Origin: Loxodes magnus
Taxonomy: Eukaryota; Ciliophora; Karyorelictea; Loxodida; Loxodidae
NCBI GenBank assembly: GCA_946699065.1
Contig: CAMPDV010001200.1
Coordinates: 1 to 64,000, forward strand
Direction: 5' to 3'
Length of the DNA: 64,000 nt
Shown: positions 1-64,000 of the stretch, one piece after another
How positions within the stretch are numbered: the first letter of the stretch is position 1
How the letters are laid out: every line of letters starts with the position of its first letter
Made by a program: the position numbers and the translations under genes
Notes under the pieces: model-generated
Database searches by the model: none
Seen by the model: only the letters and a program-made list of their open reading frames with translations
Told to the model about the DNA's origin: nothing

Positions 1-1000
1 CATTTTTAAAAGATATTTCTGTTTTTCAATTTGTCTCTTATTCACTTTAATTTACCTAAAATATTAATTATAATAGCTAAGCTTTTTCTTTAAAATAGCT
101 TTCTTAATATTAGCTTCTCTGTTCTAATCTGTATCTAAAACCTAATAAAATCTAAATTATAATATTTTATCTTATTAATTATATAAAACTATCAATCAGC
201 AAAATATAAAAACATTAAATTTAACTAGTTTTTCCCTTATCTTTATTTGTTTTTCCTTAATAATCACAAAATGTTTTAAATATCTAGTGGTAAATTCTTT
301 TTGAATATAATAATCAATTACTTAAAGATCTTTGGCTGTTTCTCTAAATAATTTCGTTATAGCAATACTCTGAATCATTTATATATATTCATTTTTTATA
401 AATCAGTGACTCTTATATTTCACTTTTATTAATCTTACACTAAATTTGGCAAGCATTTCTTCCATTTAATCTTATATTTGAACTATCTATTATCTGCTTA
501 AGGATTTTTAGCAACTTATTTTTATTTTAGCTTTCTGACACTCTAAAAAATCACTATTTCAAAGTTCTTCAAAATGAATAATTTTTATTAATTTTATCTT
601 TATATAATTTTATTTAAAAAGAAGCTATTATTTTACCTTCTGTTATCTTTTGAAAAAACAAAAAAAGCTTTTATTTATTTTTATAATTTTAAGTCCTAAA
701 AATATAACTTTTTAATAGTTATTTAGTATCATTTATCTATTTCTTAAAAATTACCTTATATTCTAAAATAAATTAAATATTTCTATTAGCTGAAGCATAT
801 TCTTTATTTTTATTATTTTATATGCTATTTTTTATTATTTCTCTTCTCTATTTTATTAATGCAAAAGTTTCTCTTCATTACTGAACGTTCATTCCTTGTC
901 TAATAAAGTTTAATCTCTTTGTAAAAGTTTCAAATTGCTTTGAATTTTTTTCCAAAGTTTTTGCTTAAAAATAATTTGCTAAATAATATTGATAATTATA
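1..1000 (-). CDS. Probable coding exon, unrecognised; 3' end outside window
   Basis: On the - strand one frame reads as protein from about position 1000 to the window edge (about 330 codons, TAA/TAG as Gln, TGA as Trp). It is Lys/Gln/Ile-rich with helical stretches such as FIKNEYIQMIQSIA, KDLQVIDYYIQKEF and REANIKKAILKKK. These resemble a helical, perhaps IQ-like, scaffold, but I recognise no family. The + strand is T-rich here, as expected if the A-rich - strand is coding. No convincing ATG was found: the 5' end near 1000 could be a splice acceptor (TATTTAG at about 978-984). Openness alone is not evidence in this code; the call rests on composition and balanced residue use. Confidence 0.4.
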
Positions 1001-1194
1001 AATTAAATATACACAAGTAAAAAGCAATAAATAGGTTAAGATAGTAGTTAGTAGTAAAGTGTAAGTGACTTAATTAAGAGAGTTAATAATAAATAGATTT
1101 AACTAGATATAATATGTAAATAATAGGCAGCTTCTCTCATTAAGTAATTAGGTACCTATTTATTTATAAACTTCTTAAGTTATTAATTCTAAGA

Positions 1195-1265
1195 TCCGAG
1201 GTAGTATAGTGGCTAGTATTTCTGCCTGTCACGCAGACGACCCGGGTTCAATCCCCGGCCTCGGA
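1195..1265 (+). tRNA. tRNA-Asp (anticodon GUC)
   Basis: A complete cloverleaf. The acceptor stem is TCCGAGG with CCTCGGA, the D arm is GTAT-AGTGGCTA-GTAT, and the anticodon arm is TCTGC-CTGTCAC-GCAGA with anticodon GTC. The T arm is CCGGG-TTCAATC-CCCGG. The intact A box and the B box (GGTTCAATCC) are the internal Pol III promoter. No intron is present. Its G+C content contrasts sharply with the flanks. Confidence 0.96.
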
Positions 1266-1266
1266 G

Positions 1267-1273
1267 TTTTTTT
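1267..1273 (+). terminator. Pol III terminator of tRNA-Asp
   Basis: A run of seven T residues begins one base after the tRNA 3' end (discriminator G at 1266). This is a standard RNA polymerase III stop. Confidence 0.85.
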
Positions 1274-1319
1274 CTATACAGTTTAAAGTTAATTATACTT
1301 TTTGTATTTACTTAATTTA

Positions 1320-3140
1320 TTAGGGACATTATACTGGGCATATTAGGAAAGATAAGAGACTAAAATAGAATAAAAATAAGTAAGAAGCATAGCAATAGTA
1401 AAGGGATAAATGAAATTAGTAAAATAATGAAAGCAATTGAAAGCTTATAAATGATAAGAGGGAACTGAGAAAATAGAAAAGCTTTAATAAAGAAACTTAA
1501 AAGCAAAATAGATTTATAAAATGCATCAAATATTTAAAAACAACAAATGACTTTATATGTATATACCAAAAAGTATTATTTAAGTTATTAATCCTTCTAA
1601 GAAAATAATAAAACTAACATTATTTAGATTTATTTCAAAAAGGAATTTAACATTAGAGATGTAAAAGTTTATTTTAGGCTTCAAAAAATTTAAAAATAGT
1701 AAAGGCTTAAATTAATTTATAATTCAAGCTATTTTATAAATTATATGCCTAAATGCTAATTATTTTTAAATTACATTCATAAAAATCTAGAAGAACAACT
1801 TAGAATTCATATATAATCTTTAATAAGAGATTTATTAACTAATTTAAATTTATTTTTAAAGTAAAAGAATTAAGAAAACAGTGTTAAAGTAATTAATTTA
1901 TGAATTTTTATTTTCCTTTTTAGCTATTACAAATATTTATAATTAGCATTGATAGAGAAGGGAAACTATCTCATAATATCTTAATTTTACATTCTAATTT
2001 TATAATCAGATTTAAAAAAATAAGTTTTCTGATTATTCTCTTATGATATTTAGGAAGAACAACTAAATGAATTGATTTATCTCCTTAAATTTAGGATAGT
2101 TCTTTAAAGAGTCTGGCTTATATATAGAGCTAAAAATAGATCCATTAATTCTCAGATATATAAGGAATAGAATACTAAAATTAGAAAATTAAGGAGATTA
2201 AATTTTTTTTACTTGGCTATAGTAAGAATCTAGAGCTTGAATCTCTCTTCAAATTAGCTTCTATGCTTAGATTACTCTTAAGTCTACATTATTTTATTGC
2301 AAGCTTATATATTTAAAAATCATAAATCTGAAAGAATACAAGATGAAAACTCTTTCCAAACATTATTCTAGGACAAGCATTTACAAAGCTAAATTCTAGG
2401 ATTAAACCTTTTTACTTTCTAGTAAAAGTTTGAAAATATTAATTTCTGGGAATTCCATTTAAGGATACTCTTTATATTTAGATCTATTTTCGTAAAATTT
2501 AAAAAAATTTAATTTTATCCTTGATTTCAAATAAATAACTTAATCAAAAATCTTAATAATGACAATATTTACACTGAAGATTTAAATAACTCTTATAGAT
2601 ATTTAGGCCTTAAAATTAGCAACATATTTTAGGAATAAGTATATTTTGTTTAATTATGACTAAACTCTTTCCTTAAGTTTCTCACTAAAATCTACTAGCT
2701 TTTACTCAAATAAAAAGCTTTGAGTTGACTCTCATTTTTAAATTAATATACGAAATTATAGTTTGAAACTGGCTAAGCAAAGGTTCAGAGTACTCTATAT
2801 TCATAGAACTTTTGTCCACATACTTTATTTTTCTAAAGTTATAAAATTGAGTATCCAGAAAACTTCTGATTCCATAGATGAGAAACGAATTATTTCTATA
2901 AATGAAAATACATGAAGCTGAGCTTTTTTATTTATCTTGCTATAAGTTAATCAAATATTCTTATTTGCATCATAAACTCTTATAGTATCAAAGTTTTACT
3001 TCACTGTATAGTTAAATCCTCCTAATACATAGATTAAAAATTTAACTTAATTACTTCCAATTTACTCATAAGAGTTTCAAACTATTATATGCTAGTAAAT
3101 AATTCAGAACTCTTATTGAATTAATTAATTTCAACTTAAA
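1320..3140 (+). CDS. Candidate coding region, unrecognised
   Basis: The + strand is A-rich and translates, with TAA/TAG=Gln and TGA=Trp, into natural-looking leucine-rich protein, best between about 2230 and 3130 (for example LELESLFKLASMLRLLLSL and KSFELTLIFKLIYEII). Leu spacing recalls irregular leucine-rich or F-box-like repeat proteins and loosely the paralogous pair at 19.8-22.1 kb, but I could not align them firmly. It ends directly at the structured GC-rich block at 3143. No start or splice sites were assigned. It could be one or more exons, or non-coding DNA that happens to read well. Confidence 0.3.
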
Positions 3141-3142
3141 GG

Positions 3143-3430
3143 GTTTTGGACTGCGACTTCTTGCAGTTTAACGACCCCAACACTCCCTTCATGGGATAAC
3201 GGGGATATCCTGTTGCTTTCGAAAAGCAGCTGCCAGGGGGCTCCATCGCTATGGGCAGCCAGGCCTCAAGCCCCTACAAGGAGTGTATAATCAAGAGGAA
3301 GGCGTTCCCTTGCAAAGGTTGACTTTGACCAGGGACTTTCTCAGCGACAGGAAAGAACTTGTTCCTAGCCATAAAACCAGAAAGTATGATCCATAAGGTC
3401 AATCTCAGCTCCCACCATCTTTTTAATTAT
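3143..3430 (+). repeat. Structured GC-rich block, copy 1 (putative ncRNA or retroelement end)
   Basis: About 290 bases of roughly 50% G+C in a 20% G+C background. It contains several short hairpins: GCTTT-CGAA-AAGC near 3217, CCAT-CGCT-ATGG inside a larger GCTGCC/GGCAGC stem near 3230-3262, and CTTTC/GAAAG around the loop TCAGCGACAG near 3335-3355. It ends in CTTTTTAATT. An inverted, diverged second copy lies at 20877-21080. The two share the loop CTCAGCGACAGG and the 3' end, and the hairpin near the middle is kept by different bases. No snRNA, SRP RNA or RNase P signature was recognised. It may be a Pol III transcript family or the structured end of a retroelement. Confidence 0.6.
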
Positions 3431-3639
3431 AACTCTTATTGAATACTTTACATTAAGATATGCCGTTGAAATCTAATTATTATATAAAAAAATGGCCTTA
3501 AAAAATAGCAATCTCCAAACTAGACTAATAGAATACATAAAGAGTTATAAATTGATCTATAAAATCTACAAAACGAAAAGCTTAAACTCTAACAGGTAAT
3601 CTAAGAATTTTCAAGCAAAATATGTGTTCTAATTTAGCA

Positions 3640-5110
3640 AATTGATAAAAAAATGGAGTCTTAAAATCTTGTTCCCGCTTTTTCTTTAGCAAAGAAGAGA
3701 AAAAAGCTCTAGAGAAAAAGCAGGCATAAAAAAAGTATCAAGAGTCTTCTTCTCCTCACTTACAAAATTAATAAAGAACTTAATAACTAAAAAAAACACC
3801 TCCTAAAGTAATAAAAAGAAAGGAATCTAATATAATAACAGGAAAAGAACTTCCATCAAAGATAATTAAAAAGGAAATCAATATTTAACAGTTTGTATTT
3901 GAAATATCCAATCTCTAGGAAGAGATTAAAGTGCTTAAGTAGGAAAATTAAGAACTAAAAAGCTTATTATCGCTTGGATAAGATAACTTAGAGAATAGAA
4001 TTATTAACTAAGAAAGGGAACTCCAAGCATATTGTACATTTATACTGAACATAGATAAGAAACAGCAAGGCTTGGAAATATCGTATAAAAACAAGAGTTG
4101 GATCTTATTAAGCAAAAGAATATTAGCACAAACATAACTAATTAGACAAATTAGATGGAGATAGAATAAAAAGAGGTTATAAATCGAAAACCAATCAGAT
4201 AAGTAAGGAAGAAATGCTACTACTGTAAGAGTAAGTGACATTTGTACAAGAATTGCTAAAAATTTTAGAATTTCAAGAAAAAATTTTGGCGTAAAGAATA
4301 AGAAAAATACTAGAGGCTCTATTGTAACTAGCATAGAGATATTTACAGAAGAAAATGATGTGAAGTACCTTTTGAAATAATAAGAACAAGAAATCAAAGA
4401 AACTGAGAAGACCTTAGTGAAGATAATTTCATTAGAAAGTCAAGAATGATGAGAAGTGTTGCTGATAAAACAACTTATTTTAAACGGTGTCCAGATTGGC
4501 CCTGTTGAACATTTTAATTTCATTATCATTTAGCAAATTGATTAACAGAAACAGGAAAAAATAGATTAAAATAAGATATCGTAAGTAGATCTTCTGATCG
4601 GCAAATACACTCATTAATCCAGCAGACTGAAGAATTGCAAAGAATAAATTATGAAAAGAAACAGGAAATGCAAAATAGATAAACTATGATCCCATGGATG
4701 TAGAGACAGAGAGAGAAGAAATAAATTAAGCATTAATTTATTCATAAAGAAGACCGATAATAAGGTACTAATACTGCAAGAAGCAAGGTAAAAAGGTAAG
4801 AAACTGTTAGAGATTTTAGGAAAAAAACAGAAGTACAAAGAACGAAAGACATGAAATAAATTTTTAAAAATATTCAGTACAAAAAAAGAAAAATTATATA
4901 GGATAAAAGAACAATAAATCATTCAAGCAATATCTCAAATAGGAAGCAAGAGAACGGAACAAAAAACAATACGGATTTGAAGTAGGAAAGTTGATGAAGG
5001 TAAGTCTCAGTGGAAGCAAAGAAAAGCAAGAAATAATACAAGTTAACTCTGAAGAAAAAGATTTTTGATAAGAAAAAATTTATACAAATTCTAATTTTGT
5101 GATTAACCAA
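3640..5110 (+). mobile_element. Degenerate ORF1-type retroelement remnants (coiled coil + CCHC)
   Basis: Two diverged ORF1-type sequences in tandem. The first has a glutamate/lysine-rich coiled coil from about 3890 and then a zinc knuckle at 4215-4256, CYYCKSKWHLYKNC (C-X2-C-X4-H-X4-C, Trp encoded by TGA), followed by a basic tail. The second, about 4590-5100, has a coiled coil and a decayed knuckle near 4758-4797 (YQYCKKQGKKVRNC). CCHC knuckles after a coiled coil typify retroelement nucleic-acid-binding ORF1/Gag-like proteins. The coiled-coil and knuckle frames differ, so these are old copies. Relatives lie at 8.2, 16.4, 59.1, 60.1 and 63 kb. Confidence 0.65.
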
Positions 5111-5689
5111 ATAAAAGTGTAGTCACTTTAATAAATTATGTTATGTTATAAATAGTATTAATTAGTTAAATTCTAAAATTTAATTACCAAGTTATTAAGC
5201 CAGATTATTTGCTCTGTCTAAAAAGGATGATATTTAAAGATAAAATACTCTTTTTATATGGATATCATAATTAAGAATTTATCAAGCTTTATTAGATTAA
5301 AAAATAATCTTAAAAACGTTATCTACACAGATTTTAGAAATAAAAAAAAATAATAGGCAAAGGTAAAATATAAAAATCTTAGCAGAAATACTTAAATCAT
5401 GTTTAAGTAAGCTAACCATCTAATAAGCCAAAATAATAGTAAAAACTTTTGATCATAGATCGCGTAGCATCACACTGGCGAGTAGTTCTTTAAAAAATGT
5501 TTTATTAGTTATTATGAAAGTCTTTCGGAAACTTACCTATGTGCTAGCATTTCCTTATATCAGCTTTAACTCTATAGGATTATGGACGTAATATATGCCT
5601 AAGAAACCTTAGAATCTGAGCTTCTTTCAACTTGCTATTAATTTAAATCTCAAGGTCTGAGTTCTCTCTTGATTCCTGCCAAGATTCTT

Positions 5690-5795
5690 GCTTTTCGCTT
5701 TTTCACATAACAGGTACTTCCTGGTACAAAAATTTTCCTTCGCTCATAGTTGGAGGATTGCTCCTTCCTATTTAAATTAAAATGAATAAAATGAA
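5690..5795 (+). repeat. Hairpin-TATTTAAA repeat, copy 1
   Basis: A G+C-richer stretch. It holds a TTTTCGCT motif, a small inverted repeat (GGTACTTCCTGGTAC), a second hairpin (GGAGGATTGCTCCTTCC) and a closing CCTATTTAAATTAAAAT. The same order of motifs recurs at 9310-9405 and, less well, at 11070-11345. It is probably the conserved 5' or 3' end of a retroelement family. Confidence 0.55.
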
Positions 5796-5869
5796 GTTTA
5801 TTCTTAACTAGTAATAGCAATTTATTTAAAATTGAGGAATTAATGTCTTTGATAAGCTTTAAAACTTAA

Positions 5870-7990
5870 ATTAAATAGATTTTAACTTATCAAACATAAA
5901 AATAAATGGAATTTATAAAATTAAATCTTTTATCCTCTTTTTACTGGGATAGATATTAAGGATATCGTAACTAAACTAGCAAGCAATAAAGCTAAAGGTA
6001 GCGATGTACTAAAAGCTGAATTTTTAATTAGGAGATCATGAATTATATAAAATAGTTGCAAATTTTGCTAATAATGTGCTAAGAATTCTCAATATTCTAG
6101 ATGCAATTAAAAAATAAGCATTCTTCCTATCTTCAAAAAGGAAAGTAAAAGCAATAGACGAAATTGGCGTCCTATTACTTTATTAAATTGCTTAGTTAAA
6201 ATTTACGGCAAAAGTAATAGCTTAACACTTTTGCAATTGTAGATATGAGTGTAATATCTGCATCAAGCTTAGTTTAAATTTCTTCGTAAACTCTCGATCA
6301 CTTAATAAATTTGAAATATCTAGTAGATTATTGACTTACATCAAAGATTATCACGGAAAAGACAACTAAGAGCCACACTATTAGGTGTAGAGAAAATGTT
6401 GATAGCATTTCCAGAAAATTACTTTTTAATCATCTTAAAAGATTTAGACTACCTTTGGATTTAATTCTCGCAATAGAATAATTCTATAAAAGCATTGTTG
6501 CTAATTTTATTATTAGAGATGTTTTGCAAGATATTTAAATTTAGAAACGGAGCTTTGTAAGGAAGATGTCATAATCCTACAGTTGCTCGCGAAATGACAT
6601 TTTTGTAAGATTCTTAGAAGAAAACTAAAAAAATATGGATTTAAGATTTGTTCGAAAACTTTTGTTACAAGATGTTTCGCAGATAATTTAATAATATTTT
6701 TAGATTCTTAAAAAACATAAAAACTACTCAAAGCTACAGCAACAGATTTTACTAGAGTTAAACTTAACATTAATATAGCTAAATGTGAATCGATAGATTT
6801 TCGAAGAAATAAGGAGATTATAATAACGTGGATTTAAATATTAACAGTATTTCAATAGTTTAAAGGATGAATTCACTTACCTAGGCTATAAATGAAAAAA
6901 TAAACAAAATTACAAAATTCATTGTGCCACAAAGGTTTGTGAGTATAGAAGATAAATTTTTAAAGCCATTACAGTTCTTTCAAAATATGATATATCGTCC
7001 CAATTGGCTTTAAAAATTTTTTAAATGTTTATTTACAAAAGCTGAATATGGAAATGATATAACATCTTGAGATCTAAATTTAGAAATTAAATGATTGTTA
7101 GAGAAAAAAATCACAAAGATTCATATCAAAATTAGCCTTTAAATCTACAAAATCTACATTTAATGAATCATGCTTTATTGATTTGAATTGGCTTCCTTTC
7201 AAATATATAGTAACACTGAGATTCATGCGATTCTTCTAGAAGGTAGTTAAATATAGTTAGGGTAATCCTCAATTCGATATAGCTTTCTTATTTAATAAAT
7301 GCAATTAGTTCAAGTTACCTTATTTTAATCATTAAATAAAAATAATAATTATATTAATTTGATATTTAAAGAGCTCAGAACTTAAATGAATTTAATAAGT
7401 GCATTCAGGACCAAATTAACAAACTATTTTTCTAAGAATTTCTTCAGAAGAATGCAATCATGTCAATCATTTATAGAATGGCCGATTAAATATAAAGTAA
7501 TTAAAAGGTTTTTCCTTAAACTAAATTTAATAAGTAATTTATGCAGGAGACTTAATCTATCTATAAACTGAGGACTTATTCCTACGATTTTTAGTTTGAA
7601 CAAAGTTAGTGGCACATTAATATTTAATTAAATACATTTTGCTTAAGTGGTTAGGATTTTGATGAGTTCGATCACATTTTCTATTGTTTTTATTATGCAG
7701 ATATTCTTTAAGAATTTAATAGTCATCATATTATTATTTGAAAAGATCTCAAAAGACTAATATTGTATGAATAAAACTATATCAATTGAAATTTCACTAA
7801 AAACAAATTCCTAAAGTAGAATAATTTGCATCAATTTTTTATAAGGAACTAAGAAAGATAGATTGGAGATTTTCAAGTTCCAAGAAGAAAATAAAATAAA
7901 TCTCTTTAATCAAGAATAAGAAAATTAGTAGGAAAAATTAGAATGAGACATTGTTTATGCTTAAGAAACTTATTATTTGCATATTGAATG
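5870..7990 (+). mobile_element. Old LINE fragment: reverse transcriptase and C-terminal knuckle
   Basis: A non-LTR retrotransposon ORF2 remnant. In order: a KAKGSDVLKAEFL-like segment (~5990-6030), RRNWRPITLLNC (6156-6191), an FADNL version of the catalytic FADD box (6675-6689, with Asn for the second Asp), an NIAKCE-like segment after it, then FNESCFIDLNWLPF (~7158-7200) and a C-terminal CLSG...H...C motif (7640-7687). The last two also occur in the full-length LINE at 36.7-43.3 kb, so the two are related. Frames break repeatedly and the endonuclease part is missing, so the copy is dead. It is followed closely by an ORF1-type element. Confidence 0.75.
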
Positions 7991-8229
7991 ATTTAAATAT
8001 CATATTTATACTTAAAGCCAAAATTTTCTATATTATAATAGTACAAAACATTTTTCAAGGGAATTTAAGCTTACAATATAAGTGAATTTAGCAGATAGAA
8101 GCTTAAGAAATAGATATCAAAAATTAAATTACAATGATAGCTAGAATTAGAAAGAAAAAAAAATTGAACTAAGAATTTATGAAGAGCAAGCTATAAAATA
8201 TATTTAATTAAATTGAAAGGAAAAAATCT

Positions 8230-9092
8230 CGAGCTTTAAAAGGGAGTTTAACTTCTAAGAAATAGTAGGCTGGTACTTAGTGGCAATAAGAGAAGCAGAA
8301 ACATCTTCAGAAAGTTGCACATGTACTAACCCAACATTGGAAAAAAAACCTAGGAAACAAGTGAAGTCCGCTTTGCATCAAGAAATTACAGAGTTCGATC
8401 CCTCTGGCCAGATGAGTATGGAATAGCTCATAAAAATAGTACTAAACCTTCAGGAAGAGGGCAGGAAGTTCAGAAAGGAGAAAAGGAAAGGATAATCAGA
8501 AGCTGACAGAAAAAATCCAGCATAGATTTCAAGACACCTTAGATCTCAGAATGGTTAATCTAGAGAGGAAGATCGAAGCTCTTTGGAATTACTAACGAGA
8601 GTAATTCAGTTAAACGAACTCTCAAGTGGAGAGAATCCAAGCTTAGAATTCTTAGATTCAAAACCTTTTACAGAGGCAGAAGACACAGACTTAACTAGAA
8701 CAGAACGAAAAAATGGAGATTGAAAAGACTCCTCAAGAAATAAAAGAAGAAAAATAGATTAGGATTTAGAAAACATGCTATTATTCTAAAAGTAAATATC
8801 ATCTGTGAATAACTGCGCATAATTTTGAAAAATCAAGGAAATATTATGACAGAAACAAATTTAATAGCAAATTACGAGAAGGAAAAATTAGATCTGATGT
8901 GTAGAGAATGGAGCAGTTTACAGGTTGAAAGTGGATTTGGAATCTGAAATAGAAGTTTTAAGATGGAAGTAAAATAAGACAAGAATCTTGAGTGCTAAAG
9001 CTCGTAGGAAACTAGACCCAAACTTCCAAATACTTTGAGGTGGTGAATTGTCGGATACTGTAGACATTTTTATAATAATAATAATTAAATTG
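8230..9092 (+). mobile_element. ORF1-type retroelement copy, degenerate
   Basis: This copy matches the element at 59.1 kb protein to protein: ITEFDPSGQMSMEQLIKIVL here against VSEFNPSDQMGMEQLIQVVL there, plus an ETSSE...TC motif upstream of both. A coiled coil follows, then a damaged CCHC knuckle near 8775-8816 in which the second and third zinc ligands no longer line up. The 3' end is G+C-richer (about 9005-9065) and finishes in an (ATA)n run at 9071-9085, the same tail type as the other copies. No endonuclease or reverse transcriptase is present, so it must have been moved in trans. Confidence 0.7.
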
Positions 9093-9309
9093 AAATAAAA
9101 TTAAAAATCAAATATCATAATGAAAATTCAAGAAAGAATCGAATTTGAAAGATGAGAATAGCAAACCATTAAAAAAATGAGATTAAATATCAGATAAAAA
9201 TAATCATGCAAGAATTATGACCTTCAAAGTAGATTATCACTAACAATATGTTTAAAAAATAGACAAGTATTAAGATTTTAAACCAAAAAAAATCTAGAGG
9301 ATTGAAACT

Positions 9310-9405
9310 TTTGCTCAGTTTTTCGCTCCTGAAGTACTTCCTTGTACTATGAGTTAAGTTAATCTCAGTTGGAGGGTTGCTCCTCCCTATTTAAAATAAA
9401 ATATA
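9310..9405 (+). repeat. Hairpin-TATTTAAA repeat, copy 2
   Basis: It aligns with 5690-5795. The order is TTTTTCGCT, the inverted repeat GTACTTCCTTGTAC, then AGTTGGAGGGTTGCTCCTCCC (GGAGG/CCTCC stem), then TATTTAAAATAAAAT. The GGAGG/CCTCC stem is better paired here than in copy 1. Confidence 0.55.
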
Positions 9406-9429
9406 TATAATAGAGAAAAAAATATTTTT

Positions 9430-9990
9430 GTGATTTTTCGAGATATTACAAACTTTTCCTCACATCCTACTAAATAATTTTTCTTGCGAATATAAAAAAG
9501 TCTATAAAATCAGTAAAATTATACATTCCACTAAGTTATCTTGTCATTTTCAACATTTTACTCTTATATTATTTTAATAACTAAATTTAGAAACAACCTT
9601 TTTTAGAAAGATAATTAATAATTTATTTAGTATTCTTAAGAGTCTTTTAATCCCTAACCAGCCAGCCTCCAATGCTGCTTGGAAGTTAAATTAAATTCAT
9701 TCATTGTTAATATTTCTCTTTTTAATCTCTTATCAAACTTTCTTGTCGATTAACTCCTCTTTGCAAAAAAAAATAACTCTCTCAGTTCATAAATCAATTC
9801 TTAGTTGATATATCTTAGTAATTATATATTTCTTTTAATTATTATCCACTAATTTCTTTCTAATTATATTATTTTATCCTTTCTTTTACCAATAAATTTA
9901 TTTTAAATTATTGAAATGTTTTTTATTTTTATCAGTAAGTATGATCTAATATCAGTAATAATATAATTAGTTAATTTTTCTATTTCTTTC
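9430..9990 (-). CDS. Probable coding exon, unrecognised
   Basis: On the - strand one frame reads continuously through 9541-9960 as plausible protein, with stretches such as RIDLWTERVIFFCKEELIDK and FQAALEAGWLGIKRLLRIL. It uses TAA/TAG as Gln and TGA as Trp. Mixed polar and hydrophobic residues with Trp, Gly and Ala argue for real coding sequence. I recognise no domain. Similar composition continues upstream to about 10290, possibly as further exons. Its 3' side abuts the repeat at 9310-9405. No start or stop was assigned. Confidence 0.4.
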
Positions 9991-10299
9991 ATTTTTTATT
10001 TCTTCTATATGCATTTGGTAAATTTCTTAAATATATTATATTATTTATCGTTAACTTACTGTAAAATCAATTATTTAACTAAATTATTTGCTTTATTGAT
10101 TTTATTTGATAGATTTATTATTTTTGCTTTCTTGCAATTAGAAAGCTTTGTTTTTCATTTTTGTCACATAAGTTTTGAAATTATTTATTCTTACTTATTA
10201 AATAGTTCATTTTTAAACGCTATCAAAATTTTATTTAAGAAAGCATACAATATAAAAAATTCTAGTATTACAATCTTTTAAACATCTTTTAGAGCTTAA

Positions 10300-11040
10300 G
10301 TTAGCATAAAAATAGTTAAAATTTTGGGGATAAAACAAACTAAAGAGAAATATTATGATTAAATAATTAACACAAAGGAATTTAATAAAATAGATAGTTT
10401 AAAAACGGATTTAAGCATGTAACTGCTAGATGGCTAATATCATTATTAAAAAAAGACGAGAATTACAATTATGATAAAATGGTAAGCAAAAACTACTTTT
10501 AAACTTAGGAAAAATATGGATTATTTAATCTATTATACAATCAATATTTATAAGAATAAATATCAGATTTATTTAAAATTATTAAGCGATTACATTTAAC
10601 TTTTTAAACATAAACGTTTATATTAATTTAAATAACTTCACTTTGTTATTTAAAAATTAATATTCCAATATTAGTTAGCAACAATAAATATAAATTAAAC
10701 AAATATATAAAAACTTAAGTTAATTATTAAAATTCTTATTCAACTAAAAATAATAGAAGTAAAATTAAGATTTTTAAATTGTATATTTATGAAATAATCA
10801 CCCATAAGTTTAAATTTTATTTTTATTTAATGCTTTATGCATTTATTTAAATGATAATGGTATATAAAATTGTAATAATATATAAAAAATTTTGTATTAT
10901 GCTAATGTTTAATTTTTTATTTTATAAAAAGATGTAAAATATAATTGAAATATAAATTAAAAGTGATTATATCTAAAAAATTTAAGATTTATAGTCTAAA
11001 GGGGTTGATATTTAAAGGCAAATTTAAAAGATAATTTTAT
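10300..11040. other. A+T-rich intergenic DNA
   Basis: I see no homology, structured block or repeat. Neither strand shows a clear base skew. Confidence 0.4.
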
Positions 11041-11069
11041 TTAATGTCGAAATTTTTTTTTATGGGTCT

Positions 11070-11345
11070 CTCTATCCTTGTTTTCTCTTCCTGCAGTACG
11101 TCTCTGTAATTTTTCCTTCCAAAGCATAGGATAAAATATGCGATTACAGGTACATCTTTCCTTGATCTATGATGAAGAAAGTTTCCTCCTGGCATTCAGA
11201 GTTCTCCAGCTTGTTGAATCTTCCTTCTCTTGTTCTTAGTTTCTCTTCCTCTGATTTATCCTCCGTCCGCGCTCATTTTTTAGCTGGCTTGCTGAGCCTC
11301 CAAGCTGCATCTGAAGGAAAGGGCTTTCCACCCTATTTAAAATAT
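11070..11345 (+). repeat. Hairpin-TATTTAAA repeat, copy 3 (diverged)
   Basis: A G+C-richer stretch that ends in a hairpin GGAAAGGGCTTTCC followed by ACCCTATTTAAAAT. This is the same ending style as copies 1 and 2, but its upstream part is longer and only loosely similar. It may be a different subfamily of the same retroelement end. Confidence 0.4.
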
Positions 11346-11349
11346 TATA

Positions 11350-12730
11350 TATACTTAATAATAAACTTTGTAAACTTTTATTTTTGTTGTATGTATTTAT
11401 TAAGTCTTTTATCTAAAAAATTTCTTATATTAGAAGATTTTATAGTTTTCCAAGCTTCCAATACTTTATTCAGTCCATTAAAAGACTTTTTTTTTATACA
11501 GAATTAATTTATTTTATGTTATTTTTTCCATCTTTTTTTTAATTTTTGCTTATTTCTTATTTATTAGTACATTTTTAAAGAATTTTGCTCTTTTCTTCTA
11601 TGACTCTTTATAAAAAAAATTTAGTTCGTACTAAAAGACTCCTGTTGTGCAAAAACTCTGAAAAAAAAAAGGCTTTTACATTTTTGTCAATTTTGAAGCC
11701 ATTTTATAAACTCTCCGATTTCAAACTCTATTTTTTTGTTATTTTTCTCTTTAATACTCTATTATTAATTTTTAAAAATTTAATGTTTTATAAACTCTTA
11801 TCTATTGCTTTCCCTTAGTTCAAAACCAAATCAAATCTTTTTTTCAAATCCAAAATCCAAAATTTTTTGAATTTGCTTTTTTTAAATTTTCATTCCGTTT
11901 TAACTTTTTTTATCCCAATTTCTCTAACTTTATTCCGTCCGAAAAATTTCCTCTAATGTTAATCGATGAGAAAAAAACAAATTTTTTATTCTTGCATTTT
12001 CAGACTTGATCTAACACTTAATTTTAAAAAAGAAAATAATATATAATAATTTACTATCGTAAAAATATTCTTCTTGTCGCAAAAAAATACTATATATAGA
12101 AATAAAATGAATTTATCAAAATATACTTGAAAAAATTCCCTTTGAATCAAAAAAAGAGATAATTAAAATTAAAAAATTTATAAATACACTTAGCTTAAAA
12201 TGTAAGCACTTAAAAATATACATGATATGAATGAACACAAAAAAAATAAATGAAAAAACTTTTACCAGCCCATCTCAAAAATTTCCTTTTATTTCATAGC
12301 TTAGATAAAAATAAAAAATAACCTGTAAATTCTGCTTGAAATTTTATAAACCTTTAATTAAAATATAAAATAATCAAAAAATCCTCAAAGCAATTAAAAA
12401 AAACTTTTATAGTCCTAATTACCCTCTTTTTAAATTTATTAAATAAAAATATAATATCCAATTTCTTACTAGCAACTCACTTAGAAAAAAATGTTCCAAA
12501 ATTCAAGTTATTTAACCTACTTAATTTCCTTCAACTTAATTTATGTAAAAAAACATACAAACTTTTTTAATAACTAAATAATTTAAAACATAAATTAACT
12601 TCAACTTAAATAAAAAACTTAATATCACCTTGAACCTTTTCAACTCCATAGAATAATTATTCAAACAGACTTTAAAAAACTCAAATAATTAACTTAATCG
12701 TAAAATAAAAATTCTAAATGTTAAATGCTC
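11350..12730. other. A+T-rich region, nothing firm
   Basis: The + strand is T-rich at 11400-12000, and the - strand gives weakly protein-like sequence there, perhaps a decayed exon. From 12000 to 12730 it is simple A/T-rich DNA. I see no homology. Confidence 0.35.
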
Positions 12731-12734
12731 TATC

Positions 12735-13650
12735 AGCTCGCAACCTTCCTTCTTCTCACCGTTCTATCACAAGCTCCAGATACTAGCCATCTACCATCAC
12801 TACTCAATGCTATTGAAATTATATAATCTGCATGCCCTTTAAGAGTTTATATACATTCACCCGTATCAAAATTTCATATCTTAATCTCTTTGTCTCATGA
12901 TCCAGAAAATAGTACTCTCAAATCATCATTAATCTTAATACTACGTACAGCATCTTTATGCCCTTTCAAAGTTCGAATTGACTGACCTGTAGAGAAGTTC
13001 CATATCTTTAAAGTTTTATCTTTACTCGCTGAGGCAATTAATTTCATGTCATGAGATATAGCTACCGAATAAATTGGACCCGAATGACCTGTTAATGTTC
13101 TTTGGAGGATTCCAGTTTAGAAATTCCATATCTTTATCGTTTTATCAGCAGATGCTGAGACAATTCATTTCATGTCATGAGATATTGCTACCGAAAAAAC
13201 TCAATCAGAATGACCCGAAAAAGTTCATTGGAGGATGCCATCCTAGAAATTCCATATTTTTATAGTTTTATCAGCAGATGCTGAGATAATTCATTTCATG
13301 TCATGAGATATAACTACCGAATCAACTGAAGCAGAATGAATATCCAAAGTTCTTTGAATGATTCCAGTCTAGAAATTCCATATCTTTATTTTTGCATCAG
13401 CAGATGCTGAGACAATTCATTTCATGTCATGCGATATGGCTACCGAACAAACTGGACCTGAATGACCCCTTAATGTTCTTTGGAGGGTACCATCCTAGAA
13501 ATTTAATATCTTTATAGTGTTTTCAGGATATCCTAAACCAGAGACAATTCATTTCATGTCATGAGATATGGCTACCGAACAAACTGAACTAGAATTATCA
13601 GTCAATACTAAATCTAAAAAAATATTAAAAGAATTACCTTAGCTTTAGTC
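12735..13650 (-). CDS. WD40-repeat protein or orphan WD40 domain
   Basis: Seven WD40 repeats read in one frame from about 13635 down to 12745. Typical units are SVAISHDMKWIVSASADKT followed by IKIWNFQTGILQRTLTGH. Trp of SHDMKW, of SGSW and of KIWNF is encoded by TGA in several units, and Gln of ECIQTLKGH by TAA, which is strong evidence for the altered code. Seven repeats make one beta-propeller, a scaffold for protein contacts. The four central repeats are near copies. The first repeat is less conserved (LTDNSSSV for TGHSGPV) and the last lacks its final WD. Nothing recognisable precedes it. It could be a stand-alone propeller gene, but its likeness to the WD40 part of the gene at 25.8-30.8 kb suggests a severed C-terminal end of a NACHT-WD40 relative. 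A TGA just after KVAS (near 12735) probably ends it. Confidence 0.75.
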
Positions 13651-13869
13651 ATAGGAAATTTAGTTTACCAGTTTTTAGAAGCAGAGGTTGGGAAGAATTT
13701 CGTATTTAAATAGAAGAAGGGGTATTCTTCCAAGAGACTGGTTTCTTGTTCTTAATATTTTTCTTAAAAAAATACTTTTAGTAAATTGTTTTTCTTTCTT
13801 CTCTATTTTTATTTTTATAACTGATTTTAATAATTTCGAAATTAAAAAACTCCTCTTAACAATTTTGCT

Positions 13870-14570
13870 TATTTAATTTAAATACAATTAAATAGTTAAA
13901 TTATTTATTTATTAAGATAATTATAAGAACTCTATTAATTAATTATTTAAATTCTACTTTTGCCTTAAATCCCGACAAATATAAAATTGTTCTTAAACAG
14001 TTCATTAAATAAAGTTTTTGCAATTTTAATTATTTTATATCCTTTTACTTGTAAATAAAATGATAAATGATTATATCAAAAGCTTTATAACTAAGAATTT
14101 ATATCCTTGTTATAATAAATTCTTATGCGTTTATATCATAGTTTGTTTTATTTTTAAATCAAAAGACTCTTAATAAGTAACCTTAATTCTTCATAAACCC
14201 TAATAAATGATAAGCAATACAATTACTTTAAAAACTACTGCTATTAATTATCCTTTTTCACCTAAATTTAATCAAACAAATGATTTCTTTAAAGTTTTAA
14301 TTATTTAAAAATAAAAGTTATTTTCTTAGTTATTAGTTTAAATAGGAATAATATATAAAAAGCATCAAATTATTTAAAGCAAAGTATTAATATTTCTAAT
14401 TTATAAGATATAGTAATTAAATTATATACTTTCTTACTACTATTTCAATTATATCCCTTATTTATAAGGATCCCTCTTTAAATCATTTACTAATATCATT
14501 TATTACTTATTTTTAATGCTTATTTTAGTAATTCTCAAAACACAAATAGATGCAAAAGTATCCTAATCTA
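13870..14570. other. A+T-rich intergenic DNA
   Basis: No gene, RNA or repeat was recognised. The stretch just upstream of the WD40 region (13688-13730) has a short inverted repeat, GGAAGAAT...ATTCTTCC. Confidence 0.4.
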
Positions 14571-14579
14571 ACTTTAAAT

Positions 14580-16030
14580 AACTTGAGCTTCTAGTAAACC
14601 ATAAAAATTTAACAGAATAAGAATTTAAATGAAACTATAAAAACAAAAGAAGACTAGCTAGCAAAAGAAAAATTTAAAGTATAAATAATAAAGGCCCCAG
14701 TAATCTGAGCTAACTATGAAAATATAGAACTTATTTCACCTCAGATTCGGAAGTTAAGCTGCTATGTTTAAGAACTGTTTGGTATTATTATACCTTAAGA
14801 ATATTTTAGAATAAAAAGAAAGAGCAAAACTTCATATATTTAAAGAATGGATTAATAATAAAATTAAGCTTGAAACTAGCTATTTATTATTCTATAACAC
14901 AAGTAAAGAGAAATTGAAAATATCAGCTTTAATCTTAGGGTAATTATTCAATAAAATGAAAGCTTAAAATATACCATACCAATAACTGGCTTTTAGAACA
15001 AAAAAGCAAAACATAAAATAAATTTAAAACTGGAACTTTTAGAAAACAATTTCGAACAAAACTATCTGCTAAAGTTGAAAATAGTTTAAAAAATAATCAA
15101 TAAGAAAAGGTTAACTTATGTAAATATAAAATGCAAATTGAATAGAACAATCTTTATATAATTATGATAAGAAAGTAGTTCCTTCTTTCTTAAGAAAAAT
15201 GAGACTGTAATTTGATGAAACTAGGAATCTGGCCAAATTTCTAGCTTCACCTTAAGGCTAGAATAATAGATAAAAGAAAATAAGAACTTAAAGAAAAGTT
15301 GAACAGAATCGTAATAATAAAAGAGAGGGTCGTTAATTTAATTTCCTAAGCTTCATATTAAATTCTAAGATTCCGTTCCTTTTAAGCTCAAAGTATAATT
15401 AATTAAAATAGAAAGTAGTAATTTAAAGTAGTTCAAGCGAAGATAGGTTGGTTGGAAGTGCTACATTATTATAATGTTAAAACAGAAAGATCAATTATAA
15501 AAATCTACCATCAAGGAATATGTGCTAATTTGGTAAATAGCCGTCTAATAAATTTAAGTGATTTCAAGCATCCAGGAAAATTAATATTAAGCTTAAAGAG
15601 AGTAAAAGAAATTTTTTAAAAAGTCGAAGAATATAAATTTAAATTTAAGATTAGCTATTTATAATTTAATTTACAGTTAAAAGTAAAAGATAATTGAAAA
15701 TCTGAATGAAAGACAATAGAGCTTTTTAGCTTAAGAACATTTATGCTGGTATTTTTGAAGTATTCATCAAGCTTTAAGAAAATTTATGTGGTAAGAGGAT
15801 CTATAATCGATATAGCCAAAATTACTATTCAGCTTATAGTGTTAAGAATGTTTAAATCAAGGTTAAAGAGCAAGAAAGAGCTTTTAGTTATTTCATTAGG
15901 ATCTACCCAAAAGGAAGGAGTTCAGTAAGTCTCTTTGAGTATCTCAAATGGTGTTAAGATCACTGGCTAAAGTAAAAGAAAACAACAAAAAAGGAGATTG
16001 TATGATTCAAAAATAACAAAAGAACAAACT
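14580..16030 (+). CDS. Unrecognised protein family X, copy A
   Basis: An A-rich + strand region, about 450 codons in one frame. It is supported as protein-coding by a diverged copy at 32.1-33.0 kb in which residues are kept: FYNTSKEKLKISALILGQL here against FYNTSKENLNNLNFILKQL there, followed by a QLxFRxKKQNIK motif in both. The C-terminal part is Lys/Arg/Ser-rich (SSSSEDRLVGSATLL, YNRYSQNYYSAYS). No known domain was recognised, and no start or splice sites were assigned. The downstream neighbour on the opposite strand (17.3-17.9 kb) also has its counterpart next to copy B, so a two-gene segment has been duplicated. It could be a host gene family or the cargo of an unknown transposon. Confidence 0.6.
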
Positions 16031-16339
16031 AATAATCTTATATGATTAAGACTAAAAATGAAAAGAGATAACTTTAACAGTTAACTAAAGGATAAGATAT
16101 GGATAAATTTATCATTATTACTTCTATTTCATCGTTTCTAAAATAAAAGTCCACAATCCAAAAGTTACAATACTCTCAATTAGTAAATTTTAGAAATTTC
16201 AGTCTATAATTTATGATTCAAATCAAAGTTACTCTCTTCACTTTAGTCTTAAGTCCTATATCCAGTTTTTAACTAAAGATACTAAGATAATTAACTGTTC
16301 TTAAGCAACAAATAACAATATATTAAAAAAATTAAGTAG

Positions 16340-17160
16340 AACATCCGTCTTTCAAATAATTAAAAAAGAAAAGCAAGAAACCAAGAAACTATTGAGGAAC
16401 TAAAAAAGCAAAGACAGAATTGAGAGTCTAGCTCATCTTCAGAGGGAAAAGTAATGGTTGATTTTACTGAATAATTTAATTCTGTATTCAAATTATAAAT
16501 TACTCTAAAATTAAATTGAATAAATGAAAGCATAAATTGCGAAATATGAAGAAATTTTCTTTAATCAAGGAGAAAAAATTCAGGAGCTAATGAACTGCTT
16601 AAAAGATTAAAATGATGAATTGCTAATTCTTAGTTAACTGATAAAAAACAATTTAGTAACAGAAAGTTAACTTTATGAACTGTCTTAATCCAACTTCAAA
16701 TAATCGCAAAGAATGATTATAGAAGAAAATCTACATTAACAGGTGCATTAAGAAAAATAAAGTTAAGAACAAATTGATTCAAACCTAAGCAAAAGAATTG
16801 AGATATTAGAAAGAAAGATTTATCCAAAGAAGAAAGTTGAGAAGTAATATAAAAATTGTTGGTACTATCAATCTAAATATCACCTACTAAGACATGGTAA
16901 AAAATGAAGGCTACTCAAGCACAATGAAGAGCAAAGAACCTGAAGAAACCTAAATAAGCTTCGAATTACTGAACTCGGAGTTTATAAATAAAAATTACTC
17001 ATAAGAAACTAAGAGATTCCTTTGTGGTAACCACCCATTTATAAAAAAGGTTGTGGAATGCAACCACGAAAAAAATTTGTCAGTTGATACGTGGTTAAAA
17101 ACCCAGGGTACACAAATATTTATTTTACATTTAGCTAAATAATAATAATAATAACAATGC
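16340..17160 (+). mobile_element. ORF1-type retroelement copy, fairly complete
   Basis: It aligns along its length with the intact element at 63 kb. It shares a serine-rich N-terminus (ESSSSSEGKVMV), a coiled coil (KYEEIFFNQGEKIQELM against KYEEIAYNQGEKIRELM), a knuckle region near 16850-16900 (NCWYYQSKYHLLRHGKK, zinc ligands partly lost) and a tail GVYKQKLL against GIYKQKLF. The 3' end holds paired segments (GTGGT-A-ACCAC near 17032, GGTTG/CAACC near 17052) and then a (TAA)n run at about 17138-17153. It sits between the two convergent genes of copy A, which lie side by side without it in copy B, so it probably inserted there. Confidence 0.7.
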
Positions 17161-17289
17161 ATTAATAATCCACAATTGCTAAACCACATCAAGAGAAGAC
17201 TATCAAGAAGAAATAAAGGAAACGAAAACTTTAAAATCTTGCAATAAACCTTACATCTCACTATAATATACATAAAGCAAGCATCGGAA

Positions 17290-17880
17290 CATTCTAATAA
17301 GTATTTCCCAAATGAGCAGACAACAGGTTAAACCTCTTCTGAATTTAAAAGTTACTTTGGTTCTTTTTAACAAGCTTAAGTATTCTAATCTTTTTTCAGA
17401 TATTAAATTATGTATAATTTACTCATCCTACTTTCCACCTGTAATAGTTCTAAAAAATCTTAAGTGATAATTCTAGAACTAAAAATTATTAAATTTAAAA
17501 TCTGCTACGTCTTTCTCTTATTCCCATCAATACTTTTTGTTTTTATTTCCATTTTCTTTGGCAAGGTATTTTATTTTCCTTTCCTTAAAAGCCGTTTTAT
17601 AATATTTTTCTTCAATAATTTTGGTTTCTTTAGTACTTTCTTTATAGATTCTTATTTTGATATTTAAAGCTATATGCTTTTATTATCTATTCTAGTCAAT
17701 GGGGCTTTTTTAAGTTATTTGCTATCTTTTTTCGGTTTTATTCGAGTTTTATCTGATATAGGTAGATGGGAAATTATATACTTAGGTTTTTCTTATTTGA
17801 GATTAATAATCCAGTTTTGCTAATTCACATTTTTAATTTTTTTATCTTCGAATAAGGGAAGATTAAGAATAAATTTGAAT
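17290..17880 (-). CDS. Unrecognised family Y, 3' part, copy A
   Basis: The + strand is T-rich. On the - strand this resembles 33.2-33.6 kb at the DNA level (for example the stretches around 17548-17640 and 33320-33400). It translates to a Lys-rich segment (KKPKLLKKNIIKRLLRKGK). It would be the C-terminal part of the gene seen more fully at 33.0-36.2 kb. The rest is absent here, so this copy is probably truncated. Confidence 0.4.
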
Positions 17881-18119
17881 CTAAAAAATTAAGAAATAGA
17901 AGGATGAATATTACATAAATTACATAATAATTAAATTTAAAAATTTATACATTTTTAAATTTTTTTTGCAGGTTTAAATGTTTACATTACGTTTAATAGT
18001 TTTATATTCGTTTAAATTAAAAAATAGAAAAAATGTTTAATAAAAATTAAAAGAATATAAAAATTAAAAAAATAAAGTAATATATTTTTATAAAATAAAA
18101 ATATAAAATTAAATATTAA

Positions 18120-19265
18120 ACTGAAATGGTTCCATATTGTGAATAGTTTATTGGTAAACAAACAATGGAATAGTTAGAATTTCTATAGAGAAGATCACTG
18201 AGAGCAATAATGGATGCCCCATTTTGTGTGCAAAATGAGATTTTGGAACACGAATTGCAATTTATGAAGTTTAAACATTATTTATGATAAAAAACATTAA
18301 GGTTAAGAAGTAAACTAATAAGTAATAAAGGGAAAACATTGGATGGGATAATGTTTGAGATAAATAGAGAAGAGAATTTTATATTTGAATAATATTGTAA
18401 GTTAATAAAAGAAGAGATATAAATCAAAGATGTAGAGCTGTTTATAGATGACTGAAACAATAATAAAACAGGGAAAGAAAACATTAGTTAAAAAATATGA
18501 GAATATCGTACAAATATGGAAGACAGATGGAGAATGGATTAAATGGTAACGACATGATAATATAGAGTGTATTGATTTGATGAATATATTAAAGGACCAG
18601 CAAATTATCTAAGATATAACAAATACAGAAAAGATGAAATATGCAATATTTTTAGACTAAGAGCAAGAGGTAATGGAAGTCAAGATTGTTTGAAAGAAAG
18701 ACATTTGGTGGAAAAAAGCGAATGCCCGATGTGCAATAAATCAAAAGAAGATGAAAGACATATAATAGAAGAATGTGAAGAATACAGTGATGGAAGAGAA
18801 AAGTGTATAAGAAATTTAGAAGAAATGTAATTAAATTGAATAGGACTTTAATTATTCGATGTAGTATGAGGTACGGCTAAATTCGAAAAATTTATAAGAA
18901 AATAAGAAATAAAACATAGAATATAAGTAGATTAAATAGTAAAAGACTATATAAGTACAATTTTAAAGCAGAGGAAAAAAGGATATCAAGAAGGAATAAT
19001 TAATCGAAAGAAAGAAATTGGAAAAGATAATAGGGCTGGAAAAGGATAATTCATTTGAATATTTAAAAACTTAATAAAAAGAAAAAGATATAGAAATAAT
19101 AATGAAATGGAAATATAAGATAAAATTCAAAAGGCTTATAGTGAGGGAATAGTAAAAAGAAGAATAATAAATAGTGAAATACTGTAGTAGAAGGAAGAAG
19201 AAGAATAACAAGAGATTGACGAAATAATAGAGGAATATTTATTACCGCAAGGGATCTTGGAGAAA
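18120..19265 (+). mobile_element. LINE 3' fragment (thumb to C-terminal knuckle)
   Basis: One frame gives the end of a LINE ORF2. An RRSLRAIMDAPF-type thumb region near 18190-18220 is followed by NIFRLRARGNGSQD and a zinc motif CPMCNKSKEDERHIIEEC (about 18723-18776, C-X2-C-X8-H-X4-C). An acidic/basic Glu/Lys-rich tail runs to about 19260. TGA is read as Trp (DDWNNN, DVVWGT). The frame is open over about 380 codons. Upstream parts (endonuclease, palm) are absent, as in a 5'-truncated insertion. The knuckle spacing differs from the full-length LINE at 36.7-43.3 kb, so this is a different subfamily. A G+C-rich hairpin follows at 19289-19325. Confidence 0.75.
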
Positions 19266-19288
19266 GAATTTGTATTCAATTGACTTTT

Positions 19289-19325
19289 TATAGTGCTGCG
19301 CACCATTGTGGTGCTACGCGCACTT
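19289..19325 (+). repeat. LINE 3' hairpin (AGTGC...GCACT)
   Basis: An imperfect inverted repeat, AGTGCTGCGCACCA against TGGTGCTACGCGCACT, at the end of the LINE fragment and followed by a T run. A variant occurs at about 23716-23750 (AGAGCTGCGCGCC...GGTGCTACGTGCTCT) at the end of a short element. Shared 3' hairpins are how some LINE reverse transcriptases recognise their RNA and their SINE partners. Confidence 0.6.
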
Positions 19326-19819
19326 TAATCAAAGTTTTTTTTTTAAGTAGATTAAAAAGAAAATAATACTAAAATAAAAAAATGACAAGTAAAGTAAAAA
19401 ATTATTTTATGACAGAATTAAACTCTAAGTAATTTGATAAAATTTAATAAAATAAAGATAAATTTAGAATTACATAAAATAAAAAAAATAAAAAAAATAA
19501 AATCCAAAAAAAGAGTTAAAAATGAAAGTTAATAGTGGATTTATGTCTATAATAAAAAAATGAATATAAGTAAAAAATATTTTATAAAAAAAGATTTTAA
19601 AAAAAGTTGCCAAATTATATAAATAGAAAATTGATAATTAAATGCATTGTGTTTAGGAGAATTTTCAACCTCTTTACCACCGGTTCCCTTATAGCTTCTG
19701 AGGAAAAAAATAAAATGCTCCTATGATCTCAATCTTTATCTGGTATATATATTTTGAGATTTCTCACTTTTCGATAGTGTTTATCTTCTTTTTTCGATTC
19801 AATCTTTGTTTTTTTACAG

Positions 19820-20540
19820 GATTTTTATTTGAAGTCAATAAATTACTTGCATATTCTTCATAAAAATATTTCTGAATTAGAATAACTTTTCTTAGTTATT
19901 CTTTTTGGAATTGGTGCTAATATTTTTAACAAATATAATAAATATTGAAGACTGCAAAAATTCTTGAATAAAGTTAATGGTAAAATCTTAGAAATCAAAG
20001 AAAAGTTCTTTTAAGATACTACAGATTGGATGTGATTAATGTAAACTGTATATTTTAATTTTGAAGATTTATAAAAATGTAAGATAATTTCCACTTATTT
20101 ATATACAAAACTAAAAAGTTTATGGTTAAAGAAATATTTTCTATAAGCAAAATTAGAACCTTTAGCTATAATTTCAAATATAACTCATATAAAGACACTT
20201 CAAAATTAAGCACTCTGAGATTTACATTTGTGGAGATTAAAAAGTTTTTACATTCTTAATCATGTGAAGCTCTACAAAATCTTATTAGAAATTTCTAGAC
20301 TTAAAAAAATATGATTAATTATTATTTTAACAAATAATAAAAGCTATCTTAGCCTTAATTTTCATATTTAAAAGTAGTTAAAAAAACTAATTTCAGAAAT
20401 AAAAGTTTTTCCTAAAAATTACTTAGAAAAAGAAATGAAATTTCCAAGTGAAATGCTATCCTACTACAATGGTTTAGTGATTTAGATAAAACTAAATAAA
20501 TAGAAGAAACAATATGATAAATAAATAAAGTAAGAATGAT
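19820..20540 (+). CDS. Unrecognised leucine-rich protein, tandem paralogue 1
   Basis: It begins right after a good splice acceptor (pyrimidine run then TTTTACAG at 19812-19819) with frame DFYLKSINYLHILHKNISEL and continues about 240 codons. It is Leu/Lys-rich with repeating short helices and strands (LQNQALWDLHLWRLKSFYIL). A diverged relative follows at 21.25-22.14 kb in the same orientation. Shared positions include a M-T-F-F-D start segment, an AL-D--L segment and a RL-K segment. An irregular leucine-rich repeat fold is possible but not shown. The 5' exon(s) were not identified. Confidence 0.5.
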
Positions 20541-20876
20541 AAATAAAATATAAATAAACAATTTTAATTCATATATAAAATATACATATAATATTAATTA
20601 ACATTATTATATAATAAAGTCTAATTTATATTTAAATTAATTTAACTATTTAACTATTTTTGCTAATAAATATGAAATATATTAGATTTATTATAAAAAA
20701 TGAAAATTTATTCTTTAATTGCTTAAACGAAATAGGTAATTAACTATATCTTAGTTTAAAATTTTACAGCAAGAAAAGATTTTTTATTAAGCAAAATATT
20801 AAATTTTTATAATTATAATCCTTTTACTTTATTTCACTTAGTTAATATTTATTACATATTATTAAAAGGGAGATAA

Positions 20877-21080
20877 TAATTAAAAAAAAGTTGGTGGAAA
20901 CTGAGTTTGATTCTCTGATCAAACTTTCTAGGTGTATGGATAAGACCAAGTTCCTATCCTGTCGCTGAGAAGATCCCTGATTAGAGTAAATCTCAGCAAA
21001 TGAGCAAAATCTTACTGGTTATCCATTAACAGCTTGAAGCTTGTTAGCCCATAGTTATGGGACTCACTTGACGAAGTATA
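20877..21080 (-). repeat. Structured GC-rich block, copy 2
   Basis: Read on the - strand it aligns with 3208-3428: GGGATCTTCTCAGCGACAGG (- strand) against GGGACTTTCTCAGCGACAGG, and a shared end CAGxxxCCACCAxCTTTTTxAATT. The central hairpin is CCCAT-AACT-ATGGG here and CTCCAT-CGCT-ATGGGC in copy 1. A second hairpin TTGAT-CAGAG-AATCAA lies where copy 1 has GATC/GGTC. Pairing is thus kept while bases differ. It lies between two tandem paralogous genes but on the opposite strand. Confidence 0.6.
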
Positions 21081-21249
21081 TTGGTAAATGAATAAAGATA
21101 AAATTATATAGGGAGACTTTTTGGAAGGGATTAAACATCTAAATAAATTAAATAAGAATATTAAATATAAATTAAATATGTAGTAAATAGAAGGCATAAT
21201 ATTAGTTTTTCCTTTATTATTATTTTTATTTTTGTTCAATAATGAAATA

Positions 21250-22140
21250 TTAACATAATAGCATTAAAGCCTCTACAGATTATTTTCTAAAGATCTCTGA
21301 AGGAGAAATATGAGCTAATCAATTAAGGCTACTTGCAAAAGAATTAAAATGATTTAAGTTAATGATAAATAGTATTAAGTATATCAGCATAAAAAATTAA
21401 AAACTTAATTTAAACTTAAAATTTAATGGTTAAGTATTATAAAGACTAAAGAAAGTCACTTATTAGATAAAAATATCAAGACATACTTTGTAAAGTTCAA
21501 ATTCAATATTTAAAGAATCTTAATTTGTAGGTAAGAGTAAAATGGATACCGCATGTTTTTATTTTGGAGATTTTATAATTAAAATAGTAATTTTCCAGTG
21601 TAAACTTCTAAATAAGCATATGATAAGGAAATAATTTCCATTATAAATTCATAACTTTTTCTTATAATTTCTAGTATGATATAAAATAAAGAAATTACCA
21701 CATTATGCCCTCTAGGATATGTATTTAAGGAAATTTTGATACGTACTTACATATTTAGAGCATTAAAATCCTACAAGATGCTGTTCAATAATTCCAAGAC
21801 TTTAGAAACTATGACACACTTAATCTCATAATTAGAACTATATAAATCATAGTTTTCTTATTAGAAGACAACTTTAGCAAATTGATTGGAGGATTAAATT
21901 TTTTCCATTCAAAGTTGTTTCAAAGAAGAATTTAAATTCTAGAACAAGGTGATGGATGGAAAAACTGATTAACTATCTTGAGCATTTGGATAGGAATATA
22001 AAATAATAAAAGAACAGTAAAAAGTTAATGAAGCAAGACTAGAGAGTTAGGAGTTTCTAAAATATATTAATAATCTAAGAGAAATATGTTAAAAGTACAC
22101 TAAATATAATTAATTTTTAGATAATTAACTGAAAACTTTA
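21250..22140 (+). CDS. Unrecognised protein, tandem paralogue 2
   Basis: It is related to 19.82-20.54 kb (see there). Protein-like segments include KEITTLCPLGYVFKEILIRT and LETMTHLISQLELYKSQF. The reading frame that best matches the paralogue is not the one with the most natural residues throughout, so there may be frame changes or introns. The last third (KIIKEQQKVNEARLESQEFL) looks like a coiled coil. It may be a decaying duplicate. Confidence 0.45.
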
Positions 22141-22149
22141 TACAAATTA

Positions 22150-22740
22150 TATTGAAAATATATATAAATAGAAATTTAAAATTATCTGCATAAACTAAAT
22201 ATTCTAAGCTATTGTTTTAAATTGCATATACTTTAATAAATGGTACACTTTCAAGATATTTATAATTTAGTAATGGAATAATGTAAGAGAGTCTCTAAGC
22301 TATCAATTTTAAATTATATAGGAAGATATTAAAATAAAGAAGTAGTAAAATAAATTTTATTTTGATTATTGAATACTTGATACTATTTGACAAAAAGTTT
22401 ATTTAATGGAATAGTCATATTTAATGTGACTTTTAAACAATAAAGTAGATTAAATTTAATGAAGTTTCAACAATCATTATTTTCATACTTTAAGCTAAAG
22501 TCTATAGTTTTACAAAGATGATATAACTTTTCTAAATTAAGTAATAGCTTTTGATTAAACATTTTATTTATTTAAATTTGGATTTTATTCTAGCTTTTAT
22601 ACATAATTTTGTTTAACTTTATGCTTATGTTGCTTTTAAGCTGTTTTAACATTAAAAGAAATGAAATTATGTAGTGATATGGTACTAACTAAAAAATAGA
22701 AATTATAATTTTAATATTTAAAGAAATGGTTCAATAATAA
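22150..22740. other. A+T-rich intergenic DNA
   Basis: No gene or repeat was recognised before the tRNA-like sequence. Confidence 0.4.
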
Positions 22741-22744
22741 ATAA

Positions 22745-22807
22745 GTCAGTTTAGCTCAATCGATAGAGCACCAGCCTTTTAAGCTGGTGGTCAAGGGTTC
22801 AAGCAGT
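22745..22807 (+). pseudogene. Truncated tRNA-Lys (anticodon UUU)
   Basis: The 5' acceptor strand (GTCAGTT), the D arm (GCTC-AATCGATA-GAGC), the anticodon arm (CCAGC-CTTTTAA-GCTGG), and the 5' T-stem strand and T loop (AAGGG-TTCAAGC) are perfect tRNA-Lys. The sequence then breaks: the required CCCTT and 3' acceptor strand AACTGAC are missing and unrelated A+T-rich DNA (AGTTAATTAAAG) follows. The A box and B box are intact, so Pol III transcription could still start. It is either a tRNA cut by an insertion or deletion, or the head of a tRNA-derived SINE. Confidence 0.85.
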
Positions 22808-22839
22808 TAATTAAAGTAGTAATTAATTAACAAGAAGAA

Positions 22840-23335
22840 ACTAAGTATTTAAAGTAAATTTATTGAATATGCTAGCAAATAGGAAGTATTTAGCTCAAAC
22901 TAATTTATACAAATGATGCTGAAATATATATCATTCAAAAATTATTACAGAAAAAAATACCTAAAAAATTAAAAAGATAGCTCAATAATTTGTATATTAA
23001 GTTTATTATTTCTAATTCAAGCAGAAATGACTTAGAAAATTTAACATTTTTTATAGTAGTTATTCTTGCTTTAATATTGCCTAAGAAAAAGCAGAATATT
23101 TCAAATAAGAAACTTTAATTTCTAGATTCACTATTCTTTAGATGTTTAATTTAGGTTAATCCTTCTTTTACTTAAGAAGTAAAAAGTTTTTAAGCTTTAA
23201 TGCAGGAATTCTTTATTCTTAAAATTTTTGAAGCAGAAATTTTTTTTCCATCTCTACTTAAAAGTTTCTAAGCTATTACTAAATCTTTATCTATATAATA
23301 TATCAGAAATTTCATTTAGTTTTAGTTTTGATTTT
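22840..23335 (+). CDS. Candidate coding stretch, unrecognised
   Basis: The + strand gives protein-like sequence (for example FFRCLIQVNPSFTQEVKSFQ and LKSFQAITKSLSIQYIRNF). No homologue or boundaries were recognised. It could be part of the tandem family upstream or chance. Confidence 0.25.
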
Positions 23336-23365
23336 CCATTTTATGTATTATATAATATAAAATGA

Positions 23366-23755
23366 ATGTCGGCCGCGTCAGAAAAACTAGTTGGTAATCT
23401 GGTGCAGTGTATACTGCATTGCGAGTAATCTTGCACTAGATGCCACCACGGAGAAGGGTGGATAAGCTCCGTTGAGACATGTCTAACTTACTCCGAGGGT
23501 TCTCTCTAGCAGTATGAAAATTTGGCTGACGTGCCTTAATGACTTAATAACTAATTCTTATTTGGACCTTATTCAAGAAGACTGAAGCATTTGACTCAAG
23601 ATTTAAGAATAATTTTTAATAAGAAGATTCCCCATTTGGAGAAGCTGACATGACTCATTGGGCTTCTAGAATTTTAACATGAGAACATTTTCTTAATATT
23701 AAATATTAATATTGAAAGAGCTGCGCGCCAATGAGGTGCTACGTGCTCTATAATC
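23366..23755 (+). mobile_element. SINE-like short element with structured RNA head
   Basis: The G+C-rich head (about 23368-23545) folds by eye. A long-range closing stem GGCCGCGTCAG/CTGACGTGCC encloses hairpins TGCAGT-GTAT-ACTGCA, CCACC...GGGTGG and CGGAG...CTCCG. An A+T-rich body of about 170 bases follows, and then a 3' hairpin (about 23716-23750) that matches the LINE hairpin at 19289-19325. A structured head, non-coding body and LINE-type 3' end are the layout of a SINE. No Pol III A/B boxes were found in the head itself. The truncated tRNA-Lys lies about 560 bases upstream, so a link is possible but unproven. Confidence 0.5.
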
Positions 23756-23984
23756 ATTTTTTTAATTTATTAATTTATTTAATTCGTAATTTGATAAAAA
23801 AATTAGTAGAGAAGTACTTTATCAATTAAATATAGAACATATTTAAATTAAAAGAATAAGGATAAAAGATGAAGTTTAGAGATTATTCTAAAATTATATA
23901 GAGTAATTATATATTTTTAATATAAAATATAAATTTATTAAAAGTAAACTATAACTTAATACAAACTATTCAAATACAGTTTGA

Positions 23985-25115
23985 GTTTAAATCTTTTATC
24001 TCCTAAATTTTAACTATTAGTCTCGCTCACCAATTATAGTATCTTTAGATTATCCACTAGCAAAAAACCTATTTATATCATGAGTCTCAATTTTTTTTCT
24101 TCTAAGAATAATTCTAAATCAATGATATTTTAGACTTCACAGCAATCTCTTATCGAAACATGGGTAAACTAATTCTCTTTTTGTAACTTTACTCTTTTAT
24201 CTAATCAAACATCCTATATAATTTTATTTTTATTGAATTACTCTTTTCACTTTTAATTTCCTTCTTCAAGTCTTCTAGAAGGTACTTATATATTCTATAG
24301 TCAATGGAAGCTTTTATCTTATTTTGATAGCACTGTTTATTGCCTTATATTATCCCATTTCATCATACGTATCAAATAAAAACAATATTTTCTAAACTTA
24401 AAACTTTCTTTTTCTTAAATTATACTGTTTTAAAAAGCAAATTCTTTTAATTAATTTTCAAATGCTTTAACAGTTGGAACATTTTTTAATATATAAAAAT
24501 ATTCATGTTTATACTCTAGGTAATTTAAGGTTAGAATTTCTAAAAAAATAAATTTTTCAGAACCAGAATCTCAAAAAGTAATAACCCTGCTTAACTATCA
24601 TTATCTAAAAATTTGGAAACTTCAACTGCAGATCGTTCTATGTCTTAACCTTGGATTTGAAGCACATTATAAATTTAAAAAATATTCTTATTTCCTTACA
24701 TCTTATCAATTAATTGTTGATAATATTTTAATATATTTTTTACACTTTAAAGCAAGCCTATTCTATTCTATTGTTTAAGTAAATTAAAAAGCAAGCTTTA
24801 GAAATGTTAAAATTCAATTTTATATCAGGTTTTAATTTCCAAATGACGCAATATTTTAGAATTATAAGAATCCATCTTCGATATATTACCTTGCTAGATC
24901 ATAAGCAAGAATATCTAAGGTATTTAACATTAAAATTGTCTTCTTATGAATTTTTTCATTTATTAATCCATGACCCCTTATAAAGAAGTTCTTTAAGATG
25001 GAGATAAAATAAATATCCATAATTTCAACTCAAAACTACAAAGCAAACTGCCTTCTGGCAATCTAAATAACCTTGTAGAACATTCAAAATAATGATTTAG
25101 TAAATTATTTGGAAC
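23985..25115 (-). pseudogene. NACHT (STAND NTPase) pseudogene
   Basis: It is a diverged relative of the gene at 25.8-30.8 kb, on the same strand. Recognisable parts, in order on the - strand: a segment before the P-loop (from about 25115), the P-loop remnant WDSGSEKF for GDSGSGKS near 24560-24585 (the invariant Gly-Lys lost), Walker B FLFDTYDEMG near 24370, and HVSIRDCCEVQNI for HASIRDYYVARNI near 24150. The stretch between Walker B and HVSIRD is far shorter than in the intact gene, so part of the domain is deleted. No WD40 repeats follow. It cannot bind ATP normally. Confidence 0.75.
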
Positions 25116-25833
25116 GATAATAAAATTAAAAAATTAGATTTTTTATCTTAAAGTGTTAAAAAAACTTTTAAAATTTTGTTCCATCCCAAAATATTTTAGT
25201 CCGTCATAAAAAATCTCCTGTAGTGTAAAACACTGAGCAAAAACAAATATTTTATTTTCACATCTTTTACACACAATTTTATAAAAAATTCAATTCCTCT
25301 GAATACCTTATACCCTAACATACCCTCATACCCTCATTAAAATATCTTTTCTTCCAAAATCCTCTAAAACCTTCACTTTTTCTCTCCCTCTTAACACTTA
25401 ACTCTTCACTAAAAAAATATTAACTACACTCACATACTTTATATTAAATCCATTTAAATTCTAAAATTTAATTTATATTTATTCACCCCCAACCAAACTC
25501 ATACATTCGTACTCACACTTTTTCTAATTTCATTATTTCTCTTTTTTTTAAAACAGATACTACATTAATTTATTCCTTTTACTAACCTCAACCACTAAAT
25601 TTTTTCACTTTTATTTATAATTTTTCACACATCTTTTCTAAAATAAATTTAACAACTCTCATAATATCCTACTCTTTTATAGGCACTCACTTAACTTTTT
25701 AAACACTTATTATCTAACACAATACATCCCACTTGTCTTGTGAAATAATTTAAATCAAAAAAACATATGTTTATAATTTATAATTTACTTTACTTAATTC
25801 AATTATTATTATTTATAAAAATTTAGTCAAATC

Positions 25834-28800
25834 TTATCTCAATGAAAGATATTCGTCTTCTATTAGAATCTCATTTCTCTCCTCCGATGAAAACTTTTCA
25901 TCTTCACTTTGATTCTCACTCATCTCCTTCAATGAAAGATACCTGTCTCCCATTAGTATCACATTCCTCTACTCCATTGCCACTCCCTCAAATTCACACT
26001 GATGCACCTTCAAACCATTCCTTCCAATCATCCTCTTTAACAGATAATCCCGATGATCCTTTGCTGCCTCCCATATCCTTATTGTTGTATCTCCACTTCC
26101 AGATATTAAATACTTGTTGTCACTTGATAATACAAGAGATTAAACACCAGAAGTATGACCCTATATTGTTCTTATGATCTCATATGTTTACATGTCCCAT
26201 ATCCTTATTGTTGTATCCTCACTTCCAGATATTAAAAACTTAGAGTCACTTGATAATACCAGGGAATTAACATAAGAAGTATGACCCTCTAATGTTCTTA
26301 TGATCTCATATGTTTACATGTCCCATATCCTTATTGTTTTATCCTCACTTCCAGATATTAAAAACTTAGAGTCACTTGATAATACCAGAGAATAAACAGA
26401 CTTTGTATGACCCTCTAATGTTCTTATGAGCTCATATGTTTACATGTCCCATATCCTTATTGTTTTATCCTTACTTCCAGATATTAAAAACTTAGAGTCA
26501 CTTGATAATACCAGAGAATAAACAGACTTTGTATGACCCTCTAATGTTCTTATGAGCTCATATGTTTACATGTCCCATATCCTTATTTTTGTATCATCAC
26601 TTCCAGATATTAAAAACTTAGAGTCACTTGATAATACCAGAGAATTAACATAAGAAGTATGACCCTCTAATGTTCTTATGATCTCATATGTTTACATGTC
26701 CCATATCCTTATTGTTTTATCCTTACTTCCAGATATTAAAAACTTAGAGTCACTTGATAATACCAGAGAATAAACAGACTTTGTATGACCCTCTAATGTT
26801 CTTATGAGCTCATATGTTTACATGTCCCATATCCTTATTGTTTTATCAAATAATCCACCTGCTGATATTAAATACTTGTCGTCACTTGATAATATTAGAG
26901 AGGTTACAGTATCAGTATGTCTTTATAGAGGTTTAGTAAGATTATCTACCTATATGTCCCATATCCTTATTGTTCAATCTTCACTTCCAGATATTAAAAA
27001 CTTAGAGTCACTTGATAATACCAGAGAATTAACATAAGAAGTATGACCCTCTAATGTTCTTATGATCTCATATGTTTACATGTCCCATATCCTTATTGTT
27101 TTATCCTCACTTCCAGATATTAAAAACTTAGAGTCACTTGATAATACCAGAGATTTAACATAATCAGTATGACCCTCTAATGTTCCTATGAGCTCATATG
27201 TTTACATGTCCATTATCCTTATTGTTTCACTTCCAGATGTTAAAAACTTAGAGTCACTTGATAATACAAGAGATTAAACACCAGAAGTATGACCCTCTAA
27301 TGTTCCTATGAGCTCATATGTTTACATGTCCCATATCCTTATTGTTTTATCCTCACTTCCAGATATTAAAAACTTAGAGTCACTTGATAATACCAGAGAA
27401 TAAACATAATCAGTATGACCCTCTAATGTTCCTATGAGCTCATATGTTTACATGTCCCATATCCTTATTGTTTTATCCTCACTTCCAGATATTAAAAACT
27501 TAGAGTCACTTGATAATACCAGAGAATAAACAGACTTTGTATGACCCTCTAATGTTCTTATGAGCTCATATGTTTACATGTCCCATATCATTATTTTTGC
27601 ATCATCACTTCCAGATATTAAGAACGTGTTGTCACTTGATAATACCAGAAAATTAACACCAGAAGTATAACCCTCTAATGTTCTTATGAGCTCATATGTT
27701 TACATGTCCCATATCCTTATTGTTTTATCCTTACTTCCCGATATTAAATACTTGTCGTCACTTGATAATACCAGAGAAGTTACACGATTAGTATGACCAG
27801 CTATGGTTGGCATTTAACCAAAATTAACCTAACTCATATTTGCGCCGTTGAATTTACAATTCCGTAACCATGCTCCTCTAAAATTCACCCTTGATAAATT
27901 AGCACCACTCATATCACAACCATCAAACACCGAATCACTTAAATCCGCCCCAGGCACCTAGATATTCTGAAGATCTGTAATCTACGTAAACTGATAATCC
28001 ATCCAATTCAGTATTGTTATACAATTAGCACCCACTGTTTATAAAGATTTATTGGATCTTGTCCACTTCACTATCTCCAATAAATTTTATTGAAATGTAA
28101 CTGAACTATCAATCTCACTTATAAACTACTAGATCTCCTTATTATCCACTATCGAATATCTGTTTATTTCGTGAGCCTCTATTGAATTTATGCTATTTTG
28201 CTAATTTAAGACTAAATTTACTATATTCCTTGCCACATAGTAATCCCTTATCGAAGCATGAATAAACTCAAACCTCTTTTAACAATTTTCCTCTTTTATC
28301 TATATCAAACATCCTATGTGGTTGGATTTATCAGTCAATTAATCAATTCATTACTAGATTTCCTTATCCATACTCTCTAACTTTAACTAACCTCTTAACA
28401 TCTAGTATGCCGCACTTATTTAAATATCCTCAAATAACTTTAACAATGTTTGTATTTCCTCCTTTTATTTATTTAATTCTTTTAACTTTTATTCAGTTTT
28501 ATCATTTCATTTATTTATAAAGATCTCGTATATCTTTGCCCTTTACACCTTTTTATCTACTCCACTTCTCAAATACTCTATTATTTACTCCTCACTCATA
28601 CATATATATAACATAAAAGGATTATTTAGAATTTCCATTAAACCCGGAATACTTTAGATGATGCTCATTTACTCCTTTACCTTTTCAATCATTTCTATTT
28701 ACTACTCATTCACAATTTAACTTGGATCTTAATTTGCACTTTAACTAGCACCTTGATTCTATTTTCTTAAGATTAAACTTATATATTATTCTATCTAACT

Positions 28801-30780
28801 TTGATCAAAAGGCTTTATATATACCTCCTCCAACTGCTTTACCTAAGCACTTTCATTTCTATAAGGAGAAAAGAAATTTTTATAATTATCAGCTGTTAAA
28901 GCATAATTGATTCTACAAGTAATTATATACTTTGCCTAAGGGTATTTATAGCTTATTTTATTTTTACTCATTATGCTAATATAATTTCCTAATTCATCAT
29001 AAGCATCAAATAGAAACACCATCTTCCTAAACTTCGAACTTTCATTTTCCTCAATTCCATAGTTCTATAAAGCTGTCTCTATTAATTTGTCTTCATATTA
29101 TTTAATGGTTGGAAGATAAACGTATATCGGTAGTCAGTCATGCTTCTACTCCAGATACTTAAATGCTAAAGTTTTCATAAACAAAGATTTTCCTGAACCT
29201 GAATCTCCCAAAAGTAATAATCCAATTTTATCTTTACTATCTAAAAAGTTCTAAATTTTGCTTTCAAGATTATTTTATTCCTTAGAATTAGGACTAGGAG
29301 CACATAATAAACTTATGTAATATTCCTACTTTTCTTAAATCTCATTTTACAAATAGTTTCTCATATTCTAATATATTTTATTATCTATACCCTTTAAGGC
29401 TAATCAATTATCCTCCATAGTTTAGGTAAATTAAGTAACATGGTCCGAATTCTTTAGTATTTCTATTACTATCTACTGTTCCCTATCATTTTAAATTAAG
29501 CTTTCATTCTTTTGCTTAAATACTCTCTCCTTGTAAGTTGTAGCTACTTAGTTCTTGTCAATACTTAGTTCTAATAATGATTTCAAAGCAAAGTATCGAA
29601 TCTACCAATCTTTATCCTTACACAATTGCTCTAGCAGCTAGCACGATTCCTTAACTAGTTCTGGAGAAGCTTTAGGATTTTTAATCATATGCTTCAGAAG
29701 ATAACATGCTCTAAATCTTAAGTCCAGTTCTTCTTTCAAAATGAGACTTTTAAAATATTCAAACTTTATTTACGATTATTACGTTACCAAGTCATATGTA
29801 AGAGCATCTAAGAATCTTATTCTAACTATTTTTTTTAGTTGAATTTTCGAATTTATTTATTTAGTTCCCCAAACAATGAAATCCTTTATTATGGAGATCG
29901 ACTTAGTATCTGTTGTTCCATCTCCCAACGATAAAGCAACTACCCATTAAGTGATTTTTAATGCCTTACAGAAAACATTAAAGTAATCAGAATCTTTATT
30001 GTCTGGAATACTTTCCAATATCATCTAACTGTATCTTAAGTCAAAATCAAGCTCGGGACCTCCTATTTACTTTATATTTACTAACTTTAATGCAAACTCA
30101 ATTTTTTACATGAGTTTCCCTTTCGTTTCTGCAATTATGAAAAAATCATTATTATTCTTATTTTTCTTACTTTTAGAAGAGTTTTACTCATTCTTCTAAA
30201 GCAACATATACAATAACTCAGGAAGATTTTATACAAGCTACTCCTTCAAGAGCTAAGACCAACCTTCAGTATATTAATGAGAGACTATATCTATAAATTG
30301 ATTAATTAACACCAAAGGATCATCTAGTTTGGCCAGTTTATTTTTTTGAATGGTTTAAATTCCTTGTAGAATTAATTCCATCTTTTACTAGTTTAAACCC
30401 TCTTTTAAGAGATTTAATCCTTCTTGATAAATCTTTAATTGAGGGGTTTAACCTTTTTACTTCGTACTGCAACAGCCTCCTCCCTTCAGTTTCATACTTT
30501 TCTAGAATTTAAAGTTTTAGATTTATTTGATCCGCACTGCTCCTTAACAAGAAGTCGTCTTAAAGCTTTCTTTTAGATAATTTGTTTCGTTCATCTAAAA
30601 CTCTTTAACATCTGGTATTTCTACGTTTACCAGATAAGGATAATTTTGAATCAAGCTGTAACTTTCAGTACCTTATTAGTATCGTAAGGCATTTTCTGCT
30701 ATTTGTCCTTGAATATACTCTTCCATTAGTCTTGGCAAAGTTTTATTATCCATAAGCTAATTATTACTTGATTTTAGCAT
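25834..30780 (-). CDS. NACHT / pentapeptide / WD40 STAND protein (NLR-like), apparently intact
   Basis: A single frame of 1,649 codons runs from ATG at 30780 (an alternative ATG at 30753) to TAA at 25834-25836, with TAA/TAG=Gln and TGA=Trp inside. I checked the frame at the P-loop and in the last WD40 repeat. Domains by residue: helical N-terminus; HEAT/ARM-like helices about 340-410 (LLEQLCKDKDWQIRYFALKS); NACHT with P-loop GDSGSGKS at 525-532, Walker B FLFDAYDELG near 590 and the winged-helix signature HASIRDYY near 840; a short pentapeptide stretch about 940-975 (GADLSDSVFDGCDMSGANL); 14 WD40 repeats about 990-1572, i.e. two propellers; and an acidic C-terminal tail. Repeats are mostly 126 bp (42 aa) and almost identical. 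Such proteins are ligand-triggered ATP-dependent signalling switches, for example fungal HET-E/D/R. That role is inferred here. No stop other than the TAA fits the change in base composition. Confidence 0.88.
25950..27810 (-). repeat. 14 homogenised WD40 units of 126 bp
   Basis: The motif CCCATATCCTTATT or a close variant recurs near 26070, 26191, 26317, 26444, 26570, 26696, 26822, 26954, 27080, 27206, 27326, 27452, 27578 and 27704. That is 14 units spaced 126 bp apart, with a few of 120-132. Most differ at a handful of positions clustered after the conserved GHT (variants such as KSVYS, SYVNS, DYVNS) and at the end of the strand. Near-identity with focused variation indicates recent unequal exchange or gene conversion. 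Confidence 0.9.
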
Positions 30781-30999
30781 AAATCTAATTTAAGTTTATC
30801 CCTCAACCTTTTTGAGTATCTTTTAATCCTTAAAATTTGCGTCCGTTTAAATTTGCTAGGCTAATCAGATTATAACATCAGGAGATTTTAGAAATCCATA
30901 TAATTAGCTTTAAGACTGAAAGCCATGACAGCTTTCAAGAATTTAACCGAAGATAAAGCAATTTGAATTGCAATATTGAGGCATTTTATAATATTTTAA

Positions 31000-31960
31000 A
31001 AGTAGAATATCTAAGAATATAAAAGATTAAATAAAATGTCTATTATAACTAATTACTCCTTCTATTCGCATTAGACACTTACTATCTAAACCTATAATAA
31101 ACTACTAATTATACTACTATTTTATTTATTACTATCAACTAAGTTAACAGCAACTCTTTTAAGACTATCTATCACTTCAATTTCATTAAAAGTCATTTTA
31201 ATTCACGCTAATGAACCATATATAAATACTCCTAATCAATATATCTGCTATTGTCGTTTATCTGATAATTCGTTTCTTAAAGATACAATTAGAATTTGAG
31301 ATATTGCTTTGAATGCCTTTATTGATGCCTTCTATTATTGTCCATGAAAGACTAGAAATAACTAAGAGATTTGCTTATCGTTTTTGCATAAAAAAGAAAG
31401 AAAATAAGCTTGGCGATATGTAGCCTTACTTTTTATATTTGGTGTAATAGTAAATATTTCAGCAAAACGAAAATTAAGTTATAAGCTATTAAATTAATCA
31501 AAGAGATTATAAGATTCATGCAGAACTTAAATAAGATATAGAACAAATCTCACTAACTTCTTTATATAAAGAAGAAGGAAAAGAAGAACAAATAAATAAA
31601 TAAGCTGTATTAATTAATTTAAATATAAACTAATTAAAAAATAAGCAAACTAAGGATTATTAGTCTTTAGATAAGCTACTACTAGTAAATCTTAAATTGC
31701 AAGTTTATAAGTAAATCTAGTAAAATAATAATAAATAAATTGATATAAGTAAATAAAGAATATTCAGATATCTCTTAAAATACTACCAAGTAATTCTTAT
31801 TTCAGATTTAAGTTAATTAACTAGAAGCTTTAGTTCCTTATTATTTTTTCATCTAAACTAGCATAAAATGTCAATTATTTATGATACCTAGAAAAAATTA
31901 TTAAGCAATAATAATCAAACACTAATATATACTTAAGGAATAATAAATAAGTTTAATGAA
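31000..31960. other. A+T-rich spacer between NACHT gene and family X copy B
   Basis: No domain or repeat was recognised. It probably contains the promoter of the NACHT gene at its left end, but no defined element is visible. Confidence 0.4.
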
Positions 31961-31969
31961 AAATTTAAA

Positions 31970-32970
31970 AATCTAAGGAATAAATCAAGTATGAGACAGA
32001 GGAACAAAGACGTTAACATTTTTAAGCTATCTACCTTTCATAAAATTGTGAAAGATTTGGCGAAGCTAATCGAATTTCGTAATTACTTAAAAAAGATAAA
32101 AAAGGCAAAAATTCCTGATTGGACCAAAGATAGCTTTAGTTTCTAAACAATTAATTAAAATTGAACATATAAGGATTTTATTGAAACTCTAAGATTTAAA
32201 GAAGGTTAGCTAACTAAAGAATCGTATAAAGTATAATTATTAAAAGCATCGATGTATGAGTAACTACGAAAATCTAGAACTTATCATAATTAAATTCCAA
32301 GAAATAAGGAAAAATTTTTAAGACACATAAGGATTAGTTTCATATTAAGGATATTTTAGGAATTAGAGAAATAACAGAGTTTTAATATTTCAAAAATAGC
32401 TAAATTAATAAATAAATCTAAAGAAGCTAAGGATAATTCTATAACACAAGTAAGGAGAATCTGAACAATCTCAATTTTATACTAAAGTAATTACTCAATT
32501 AAATAAACGCTAAAGTATACTGATGTTAACAACTTAGATTCAGAAAAAAAAAGTAAAATATAAAAATAAAATTGATGCTGGAATTTTGAGAAAGCAGTTG
32601 CAAGCTAAACTGCATGCACAAGTTGAAAATATTTGAATATATAATAAATAGAAAAACTTCAAAATGTAATTTAAAGTAAGCATAAATTATATTTGACCTG
32701 AAAAGTCTTTATGTGAACAGGATTTAAAAAGAGATTATTTATTCCTCTAGAAGAGTTAAGAGATTAAATGAAGAAACCAATATTATAAATAAATATTTAT
32801 AGCAATATCTTAAGAATAGAATAAAAAATAACTTAAATAAAAATTGAACAGGATCGTAATATGGAAAAAAAGGAGTAAGAAAGAAATTGGTCAATCACTT
32901 AAAATCCCTGTTGAATACATATCAAATTTCCATTATAAGCTTTACTGAAGTTCCTAGGGAAATTTTTCTA
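31970..32970 (+). CDS. Unrecognised protein family X, copy B
   Basis: A diverged copy of 14.58-16.03 kb. DNA similarity begins near 32150 (ACATATAAGGATTTTATTGA against AACAGAATAAGAATTTAAAT) and the proteins share FYNTSKE, QLxFRxKKQNIK and KLNRIV-type segments. The frame carries TAA/TAG and TGA codons. Similarity seems to stop near 32960, before the C-terminal half of copy A, so this copy may be shorter. It converges on the - strand gene at 33.0-36.2 kb. Confidence 0.5.
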
Positions 32971-32999
32971 CTATTGAAGATATGACTTGGATAACTTAG

Positions 33000-35900
33000 A
33001 CTCTTGAATTGTTTATATTAATTTAAGTTTATTCTTAATTAAATATCTTCTTATGCATTTCTTTTCTTGAATGTTTCTCATTTTAAACTTTTATCATTTC
33101 TAAGATTCTTTTATTGGATATCTAATATAAATTTTCCCTAAAGTTTCAACATCTAGTAAAATGCGTGCTCCAGATAGTAGTTATTTTTAACATTCTAAAA
33201 ATGTAAGTAAATATAGATTAGTTTCTTTTGTATTTGTAATCAGATTAATTCAAATTCTCCCAAAATTATTCTTAAATCTGAGTAATCTTTCTTGCATTTG
33301 TTTTCTTTTTGCTTGGAAAGGTATCTTAATTTTCTTATCTTAATAAACTGCTTTTTTTTTAATAATTTTAGCTTTCGTGGAACTTTCCTTCTAGTCCTTA
33401 ATTTTTTAATTCAGTCAATTTGGTTTTGATATAACTTCTAGATACTGAAATATTTATAAAATCCTTTAGTCTGAAATTTTTTGGGTTTTATCTATTATAA
33501 GTAGATTGATAACTTTACGTTTAGACTTTTTTATTTTAAGATAATTCCTTAAACCAAACCTTACCTATTTATCGCTTTCATTTTATAATTAATTTTAACT
33601 ATTATATTAATCTAAGATAACTAAGCTTAGGTTATATGAGAGATTAATTAAATCCCTAAACTTTTATAATAATTTAGTTAAGTTTAATCTCTTTTATTTA
33701 AGTAATATGGCTGCCTTTTTAAAAATTAAGCAGCTTTTTTTATTTAACTATAAATAAGAGCTTAAAAAGCTCTCTAAATTTAACTGAAAAGATTAGTTTT
33801 TTCATCGAGGAATTCTTGAAATAGCCTTGCTTTTTTTGTTCCTTTAACCTTGTTTTCGTTATTTTTTATTATAGCACTGCTTACTATTCCACATGTTCGC
33901 TTATATCTTAAGAATCCTATCCTTTTTCTACTTTTTATTTTGCTTTAATTAGTATCTTAAAGTAGATTTAGAGCTAGAAAGTGGTAAAGGCTGAGGAGAG
34001 ATATTGATTTTTTCTCGAATTGCTCTAATAACTTACTGTAATGCTAATCTCTATGGTGTAACCCTTGTAATTTCAATCCTCTTGGTTCATAGGCTTTAGA
34101 TTCACTTTAAAATTAACCATTTAGTTAATTTTCCAAGGATAGCAAAACTTATTTTTCCCACCTCTAGCTCTTTTACCTCACCAATTTTTGGTATATTTGC
34201 TCAATTTTTTGTTTAGCTTTCGTGATTGGAAAGACTACCTTGAACTCTTTAATTTTTCTGCTCCTAAATTAATTCACTTAGATAATTCGAAATCACCACC
34301 TGACAAAGAATAAAGCAGAAACTCAATTTTTTAAGTCCTTTTGTGAAAAATCTGTTTACAATTACCTTTTTAATATTTTTTCTAAACTTAGTCATTTTGA
34401 AGAAAATTCTTTATCTTAGACTTTTAATTAACAAAGCTTCTTCTACTTTGTAGGTAAATAATACTTAGAATTACTATCTAAGATTAAGGTTTAAATTTAT
34501 ATATATACCTTTATTTCTTAAGAGTTTTTTCTAAAATATCAATTAGATTTACCTTTATTCCACTAGGTATTTCTTCATAATTAAGAGCTGCTTTTTGTCT
34601 TAATCTGAATTAGATTATTTCTGTTTCTCAGCTATGATAATGCTTAAGCATTGTCATATACGGAGCTTTTAGTTTCTAATGTAATTTAATTCTTAAGAAG
34701 TGTTAGGAGATTTGAAGAATTTCATATATCAAATGGAACTTAGTCAACCTATAGGGAATTATGAAGAATGCCGCACTTTTTTGAAATTAATCCTGTAATT
34801 CTGCTCTAAAAGTTAATAAGAATTTTAAAATCTACTAGTAGGCAAATTTTTAGGCATTTGCAACTTCTCAAATGAGTTTACTTATTAGCTCTTAATTCAC
34901 TTTACTCTTCTCAGATAAAGAAACTATTCATCCTGTTAACTTCAACTATTATCATTCATTTACTTAAATTCAATCTAAGGTTTTTATCCTATCATGCTAT
35001 TTTATAATAATCTCTTAGTGGATAATCCTTTAGTTAGTGCTTTAATGCTCTGTTTTTATTCTTCTGCTTATAATTTTCTAAATTTAGTGACTCTTAACTA
35101 ACTTACTAACTCTAGAGCAAGTAGCTATTCTAAATTTGGATATTACTTACGATTAAAGAGGTTTTATTTCAAGCCTATTTTTTCCAAACTAGTCAAATTT
35201 TACATGCGATAATTTGTTTCCTTTTAAAAATCTATTTCATTACACAAAAAATCAAGCATTATCAACTAAACCTTACTCTTCAGTCCATTTAGGTTTTCTA
35301 ACTTACTTCAGAACACTCAATTTCTGATCACTTCAAGTTAGCAGCATTTCAAGAAATAAACTTGCTTTAATTATGACATATACCAGCAATATGGGTTACT
35401 TGGATTTTATAAAGGAAAAGTCTTAGATTTGATTATAGCTTAAGATAGGATTCTGCAAGATGTAAATTATAAATATCTGAAGTTCTTCTCTGATATACAA
35501 CTATGGGAATATATTAATGTCTTTATCTACTTTAGTTAGTATCAAGTATCATCTCCGAGACCGGATTTACTAGGATCGTGGTTTTACTTAATTGATTTAT
35601 CTAATTAAAGAATTTTACCTTCACAGATAGTTCCATCAGGCTTATATTATTTTTCTAGAACTCCAGATGGATCATTTTGTATTATCCTGCGTCACAACTC
35701 TAAGGCTTAAAATCTTAAACTGTTGAAGCTAAATCAGTTAATTTCATTTATAGGCAAAATTCTGAATTAGCTAGACTTGGCAGCAATTGGGATATGTTCT
35801 AATTGTACTCTTGAGGATAGTAACTAACTTAAAGTGGGTTAAATTTACTGAAATTATAAACAATCTATCTAGTCAATGCTAAGAAATTTTTAATCAAGAT

Positions 35901-36200
35901 ATAACTCTTACAACTTTCGGCACTCCTTTGCTCCAACTAATATATCAGTACTCTTTACCTCATATCTAGCTTAATAAGTAGTAAGTAATTGCACTAATTT
36001 GAGGAAAAAAAGGCAATTTTGTTTGAAGTAAAAGAATCTCTTCATTTAAGTAATTAACATTAGCAGCAGAAATCTCGCTACTCTCAAGGCCTCTTTTGCT
36101 CCTAGGAAGTGAATGAGTAGCCTGCAAGTATATATTAGATAAATTTATAATTAAATACTTCTAAGGAGTTTGTTGACATTTTAAAATCTATATCTGAATA
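33000..36200 (-). CDS. Unrecognised family Y gene, copy B
   Basis: A T-rich + strand and a protein-like - strand over about 3 kb. From about 35850 to 33720 one frame reads through with natural composition, for example NDPSGVLEKQYKPDGTICEG (near 35640), NSWSQQDEQFLYLRRVKW (near 34930) and ITRVTPQRLALQQVIRAIRE (near 34060). The N-terminal part (SLPRSKRGLESSEISAANVN, near 36100) is in another frame, so an intron or frameshift lies near 35850. The 3' part is similar to 17.3-17.9 kb. The SWSQQDEQFL segment is weakly Myb/SANT-like; I would not name the family on that. Confidence 0.5.
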
Positions 36201-36209
36201 TAAAATAAA

Positions 36210-36575
36210 GTAGTTTAAGTTTAGTCTAAGTTGTAAAGGAAATAAATAAAATGGTTAAATAGTAATTGAATGGGATGCTTAATAAAATGAAAAATAATTA
36301 AGATTAATAGAAAGATTCGGCAAAAAGCATCATTATAGCATACCATAATAGAAATAAATATAACTATTAGAAATTATATTGATTGAGTCTAAAAACTTAC
36401 TTTAGAATAAAGATCTAATCTTGCTAAGCATAGCTTAGAATTATGAATATTATTAAATTGGTTATAACAAATAAGAATAAAAGTTTGTAGCTAAAAATCA
36501 CTAATTCAAGTCTTTTAAACGTTAGCTCTATTTTGTGCTTAGGCACTTTTCTTCCGGTTTCTTATATCATTTTTC
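36210..36575 (+). other. Spacer or intron upstream of the CK1-like exon
   Basis: The + strand reads moderately like protein, and part of it weakly resembles family X around 15.0 and 32.6 kb. It ends in a pyrimidine-rich run and TTTTTCAG at 36570-36577, a plausible splice acceptor for the kinase exon that follows. Confidence 0.3.
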
Positions 36576-36577
36576 AG

Positions 36578-36670
36578 TTGGTACTAAATTTCATCAACCA
36601 GCAGAAATCAAAGAGGACTGCTTCTGGTTAGGACTTAAAATAGGAAATAGATAATTCGGAGATATTTATT
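36578..36670 (+). pseudogene. Casein kinase 1-like pseudogene, 5' part (glycine loop)
   Basis: The + strand frame gives AEIKEDCFWLGLKIGNRQFG followed by DIY, matching the CK1 N-terminus 'yrLGrKIGsGsFGdIYlG' (glycine-rich ATP loop). The reading stops at 36670, where the full-length LINE is inserted, and resumes at 43302 after the duplicated target (FGDIYLKGNLLTKSK). A likely splice acceptor precedes it. Confidence 0.75.
36655..36670 (+). repeat. LINE target-site duplication, left copy
   Basis: TTCGGAGATATTTATT, identical to 43302-43317, flanks the LINE at 36671-43301. The 16 bp lie inside the CK1-like coding sequence (FGDIY). Confidence 0.93.
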
Positions 36671-36699
36671 AAATTAAATTTAACTAAAAAAATTTGTGG

Positions 36700-36739
36700 T
36701 ACCTTCAATTTTCAGAATATGTTCTTCCAATTGAAGGTA
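36700..36739 (-). repeat. 3' terminal hairpin of the LINE
   Basis: A perfect 11-bp inverted repeat, TACCTTCAATT / AATTGAAGGTA, with an 18-base loop, 30 bases from the element's 3' end and downstream of the ORF. It is probably the RNA structure recognised by its own reverse transcriptase. Confidence 0.8.
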
Positions 36740-36767
36740 TTATATTGTTTTTAAATGTTATTATATA

Positions 36768-39700
36768 TCAAGTTTATTGCTCTTCAGAACTAATTTTCTA
36801 GTTTAGGTTTTTTTTTTCTTCTAAGTATTTCCTTTCTTGTTCATTTTCAAGCTAATTTTCATTTTTTTCTATTTTCTGTTGTCAATCTTCTTCTTCTTCA
36901 TCTTCGCTATCGTTTTCCTCTTCGTTCCAATCTTCTTCTTCCTCATCATTTTACATCTAATTTTGTTGGACATCTTATTCTTTGTTTTCTTGTTTTTATT
37001 ATTCTTCATTCTCTTCATTAACATTTTCTATTCTTAGATTTGCTTCTTTTTATTATTTCTCGTATTTCTCTTCTTCTTTCTCTTGTTATAGAATTTCTCG
37101 CCTCCTTTTAATAAACATTTGAATGAATATTTTTATTTATTCATCCACCATTTCTATTTTTTTCTTAGGAAAAGAGTTTATATATAGTTAATCGTAACTT
37201 ATTAGTTTCAAAATATCACATTAACCAATTTTGGAGATCAATCATTCTCTTATATCAATGTAATATATACATTCCATTACATGTTGGAGAGTGTCATATT
37301 CTCCGCATATACAAAAAGGGTTTTCAATAATATAATTTCGATCTTTCAGAGTCTTTCGAAATGCGTAAGACTAACTTCTAATCTTATAGATGCAAATTAT
37401 TTCTTTCAAATATTTTTTGTTTAATTTCGTGTATGTTATTTTGGGGAATTATCTTAGGTTTTAAAATTGTTCTGTATATATTTATGCAGTAGGCATTCTG
37501 CTGAATCTTGAAAGAGCTAATTCAAAATATGTCTTTTATATTTATGCCTATACATATTTACTGAATTAAATTAAGTTGTTATTGTGCTCTTTATTATCAA
37601 TTTCTATTTTATAAAATGAGGCCAATTTCTAAACTTCATCATAATATTGATATCCCTCTTTATAATTATTCTCAAACAATATTCCAATAGACGATTAAGG
37701 TTGATTTTAGCTTTCATTTCTAATCTTAAAGAAAAACCTGAAATACTTAAGAGCCATCATGTGTTTGAATGGCATCCAGTTAAGGTCTACAAAGCATGAT
37801 TCATTAAACGTATTTCCTGCCGATTAAAAGGCTTTTCTGGCTATTAATCTCATGCTCTTTTCAATTCTGTTCAAGATTCCATTTATTCCATATTGCACAG
37901 TCCAAGGTATTAAGTCCCCACCGTATTCTGCTTTAGGAAGCGTGAACAGTCTACAAAGCATTTTGAAATTTCAAGGTGTTACGTTTCTATATCTTGATAA
38001 TGCAAATACTGCCTTTTTAATTGCTGAAAGATAGTTTGCAGCAACGTATTTGCAATGGTTAATTAGATTCTTCTTTTGGTGAAGGATCACCCCTAAATAT
38101 GTGACTTGCTGTTTCTAAATTATTGCTTGGTCTCCTATTTTTAAGTCTAGTTTTGTTTCTTTGCTTTTCTTTTTTAAAAACTATAACGTTTCGCATTTGG
38201 AGACATTTATTTTAAGAAATGTCTTATTGAAAATGGAGTTTGCTTCATTAATAAGTGACTACATATTTTTTTATGAGTTCGATAATAGGATTAAATCGTC
38301 AGCTCAACCTCTACAAGTGAACCTATTCTTAAAATTAGCACATCTGAATCCTAATATTTCTCCTTTGTTTTCTATATGTCTAATGACAATGTCATAGTAT
38401 AATAATGCAAGCACAGGTCCATGCGAACTTCCTTACATCACTCCATTGCTAAATTTCAATTTCTTAGAATTTGTTCCGTCTATAATAAAGGAAGTAGTTA
38501 AGTTATTATAAAAAGATTCTAAAGCCAAGATGAGACCTAGTGGTAATTTGACTCTTCTTAGTTATTTAAAAAGAATTCTTCTTTCAATAGAATCAAACAT
38601 TTTCTCTACGTCAATTAAAGTTGCAATCAGTTTAGTTTTTCCTTTCGCTTGTTTTCGATAAAGATCTATGATTTATTGGATCACTCATATTTATTAGGTG
38701 GTTTATTTGTTCTTCATAAACCCCATTTAGCTTGAGTGGATTAACTGTCTTTCATAAATTATTGAGTAGAGTCTCTTCGTAAGGGCCTTATCATATAATT
38801 TCAAAATAGTATTGATAAGGGAAATAGGGCGTCAGTTTTTTCAATCGTCTTTACTTCCTTTTTTGAAAATGGGGATTATGATAGAAGTATTAAGCTCTTC
38901 AGGAATCCTTCCAATTCTAAGCATGTTATTTATTAAAGAATGAAGCATCAACGCTAGATAATATCCTGCATATTTTAGCAGTTCTCCTTTTATTCCATCT
39001 GACCCTGCTGCTTTACCATTAGGAATTAGACTTATAAATTAGGTAATCTCTTCTATTGTAAAAGGATCGAAATTTTATAAGTAAGAAAAGGGTTAATTTT
39101 GAATTTCTATGTTATTTTCATAAATTGCATCTATTTTCTAGTTACTTAGTTCAATCTATTGGTTAGTTAAATTCGAATGCTTGCTAAATACCTAATTTTC
39201 CCATGCTTCTACAAATTAGTCCTTCAATTCCTTATTAAAGTTCATCAAATTTCTTTGTCTAGGGTTAAGTATTTTCTTTGCTTAAGAAAACATATCTTTT
39301 GTGGTTTCATTGAGGAGTAGGAATCTGTTTTTGGCCTTTTGTTTTTTAAATTTTCATAAATGATGCTAAAAGCTTTTTCATAATGTGTTCGCTCTTTAGT
39401 GAAGATCAATGATTTCTTAGTTATTCCTCCCTATATATGCTAAAGTTTCTTTGTACAATTAATTTGCTCTCTTTGCTTCGATATATTTTTATGTGAGGTC
39501 CTTAGGAAGTCTATTATACTTCGGGTCTGGGATAAATGAGCCTAAAACTTAATCTGCATTGTTCTAAATGCAGTCTCTAATATAAGTGTATTAATCTTCT
39601 AAGTTATCTCTATCAATTAGGAAGAATACTTCTACTTAATCTTTGAATGAATTCTAATAGATAAATTTATCAATAGGATCCTACAGTCTACTTATTTTGT

Positions 39701-42700
39701 ACTTTCTCACTTTTATTTTTTCAGTTTGAAGATGAGTATGGTATACAAATTCAACTGTGAATGGAATATGATCTGAAAATAAGCTATAATTATGAACCTG
39801 AAAATTTCTAAATTAATTCATATTCAAGTGATTACTGATGACAATATAATCGTTGCAATACATATTTTTATTCCCTTTATGTAAGCATGTGTTCATATTT
39901 GCATCATTTATTATTTCTAAATCGTTTTAGAGAATGAATTCTTAGAATCTATTTGTATTGTCATAGTTGTTAATAGGGTTATCCCCAAAGTCTTATAGTA
40001 GAGCGTTAAAATCTCCTAATAATATATGTGAGTTGTCAGGAAAAGAATTAAGGAATACATTTATATATTCATATGCTTCGTCTTTTATATTTTCACTCTT
40101 GCTGTTATCTGGCATGTAACAAGATGTTATGAATATATTATCTAGTTTGATTGTAACGAACCTCTCTTGAGCTAATTGTTATATGCTATTCTATTCCGTG
40201 CTATTAAGTTAATCTCTAACAATTAAGCAAACTCCTCCTCCTTTTCCTGAGTTCTTGAAATAGGTCCTATATCCATTAATAAGTATTGGAGGATAGTCTT
40301 ATTTTTATCACGTTTCATTAATTGAGAAAATGTCTAAGTCATTATTTCGTATAAATTCTTCCACGTTTAATTGCTTGCTTCCAATTCCATTTATGTTAAT
40401 ATGTCCAAGCTTTATTATGCCTATCTCTCTTTGCTTATCGATTGGCATCTTTATTTCTTAATTCCCAAATTCTTGTTTGCATTAATATGGTTATTCTACA
40501 TTGTTCTCTACACCTCCTTTGAGTCTTAGTTATTTTTAAAGGACAATATAGTTAATTCTAAAATCGGTTTATAGCAGCGTTTTAACTATATAATTTCCGT
40601 TTTTTATAAATCGATGAATTTCTTATGGTGAAGTCAAAACTCCTCCTTTTATTCCTGGCTCATAAATACAGAGAATCTTCTCATTTTGATGAATTTATAT
40701 GTTAAGCAATTTGGGGCAATTTTTGATATATTACCTGTAACTTATTATAATGAATAATGTTAATGAATCGTACTTTTCGCTCAATTTATTATCGATTTTT
40801 ATATTTATTTCATTTCCATCACACGTAGCATGGTTTAGTTTGCAAGATAAAGTTATAAATCTATTGCCTACTAAAGTGAAAAGATTCTAATTTCATCATT
40901 TATTGGACCTTATAAATTGAATTAGTTAGGCGTCTTTAAATTCGTATTTATTTAAAATCTCTTCAATATTTACTTCATTAAACCCAAATTTTGACTATTT
41001 TAAGTTTAAAGTGTCTTGGTTAAATTTGGCATCTCTTCAACTTCTCTTTCCAAATTTTGTTTGGCTATCCCAATTCATCACATATGATGTCTAGATATTT
41101 GAATTTTCTAAAATTTCAATCTGCTAATCTTCTTAAATTTAATCAATTAAAAGTGTTTATGTTGAAGCGTTTCATTTTATTTCTTTCAAGTAAGATTGAG
41201 TTTTAACATCTTATTATTTTCTCTATATTTCTGAAATTTATGCATAAACATTTAGCTTCAATTCTACTTGATGCTCATAATCCTGCATGAGTTAAACATA
41301 TAATCCGTTTAATTCATTATATTACTCTTACAGTTTTCCATTATTCTATTTTGTGATTTATAGTTCTTGTTAAGAAGCAACTAGCTAATGATTGGTAACT
41401 ACTGTTATTGTTCCTTCATCCTTAGCCTTGATAGAATTTTAAGTTTAAATAACCTAATTCTTTAACTCCATGATTCTTGTCTAACTATAATTGCTTATTA
41501 ATTTCCCTTTTTCTGTTCATGTTCAAGCATCTTTGCTATTAATTTTTAAACAGGTTTGTGTTTCCTTTTCTCAAAACTATTTTTATTAACACGAGACAAG
41601 CCTTTAGTAGACACTCTATATATCTTAATTGATAAATTATTTGTTTAATTTATCATATAAATTCTACAACTTTGTATACTTCAATTCAACGAAGTCGCAC
41701 TAGGTAGATTGATCTAAGAATAATAAGTCTGTACCAGTAGTTGAATCTAAAGTCGATATAGTTTCTTGAGAAATTTAGTTGCTGAATTGAATTTCAATTT
41801 ATGTTTATTCATTCTATGCCTGAGGAGTGATTGTTTATGTAAAAAGGCTTTTGACTGATTTGGCATATTTATTTTTTTGAAAGCTCAGTTCCTATGATAT
41901 TTAATAATTCTCATTTTGTAATAATTAACATTAAGCCTGTTGTTACTGGCAACTGACTGTGAGTGAATGTACCTTTTAGTCGATCTGATCTATTTTGCTT
42001 AATAAATGAAAATTTTCACCTTTGAGATTTTAGTTAAGAGTTTCTACCTCCCTAAGATGTTATTATACTTCATTATGTCTCAAATTACATTTACTCAATT
42101 CAGCTTGAATGAATTAAATTTGAGTAACCAAGTTGTTTATAATATTTTGGGCTTCTTACTTGGAAGCAAGTATTGCCTCATCTTGTAGTTTAAATGATTG
42201 TGTCATGTTCATTAGCTCCTCACTAAGCATAGCTTGTTTTACTATACTTTGCTATTAAATCTAAGTGAGAAGTTAACTCTAAGTTTCCAATTCTTATATT
42301 TAAGTTAAAGAAAGATCAGTATTCGTTTATATTGATTATTATTTATTTGTAGCATTATTTACAAATTATTTGGACTAAAGCATTAACTATTTCTACTAAT
42401 TATCAAACCTTAAGATTTAATTTTTATTCTAGATTTTCTTAATTTACTTTTGAGCTTTAAATAAATAATTTTGGTATTATTCTAAGTGTATTTTATATTG
42501 TGATTTAATGTTTAAAGTTTCTTTATTGTGTTACTCATATATATGTATTAGCTTTTCTTACAGAGAATTATTTTTAGTTATGAGTTTTTAAATTCGAAAT
42601 TTAAGATTTTTGCTTTCACTTAGCCTTTAATTTTCAAAAGTATTTGCCTCTTCTATCTTGCTTTAAATTTTATATTTTAATTTTGCAATTTTTTCTTAAA

Positions 42701-43286
42701 GTTACGCATTTTAAATCTCAAGATCAGTTAAGTATGTAATATCAAACTTCTCTTAGTAATCAGTTTAAATGTCTATTGAAATCTGCTATTGAATTTTAAT
42801 GTTATTTTGTGTATTGAATTGTTGAATTTTTATAGTCTCTTATTAATTTTGTATTTAAATTTAATTTTAGTTTTTAATTAAAGAAATATCTTAAATATCC
42901 TAAGTATCTAAAGTATCTTACTGTATATTGGATATTTTAGATACCATCGTAGAGGTTGAAGTAACAAGCTAGTCTTTTTACCTATAAGTATATTTCCTAT
43001 ATTTGAGATTAGTCTTCAATTAATGTCCACGTTTTAAAGAATTGCCAAGCTGTCTTAGTGGAATTCGAAGATATCTATTAATTTGGCATTAACTGCAGCT
43101 CTTTAGCAAATTTCTTAGTAATTTCATGATATTATCAACGGATTTAAGTTGCAGCGATTCCATGTCTATTTCATAAAAGTAGTTGAGCATCTGCCTATGC
43201 TCATCGTTTTAGAAAGCAGCTTCTTTATTTTTAGATAAAGAAGAGTCGATAAGAAAGAAATCTTGCGAATTTTTGTACATGTCCAT
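36768..43286 (-). CDS. LINE polyprotein: coiled coil - AP endonuclease - reverse transcriptase - zinc knuckle
   Basis: 2,173 codons from ATG at 43286 to TGA at 36768-36770. I confirmed the same frame at about 41.70, 40.56, 40.32, 40.02, 38.83, 38.30 and 37.31 kb. Residues 1-950: Gln-rich coiled-coil region. About 955-1210: AP endonuclease with HININGIGS, INETW (Trp = TGA), GDFNALL, DYIVIS and SDHIPF. About 1430-1760: reverse transcriptase with KAAGSDGIKGELL, NWRPISLINT (TGA Trp), GFMKNKQTT, LIDVEKMFDS, GVMQGSSHGPVLALLY and the catalytic box read as WADDL (TGA, residue 1661) where Y/F-ADD is usual. About 1990: CICGEYDTLQHVMEC. The tail is very acidic. Most LINEs split ORF1 and ORF2; here both parts are fused. 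Cleaves target DNA and primes reverse transcription there. Confidence 0.9.
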
Positions 43287-43301
43287 TTTTTTTTTTTTCC
43301 T

Positions 43302-43317
43302 TTCGGAGATATTTATT
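43302..43317 (+). repeat. LINE target-site duplication, right copy
   Basis: TTCGGAGATATTTATT, identical to 36655-36670, immediately beyond the 5' end of the LINE. Confidence 0.93.
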
Positions 43318-44037
43318 TGAAAGGAAATTTGCTTACTAAAAGCAAGCTACGAAACTAGATAAAGTAAACGCTAGATATCCTTAATTTTTATTCGAATCAA
43401 AGATAAAAAAGCGACTAAATGACAGCAGGAGATCTATTTAATATTCTAGAGTTGGATTCCCAAAACTGCTATGGTATAGAGTGGAGTAAGGTAAGTTTTC
43501 CTATTACTAGATTTACTATTGCCAAATCTTTAAGATTTTTTAATCTTCTGACATCAAAAATTCTAAAAAAGACTGTTTTGATGTGCCCTGATAATATGGT
43601 TATTTTACCTTTAAAAAATAACGAGAACTATATCTATGGAAATTATTTAAATGTTTGGTATATTAGACCAGATAACTTTCTTGTTATGAATGGAAAAAAT
43701 TTTATCTAATTATGTAACTGACTTTGGACTTACTAATTTGTACAAAGAAAATAAAATTCACCAGCATATTCCTAATAGAGAAAACTAAAACTTGAATGAA
43801 ACCGCAGATATGCGATCAGAGCTAATTGGAATTGATTAATCAGAGCAATTTGATTTATAAAATTTATTGATAGGCTTTATATACTTCTTAGAAGCATATT
43901 GCCTGGGTAAGCGAGGTAATAGTAGTACTAAGCAAGAGAAGCATCTGTTTTGTATTTAAGCTAAAAGAAATAATTAAGTAAATATTTCCAAGTAAAAATA
44001 AATTTTAGGCTATATACTTTTAACAAATTTAAAATGA
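43302..44037 (+). pseudogene. Casein kinase 1-like pseudogene, main part
   Basis: It continues the exon at 36578-36670. In order: FGDIYLKGNLLTKSKL (glycine loop end); GFPKLLWYRVEQGKFSYY (near 43450-43510, matching CK1 'GIPKLLWYGVEGDF'); SLRFFNLLTSKILKKTVLM (near 43530-43580); YIRPDNFLVMNGK, where CK1 has HRDIKPDNFLMG; TDFGLTNLYKENKIHQHIPN and REN at 43717-43790 (DFG at 43720-43728); then GIDQSEQFDL. These lie in different frames, so at least three frame changes are needed, and the HRD catalytic motif is gone. It is dead as a kinase even without the LINE. The last segment stays open to TGA at 44035. Confidence 0.8.
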
Positions 44038-44039
44038 TC

Positions 44040-47000
44040 TAATAATTAAAGTGTTAAACTCTCTTATTTTTATACTTTTTCTAAGTTTATTATATATAAT
44101 CTATTTAAAGCAAAATTAAATATAATCTAAAATAAAGTTAATAGTTCTAATTAAATAACTATGTGTTCCTTCAATGATATATCCTTTTTATCTAATTAAT
44201 AGATATTTATTAGAAAATTAAACTGATGATAGAGATTCTTTATTCAATTAAATATTTTATAAATACTAAAAGAAAAAGCCTAATTATAATAAAACTATTA
44301 AAATCCTATTTATAAGAACTTAAATTTAAATTATTCATTTATATCTTAGTCAATAATTATTTTGACTCTACCATTTAAATATATATACAAATTATATTCA
44401 AAGAATAATTTCTTAAAGATATGATAAAATAGGCTTATTAAGTATCTTATTTAATTATAAAAGGTAAATTACTAATTTCTTTTATTTATTCTTTGTAATT
44501 ATATTTCCTCTATCAACAATTATCTAATTTTTTCCTGCTTATTATTAATTTATCTTAAAAAAGGTTAAATTAAGCTAAATAGTAGATATAACAAAACTTT
44601 ATTTTTTATCTTTTTTATCTTTAGGAAATCAGTTACTTCTTTTAATAGTTTTCAAATGTAAATTAAAAAAAGTGTTTTCTATCCTTTTAGATTTAAATAG
44701 ACTTGCTATTTTTTAATTTTTAAGTCTAAGAATCTTTTATTTTATAAAGTAAGATTTATATTAAAGAAATTTAATTTTTCTATAAATAAAAATGTTATAT
44801 AAGCATAGCTTTTAAGTAATTGAATAGCTTAGTAAGATGCTAATCTATTATTATAACTTTATCCAATAAATTATTTTATTCCTTTTTGAGTTAAATTAAG
44901 AATTAATTCTACTCAAATATAGTTAAGCTTTCAGCTATATAGCAATAATTAAAATTTTGAATTAAGTAGTTTAATATAATTCTTTAAAACTTTAATAAAA
45001 TAGATTTATAGAAGCTTTATTATTTCTTTGAATCAAATAGCTAGCAAATATAAATTTTATATATTAATAAATAAAGCAAATAAAATAAATATAGCTTAAG
45101 AAAATACATCCATTTAGCTAGTAAATATAATTAATTTCTACTATATAACTAAATAATTAATAATTAAAGCTTTTTCTAATATTTCATATCCTATATTAAA
45201 ATATTAATTAATCTAAGTCATAAGATAATAACTACTTTGTTAGAGTAAGCATATTAATAAAGAAAATACTAAATAAAACCTTATAATGCATTTTAATTAA
45301 TTTTATTACCTTCTATTTTTTAATTTAGCTAAAAACTTATTTCATATCAATCTTAAATATTCTTTGAGAGACTTAGATATCTTTTTACTTAAAAACTCGC
45401 TATATTTTAGTGAATTAAGAAAAAATAAAATAGTTTAATCTAATAATGCTATTAAGAAAAATAAATAAAATAAAGGGAATAAAAGCATTCTTTACTTAGA
45501 TGAGAATCTTCAAAGTTTAAATTACAATAACTAATGCAAACTACTTTCTATACAAATGTCCATATTAAAGTTTAAATTATTATTGTCTTTTTATATTCTT
45601 TTACTAAATAAGTTCTAAGTGTATATCAACCAAATTGCTATCTAAAGTATTATAATTAGCATTTCTTTATTTTCATATTTAAATAGACTTGTATTTAGAT
45701 CTGACTGCTATTATTTAGAGTAAATATTGATTTTCATAATTAAGCTAAAATTTAATATTATGAATAATAACTTACAAGAGAAATAATTTAATTATTATTA
45801 AGATAGCTAACTTTAAATAAAAAGGTACTTTATATATAAAACTAAGGTTAACTAAAGAGTTCCTCAAATACAATAAGATAAAGAAGCTAGCATAATCATC
45901 TTTAAAATTGTAAAATTATATTGAAATTATATAACTTAGGTAAATAGTTCATCTATTATCAAACCTTTCAAATTTATAAAGCATAGTGCTGCTCTTAAAA
46001 AAATTAAATGTATATTAAACTTTAAAAATTAAAGAAAGGGGAATAATAGAAAATACCATGAAGTTTATTTTATAACTAAAAAAGTAAAAATAATTTTTTA
46101 GTATCATAAGGCCAAATCAAAATACAAGCAGTTGTTCCATACACTCTTCAAATTTCAAATTTTTTCTTCTTGTTTATAAAAAAGTAGAATGATATTTTCT
46201 CTCTTTACTTTTAATAAAATAAGTTAAATTTGAATAAAAATTTAGTCCTATAGCTAAAAATATTAATTTTAATTATACTTTCAAAAGTTAAAATTATTCT
46301 AATCTTTAAAGAAAATAACTAAATAAACAAGTTTATTACTAAATTTAAAAGATTTAGTATTTTAATACCTTCTTTTAATGTTTGTATTATATTAATTAGA
46401 TATTTATTCTTCTATAACTAAACTAATAAATTAAATATAGATATTATATTTAGTTTAACTAGTAAAATAGTAATTCCATCTATAGTTAACTATTTCTGTT
46501 GCTTAAGAGTTAAAGAGATAATTATGATCAATAATTTAGATTAATAGAAGTCATATAACTATATAAAAATAAATTAAGCACTATCTTAAATAATTACCAA
46601 ATTTAAGATATACAAAATAAAGTTAAAGGCTATCTTAATAAGATATTGTTAAAATCCTTTCTCTAATTATTTGTTATTTAGTAGAAACATTTATCAATAG
46701 AGATATTTACTTAATTTTAGTTGTATGAAGTTCTTAAGCTTATCAATAATATACTTATATATATTAAACTTTTCTTTTGCCTATGATAATAATCTCTGCT
46801 ATTGATGTATTTTAATGGTATTGATTTAGAATTATAGCCTGCAATTTATTTAAAGTAATGATAATTTTTATTTTATTGCTTTGCTGTTTAAATATAATTA
46901 GAGTTTCCTTCTGAGATTTAATAAAACTATTTAATTCTGATCTTTTATTATTATTTATTAATTAAATCTTTATTGTCTTAAAGCTTTATCATCAATACAT

Positions 47001-47430
47001 ACTAATACAATATAAACACACTAGCATCTGCTTTTTATTACTAAAAGAAAGGTAAAACAAAATTATTAGTGAATTAATTTCTTAAATAAGCTATTATAGC
47101 TACAGAGAGTTTTTATGCTTATTACTATTAACTAACTGAGTAAATCTGATATTTATTAGTCTGATTGTAATAAAAGGGATATTTATTTATTTACTCTTAG
47201 ATATTTTATATAAGCTTTTTCATTCTTCAAAAACTAAAAATATTATTTTGTTAAATCATCTTATAAGATTCTCTAGTTACCTTTTGAGAAGCATTATACT
47301 TAAACAGAGAGAGTATTTAAAATTAAAATAAAATTAAAATTATAAAAGAATAATATTCTATTCTTAAAAGATATTATATATGATTATTGATAAAGTTATA
47401 GTGAAGAATAGTCAAATAATTAGAAGATAA
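44040..47430. other. A+T-rich DNA, no recognised feature
   Basis: About 83% A+T with no strong strand skew. I found no homology, structured block or repeat family member. Confidence 0.45.
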
Positions 47431-47439
47431 TACAAAGAT

Positions 47440-48095
47440 AGCTTAATTAATGTTTTATATATTTATTTACTTATTAAATGATGGATCTTCAAAAAATCTA
47501 TCAATTTCTTATTTGATCAGACATCATATTAAATATATCTTAGGGAATAAATCAACACTAGCTTTTATCATTCATCGTGTATTTTCTTGATAACTATATT
47601 CTCCTTTTTGTCTCTTCCAATGATAAATTTAAAACGATAAAAGATAAAATCAGATCTTCTAGTTTCTGCTAATCTTTCTTAAAAGGATCTTTCGGCATAA
47701 TTTTAGAATAAAGAACTCTCCAATTATTTTTCAGGATTTTAATAGTCTTAATAAATGCTCATTTGTTTTGTTTTCTTGCTTTAGAAATTTATGAGGTAAT
47801 TAATTAGAAGATGTGATGTTAGATCCTTCAAAAATATTCACTATTTTGCATTCTAAATAGCAATTCAGCTAGCATAATTAGAATCAGATCCTTTTCGAGG
47901 GTGAAATACGACTTGATCAACAGGAATCTATTTTTATTTAATAAACTATAGCAGCTACTATTTTTTCTATCTTTCTTTCTATAAGTCATTTCCCTCAATA
48001 TGTTATATTTGGAGTTATTACATATTTCTATGCCTTTTCTGCCACTATAATTTATTCTTCTAACTATTATTTAGTTCTCATCTAAAGTTATACTG
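47440..48095 (-). CDS. Probable coding exon, unrecognised
   Basis: One - strand frame of about 215 codons reads as convincing protein, for example INYSGRKGIEICNNSKYNIL (near 48040), SYFTLEKDLILIMLAELLF (near 47910), KTIKILKNNWRVLYSKIMP (near 47720) and DKSQCWFIPQDIFNMMSDQ (near 47540). It uses TAA/TAG as Gln and TGA as Trp. An ATG (MTYRKKDRK) lies near 47987, but similar sequence precedes it. The charged, Trp-containing composition differs from the flanking A+T-rich DNA. I recognise no family. Confidence 0.45.
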
Positions 48096-48299
48096 AAGGG
48101 TTCCTCCAGTATAAAGAGATTAAAGATGCTATTTATATTTAAATACTTAACTTAAAATTAGCAACTCTTTATCTGATTGATTCCTTCTATATATCATACA
48201 AATAAAATATTAAATTTATCTATCAAAAAGGATTTTATATATCCTATAGAGTTAAATTCTAATTATATTAAATCTTATATCTCATAAATAATCTTTAGT

Positions 48300-49460
48300 T
48301 TTATCTTAGATATTAAAAAGTATTAAGCTAATTTAATTTATAATGATATGTTTATAAATGAAAGGTTTGCATCTTAATTAGGTATATAAAGATAATTACT
48401 TTAAGGAAGTATAATTTTAATTAGTTTTAGCTTGTTTATTTTTATAATATAAAGGTTTACTAAAGATTTAGCGGACTAAATTGTAATTGTATATGCTTTT
48501 AATTAAACTGATTATCTTATTTATTTGAATCTTTTATTTTCTAATTTTCTTAAAGTTTCTTTATTAATTAAATATTACTAAAAGAATAATTTGGAACTAT
48601 CATAGAATCTAAGTGTGCTAGATTATTTTAAGATATGAGAGTTGTAATTTACTTTTATTTGGATTTTATTAATAAATTTAGATTTTTAACAGTAGCCAGG
48701 TGATCTTAGCTGATATTATCCTTGAGTATTAATAGAAATGGAATTTGTTATATGCTAATCTTATTTGAATACTTACTAATAGATCTAGCAATCCAATAGT
48801 TCTAAGTATTTCAATTTATAGGCTTTGAAATTTCTTCTATCTGCTAATTAATTTTAAGGTTTATTACTTACTAGTGTTGCTGATTTGGTATTTTTAGGGT
48901 TAAATTAAGGAAGGTTTTGAATGGCAAATAATAAGGTATTAATTTGAAATAAGTTAAGCTAAAGTTACTTTATATGATAGAGTGTATCTTAAGGTATTAA
49001 ATAGATAAATATACAAATCTATTATACTAAATAAAAATCTAAATATATCATTCCTTTCTTCCTTCACTCTATACTACAACATTCCTTAAGAAGAAGGCAT
49101 ATGATTTGAGTATGCTAGACATGCAAATATAAAGTTAGGTAGTATCTTATGAATAGATAATAGTATATTATGAAGGAGTTAATGGATTAGTATCTTTAGT
49201 TATTCATAAGATTAGCTATTATTACTATAACTAAAAGTATAAATAGATGCCCCTTTTCTTTATTGATAATGCTATTTTATAAAATATAGCTTTCCAATCT
49301 TTAGACAATCATAAAAAGTATAAAGGCAATTCCCTTTTGTGAAGAATGTTCTTAATCTAGAGATATCTGGTACAAATGCTCTAAATTTTTCATACTGAGA
49401 TGGAAATTCTTGAATTTTAGGTACTTCATACAATTCATTTTGTGTTTCTTGTAGCAATTA
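48300..49460 (-). CDS. Candidate coding region, unrecognised
   Basis: It may belong to the same gene as 47440-48095. The best segments are QNELYEVPKIQEFPSQYEKF and ISRLRTFFTKGNCLYTF at 49270-49450, and ISKPINWNTQNYWIARSISK near 48800. A GTAAGT...AG stretch of 20 bases (about 49448-49467) just before the first segment could be a very short intron, as in some ciliates. That is a guess. No domain was recognised. Confidence 0.35.
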
Positions 49461-49514
49461 AACTTACCTTTCATGCTAATAAGGTAAAAAACTAACCAGC
49501 TAAATATGCGAAGA

Positions 49515-49815
49515 TTAATGTATAGACTAAGAATAAGATTATAATTAAGATGGAGTTTGTTTACCCTGCGATTAGTAGTTTAGTTTTTGTGAAAGATGCA
49601 ATTATAAATTTTGCTTATAATGCAGAGTAGGTTATTTCCTTTATTAGTAATCATGCATTAATGCTAAGAAGCTATTAAAATTGTTCAGAATACTCTTAGG
49701 ATGGAAAAGAGTGTATTGGGTGTGAAAACACTTAATTGAAGTTAGCAAATAAATCCTGTTAGTAGAGTTTTGTAGAAACAGAATAAGATTACGATTAAGA
49801 TGGGGTGAGTAAATC
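49515..49815 (+). repeat. Local direct duplication
   Basis: AATAAGATTATAATTAAGAT near 49532 recurs as AATAAGATTACGATTAAGAT near 49782, each followed by a GGG/GGAGT-rich stretch and TTTACCC or AAATCAC. It is a small diverged duplication about 250 bp apart. Confidence 0.45.
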
Positions 49816-49869
49816 ACATATAGAAGAAAACCCAATGATAAAAATATATTCGAATTTAACAAATGAAGG

Positions 49870-52800
49870 ATGATGGAAAGACTGAAAAAAGAATTAGAAG
49901 AATGTTAAGAGAAATAAATTTATAGGATAAGACTTGAAGGAATATGGAACTGATCATAGAATTTTTCTAATATGCCATGAAAGATTTTAATTTTATCCTT
50001 TCTTTTCCAATAATTTCAAAGAGAAAAAAATAATGATATAGAAGATGATTATTAATAATTAATATATAACAAAAAATTAATTATTTATAATAAATTTATA
50101 TTAAATTCCTAGTCTTAAAATTAAGATTTTATAATTTATTTAATTTAAAAAGTTATTTAAGGATCATAATATTGTTAAATTTAGTTAAATATTTTATAAT
50201 GCTTAACTAATAAAAATAGTAATATAAACAATTTTATAGTTAGAGTGTATAAAGCTTATTTATTTTCAAGATATTTTAGATAAATAGAAATAGATTATTT
50301 TCATAAATAAATTAAAAATTTGATAAAAGATATTCATATTTCTTGATATTTTATGGGTAATACATTGTCTTAAATAGTTTAATAATTATTTCTCAATTTT
50401 TTTACTTTTCATAGTTAATAAATAGCTCTATAAAATAAAAGCTTTTTACATTTTTTTATTAAGTCAATAGGTACTCATTAATTATTTTATTTTATCTTAA
50501 TATTATTTATTTAAAATGTTCGTTAATTATGAAATTCACTAAATATAATAATTTTTTAAAAAATCAAAAAGAACATAATATTCTATTGAGTATTAAGCAC
50601 ATACTACGATTTAATTTTAGGTTTTTAAAGAAATTAAATGATTTTTACATTTTAGAAAATTGATTTTTTAAATAAAGAAAGTACACATACAAATTCATAT
50701 CTAATAGACAACAAATTTAGTATGATATTTTTTCCTTAATATCTATGCTAAAAGAAATAAAGGAAATAAATTAAATTTCAATAATTTTGCTAATAAATTA
50801 AATAGTGAAAAAAATTAAAGAAGAATAAAAATAAAAAAAACTAAAAAGAACTTAAATTCGCAAATTAAGTGTTATGATAAAATTAATAAAAATAAGCTAA
50901 TATATTCCTTTTATTTATTAATTATTAGATAAAATTAATTAGACTAAGAAGAAAATATTGGACAAATATTTTTAGAACCTAATAATTAGATAATGAGAAA
51001 AGAATATTAATGAAATTTAAAATATTCTATTAAATTTAATAAAAAAAGAAGACCAAAACTATTTAATGAAGCAATATTCCAAACCAACCTAAACATGATA
51101 TAGCCACATTAAAATTACTAAATAATTTGATTATATCCTTTATTTTTTATCTAAAATCCTTTAGAGATATGAGTTTATTTAATTAGATTATATTTTTGTT
51201 ATTAAAATAAACTAAATCATTAAAGCTTTTTATGATTACTTAAAATAAGGCTGTTTTGCAAGCAAGTTAGTTGTCTAAAATAAAATTAAAAAACTAACAA
51301 TCTCCCCTAATTCTTTAAATACCTGAAATTTATTTTGAATAAGCAAAGAATTAGTTTAGATTTAAGAATGGAATGCTTATATTTTTAATTAATTTATTTA
51401 ATTTTTAAATGAAGAAAGCTTTAGCAGTCCATTTATTCAAATATACACTTATATACAAAAAAAAAAAAAATTGATTTAAGTTAAAAACTATAAGAATAAT
51501 TTATTTTTTGTCATAATAAGTTTTTATTTGCTTAGCTATATAAAATTATTAATTAAATATAAGGATTTTATAAAGTAGGGATAATAGTAAATATAAAGCT
51601 TAATAGACTTTGATGAAATAAATAAAATATATAAATATGCTAATAATAATCTCTTTAGTTTTGAGATTTAAGTATCTCTTGTCTTTTAAATACATTTAAG
51701 TAATAAGATAGAATATTTACTTTTAAGAAGATTTAATACTAATAAAGTTAGTAAACTAAAGAAAGCCACATATAAATAATAATAATAGCCTTTTTATTAA
51801 TAAATCTATCTTAAATATATTTAAGATATTCACAATAATTAAGCATTTTAAATATTTGGGATTAAATCTAGAATTATACTTAGCTATTAAATCATATCAT
51901 AAAAAGAAATTTTTAACTTAAACCTAAAAATTATAAATATATATCATTACTGCTGCTATTGAAAAAGATAAAAAACCAATTTAATTAAAAATATAAAAGC
52001 ATAGAGTTAATCTATTAAATCAAACGATATGAAATAATTTATCTTCCAAAATATAAACTTTAAGTAAGTTAATTATCGTATAAGCATAAAATAAATTCCT
52101 TTTTATTCTCTCATTTATTAAGTTTACAAAATAGTTGTATATTATTATTCTCATATTAAAAGCCTATAAATATTGTTAATAAATAAAGTGCACTATTAGA
52201 ACTTTTAAGCATTGGAATTAGTTAATTTAGAAAAACGAATACTAAAGCTCTAAATTTAAACCCATGTAATTAATTATGTATCTTTTATTTTTAGATTATA
52301 AAAAGCTTTTTTCTACCTATGTCTAAAAATTTTAAACAAATACCTAAATACTTTTAACTTCTTAAATATACAACTCTATAGTCTCTTAAATTAAATATAT
52401 TTAGTATTAAAATTAAAAATACAATTTCATTTTTTCTATTTAATACACTAAATATTAAAACTCTAAAATATAAATAAATTTAATTAAAAACTTTATACAA
52501 ATAACTAACATACACTTTCAATCATCTGCCAATACTATTTCATTATACCATTTTTATCTTATAATAGCCTGTTGTATATAATATTTAAGATAAAGATAGA
52601 AAACTCTATTTTTAGAATTTAAATAATAATTTGAACATCAATTAAAAAATACATAAAGGTTAAGTCAAAATAAATACATTTCCCAAGAATTTAACCCCTT
52701 TTATAAGACTAATTAAAATTAAAAGTTTAAAGGATTAAAATTCTAAATAACTTATTACAGTTCTTTAAAATTTCTATTTGCTAGCTTCTATATTTAACTA

Positions 52801-55590
52801 TTGCTATAGATTATTATATGAAAGTTATTAATAGAAAAGTATTGTGATAACTTAATAAATGAGAATCTAAAATTAACTTTAAAAAATGAAATATAAGAAA
52901 ATTGAATAAAAAAGTTTTATGCTTTTTTAAAGCTTTATTTATTTTATAAGCATTTAGTATAATTATTAAGGAAAGAAAATTGTAGATAAAGAGTATATTA
53001 ATGATATCATTATTAAATCCATTTAAATACACTCAAAGGATTTATTTTTATAAAAGTAATTTATTAATTAAAAAGCATAAAAATTAGAAAATTTATTATT
53101 AAATTTATCTTAAGTCAAAGTAAATCTTCTCATAAGATATAAAATATGCTAAATATCATAGCAATTTTTGTTTATTTAGGAAACAAACAAATTCTAAAAT
53201 TAAAAATAATTTAGAGCTTATATAAAACTTATATATCCTAAATAAAAATTTATTAAAAATAAGCATTATTAATTTAGATAAACAACCAACATAAAGTTTT
53301 TAATTAAAATTGGCAATTAAATATCTATAAACAACTTTTCTTAAATTAATTAATTACAATCTCATATCTTTAAGATTATAAATTAAATCATAACCCCTTT
53401 TATAAAAATTTGGAATTTTTGGTTTAAATGAAATCTTTTTTTATTATTTTCGCTTAAAAAATGTATTTTAGTAATAAACAAATAATAATAAATTCATGGA
53501 ATTTCATTGTAAAGCAAATATATAAAGAAATTATTAATTTTTTCTAAAGCTTTTCTACTAAAGTTAATATAATTTTTAATAATTTAAAAGACTAAAATAA
53601 AGATAAACAATTAAAGTAGATATAATTGACTTATGGAAAAAAAGGTAAAAACCATACAAAATTATAATATAAAAGAAATGTAACAAGTAACTTAATAATA
53701 ATAAGAAAAATAAATTATGGTATATTAATAAAAGGAAATACTAGCAACATGATTTATTTATTTTATAATATTTGCTTATTATTTCCACACTCTTAGTTTA
53801 AAATTTAAGTCCTTTAAATTTAATAAAAACATTATACATAATAAATATAATTTCTTTTATACACTGACTACATAATATTCTTTAATTAAATTAAAAAGGA
53901 AAATAATTATGTTTACCCATATATTAAAGGTTGATTCTAATTTAAAGGCTTAAATTATAAAGGCGTATAAAAGAAAAAAGTATATTCGCTTAAGAATTTT
54001 ATTTTAGAATGTTTTATTAGAAAATGATACAGCCATATAATTAATAATTTTTAAGTTATTAATTAATTATTAAGATTCAACTAAACTTCAATGTCCTTTT
54101 AATTCTTAAAACTTAATAGAACTAATAAAGAACTATCATTATATTCATTTATTGCTTTTTTATTTTCTCATATTTCTAATTTTTGTTCGAGCAATATTTT
54201 TCAGAATATTATCAAGAAAAGAATAACTAAAAAAAAGAAAAAGGATTTTGATGCTTACTATTATAAATATTGTGAGCTAGAGAAGTTTTAAAGGAAAATT
54301 TTATTAAAAATAAAATCAACTTAATATTTTTAAAGCTTTTTTTCATATAGCTCTCTCTTAATGCACTAATAGACAAAAATAAATAATTATTTCACTATTA
54401 ATTATAGATTAATAATTAAGGACTTAAAAATCCTAATAAATTTTTTTAATATTTATTTAAAATTTAAAAGCATTAATATTTCCAACCATTCAAGCTAGTT
54501 TTAAAGAACTCTAGCTCATTCAGCAAATTTAATAAAATTTAAATTAATTATATAATTTAAAAACTATTAGCCAAATTAATTAGCAGTCTAGAAATCCTTA
54601 TATTTTTATTTTAAATGTCTAAAAGAACTAAGATATTCATAATAAATAAGGATAAATTTATTATTTATGCTTTATGAAAGAGCTGCAAAAATTCTAATTT
54701 TTTCTAGTTTACTTTTCTATTTCCTTTAAATTAAAACTCATTAGTTATGTCTATTTTATCTTTGATCTGTTTAATATTTATATTTTGATTTCATGAATAT
54801 AAATTTTACATGTTGATATTAATTAATTTTTAGCTTCAAATATTCAAACAAAATTCTGATTTTCGAAATGGATTTTAAGCTAAGATAATTTTTTTTATAT
54901 CTATAAAGAAGCAAATTTTTTTATTTTTAGGTGCTATATATATTTAAACTTAATAAATTATATAAGTGTATGAGATGTATAAGCAATTTTATTTATTTAA
55001 CATAAAGAAGCAATGTTCTCTTTTAAAATTATGACAAGGAACTTATAATAATTATTCAGTATATAATTATTTAAACTTATTATATATAATGATGCTAATA
55101 TTATGATTATGATTATATCAATAAAAAATCATTATTTACAACTCTTAACAGAACTAAAATAAGCCTAAGTTAAATAAAGATATTTTAGTATTTTTATTTA
55201 TTATTTTTGCTTTTAATTTCTTTATATTTTTTTATAAGGCTTAAGTTTAGAATAGACAAACCTTTCTAATAATTTTTGTCTTAACTTTAATAATAAATAA
55301 ATTATTATGCATCTTTTCTTAAATCTGCTATATTTATTGATTACAGCAAAATTTATTTTTAAAATCCTTAACTTTATAGCTCATATTTGCTTTAAATTTT
55401 TTTAAAACTAAAATAATTAAATTTATTAAGAAATATCCTTTTTTTAATTTTATGAAGCATATTTAGATTAAATTAGTTAGTTTAGGGACTAGAATCATTA
55501 TTTTATTCATTTTTATCTTTTTGGATATAAAATTATTTAAAGCCAAAACTATATCAGATGTTGGCAATAATTATAACCTAATTTTTATAA
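49870..55590. other. A+T-rich DNA, no recognised feature
   Basis: The longest near-featureless stretch: very low G+C, little strand skew, many A or T runs (for example 13 A at 51459-51471). It may hide small exons that cannot be told from background without stop codons. Confidence 0.45.
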
Positions 55591-55599
55591 GATTTGTTT

Positions 55600-57100
55600 A
55601 CCTTTATTAATTATTCATTTATAAATTTATATCTCTTCTTCCTTTAATTTATTCGACAATGTCAAATCCTGCGTTATTTTGTAATTCTCTTTGAGTTTTA
55701 GTTAGTTGGAAGTATTTCATTATTTATATTATATTTTGGCCTTTTTACTCTCTATTAGACTTAAAATTTCATAATTCTTAAATAGTAATTGACTCTATCT
55801 TTTGACTTACTAGCTTAATTTTGTCACCATATAATTCTAAGTTGTTTATATATCTGAATCCTATAACGTATTTTTGAGGAGGCATAAAAATAAAAACATA
55901 ATAATAATTTTAAATTGAGATAACCATTTATCTTTATTACATAAATTTGAAAAATATCATATTTTAGAAACTTTTTACCTTCTAAAATATAAAAAAGAAA
56001 AATAATTAAATCAAAATAAAAATTTATTTGATATAGTTTAATAATGTTTCTGTATTTATAAATTTTTTTCAAATATTGTTCCAATTGTTTTCGACTTTAA
56101 AACCCAAATATAATGATTCTTAAATAAAAGAACCTTAAAATATTTAAAGTTTAAATAGAAAAAAAATTTTAAATTATTTTATTTTGAATTATCTTTAATT
56201 TTTTCTATTTTTTCTATGAAAATTGTAAGAAATCGGAAAAGCATTATCTTATTCTGTTTTTAATTATTTACCTGAATTATATAAGCATTAATTCCTATAT
56301 TCTTTTATAAATTTAAATTGAGAAATCTCTTTTAAATGTGTAACTAAGTTTTAGATAAAAATGCTCTTTTATAGTTTTTAGTTATTTTTATTTGATAAAT
56401 TTTATTATATCAATTGATGAATTTAATTAAAGGATTTACTAGTATTTATTTCTACTAAAATTTAAATTCAGCTAGCTATTTTTATTTATTTGTCTTAAAG
56501 ATATTAACTTTAAAATATTTTAATTGTCTCATTTATCTAGAATTTATTATACAATTAATAAAGCTCAAAAATTTTTTAAATGTGATTATCATTTTAAATT
56601 AATGCAGAGATAAATTAAATTTTTTATTTAAGTAGTTCTCCTGATTGCTAAGAATTTATATCTTGGTCGTCTATCTCTTCTAAATTTTTCTTCTTTAAAT
56701 AGTCCTTTTTGTATAAATATATTTTGAAATTTTTTTTCATATAACTTAATATTTTATTTGTGAAGATCATTTTAAAATTTATGGAGATTGTATAACTTCT
56801 AAAATTATTATTTTTTAATTTTAATTTGCATAATTGTTTTATTTAGCATAAAAAAGAAATGTTTCAACTTTATTAAATTTTATAATTTTTTATTTTAATG
56901 CTTTACTATATTTCTTTCAATCTAAATTCTCTAAACTTGAGGATTTGTTTCTTGCTTAAAAAATTAATAGCTATTTAAATTCTGCTGATTAAAAATAATT
57001 TATGCTTTAAATTGTTTAAAAAATATTGTAAACTGTATATCTCCTTCATTAACTTTTGCATTAAGGATTGGATTGTAAGTTTATTTAGAAATTATTTTTC
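55600..57100 (-). CDS. Candidate coding region, unrecognised
   Basis: The + strand is T-rich and the - strand gives protein-like segments: MPPQKYVIGFRYINNLELYG and DKIKLVSQKIESITIQEL (near 55750-55890), LTKTQRELQNNAGFDIVEQ (near 55650-55710), YILEGKKFLKYDIFQIYVIK (near 55920-55990) and YLKKKNLEEIDDQDINSQQS (near 56640-56710). They are in more than one frame, so short introns or decay are needed. No family was recognised. Confidence 0.35.
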
Positions 57101-57109
57101 TATTAATTT

Positions 57110-59060
57110 GAGAAAAATACAAATTTTTTCATAAAATTTAGCTTTATAATTTGAACTTTAAGTTTTTTAATTAATTTAATATGACTTAAATAATAGTAAT
57201 ACTCATTTATTGGATAAGGAGTTTATATTAATTATAACTACACACATTTCTTAATTATCAAACTCTAAATTACGTAAAAACTTTACTTAATCTATAAAGA
57301 TAAAGCTATACAACATATTTTCTTTGTATGCAAATGCTTTATTAATATAATTCAACTTTTACTTTTTGAGTTGATTGATTTAAAAGATAATTATTAAAAT
57401 AAATCTCAGAGATACATTAAAAATTTATATTATATAATCTAAAATTTTAGATTTTTATTCTTAGCTATAAATCCTTAATTTATTACATGCTATCAAACTA
57501 AAAAATACAATTTTCATAATTTTTATTTAATTTTACCTATATTTTTTATAACTTTTAACTAAATAAATAAAAAACTCTTAAAATGTATATAATTAGCAAT
57601 GAATAGATAAGCTATTACTTTAATTTTTTTTATAATATTTATTATTTTCTTTATTTTTTGTTAGTTATTATTTTATCTCTTATTTTTAATTTATAATCAT
57701 TATCTTCTCTAACTTTCTCAGTCTATTTATAAAATTTTATAGTAACTATAGATAAAATTTTATATATGAAATTTACATTTTAATTATGTTTTACTCTAAT
57801 TTTAGATAATTTAAAGAAATAAGTGTATATTTAAAAATAAATTTTATACTTTATTAAACATTTATTAGACACTATTAAAACATAGTAGACTTCTATCTCA
57901 CTTTATAAATTTTCTAAATCGATTCTCAACAATGAAAGCTATCTGTCATCTAAATAAAAGAATAAGCAAATCTATCTATTATTTTAATTCCTGTTATGTT
58001 GTATCCTAATTATTCCTCCAATTATAATAAAAGGCTTTGAGGTACTATAAAATTTAGTCTGTAACAGGAATTTTGGTGTAGCTTATTTCATTTATCATTC
58101 TGTATGTTAATTTCCTTTTATCTGTATGTTTTTTATTTTACATCTATGAATAAACGAATGTTTTGCTTATTTTTATTAGTTTTAATATAAGCAGGAAATT
58201 ATAAATAAAAATTTAAGAATATTATTTTAGTTTATTATTTAATTTATATTAATTAAAAACTTAGATATTCTAAATTTTAATAATTTCTTTATCTAAAAAA
58301 ATATAAAAAATAAGGTATAATTCGCTCTTAAAAGCCTTTAATTAGAAATTAATAAAAAAAGAGAGTTTGAGTAATTTATTTTATATAAAGACAATATAAT
58401 TTGTGATTCTAAGCTTTTCTTAATTTATCTAATTGGGATCGACTAATTTTAGTTTAAATTTTAGATTTTGATTTATTTAAAAAATTAATGTATTTAGAAA
58501 ATAAATTAATATAATTATAAATAATTTTATAAGTCAATAATTTCTTAAGAGTTTATAAAAGGAATAACGATGGTTCTAGTTATAAATAAAAAATTTTAAA
58601 TATTTATGAAGCTTTATGATTTTTTTTGATTTATATTATAAATTTTTCACTTTAGCATTATTAAAATTTTATATTACTGATAAAAACAATTAATTTTAAA
58701 ATATGTGCTCAAAATTTATGCTATAATGAAATAATTATATAAATTAAACAAATAAATAGTTAAAATTACTTTATACTATTAAATATTGTTCTTAGTAATA
58801 AAATGCTAAATTAAAGTTATTTCATATTGTAAGGTTTTATAATTTTTTTAAGAATAAAAATAAACATTTTATTAATTAAAAAAGAGAAACAATTTTATTG
58901 CAAATTGTAACTTAAGTGCTATATATGCATCATCTTGTAATTTATTATTAAAACTTATAATATACCAGAATAATAAGCATTTTTCAAAAAATTAAAATTA
59001 TATTAGCTTAGCATTTTAATTAAAAAAATATTTTGGTATTATATATTCACGTTAATGTAA
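57110..59060. other. A+T-rich DNA, no recognised feature
   Basis: No homology, RNA or repeat family was recognised. Confidence 0.4.
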
Positions 59061-59071
59061 TAAAATAAAAA

Positions 59072-60015
59072 ATGGAAGAATTCAAAAAGGTTTCTACACC
59101 ACCTCCAAAAAGTTTAAGAGGAAACCTGATTCCAATATTATATAGTCTTCTTTCCCTTAGCCCTAACCGTTTTCTTAAACTTAATAACTTGGAGAACAGA
59201 AACAAGCTCAGAAGACAGCACATGCAACAACTTCGACCTCATAAGAGAAACCAAAGAACCAGATGAAGTTTGCTCTTCACTAGGAGTCTCAGAATTTAAT
59301 CCTTCTGACCAGATGGGTATGGAACAGCTCATCCAAGTTGTACTAAACGTCCAGGAAGAGGTCAAGAGACTAAAGAAGGACAACGACAAGCTAATGGAGA
59401 ATCTGAGCAAGCAAGAGGAAATCGTGTCAAGAATTAGGTCTTAAGAAAAGGAATTAAGTGCATTTTGGAACATATCACAGAGTCAAAACTACTAATCCTA
59501 AAATTAGCAATAGAAACAGACGGAGTTGAGCAGCAAGCTTGGAGAAATAGAAGAGAAACTGCAACAGCAAATGAAACTTAATGAGCAAAGAGGTGATACA
59601 ATGCTGATAGAGGTAATTGACAAGAAGAAGGCTAAGCCAATCAAAGTAGTTAAAAGGTGCTACTATTGTAATTCAGAGAAACACCTATGAAGAAGATGTG
59701 GATAATTCCTAAACTTTAAGAACCAGTATTGGAGAAAATAAAGGAAATAGCAAGCGTAGCAAAAGAAAAAGAGACAATTATAACATAGGAAAATTAGAGA
59801 GAGACTATTCATGAACTAGCTTGGAAATATTTATAGGAAGGAACTTTTGCTTAACGGAAGACATAGTTAGAGATAACAAGAGCAAGTGGGTGGGAGAAGA
59901 GTAGAGATTTATAGGCCCTTTTTTAATCCTGGAGCAATCTGGGACCGGCATGAAGAGGTGAAAATCCTCGAAATTTGCCAAATTTAACTATTTTAATAAT
60001 AATAATAATAGAGAA
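59072..60015 (+). mobile_element. ORF1-type retroelement copy (coiled coil + CCHC)
   Basis: An ATG after an A run at 59072 starts a short frame. The main coiled-coil frame begins slightly downstream in another phase (one break). It reads PSDQMGMEQLIQVVLNVQEE, a long Glu/Lys/Gln coiled coil and the knuckle CYYCNSEKHLWRRC at 59659-59700 (C-X2-C-X4-H-X4-C, Trp = TGA), then a basic tail. A G+C-richer 3' part follows (about 59905-59980), and a (TAA)n run ends it at about 59991-60012. It contains no endonuclease or reverse transcriptase. It belongs to the same subfamily as the copy at 8.2 kb. No target duplication was found. Confidence 0.75.
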
Positions 60016-60019
60016 AATA

Positions 60020-60480
60020 GAATAAAGCTAGCAAAATTACAACTTCAAATGGAGATAAGAAAGCATAAAAGTGATCCAATGCTGATTGAGGAAGAAATTA
60101 TCAGAAAGCCTTAAAGAAAATAGAGGTAAATAAAGATTAACAAAAAAATACTTTTTTTGTGGAAGCTTGTGACATTTATATCGGAAATGTAAGAAATTCT
60201 AGCAGAAAAAACTGAACTATTGGATCCAAGAAAAACGAAGAAAGAATCAAGAAGAAGCAAGATTAAATCGAATCTATTGCAGTTCAAGTGGATAAATTTA
60301 TAAATTCAAGAAAGATGCGATAAGACAAGACAAGAGCAGGAAAGGAGAGGAAGGTTAACATGGAAAATTCCGAGTTCTAATCTCGCTAAAATTTTCGCTG
60401 CCAAACAGTTCTATTTAACAGCAGGGAGTATGAACTGCTGTCTTCCGGATGGGGTTGAAATATCTAAAAAAGGAAAACTC
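60020..60480 (+). mobile_element. Second, 5'-truncated ORF1-type copy in tandem
   Basis: It starts directly after the (TAA)n tail of the previous copy. A short coiled coil leads to the knuckle region YFFCGSLWHLYRKC near 60148-60190 (first Cys replaced by Tyr/Phe; Trp = TGA). The 3' part holds an ACAGCAG/CTGCTGT hairpin near 60418-60442. Insertion of one copy into the tail of another is common for retroelements with simple-repeat tails. Confidence 0.65.
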
Positions 60481-60489
60481 AAATTTATA

Positions 60490-61214
60490 TATTATTATTG
60501 TTCAAGTCAATATTTTATTTAAAGGTTTAAAAAATAAAAATTAATTTTAAACATAAACTAATATACAAAGACTAAGTTAACTATTAAAATTAAAATTATT
60601 ATATTTATTTAATTATGTTTAAGCATTTCCAATTCTTCATTAAAAATTTTTACTAATATTAATTTAATAAAATAATCCTTATCTCATAACTTAACACTTG
60701 CTAATTTAAAAATTAAAATAAAACCATAAAATGTAAAATTAATATCAATTATTAAGATTATAGATGCTTATAAATAAATTTATTTTATAATTATATTTAT
60801 TTAAAAATATTAAAAATATTAAAAATAAATAAACTTTTGTTAACTTGAGAAAAGTAAAGAAAAAATATTTGTATAATACAGCTTTTATTAATTTTAACTT
60901 TATTCTATAAACTAATTTGTTTTATCATTAAATTAAATAAAATTTATTACACTCATAACTTTAAATAAAATGTAATAAAAATAGATAAATTATTTAAAAA
61001 GTATATTTAAATAACTATATTAGCAATATAATATAATTAATTTAATAAAGGTATAAGTATATTAATTAAATCTTAGAATTTAGTTAATAAAATATTTACA
61101 ATAACTAGTGAATATATAAGCTAATATTCTATTTAAACATTTACTTTTTATTATTTATGCATAAATAAAAACTTTAAAATTTATTAGATTAAAGAATATT
61201 AATTATTATTTTAG
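60490..61214. other. A+T-rich DNA upstream of the Myb gene
   Basis: No feature was recognised. It ends in TTATTATTTTAG at 61203-61214, a likely splice acceptor, so an upstream exon of the Myb gene may lie further left. Confidence 0.35.
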
Positions 61215-62019
61215 GATGATAGAAGGAATATTAATTAGAAAATTAAAAAATAAGTTGATTAAGATTATTCAATTAGTGATATTATAAGAGTATTAAATGA
61301 TTGGTATCTTAAATTAATATAAAGTTAAGATAAAATAACTAATAAAGATAACTAAGTTTATGAGGAATATCTAATTACTTTAGTTTAAACTATAAATAGA
61401 TAAATTTTGGTAGTTAGTTTTTATCTTTATAAGAATAGTTGAAATGCTTATACATTTAAAGTATAACTATTTAATTTAGTTTTATTTAATTTAAAACTTT
61501 AGTTTAAATTAATTATTTAATTTTATTTAAATAATCTAAAATTAGAATATTAAAAACTTAAAACAGCTTGTAGATTAATGGTTGTATGAAGAAGATTAGT
61601 TTGTCATTGACAAAATGAAACTTCGCAACTTCTATTATAGATGGACTAAAATAGCTAGACATCTCAATAAGAATATACACTAAGGAGAAATTATAAAGAC
61701 AGAAAAACAAATAAAGCGAAGATGATTATATGTACTTAAACCATTATTAGCCGATGAATGGAATAGAAATTAAGCAATGCTTTTTGTTAAAATATCATAA
61801 AAGTATTATAATTCAAGTCGTAGATATTGGATCAAACTAAAGAAAGAGTTAAAGCCTTATTCTTACAAAATGTTAAAGTATAAATATAAATAATATCAGA
61901 CAATGGGAGAAGCTAAATTCATAATTAGTCATAAGACTGTTGAAATAAATAAAGAAGTAGTTTCAGACTATGTCGATTGTGTGAGTATGTTGTGCAAACA
62001 ACTAGAAAATTTAGTATGA
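61215..62019 (+). CDS. Myb/SANT-domain DNA-binding protein, two visible exons
   Basis: Exon 61215-61460 (82 codons, for example DYSISDIIRVLNDWYLKLI) and exon 61567-62019 (151 codons to TGA 62017-62019) join in phase across a GT...ACAG intron of 106 bases. The second exon holds a Myb repeat: QWLYEEDQFVIDKMK, then RWTKIARHLNKN, then KTEKQIKRRWLYVLKPLL, where the invariant Trp of RRW is TGA at 61723-61725. A second repeat-like unit follows (AMLFVKISQKYYNSSRRYW, then IKLKKELKPYS). TAA/TAG stand for Gln. Myb repeats bind DNA as helix-turn-helix units, so this is probably a nuclear transcription or chromatin factor. The start codon was not found; a 5' exon is probably missing. The splice sites are inferred. 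Confidence 0.72.
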
Positions 62020-62029
62020 AAAATTTTTT

Positions 62030-62965
62030 TGTTTCAATTGAATTTAAAGTATTCAGTAATTTAGCTGCAAAATATACATTTTGGAAAATATTAATTAAAT
62101 AAAAGGTTAAAATTCAGTAACTAATTAAATAATATCTAATTGAAATAGGAATTACTATTATTTTAGCACTAAAATCTAATTATTTCTTAAAAATATTCTA
62201 GTAAATCTTGATTCAAAAATTTTAATTATAATTATAAAAAAGGCAAATGAACATATTCAATCTAACAAATTTGAAAACATTTTAAAGAGATTTAATAATT
62301 AGTAAAATAAATTATAAAGTTAATAATATAAATCTAATTATCTAAAAAATAAATTATTTCATTTTCATCTTTAAATTAATATTTTATGGTGTAAGTATGC
62401 AGGAAATTTTATTCCATGCATTATAATAAATTTTATGAAACAGATTTTATATAAATTTTAGAAAAGGAATTTGTGTGATTTAAAGAAGAAATCAAATAAA
62501 TGTAATGATTATCATCTTAAAATGCTAAATAGTATAAATAAAATTTGATTTAATACCATTTAATTATTAAATTTAAAAGCTTTTACTTTCTTAATCTAAA
62601 TTAGTTTGCTTTATGATGCAAATTTAATTTACTACTATGAAATAATTAATTAGATTGGTAATACCATTCATATTTCATAAATTAAATTAAATCGTAAATT
62701 AAAATATTCTTTGTATAAGTCTTTAAAAGATAATAAAACAATCATACAACTTCTGATTTTTTAAATGTTGGAGTATTAAAATAATATAATCTTCAAACAT
62801 TTAATTAATATACATTAGAATATTATTTGAGACTATAGGTTATATCACAAAAATATTAGTTAAGCTTAAAATTTAGTTATTTTTTAAATATAACAGACAA
62901 ACCTTATACCTTTAAATATGAGTAATAAATAGGGTTTGAGCTCAAGAAATTGAAAGATTATATTT
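62030..62965. other. A+T-rich spacer
   Basis: It lies between the Myb gene and the ORF1-type element. No feature was recognised. Confidence 0.4.
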
Positions 62966-62970
62966 GGTAA

Positions 62971-62989
62971 AATATAAAGTATATATAAT
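62971..62989 (+). repeat. Target-site duplication of ORF1-type element, left copy
   Basis: AATATAAAGTATATATAAT, identical to 63829-63847. The two copies flank the element at 62990-63828. Confidence 0.88.
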
Positions 62990-63828
62990 AATAATAATAA
63001 TAATATACTTAAAGTTAGTAGAGTTTTGCATTCTCTGGAATTGCAACCAGTTCCTGCGGACAGTTTTTTTAAAGTGGGTGTGATCCACGACCTTTTTATT
63101 AAGTGGAAGGTTACCACTGTAACCGTTCAAGTGGTCTTGCAAAAAGCTTTTATTTGTAGATCCCTGTTGGAGTTATTCATAGTTTATTGAGTTGTCTCCA
63201 TGTTCTTTTCTGCTCTTATTCGTTTATTTTCTTTCATTATCAACAGTTTTTTAAAATATGTTGATTTGATTTGCAACATCAACAAAGTTTGTATTATTGT
63301 CTTTATTTCGTTCTTTTTTATGATAATTTATTTTCTATATTTTCTAATCTTTTAATGAAACTTGTAGCAATCATTTCTTTTTCTGGATTCAATTCTGTTT
63401 TTAATTCTATTGGTATTTTTTCTATTTCCATTTTCGTGTCATATTTAAAGTTTTATTGTGACTAAGTTCAGAGTTGTTCTTCCGTTATCAAATTGCTTTG
63501 AATGAGCTGTCTTCTGAGTATTAATAATTCGTTGTTTTAATCCTCTATTCTATTCATTAATTCCCTTATTTTTTCTCCTTAGTTATAAGCTATTTCTTCA
63601 TACTTTGAAATTAATTTTTACATTTGATCTAGTTAAATTTAAAGTTTTTGATCAGATTCGTTCTTAGGTTATCTTATCTCTATAGATCCTACCATCACTT
63701 TACCTTCTGATGACGAACTTGACTCCTCTCGTTGCTATTGTTTTTTCTAAATTTCTTTTGCCGCTTTTCTCTTTAGGTTTTTAAGTTAATTCTTTGAGAG
63801 TCGAAGAGATTAATCCATTTTTTTTTAT
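62990..63828 (-). mobile_element. Complete ORF1-only retroelement, recent insertion
   Basis: 839 bp on the - strand between perfect 19-bp direct repeats. The 5' end is a short A run directly before the ATG at 63818. One unbroken frame of roughly 235 codons follows, then a G+C-rich 3' region (about 63020-63120) with sequences related to 17.03-17.10 kb, and an (ATT/TAA)n tail next to the target repeat. The element has no endonuclease or reverse transcriptase of its own, so it must use a LINE's machinery. It resembles mammalian HAL1 in principle (an ORF1-only derivative) but is shorter. Relatives in the window: 3.6, 8.2, 16.3, 59.1 and 60.0 kb. Confidence 0.85.
63110..63818 (-). CDS. ORF1-type protein: coiled coil with CCHC zinc knuckle, intact
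   Basis: From ATG 63818. A serine-rich N-terminal part (EESSSSSEGKVMV) leads to a coiled coil (KYEEIAYNQGEKIRELM, then EDQNNELLILRRQLIQ) and a zinc knuckle CWCCKSNQHILKNC (C-X2-C-X4-H-X4-C, about 63265-63306), then a basic tail ending near LERLQW. The order coiled coil, CCHC and basic tail is that of LINE ORF1/Gag-like RNA-binding chaperones. TGA is Trp four or more times. The exact stop is uncertain; coding character ends near 63110. It probably coats its own RNA. Confidence 0.8.
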
Positions 63829-63847
63829 AATATAAAGTATATATAAT
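63829..63847 (+). repeat. Target-site duplication of ORF1-type element, right copy
   Basis: AATATAAAGTATATATAAT, next to the 5' end of the element. Confidence 0.88.
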
Positions 63848-64000
63848 GAAGAATCTTCTCTTATAGCTGTTAAAAGCTTTTATTTATATATATTTTAATA
63901 TTCATATAAGAATTTCTTTAACTTTTATAATTATTTGATTTATATAAAAAAGAAAAGTATATTAGTTGATTTAGAAAGGAATATAAAATAAAGAACTAAA

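Follow-up and report, generated by a model that had tools for sequence, protein, structure and literature searches.

Recognition of intracellular microbes in single-celled eukaryotes other than fungi is largely an open subject. A locus of the karyorelict ciliate Loxodes magnus, lying in a stretch of 64,000 nucleotides (contig CAMPDV010001200.1, positions 1 to 64,000; here called the window), raises the question of whether such an organism carries NLR-type receptors whose recognition surface diversifies. An earlier note on this DNA had described an intact NLR-like gene and proposed a fast-evolving recognition receptor. Judged from its sequence and that of its paralogues, the gene is probably a member of a large family encoding NLR-type receptors of the cytosol that are diversifying, for which the sensing of microbes appears the most likely task.

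Reading frame and genetic code

Under the default code, no open reading frame of at least 150 amino acids is listed anywhere in the window. The stretch 25834..30780 does form one frame, as the earlier note had it, but on the minus strand, the plus-strand reading being full of stops, and the frame 25837-30780 is open only with 94 TAA/TAG codons read as Gln and five TGA codons read as Trp. In Loxodes, UGA is described as the only stop and is also read as Trp (translation table 27; PMC11441545, in excerpt). With this code, the coding sequence (25837..30984, minus strand; 1716 codons) extends from an ATG at 30984 to the codon before a TAA at 25834-25836. The previously described frame of 1,649 codons from 30780 is thus retained, but its start is replaced by this conserved ATG 68 codons upstream; the start motif is present in 25 of 26 non-redundant copies of the gene family, and alignments place a conserved upstream start in 24 of 27 copies.

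Reading TGA as Trp in this gene is supported by several comparisons. The TGA at 30865..30867 (minus strand) is shared as Trp by 24 of 24 copies with an aligned upstream region. Among five aligned homologues, Trp758 (28507..28509, minus strand) is Trp in all and Trp811 (28348..28350, minus strand) in four, while the codon at 549 is Trp in none. The canonical WD tryptophan is itself written as TGA in 12 of 304 family units. A pseudogene reading of the in-frame TGAs was rejected on two grounds: of the three that could be compared, two match conserved Trp residues, and TGA occurs at the canonical Trp of WD40 units in the family. In homologue columns facing TAG, Gln is favoured (20 of 84 letters), whereas those facing TAA favour Glu over Gln (18 versus 5 of 85 letters), so that reading TAA as Gln depends chiefly on the code published for Loxodes.

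The gene was also called intact, a description that calls for caution at its end. In the stop region (25687..25836, minus strand), the window copy has TAA at 25834-25836 where the 12 other complete copies all have TGA; those 12 end in Y(L/F)(S/L)L followed by at most one residue and then TGA. About 31 extra C-terminal residues (25837..25929, minus strand), absent from all 12, are found in the window copy; on visual inspection they resemble an incomplete repetition of ..RNxIL..D.YLSL. A Condylostoma-like code with TAA as stop, suggested by the end of the earlier note's frame at TAA, was rejected because the other copies show TGA at that point. Since UGA is given as the only stop in Loxodes (PMC11441545, in excerpt), translation of the window gene may run on to the next in-frame TGA, which begins at 25689.

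Domain architecture

The gene has the order of STAND/NLR-like proteins, with N-terminal helices, NACHT and C-terminal repeats, and the series of HEAT-like helices, NACHT, pentapeptide repeats and 14 WD40 units in one frame was borne out, the HEAT assignment being weak. The N-terminal helical region (29371..30984, minus strand) is HEAT-like towards its C-terminal part, where the stretch 29566-29637 (minus strand) gave HEAT matches with E 0.0028 and 0.001, under the Pfam cut-off (18.2 bits against 23.5). The NACHT NTPase domain (28780..29217, minus strand; Pfam E 8.5e-5) also scored under its cut-off (22.9 bits against 26.7), while its homologues L080 and L003 scored above it and homologues align to the gene across the NACHT to pentapeptide part. 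As previously noted, both nucleotide-binding motifs of a P-loop NTPase are well formed: Walker A, GDSGSGKS (29185..29208, minus strand), whose P-loop glycines and Lys are invariant in both homologue alignments, and a Walker B of the hhhhDxxDE form, FLFDAYDE (28993..29016, minus strand), whose acidic residues are invariant in one of the two (A2). The pentapeptide repeats (27820..28008, minus strand) were detected at E 3.1e-16; matches bearing the names Qnr, MfpA and PipB concern this part only and were discarded as indications of an N-terminal effector.

Pfam, NCBIfam, PDB sequence, homologue and fold searches, the last with a low-confidence predicted model of residues 1-700 (pLDDT 57), returned no known effector domain in the N-terminus, and the homologue search found no relative of residues 96-480. 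Pfam scans of the N-terminus likewise contained neither a HET domain nor ARM_5 (PF23948). An hhalign probability of 98.8% to ARM_5 was put down to NACHT, whose start had been included; without it the probability fell to 1.5% (score 23.5, E 0.034; maximum of 20 shuffles 21.5). The single PADLOC match, to a HEAT-ARM model, was caught by the WD40 part and set aside.

The WD40 array consists of units 1-7 (26923..27798, minus strand), the last of which ends in QVDNLTKPLQ, and units 8-14 (26035..26922, minus strand), which would form two propellers of seven blades each. The number of 14 units stands, but not the uniform length of 42 residues claimed for them (12 have 42, one 40 and one 44), and the units are almost identical at the DNA level only in part, with a mean pairwise identity of 85.6% and a range of 66-99%. 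The 126-base array scored 2475 in TRF against a threshold of 50. Its best sequence and structural match is 2ymu, a highly repetitive WD40 protein of presumably prokaryotic origin, whose 577-residue chain comprises a propeller only. Apaf-1 (3sfz, rank 7 among the structural matches of the WD40 model) resembles the Loxodes protein in being a STAND ATPase with C-terminal WD40 propellers; it differs in its CARD effector, in NB-ARC rather than NACHT, and in its 7+8 blades.

A paralogue family with unstable arrays

A search for NACHT-WD40 paralogues, suggested in the earlier note, found at least 48 places in the genome, the window included. One search of the assembly (705.7 Mb; 705,730,643 bases) gave at least 46, of which one is the window and the remaining 45 match it at 70-88% identity, and another search gave two more. 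From these we read 35 (the 30 best of the first search and five weaker), 13 of them to the array end. Paralogues of one assembly were compared in place of strains. The macronuclear assembly is described as 706 Mbp, repeat-rich and unphased (PMC11441545, in excerpt); as it is unphased, some near-identical copies may be alleles.

Two seven-blade propellers appear to be the rule in the family. Nine of the 13 complete arrays have 14 units (one of them with one unit unanchored), the others having 15, 17, 7 and 1, and the propeller-end unit stands in seventh place, as anchored, in 22 of 26 copies. The copies L127 and L129 are 97.5% identical over 4.7 kb, yet have 14 and 7 units, respectively. These patterns indicate that WD40 units are gained and lost within arrays. 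Two comparisons bear on a possible exchange of units between copies. At non-hot positions (see below), units with equal index but from different arrays differ by 0.134, compared with 0.137 between units within one array. Identical units common to different copies number six and occur only in two closely related pairs. In the window array, 37 of 136 informative site pairs fail the four-gamete test, for which repeated mutation is an alternative source.

A rival account is a recently amplified, repeat-rich family with no recognition role, its loops drifting while unequal crossing-over keeps the remainder homogeneous. The repeat-rich genome, the recurrence of family copies 26-47 kb apart on five contigs, and the copy with a single WD40 unit fit this account. 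So does the sequence immediately downstream of the window gene (24013..25089, minus strand), a decayed partial relative of the HEAT-NACHT part that carries frameshifts and reaches 37% identity over 165 columns in its best stretch (E 3e-19). Against it, all 46 places of the first search match in one frame, and the pattern of replacement described next makes it, in our judgement, improbable.

Diversification at loop positions

Podospora anserina HNWD proteins (het-d, het-e, het-r) share with the Loxodes gene a NACHT domain and a C-terminal array of highly similar WD40 units. In these fungal genes, unit number and order are unstable, and selection is reported for two position pairs that bracket conserved residues of the d-a loop and the b-c turn (PMC1805685, PMC2873952, both in excerpt). 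Positions 5, 7, 23 and 25 of the Loxodes unit were accordingly named in advance from Podospora positions 7, 9, 25 and 27, the mapping being our own, and pN/pS was obtained by a counting method rather than a phylogenetic site model.

The per-codon diversity check proposed in the earlier note did not refute its reading: variation was concentrated on these hot positions rather than spread uniformly over the unit. Among 111,930 possible sets of four, they rank third in the window gene and ninth across the family, although ranking alone is weak because the loops of any WD40 protein may vary most. In the window gene their pN/pS is 2.13, or 4.45 without units 7, 8 and 14. Across the family it reaches 2.86 (95% interval 2.39-3.49; 200 bootstraps over loci), a value that A+T bias may inflate by lowering pS. 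Positive selection at the four loop positions, as in HNWD, is indicated by the counting method. By comparison, the 37 other WD40 positions have a pN/pS of 0.42 in the family (non-hot positions about 0.4-0.5 overall, window gene included). The family values come from 310 units in 26 non-redundant copies, kept from the 35 loci after removal of eight with at least 40% of units identical to a kept copy and of L130, which had no countable unit; L097 is the window again, and the related pairs L109/L110 and L119/L122 are still contained. Units were counted if their spacing was 38-48 residues, the final one in every array being excluded, and the 77 units with other loop lengths were left out at positions 19-25. 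The 233 standard-loop units display 189 distinct four-residue combinations. Further, pN at the hot positions is 0.55; as a reference, the mean p-distance is 0.046 among 25 loci for the 5' flank and 0.210 among 13 loci for the 3' flank.

Drift of the loops fits poorly with replacement change about threefold the synonymous change at the hot positions, with the nearly fixed positions 6 and 24 between them, or with purifying selection on the NACHT-pentapeptide codons (pN/pS 0.35, 27 loci). A fast-evolving recognition receptor is hence supported by both the replacement excess and the paralogue family. The blade prediction places positions 4 and 5 in the stretch from strand d to strand a, position 7 at the start of a, and positions 23-25 between b and c, so the variable positions would sit on the same blade face as described for Podospora (PMC1805685, in excerpt).

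The likeness to HET-E/D/R drawn earlier therefore holds for NACHT, the WD40 units and the selection pattern, but not for the N-terminus, where Loxodes has a HEAT-like region, together with a pentapeptide block, and no HET domain was found. Loxodes also differs in having two propellers of seven as a rule, in the strong variability of position 4 (position 15, outside both loops, varies too) and in varying loop length among family units. The shared kind of unit and the same selected positions could suggest conspecific recognition in mating or self/non-self discrimination, as HET-D/E/R serve in fungal cell fusion. We consider this unlikely, since a family of at least 48 places in a single genome looks more like a broad repertoire of sensors than like a mating locus and, to our knowledge, ciliates have no vegetative fusion of the fungal kind. 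The Podospora family is given as 10 members (PMC1805685, in excerpt). None of the specific roles named in the earlier note (self/non-self, mating or parasite sensing) gained support of its own.

Four relatives were also tried for the hot positions. Two IMG/VR relatives with six units each ranked them first (L083) and 11th (L082) of 31,465 sets, while in L009 these positions were poor (rank 1224 of 31,465, pN/pS 0.87); L002 yielded one unit.

Relatives and origin

The closest architecture is that of Mortierellomycota/Mycoavidus NLRs, which have the same order of NACHT, pentapeptide and WD40, with 23-26% identity over the matched part; several carry ARM_5, which the Loxodes N-terminus does not recognisably resemble, and by eye the WD40 units of Loxodes resemble one another more closely than do those of the fungal sequences compared. 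Of 88 loci, 16 were taken further, and L004 was left out of the tree. The 33-row tree unites the Loxodes copies, in a group of 27 rows with support 100/100, with the fungal members tested, Reticulomyxa, IMG/VR contigs, a Myxococcales assembly and one MAG each of Chlamydiae and Legionellaceae; the six other prokaryotic NACHT rows stand outside this group. Within the group, the Loxodes family forms a separate long branch (1.48) relative to the Mortierellomycota NLRs, and the inner branching is unresolved.

This grouping with Mortierellomycota and bacterial MAGs might reflect exchange of the family between intracellular bacteria and eukaryotic hosts, with a role in regulating symbiosis rather than defence. 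P0019, a homologue named from an endosymbiont of Mortierella elongata, is in line with such exchange, as are the NACHT-PPR-WD40 NLRs common to Mortierellomycota and Mycoavidus, whose role is described as open (PMC11291939, in excerpt). The inner branching and the long Loxodes branch leave the direction and date of any transfer undecided, however, and a shared origin tells little of function; regulation of symbiosis thus seems a rather unlikely account, if slightly less so than mating or drift.

A putative repertoire of microbial sensors

For the favoured reading, a family of microbe-sensing receptors, known NLRs suggest how the protein would work. The propellers would bind a ligand via one face. 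This ligand would most likely come from a microbe, such as an intracellular bacterium or a virus, or be a host protein altered by the microbe. Binding would release the autoinhibition of NACHT, which would bind nucleotide and oligomerise, and the N-terminal helices would relay a defence or cell-death signal. Loss, gain and recombination of similar units inside arrays, and perhaps also between copies, would create new specificities, and selection would retain novel sets of residues at some five positions in each blade.

On balance, we lean towards the view that this free-living ciliate has a combinatorial repertoire for innate immunity. It would comprise dozens of NLR genes whose WD40 blades closely resemble one another apart from about five diversified contact residues in each; recombination would reshuffle the blades within arrays, and they may also be drawn from a pool common to the genes. 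If true, no receptor system of this kind would have been described in an alveolate before, as far as the literature was searched, and its contact positions would be the same as in fungal allorecognition receptors. The signature of diversifying recognition at positions that can be named in advance makes the question testable in one organism. In addition, a ciliate now joins Mortierella fungi and the endosymbionts of these fungi among the known carriers of the NACHT-pentapeptide-WD40 architecture.

Elsewhere in the window, two codon models for other genes gave noisy segments. Ten stretches were scanned, and they contained one WD40 stretch, one reverse transcriptase and a weak PH-GRAM match (E 0.0038).

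Gene and domain order

If TAA/TAG code for Gln and TGA for Trp, the window gene has a single open minus-strand frame from 30780 to 25837 that encodes 1648 residues; under the default code, no ORF of at least 150 aa was listed in the window. Pfam matches to this frame comprise 14 WD40 stretches (E 9.7e-167), pentapeptide repeats (E 3.1e-16), NACHT (E 8.5e-5, under the Pfam cut-off) and a weak HEAT match. Most of the length of residues 470-993 was aligned by 11 of 14 homologues at 22.8-27.9% identity. The P-loop, the Cys-Arg pair at 622-623 and Trp758 are invariant in a 12-sequence alignment, as are the Walker B acids in an alignment of six sequences. The N-terminal model is helical and poor (pLDDT 57), and its fold search gave no match at E ≤0.001.

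Variation within the WD40 units

Twelve of the 14 WD40 units have 42 residues, one has 40 and one 44, with a mean pairwise DNA identity of 85.6%. The earlier note had proposed a diversifying recognition receptor, and alignment of the units bears out the expected hot spots: replacement differences are highest at positions 4, 5, 7, 23 and 25, while Val6 and Asp24 are unvarying (Asp24 in the 13 units possessing that position). According to the work on Podospora (PMC1805685), codons 7, 9, 25 and 27 there are positively selected, flank conserved codons 8 and 26, and sit in the strand d-a loop and the strand b-c turn. By these landmarks we mapped them to positions 5, 7, 23 and 25 of the Loxodes unit (the hot four), and this pre-named set ranks 3rd of 111,930 four-position sets in the window gene. 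Its pN/pS is 2.13, rising to 4.45 when units 7, 8 and 14 are left out; the corresponding values for the remaining positions 1-31 minus position 4 are 0.46 and 0.42 (binomial p = 0.006 for the units of this gene, from a lower-bound change count). The four-gamete test was failed by 37 of 136 site pairs in this array, which recombination could explain and repeated mutation could also produce.

The predicted WD40 region (mean pLDDT 87, pTM 0.57) has short strands and, where unit 7 passes into unit 8, a single stretch of low confidence. In the PDB it best matches the highly repetitive propeller 2ymu, with Apaf-1 in 7th place. In the model, positions 4 and 5 would precede strand a, position 7 would begin it, and positions 15 and 23-25 would lie between strands a and b and between strands b and c, respectively.

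Family members and selection

The paralogues sought by the earlier note are numerous. With residues 1-990 as query, at least 46 places, including the window, were found in the assembly (7843 contigs totalling 705,730,643 bases), each covering at minimum residues 125-990 in a single frame; this count is a floor because scoring covered 46 of 2762 candidates. The other 45 places share 70-88% identity with the window gene, and a DNA search added two further places. Among the 35 of 48 places read in detail, all but one (L130, with one unit) show six or more countable WD40 units of the window gene's type after the pentapeptide block. Copies on the same contig lie 26 to 47 kb apart on C932, C596, C835, C669 and C2290, spaced as if by tandem duplication of long segments. 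PF05729 gave another 31 matches to NACHT in this genome. Two of the eight fetched (L089-L096), L091 and L094, align to the NACHT of the window gene at 23-27% identity, and none of the eight aligns to its WD40 part within 1.5 kb flanks.

Across 310 units from 26 copies, with near-duplicates removed, pN/pS reaches 2.86 at the hot four (bootstrap over loci 2.39-3.49) and 0.42 (0.38-0.47) at the 37 other positions; it is 0.35 for NACHT-pentapeptide codons (27 loci, mean DNA identity 0.91). These values come from counting methods, and A+T bias may depress pS. At least 299 of the 310 units are distinct, and 189 distinct four-residue combinations occur among 233 units. In an earlier set of 292 units, made before seven arrays were completed, single hot positions hold up to 17 different residues, and the 19-25 loop, which also varies in length, occurs in 98 variants. 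The pre-named set ranks 9th of 111,930 in the family because positions 4 and 15 vary more than 25. Mean flank differences (5' 0.046, 25 loci; 3' 0.210, 13 loci) are both below the pN at hot positions (0.55, 292-unit set). At the level of sequence, these comparisons demonstrate a diversification pattern at the hot positions.

Array size and possible exchange of units

Of the 13 arrays whose end was reached, nine contain 14 units (one, L128, with a unit not anchored) and the others have 15, 17, seven (L129, C376:190218-198024) and one (L130, C33:1259130-1266915). Over 4.7 kb, L127 and L129 share 97.5% identity; they have 14 and 7 units, respectively, and by eye L129 is without units 3-6 and a later block of L127. 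Sequence comparison thus establishes that unit number changes among copies. As anchored, the first propeller closes with unit 7 in 22 of 26 copies, with unit 8 in two and with unit 6 in L128, and one copy lacks the closing unit (15 of the 26 were read over the first dozen units only); two copies have an additional closing unit.

Homogenisation inside arrays is slight, as differences within arrays are close to those between arrays: 0.137 within, and 0.157 (other indices) or 0.134 (same index) between, for non-hot residues; 0.076, 0.101 and 0.093 for synonymous sites; and 0.749, 0.819 and 0.816 for hot residues. Only six identical units are common to different copies, all within two closely related pairs, and the comparison of units gave no demonstration of exchange between copies.

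Relatives and likely role

The order NACHT, pentapeptide, WD40 recurs in Mortierellomycota as well as in further loci and proteins that the searches retrieved, and is frequently preceded by PF23948 (ARM_5); in Loxodes, ARM_5 is not demonstrable. In a 33-sequence tree, the Loxodes copies fall within a supported group of 27, in a position that the tree does not fix, together with these relatives, a Chlamydiae MAG, a Legionellaceae MAG, a Myxococcales assembly and Reticulomyxa. According to one report (PMC11291939), Mortierellomycota and Mycoavidus endosymbionts have NLRs of this architecture in common. Two relatives outside the Loxodes family, L083 and L082 (IMG/VR contigs), have the same hot positions as Loxodes, whereas a third, L009, does not clearly do so.

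By analogy with NLRs, the propellers would act as sensor, the NACHT as switch and the N-terminal helices as signalling part. Given the size of the repertoire, its most probable use would be defence against microbes entering the cell. Among the matches listed, open-licence literature yielded no such NACHT-WD40 or NLR family in ciliates or Loxodes by title, and that on protist NLRs and Mortierella NACHT proteins no ciliate NLR.

Gene ends and genetic code

The frame upstream of 30780 is common to the copies up to a conserved ATG at 30984, a start motif present in 25 of 26 non-redundant copies; among 24 aligned copies, the two that are farthest apart start to diverge just upstream of it. All 12 other complete copies end in Y(L/F)(S/L)L, at most one residue and TGA. 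The window copy has about 31 additional residues before a TAA, where translation may stop or from which it may continue to TGA 25689. Downstream lies a frameshifted HEAT-NACHT remnant (24013-25089, minus), and by eye a similar one lies 3' of L130; gene and remnant may therefore be co-duplicated. GC skew is strong (-0.47) over 24001-26000, spanning the gene 3' end and the remnant, and the coding strand is C-poor.

The published account of L. magnus (PMC11441545) reports a 706 Mbp MAC assembly and translation table 27, under which UGA serves as the sole stop codon and also encodes Trp. Homologues have W in 9 of 15 letters aligned to TGA (5/5 at 758, 4/5 at 811, 0/5 at 549), and TGA makes up 12 of 304 canonical Trp codons in family WD40 units. 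The Trp reading is supported by the homologues, the family units and another WD40 stretch of the window (12739-13614, minus). That stretch consists of seven 126-base-type units in which, by eye, TGA occupies conserved, canonical Trp positions, and it ends near TGA-TAG; no N-terminal domain was seen upstream by eye in three frames. TAG columns favour Gln (20/84 letters), whereas TAA columns, from few sequences, have Glu in 18 of 85 and Gln in 5, which counts against TAA as Gln.

A PF00078 reverse transcriptase (36005-39404, minus, E 2.4e-13) is readable only with TAR as Gln and TGA as Trp, for example with a TGA inside the motif N-W-RPISL, by eye. The plus strand carries a tRNA-Asp (1195-1266) and a second tRNA (22745-22816, Rfam) with anticodon UUU (Lys) by eye.
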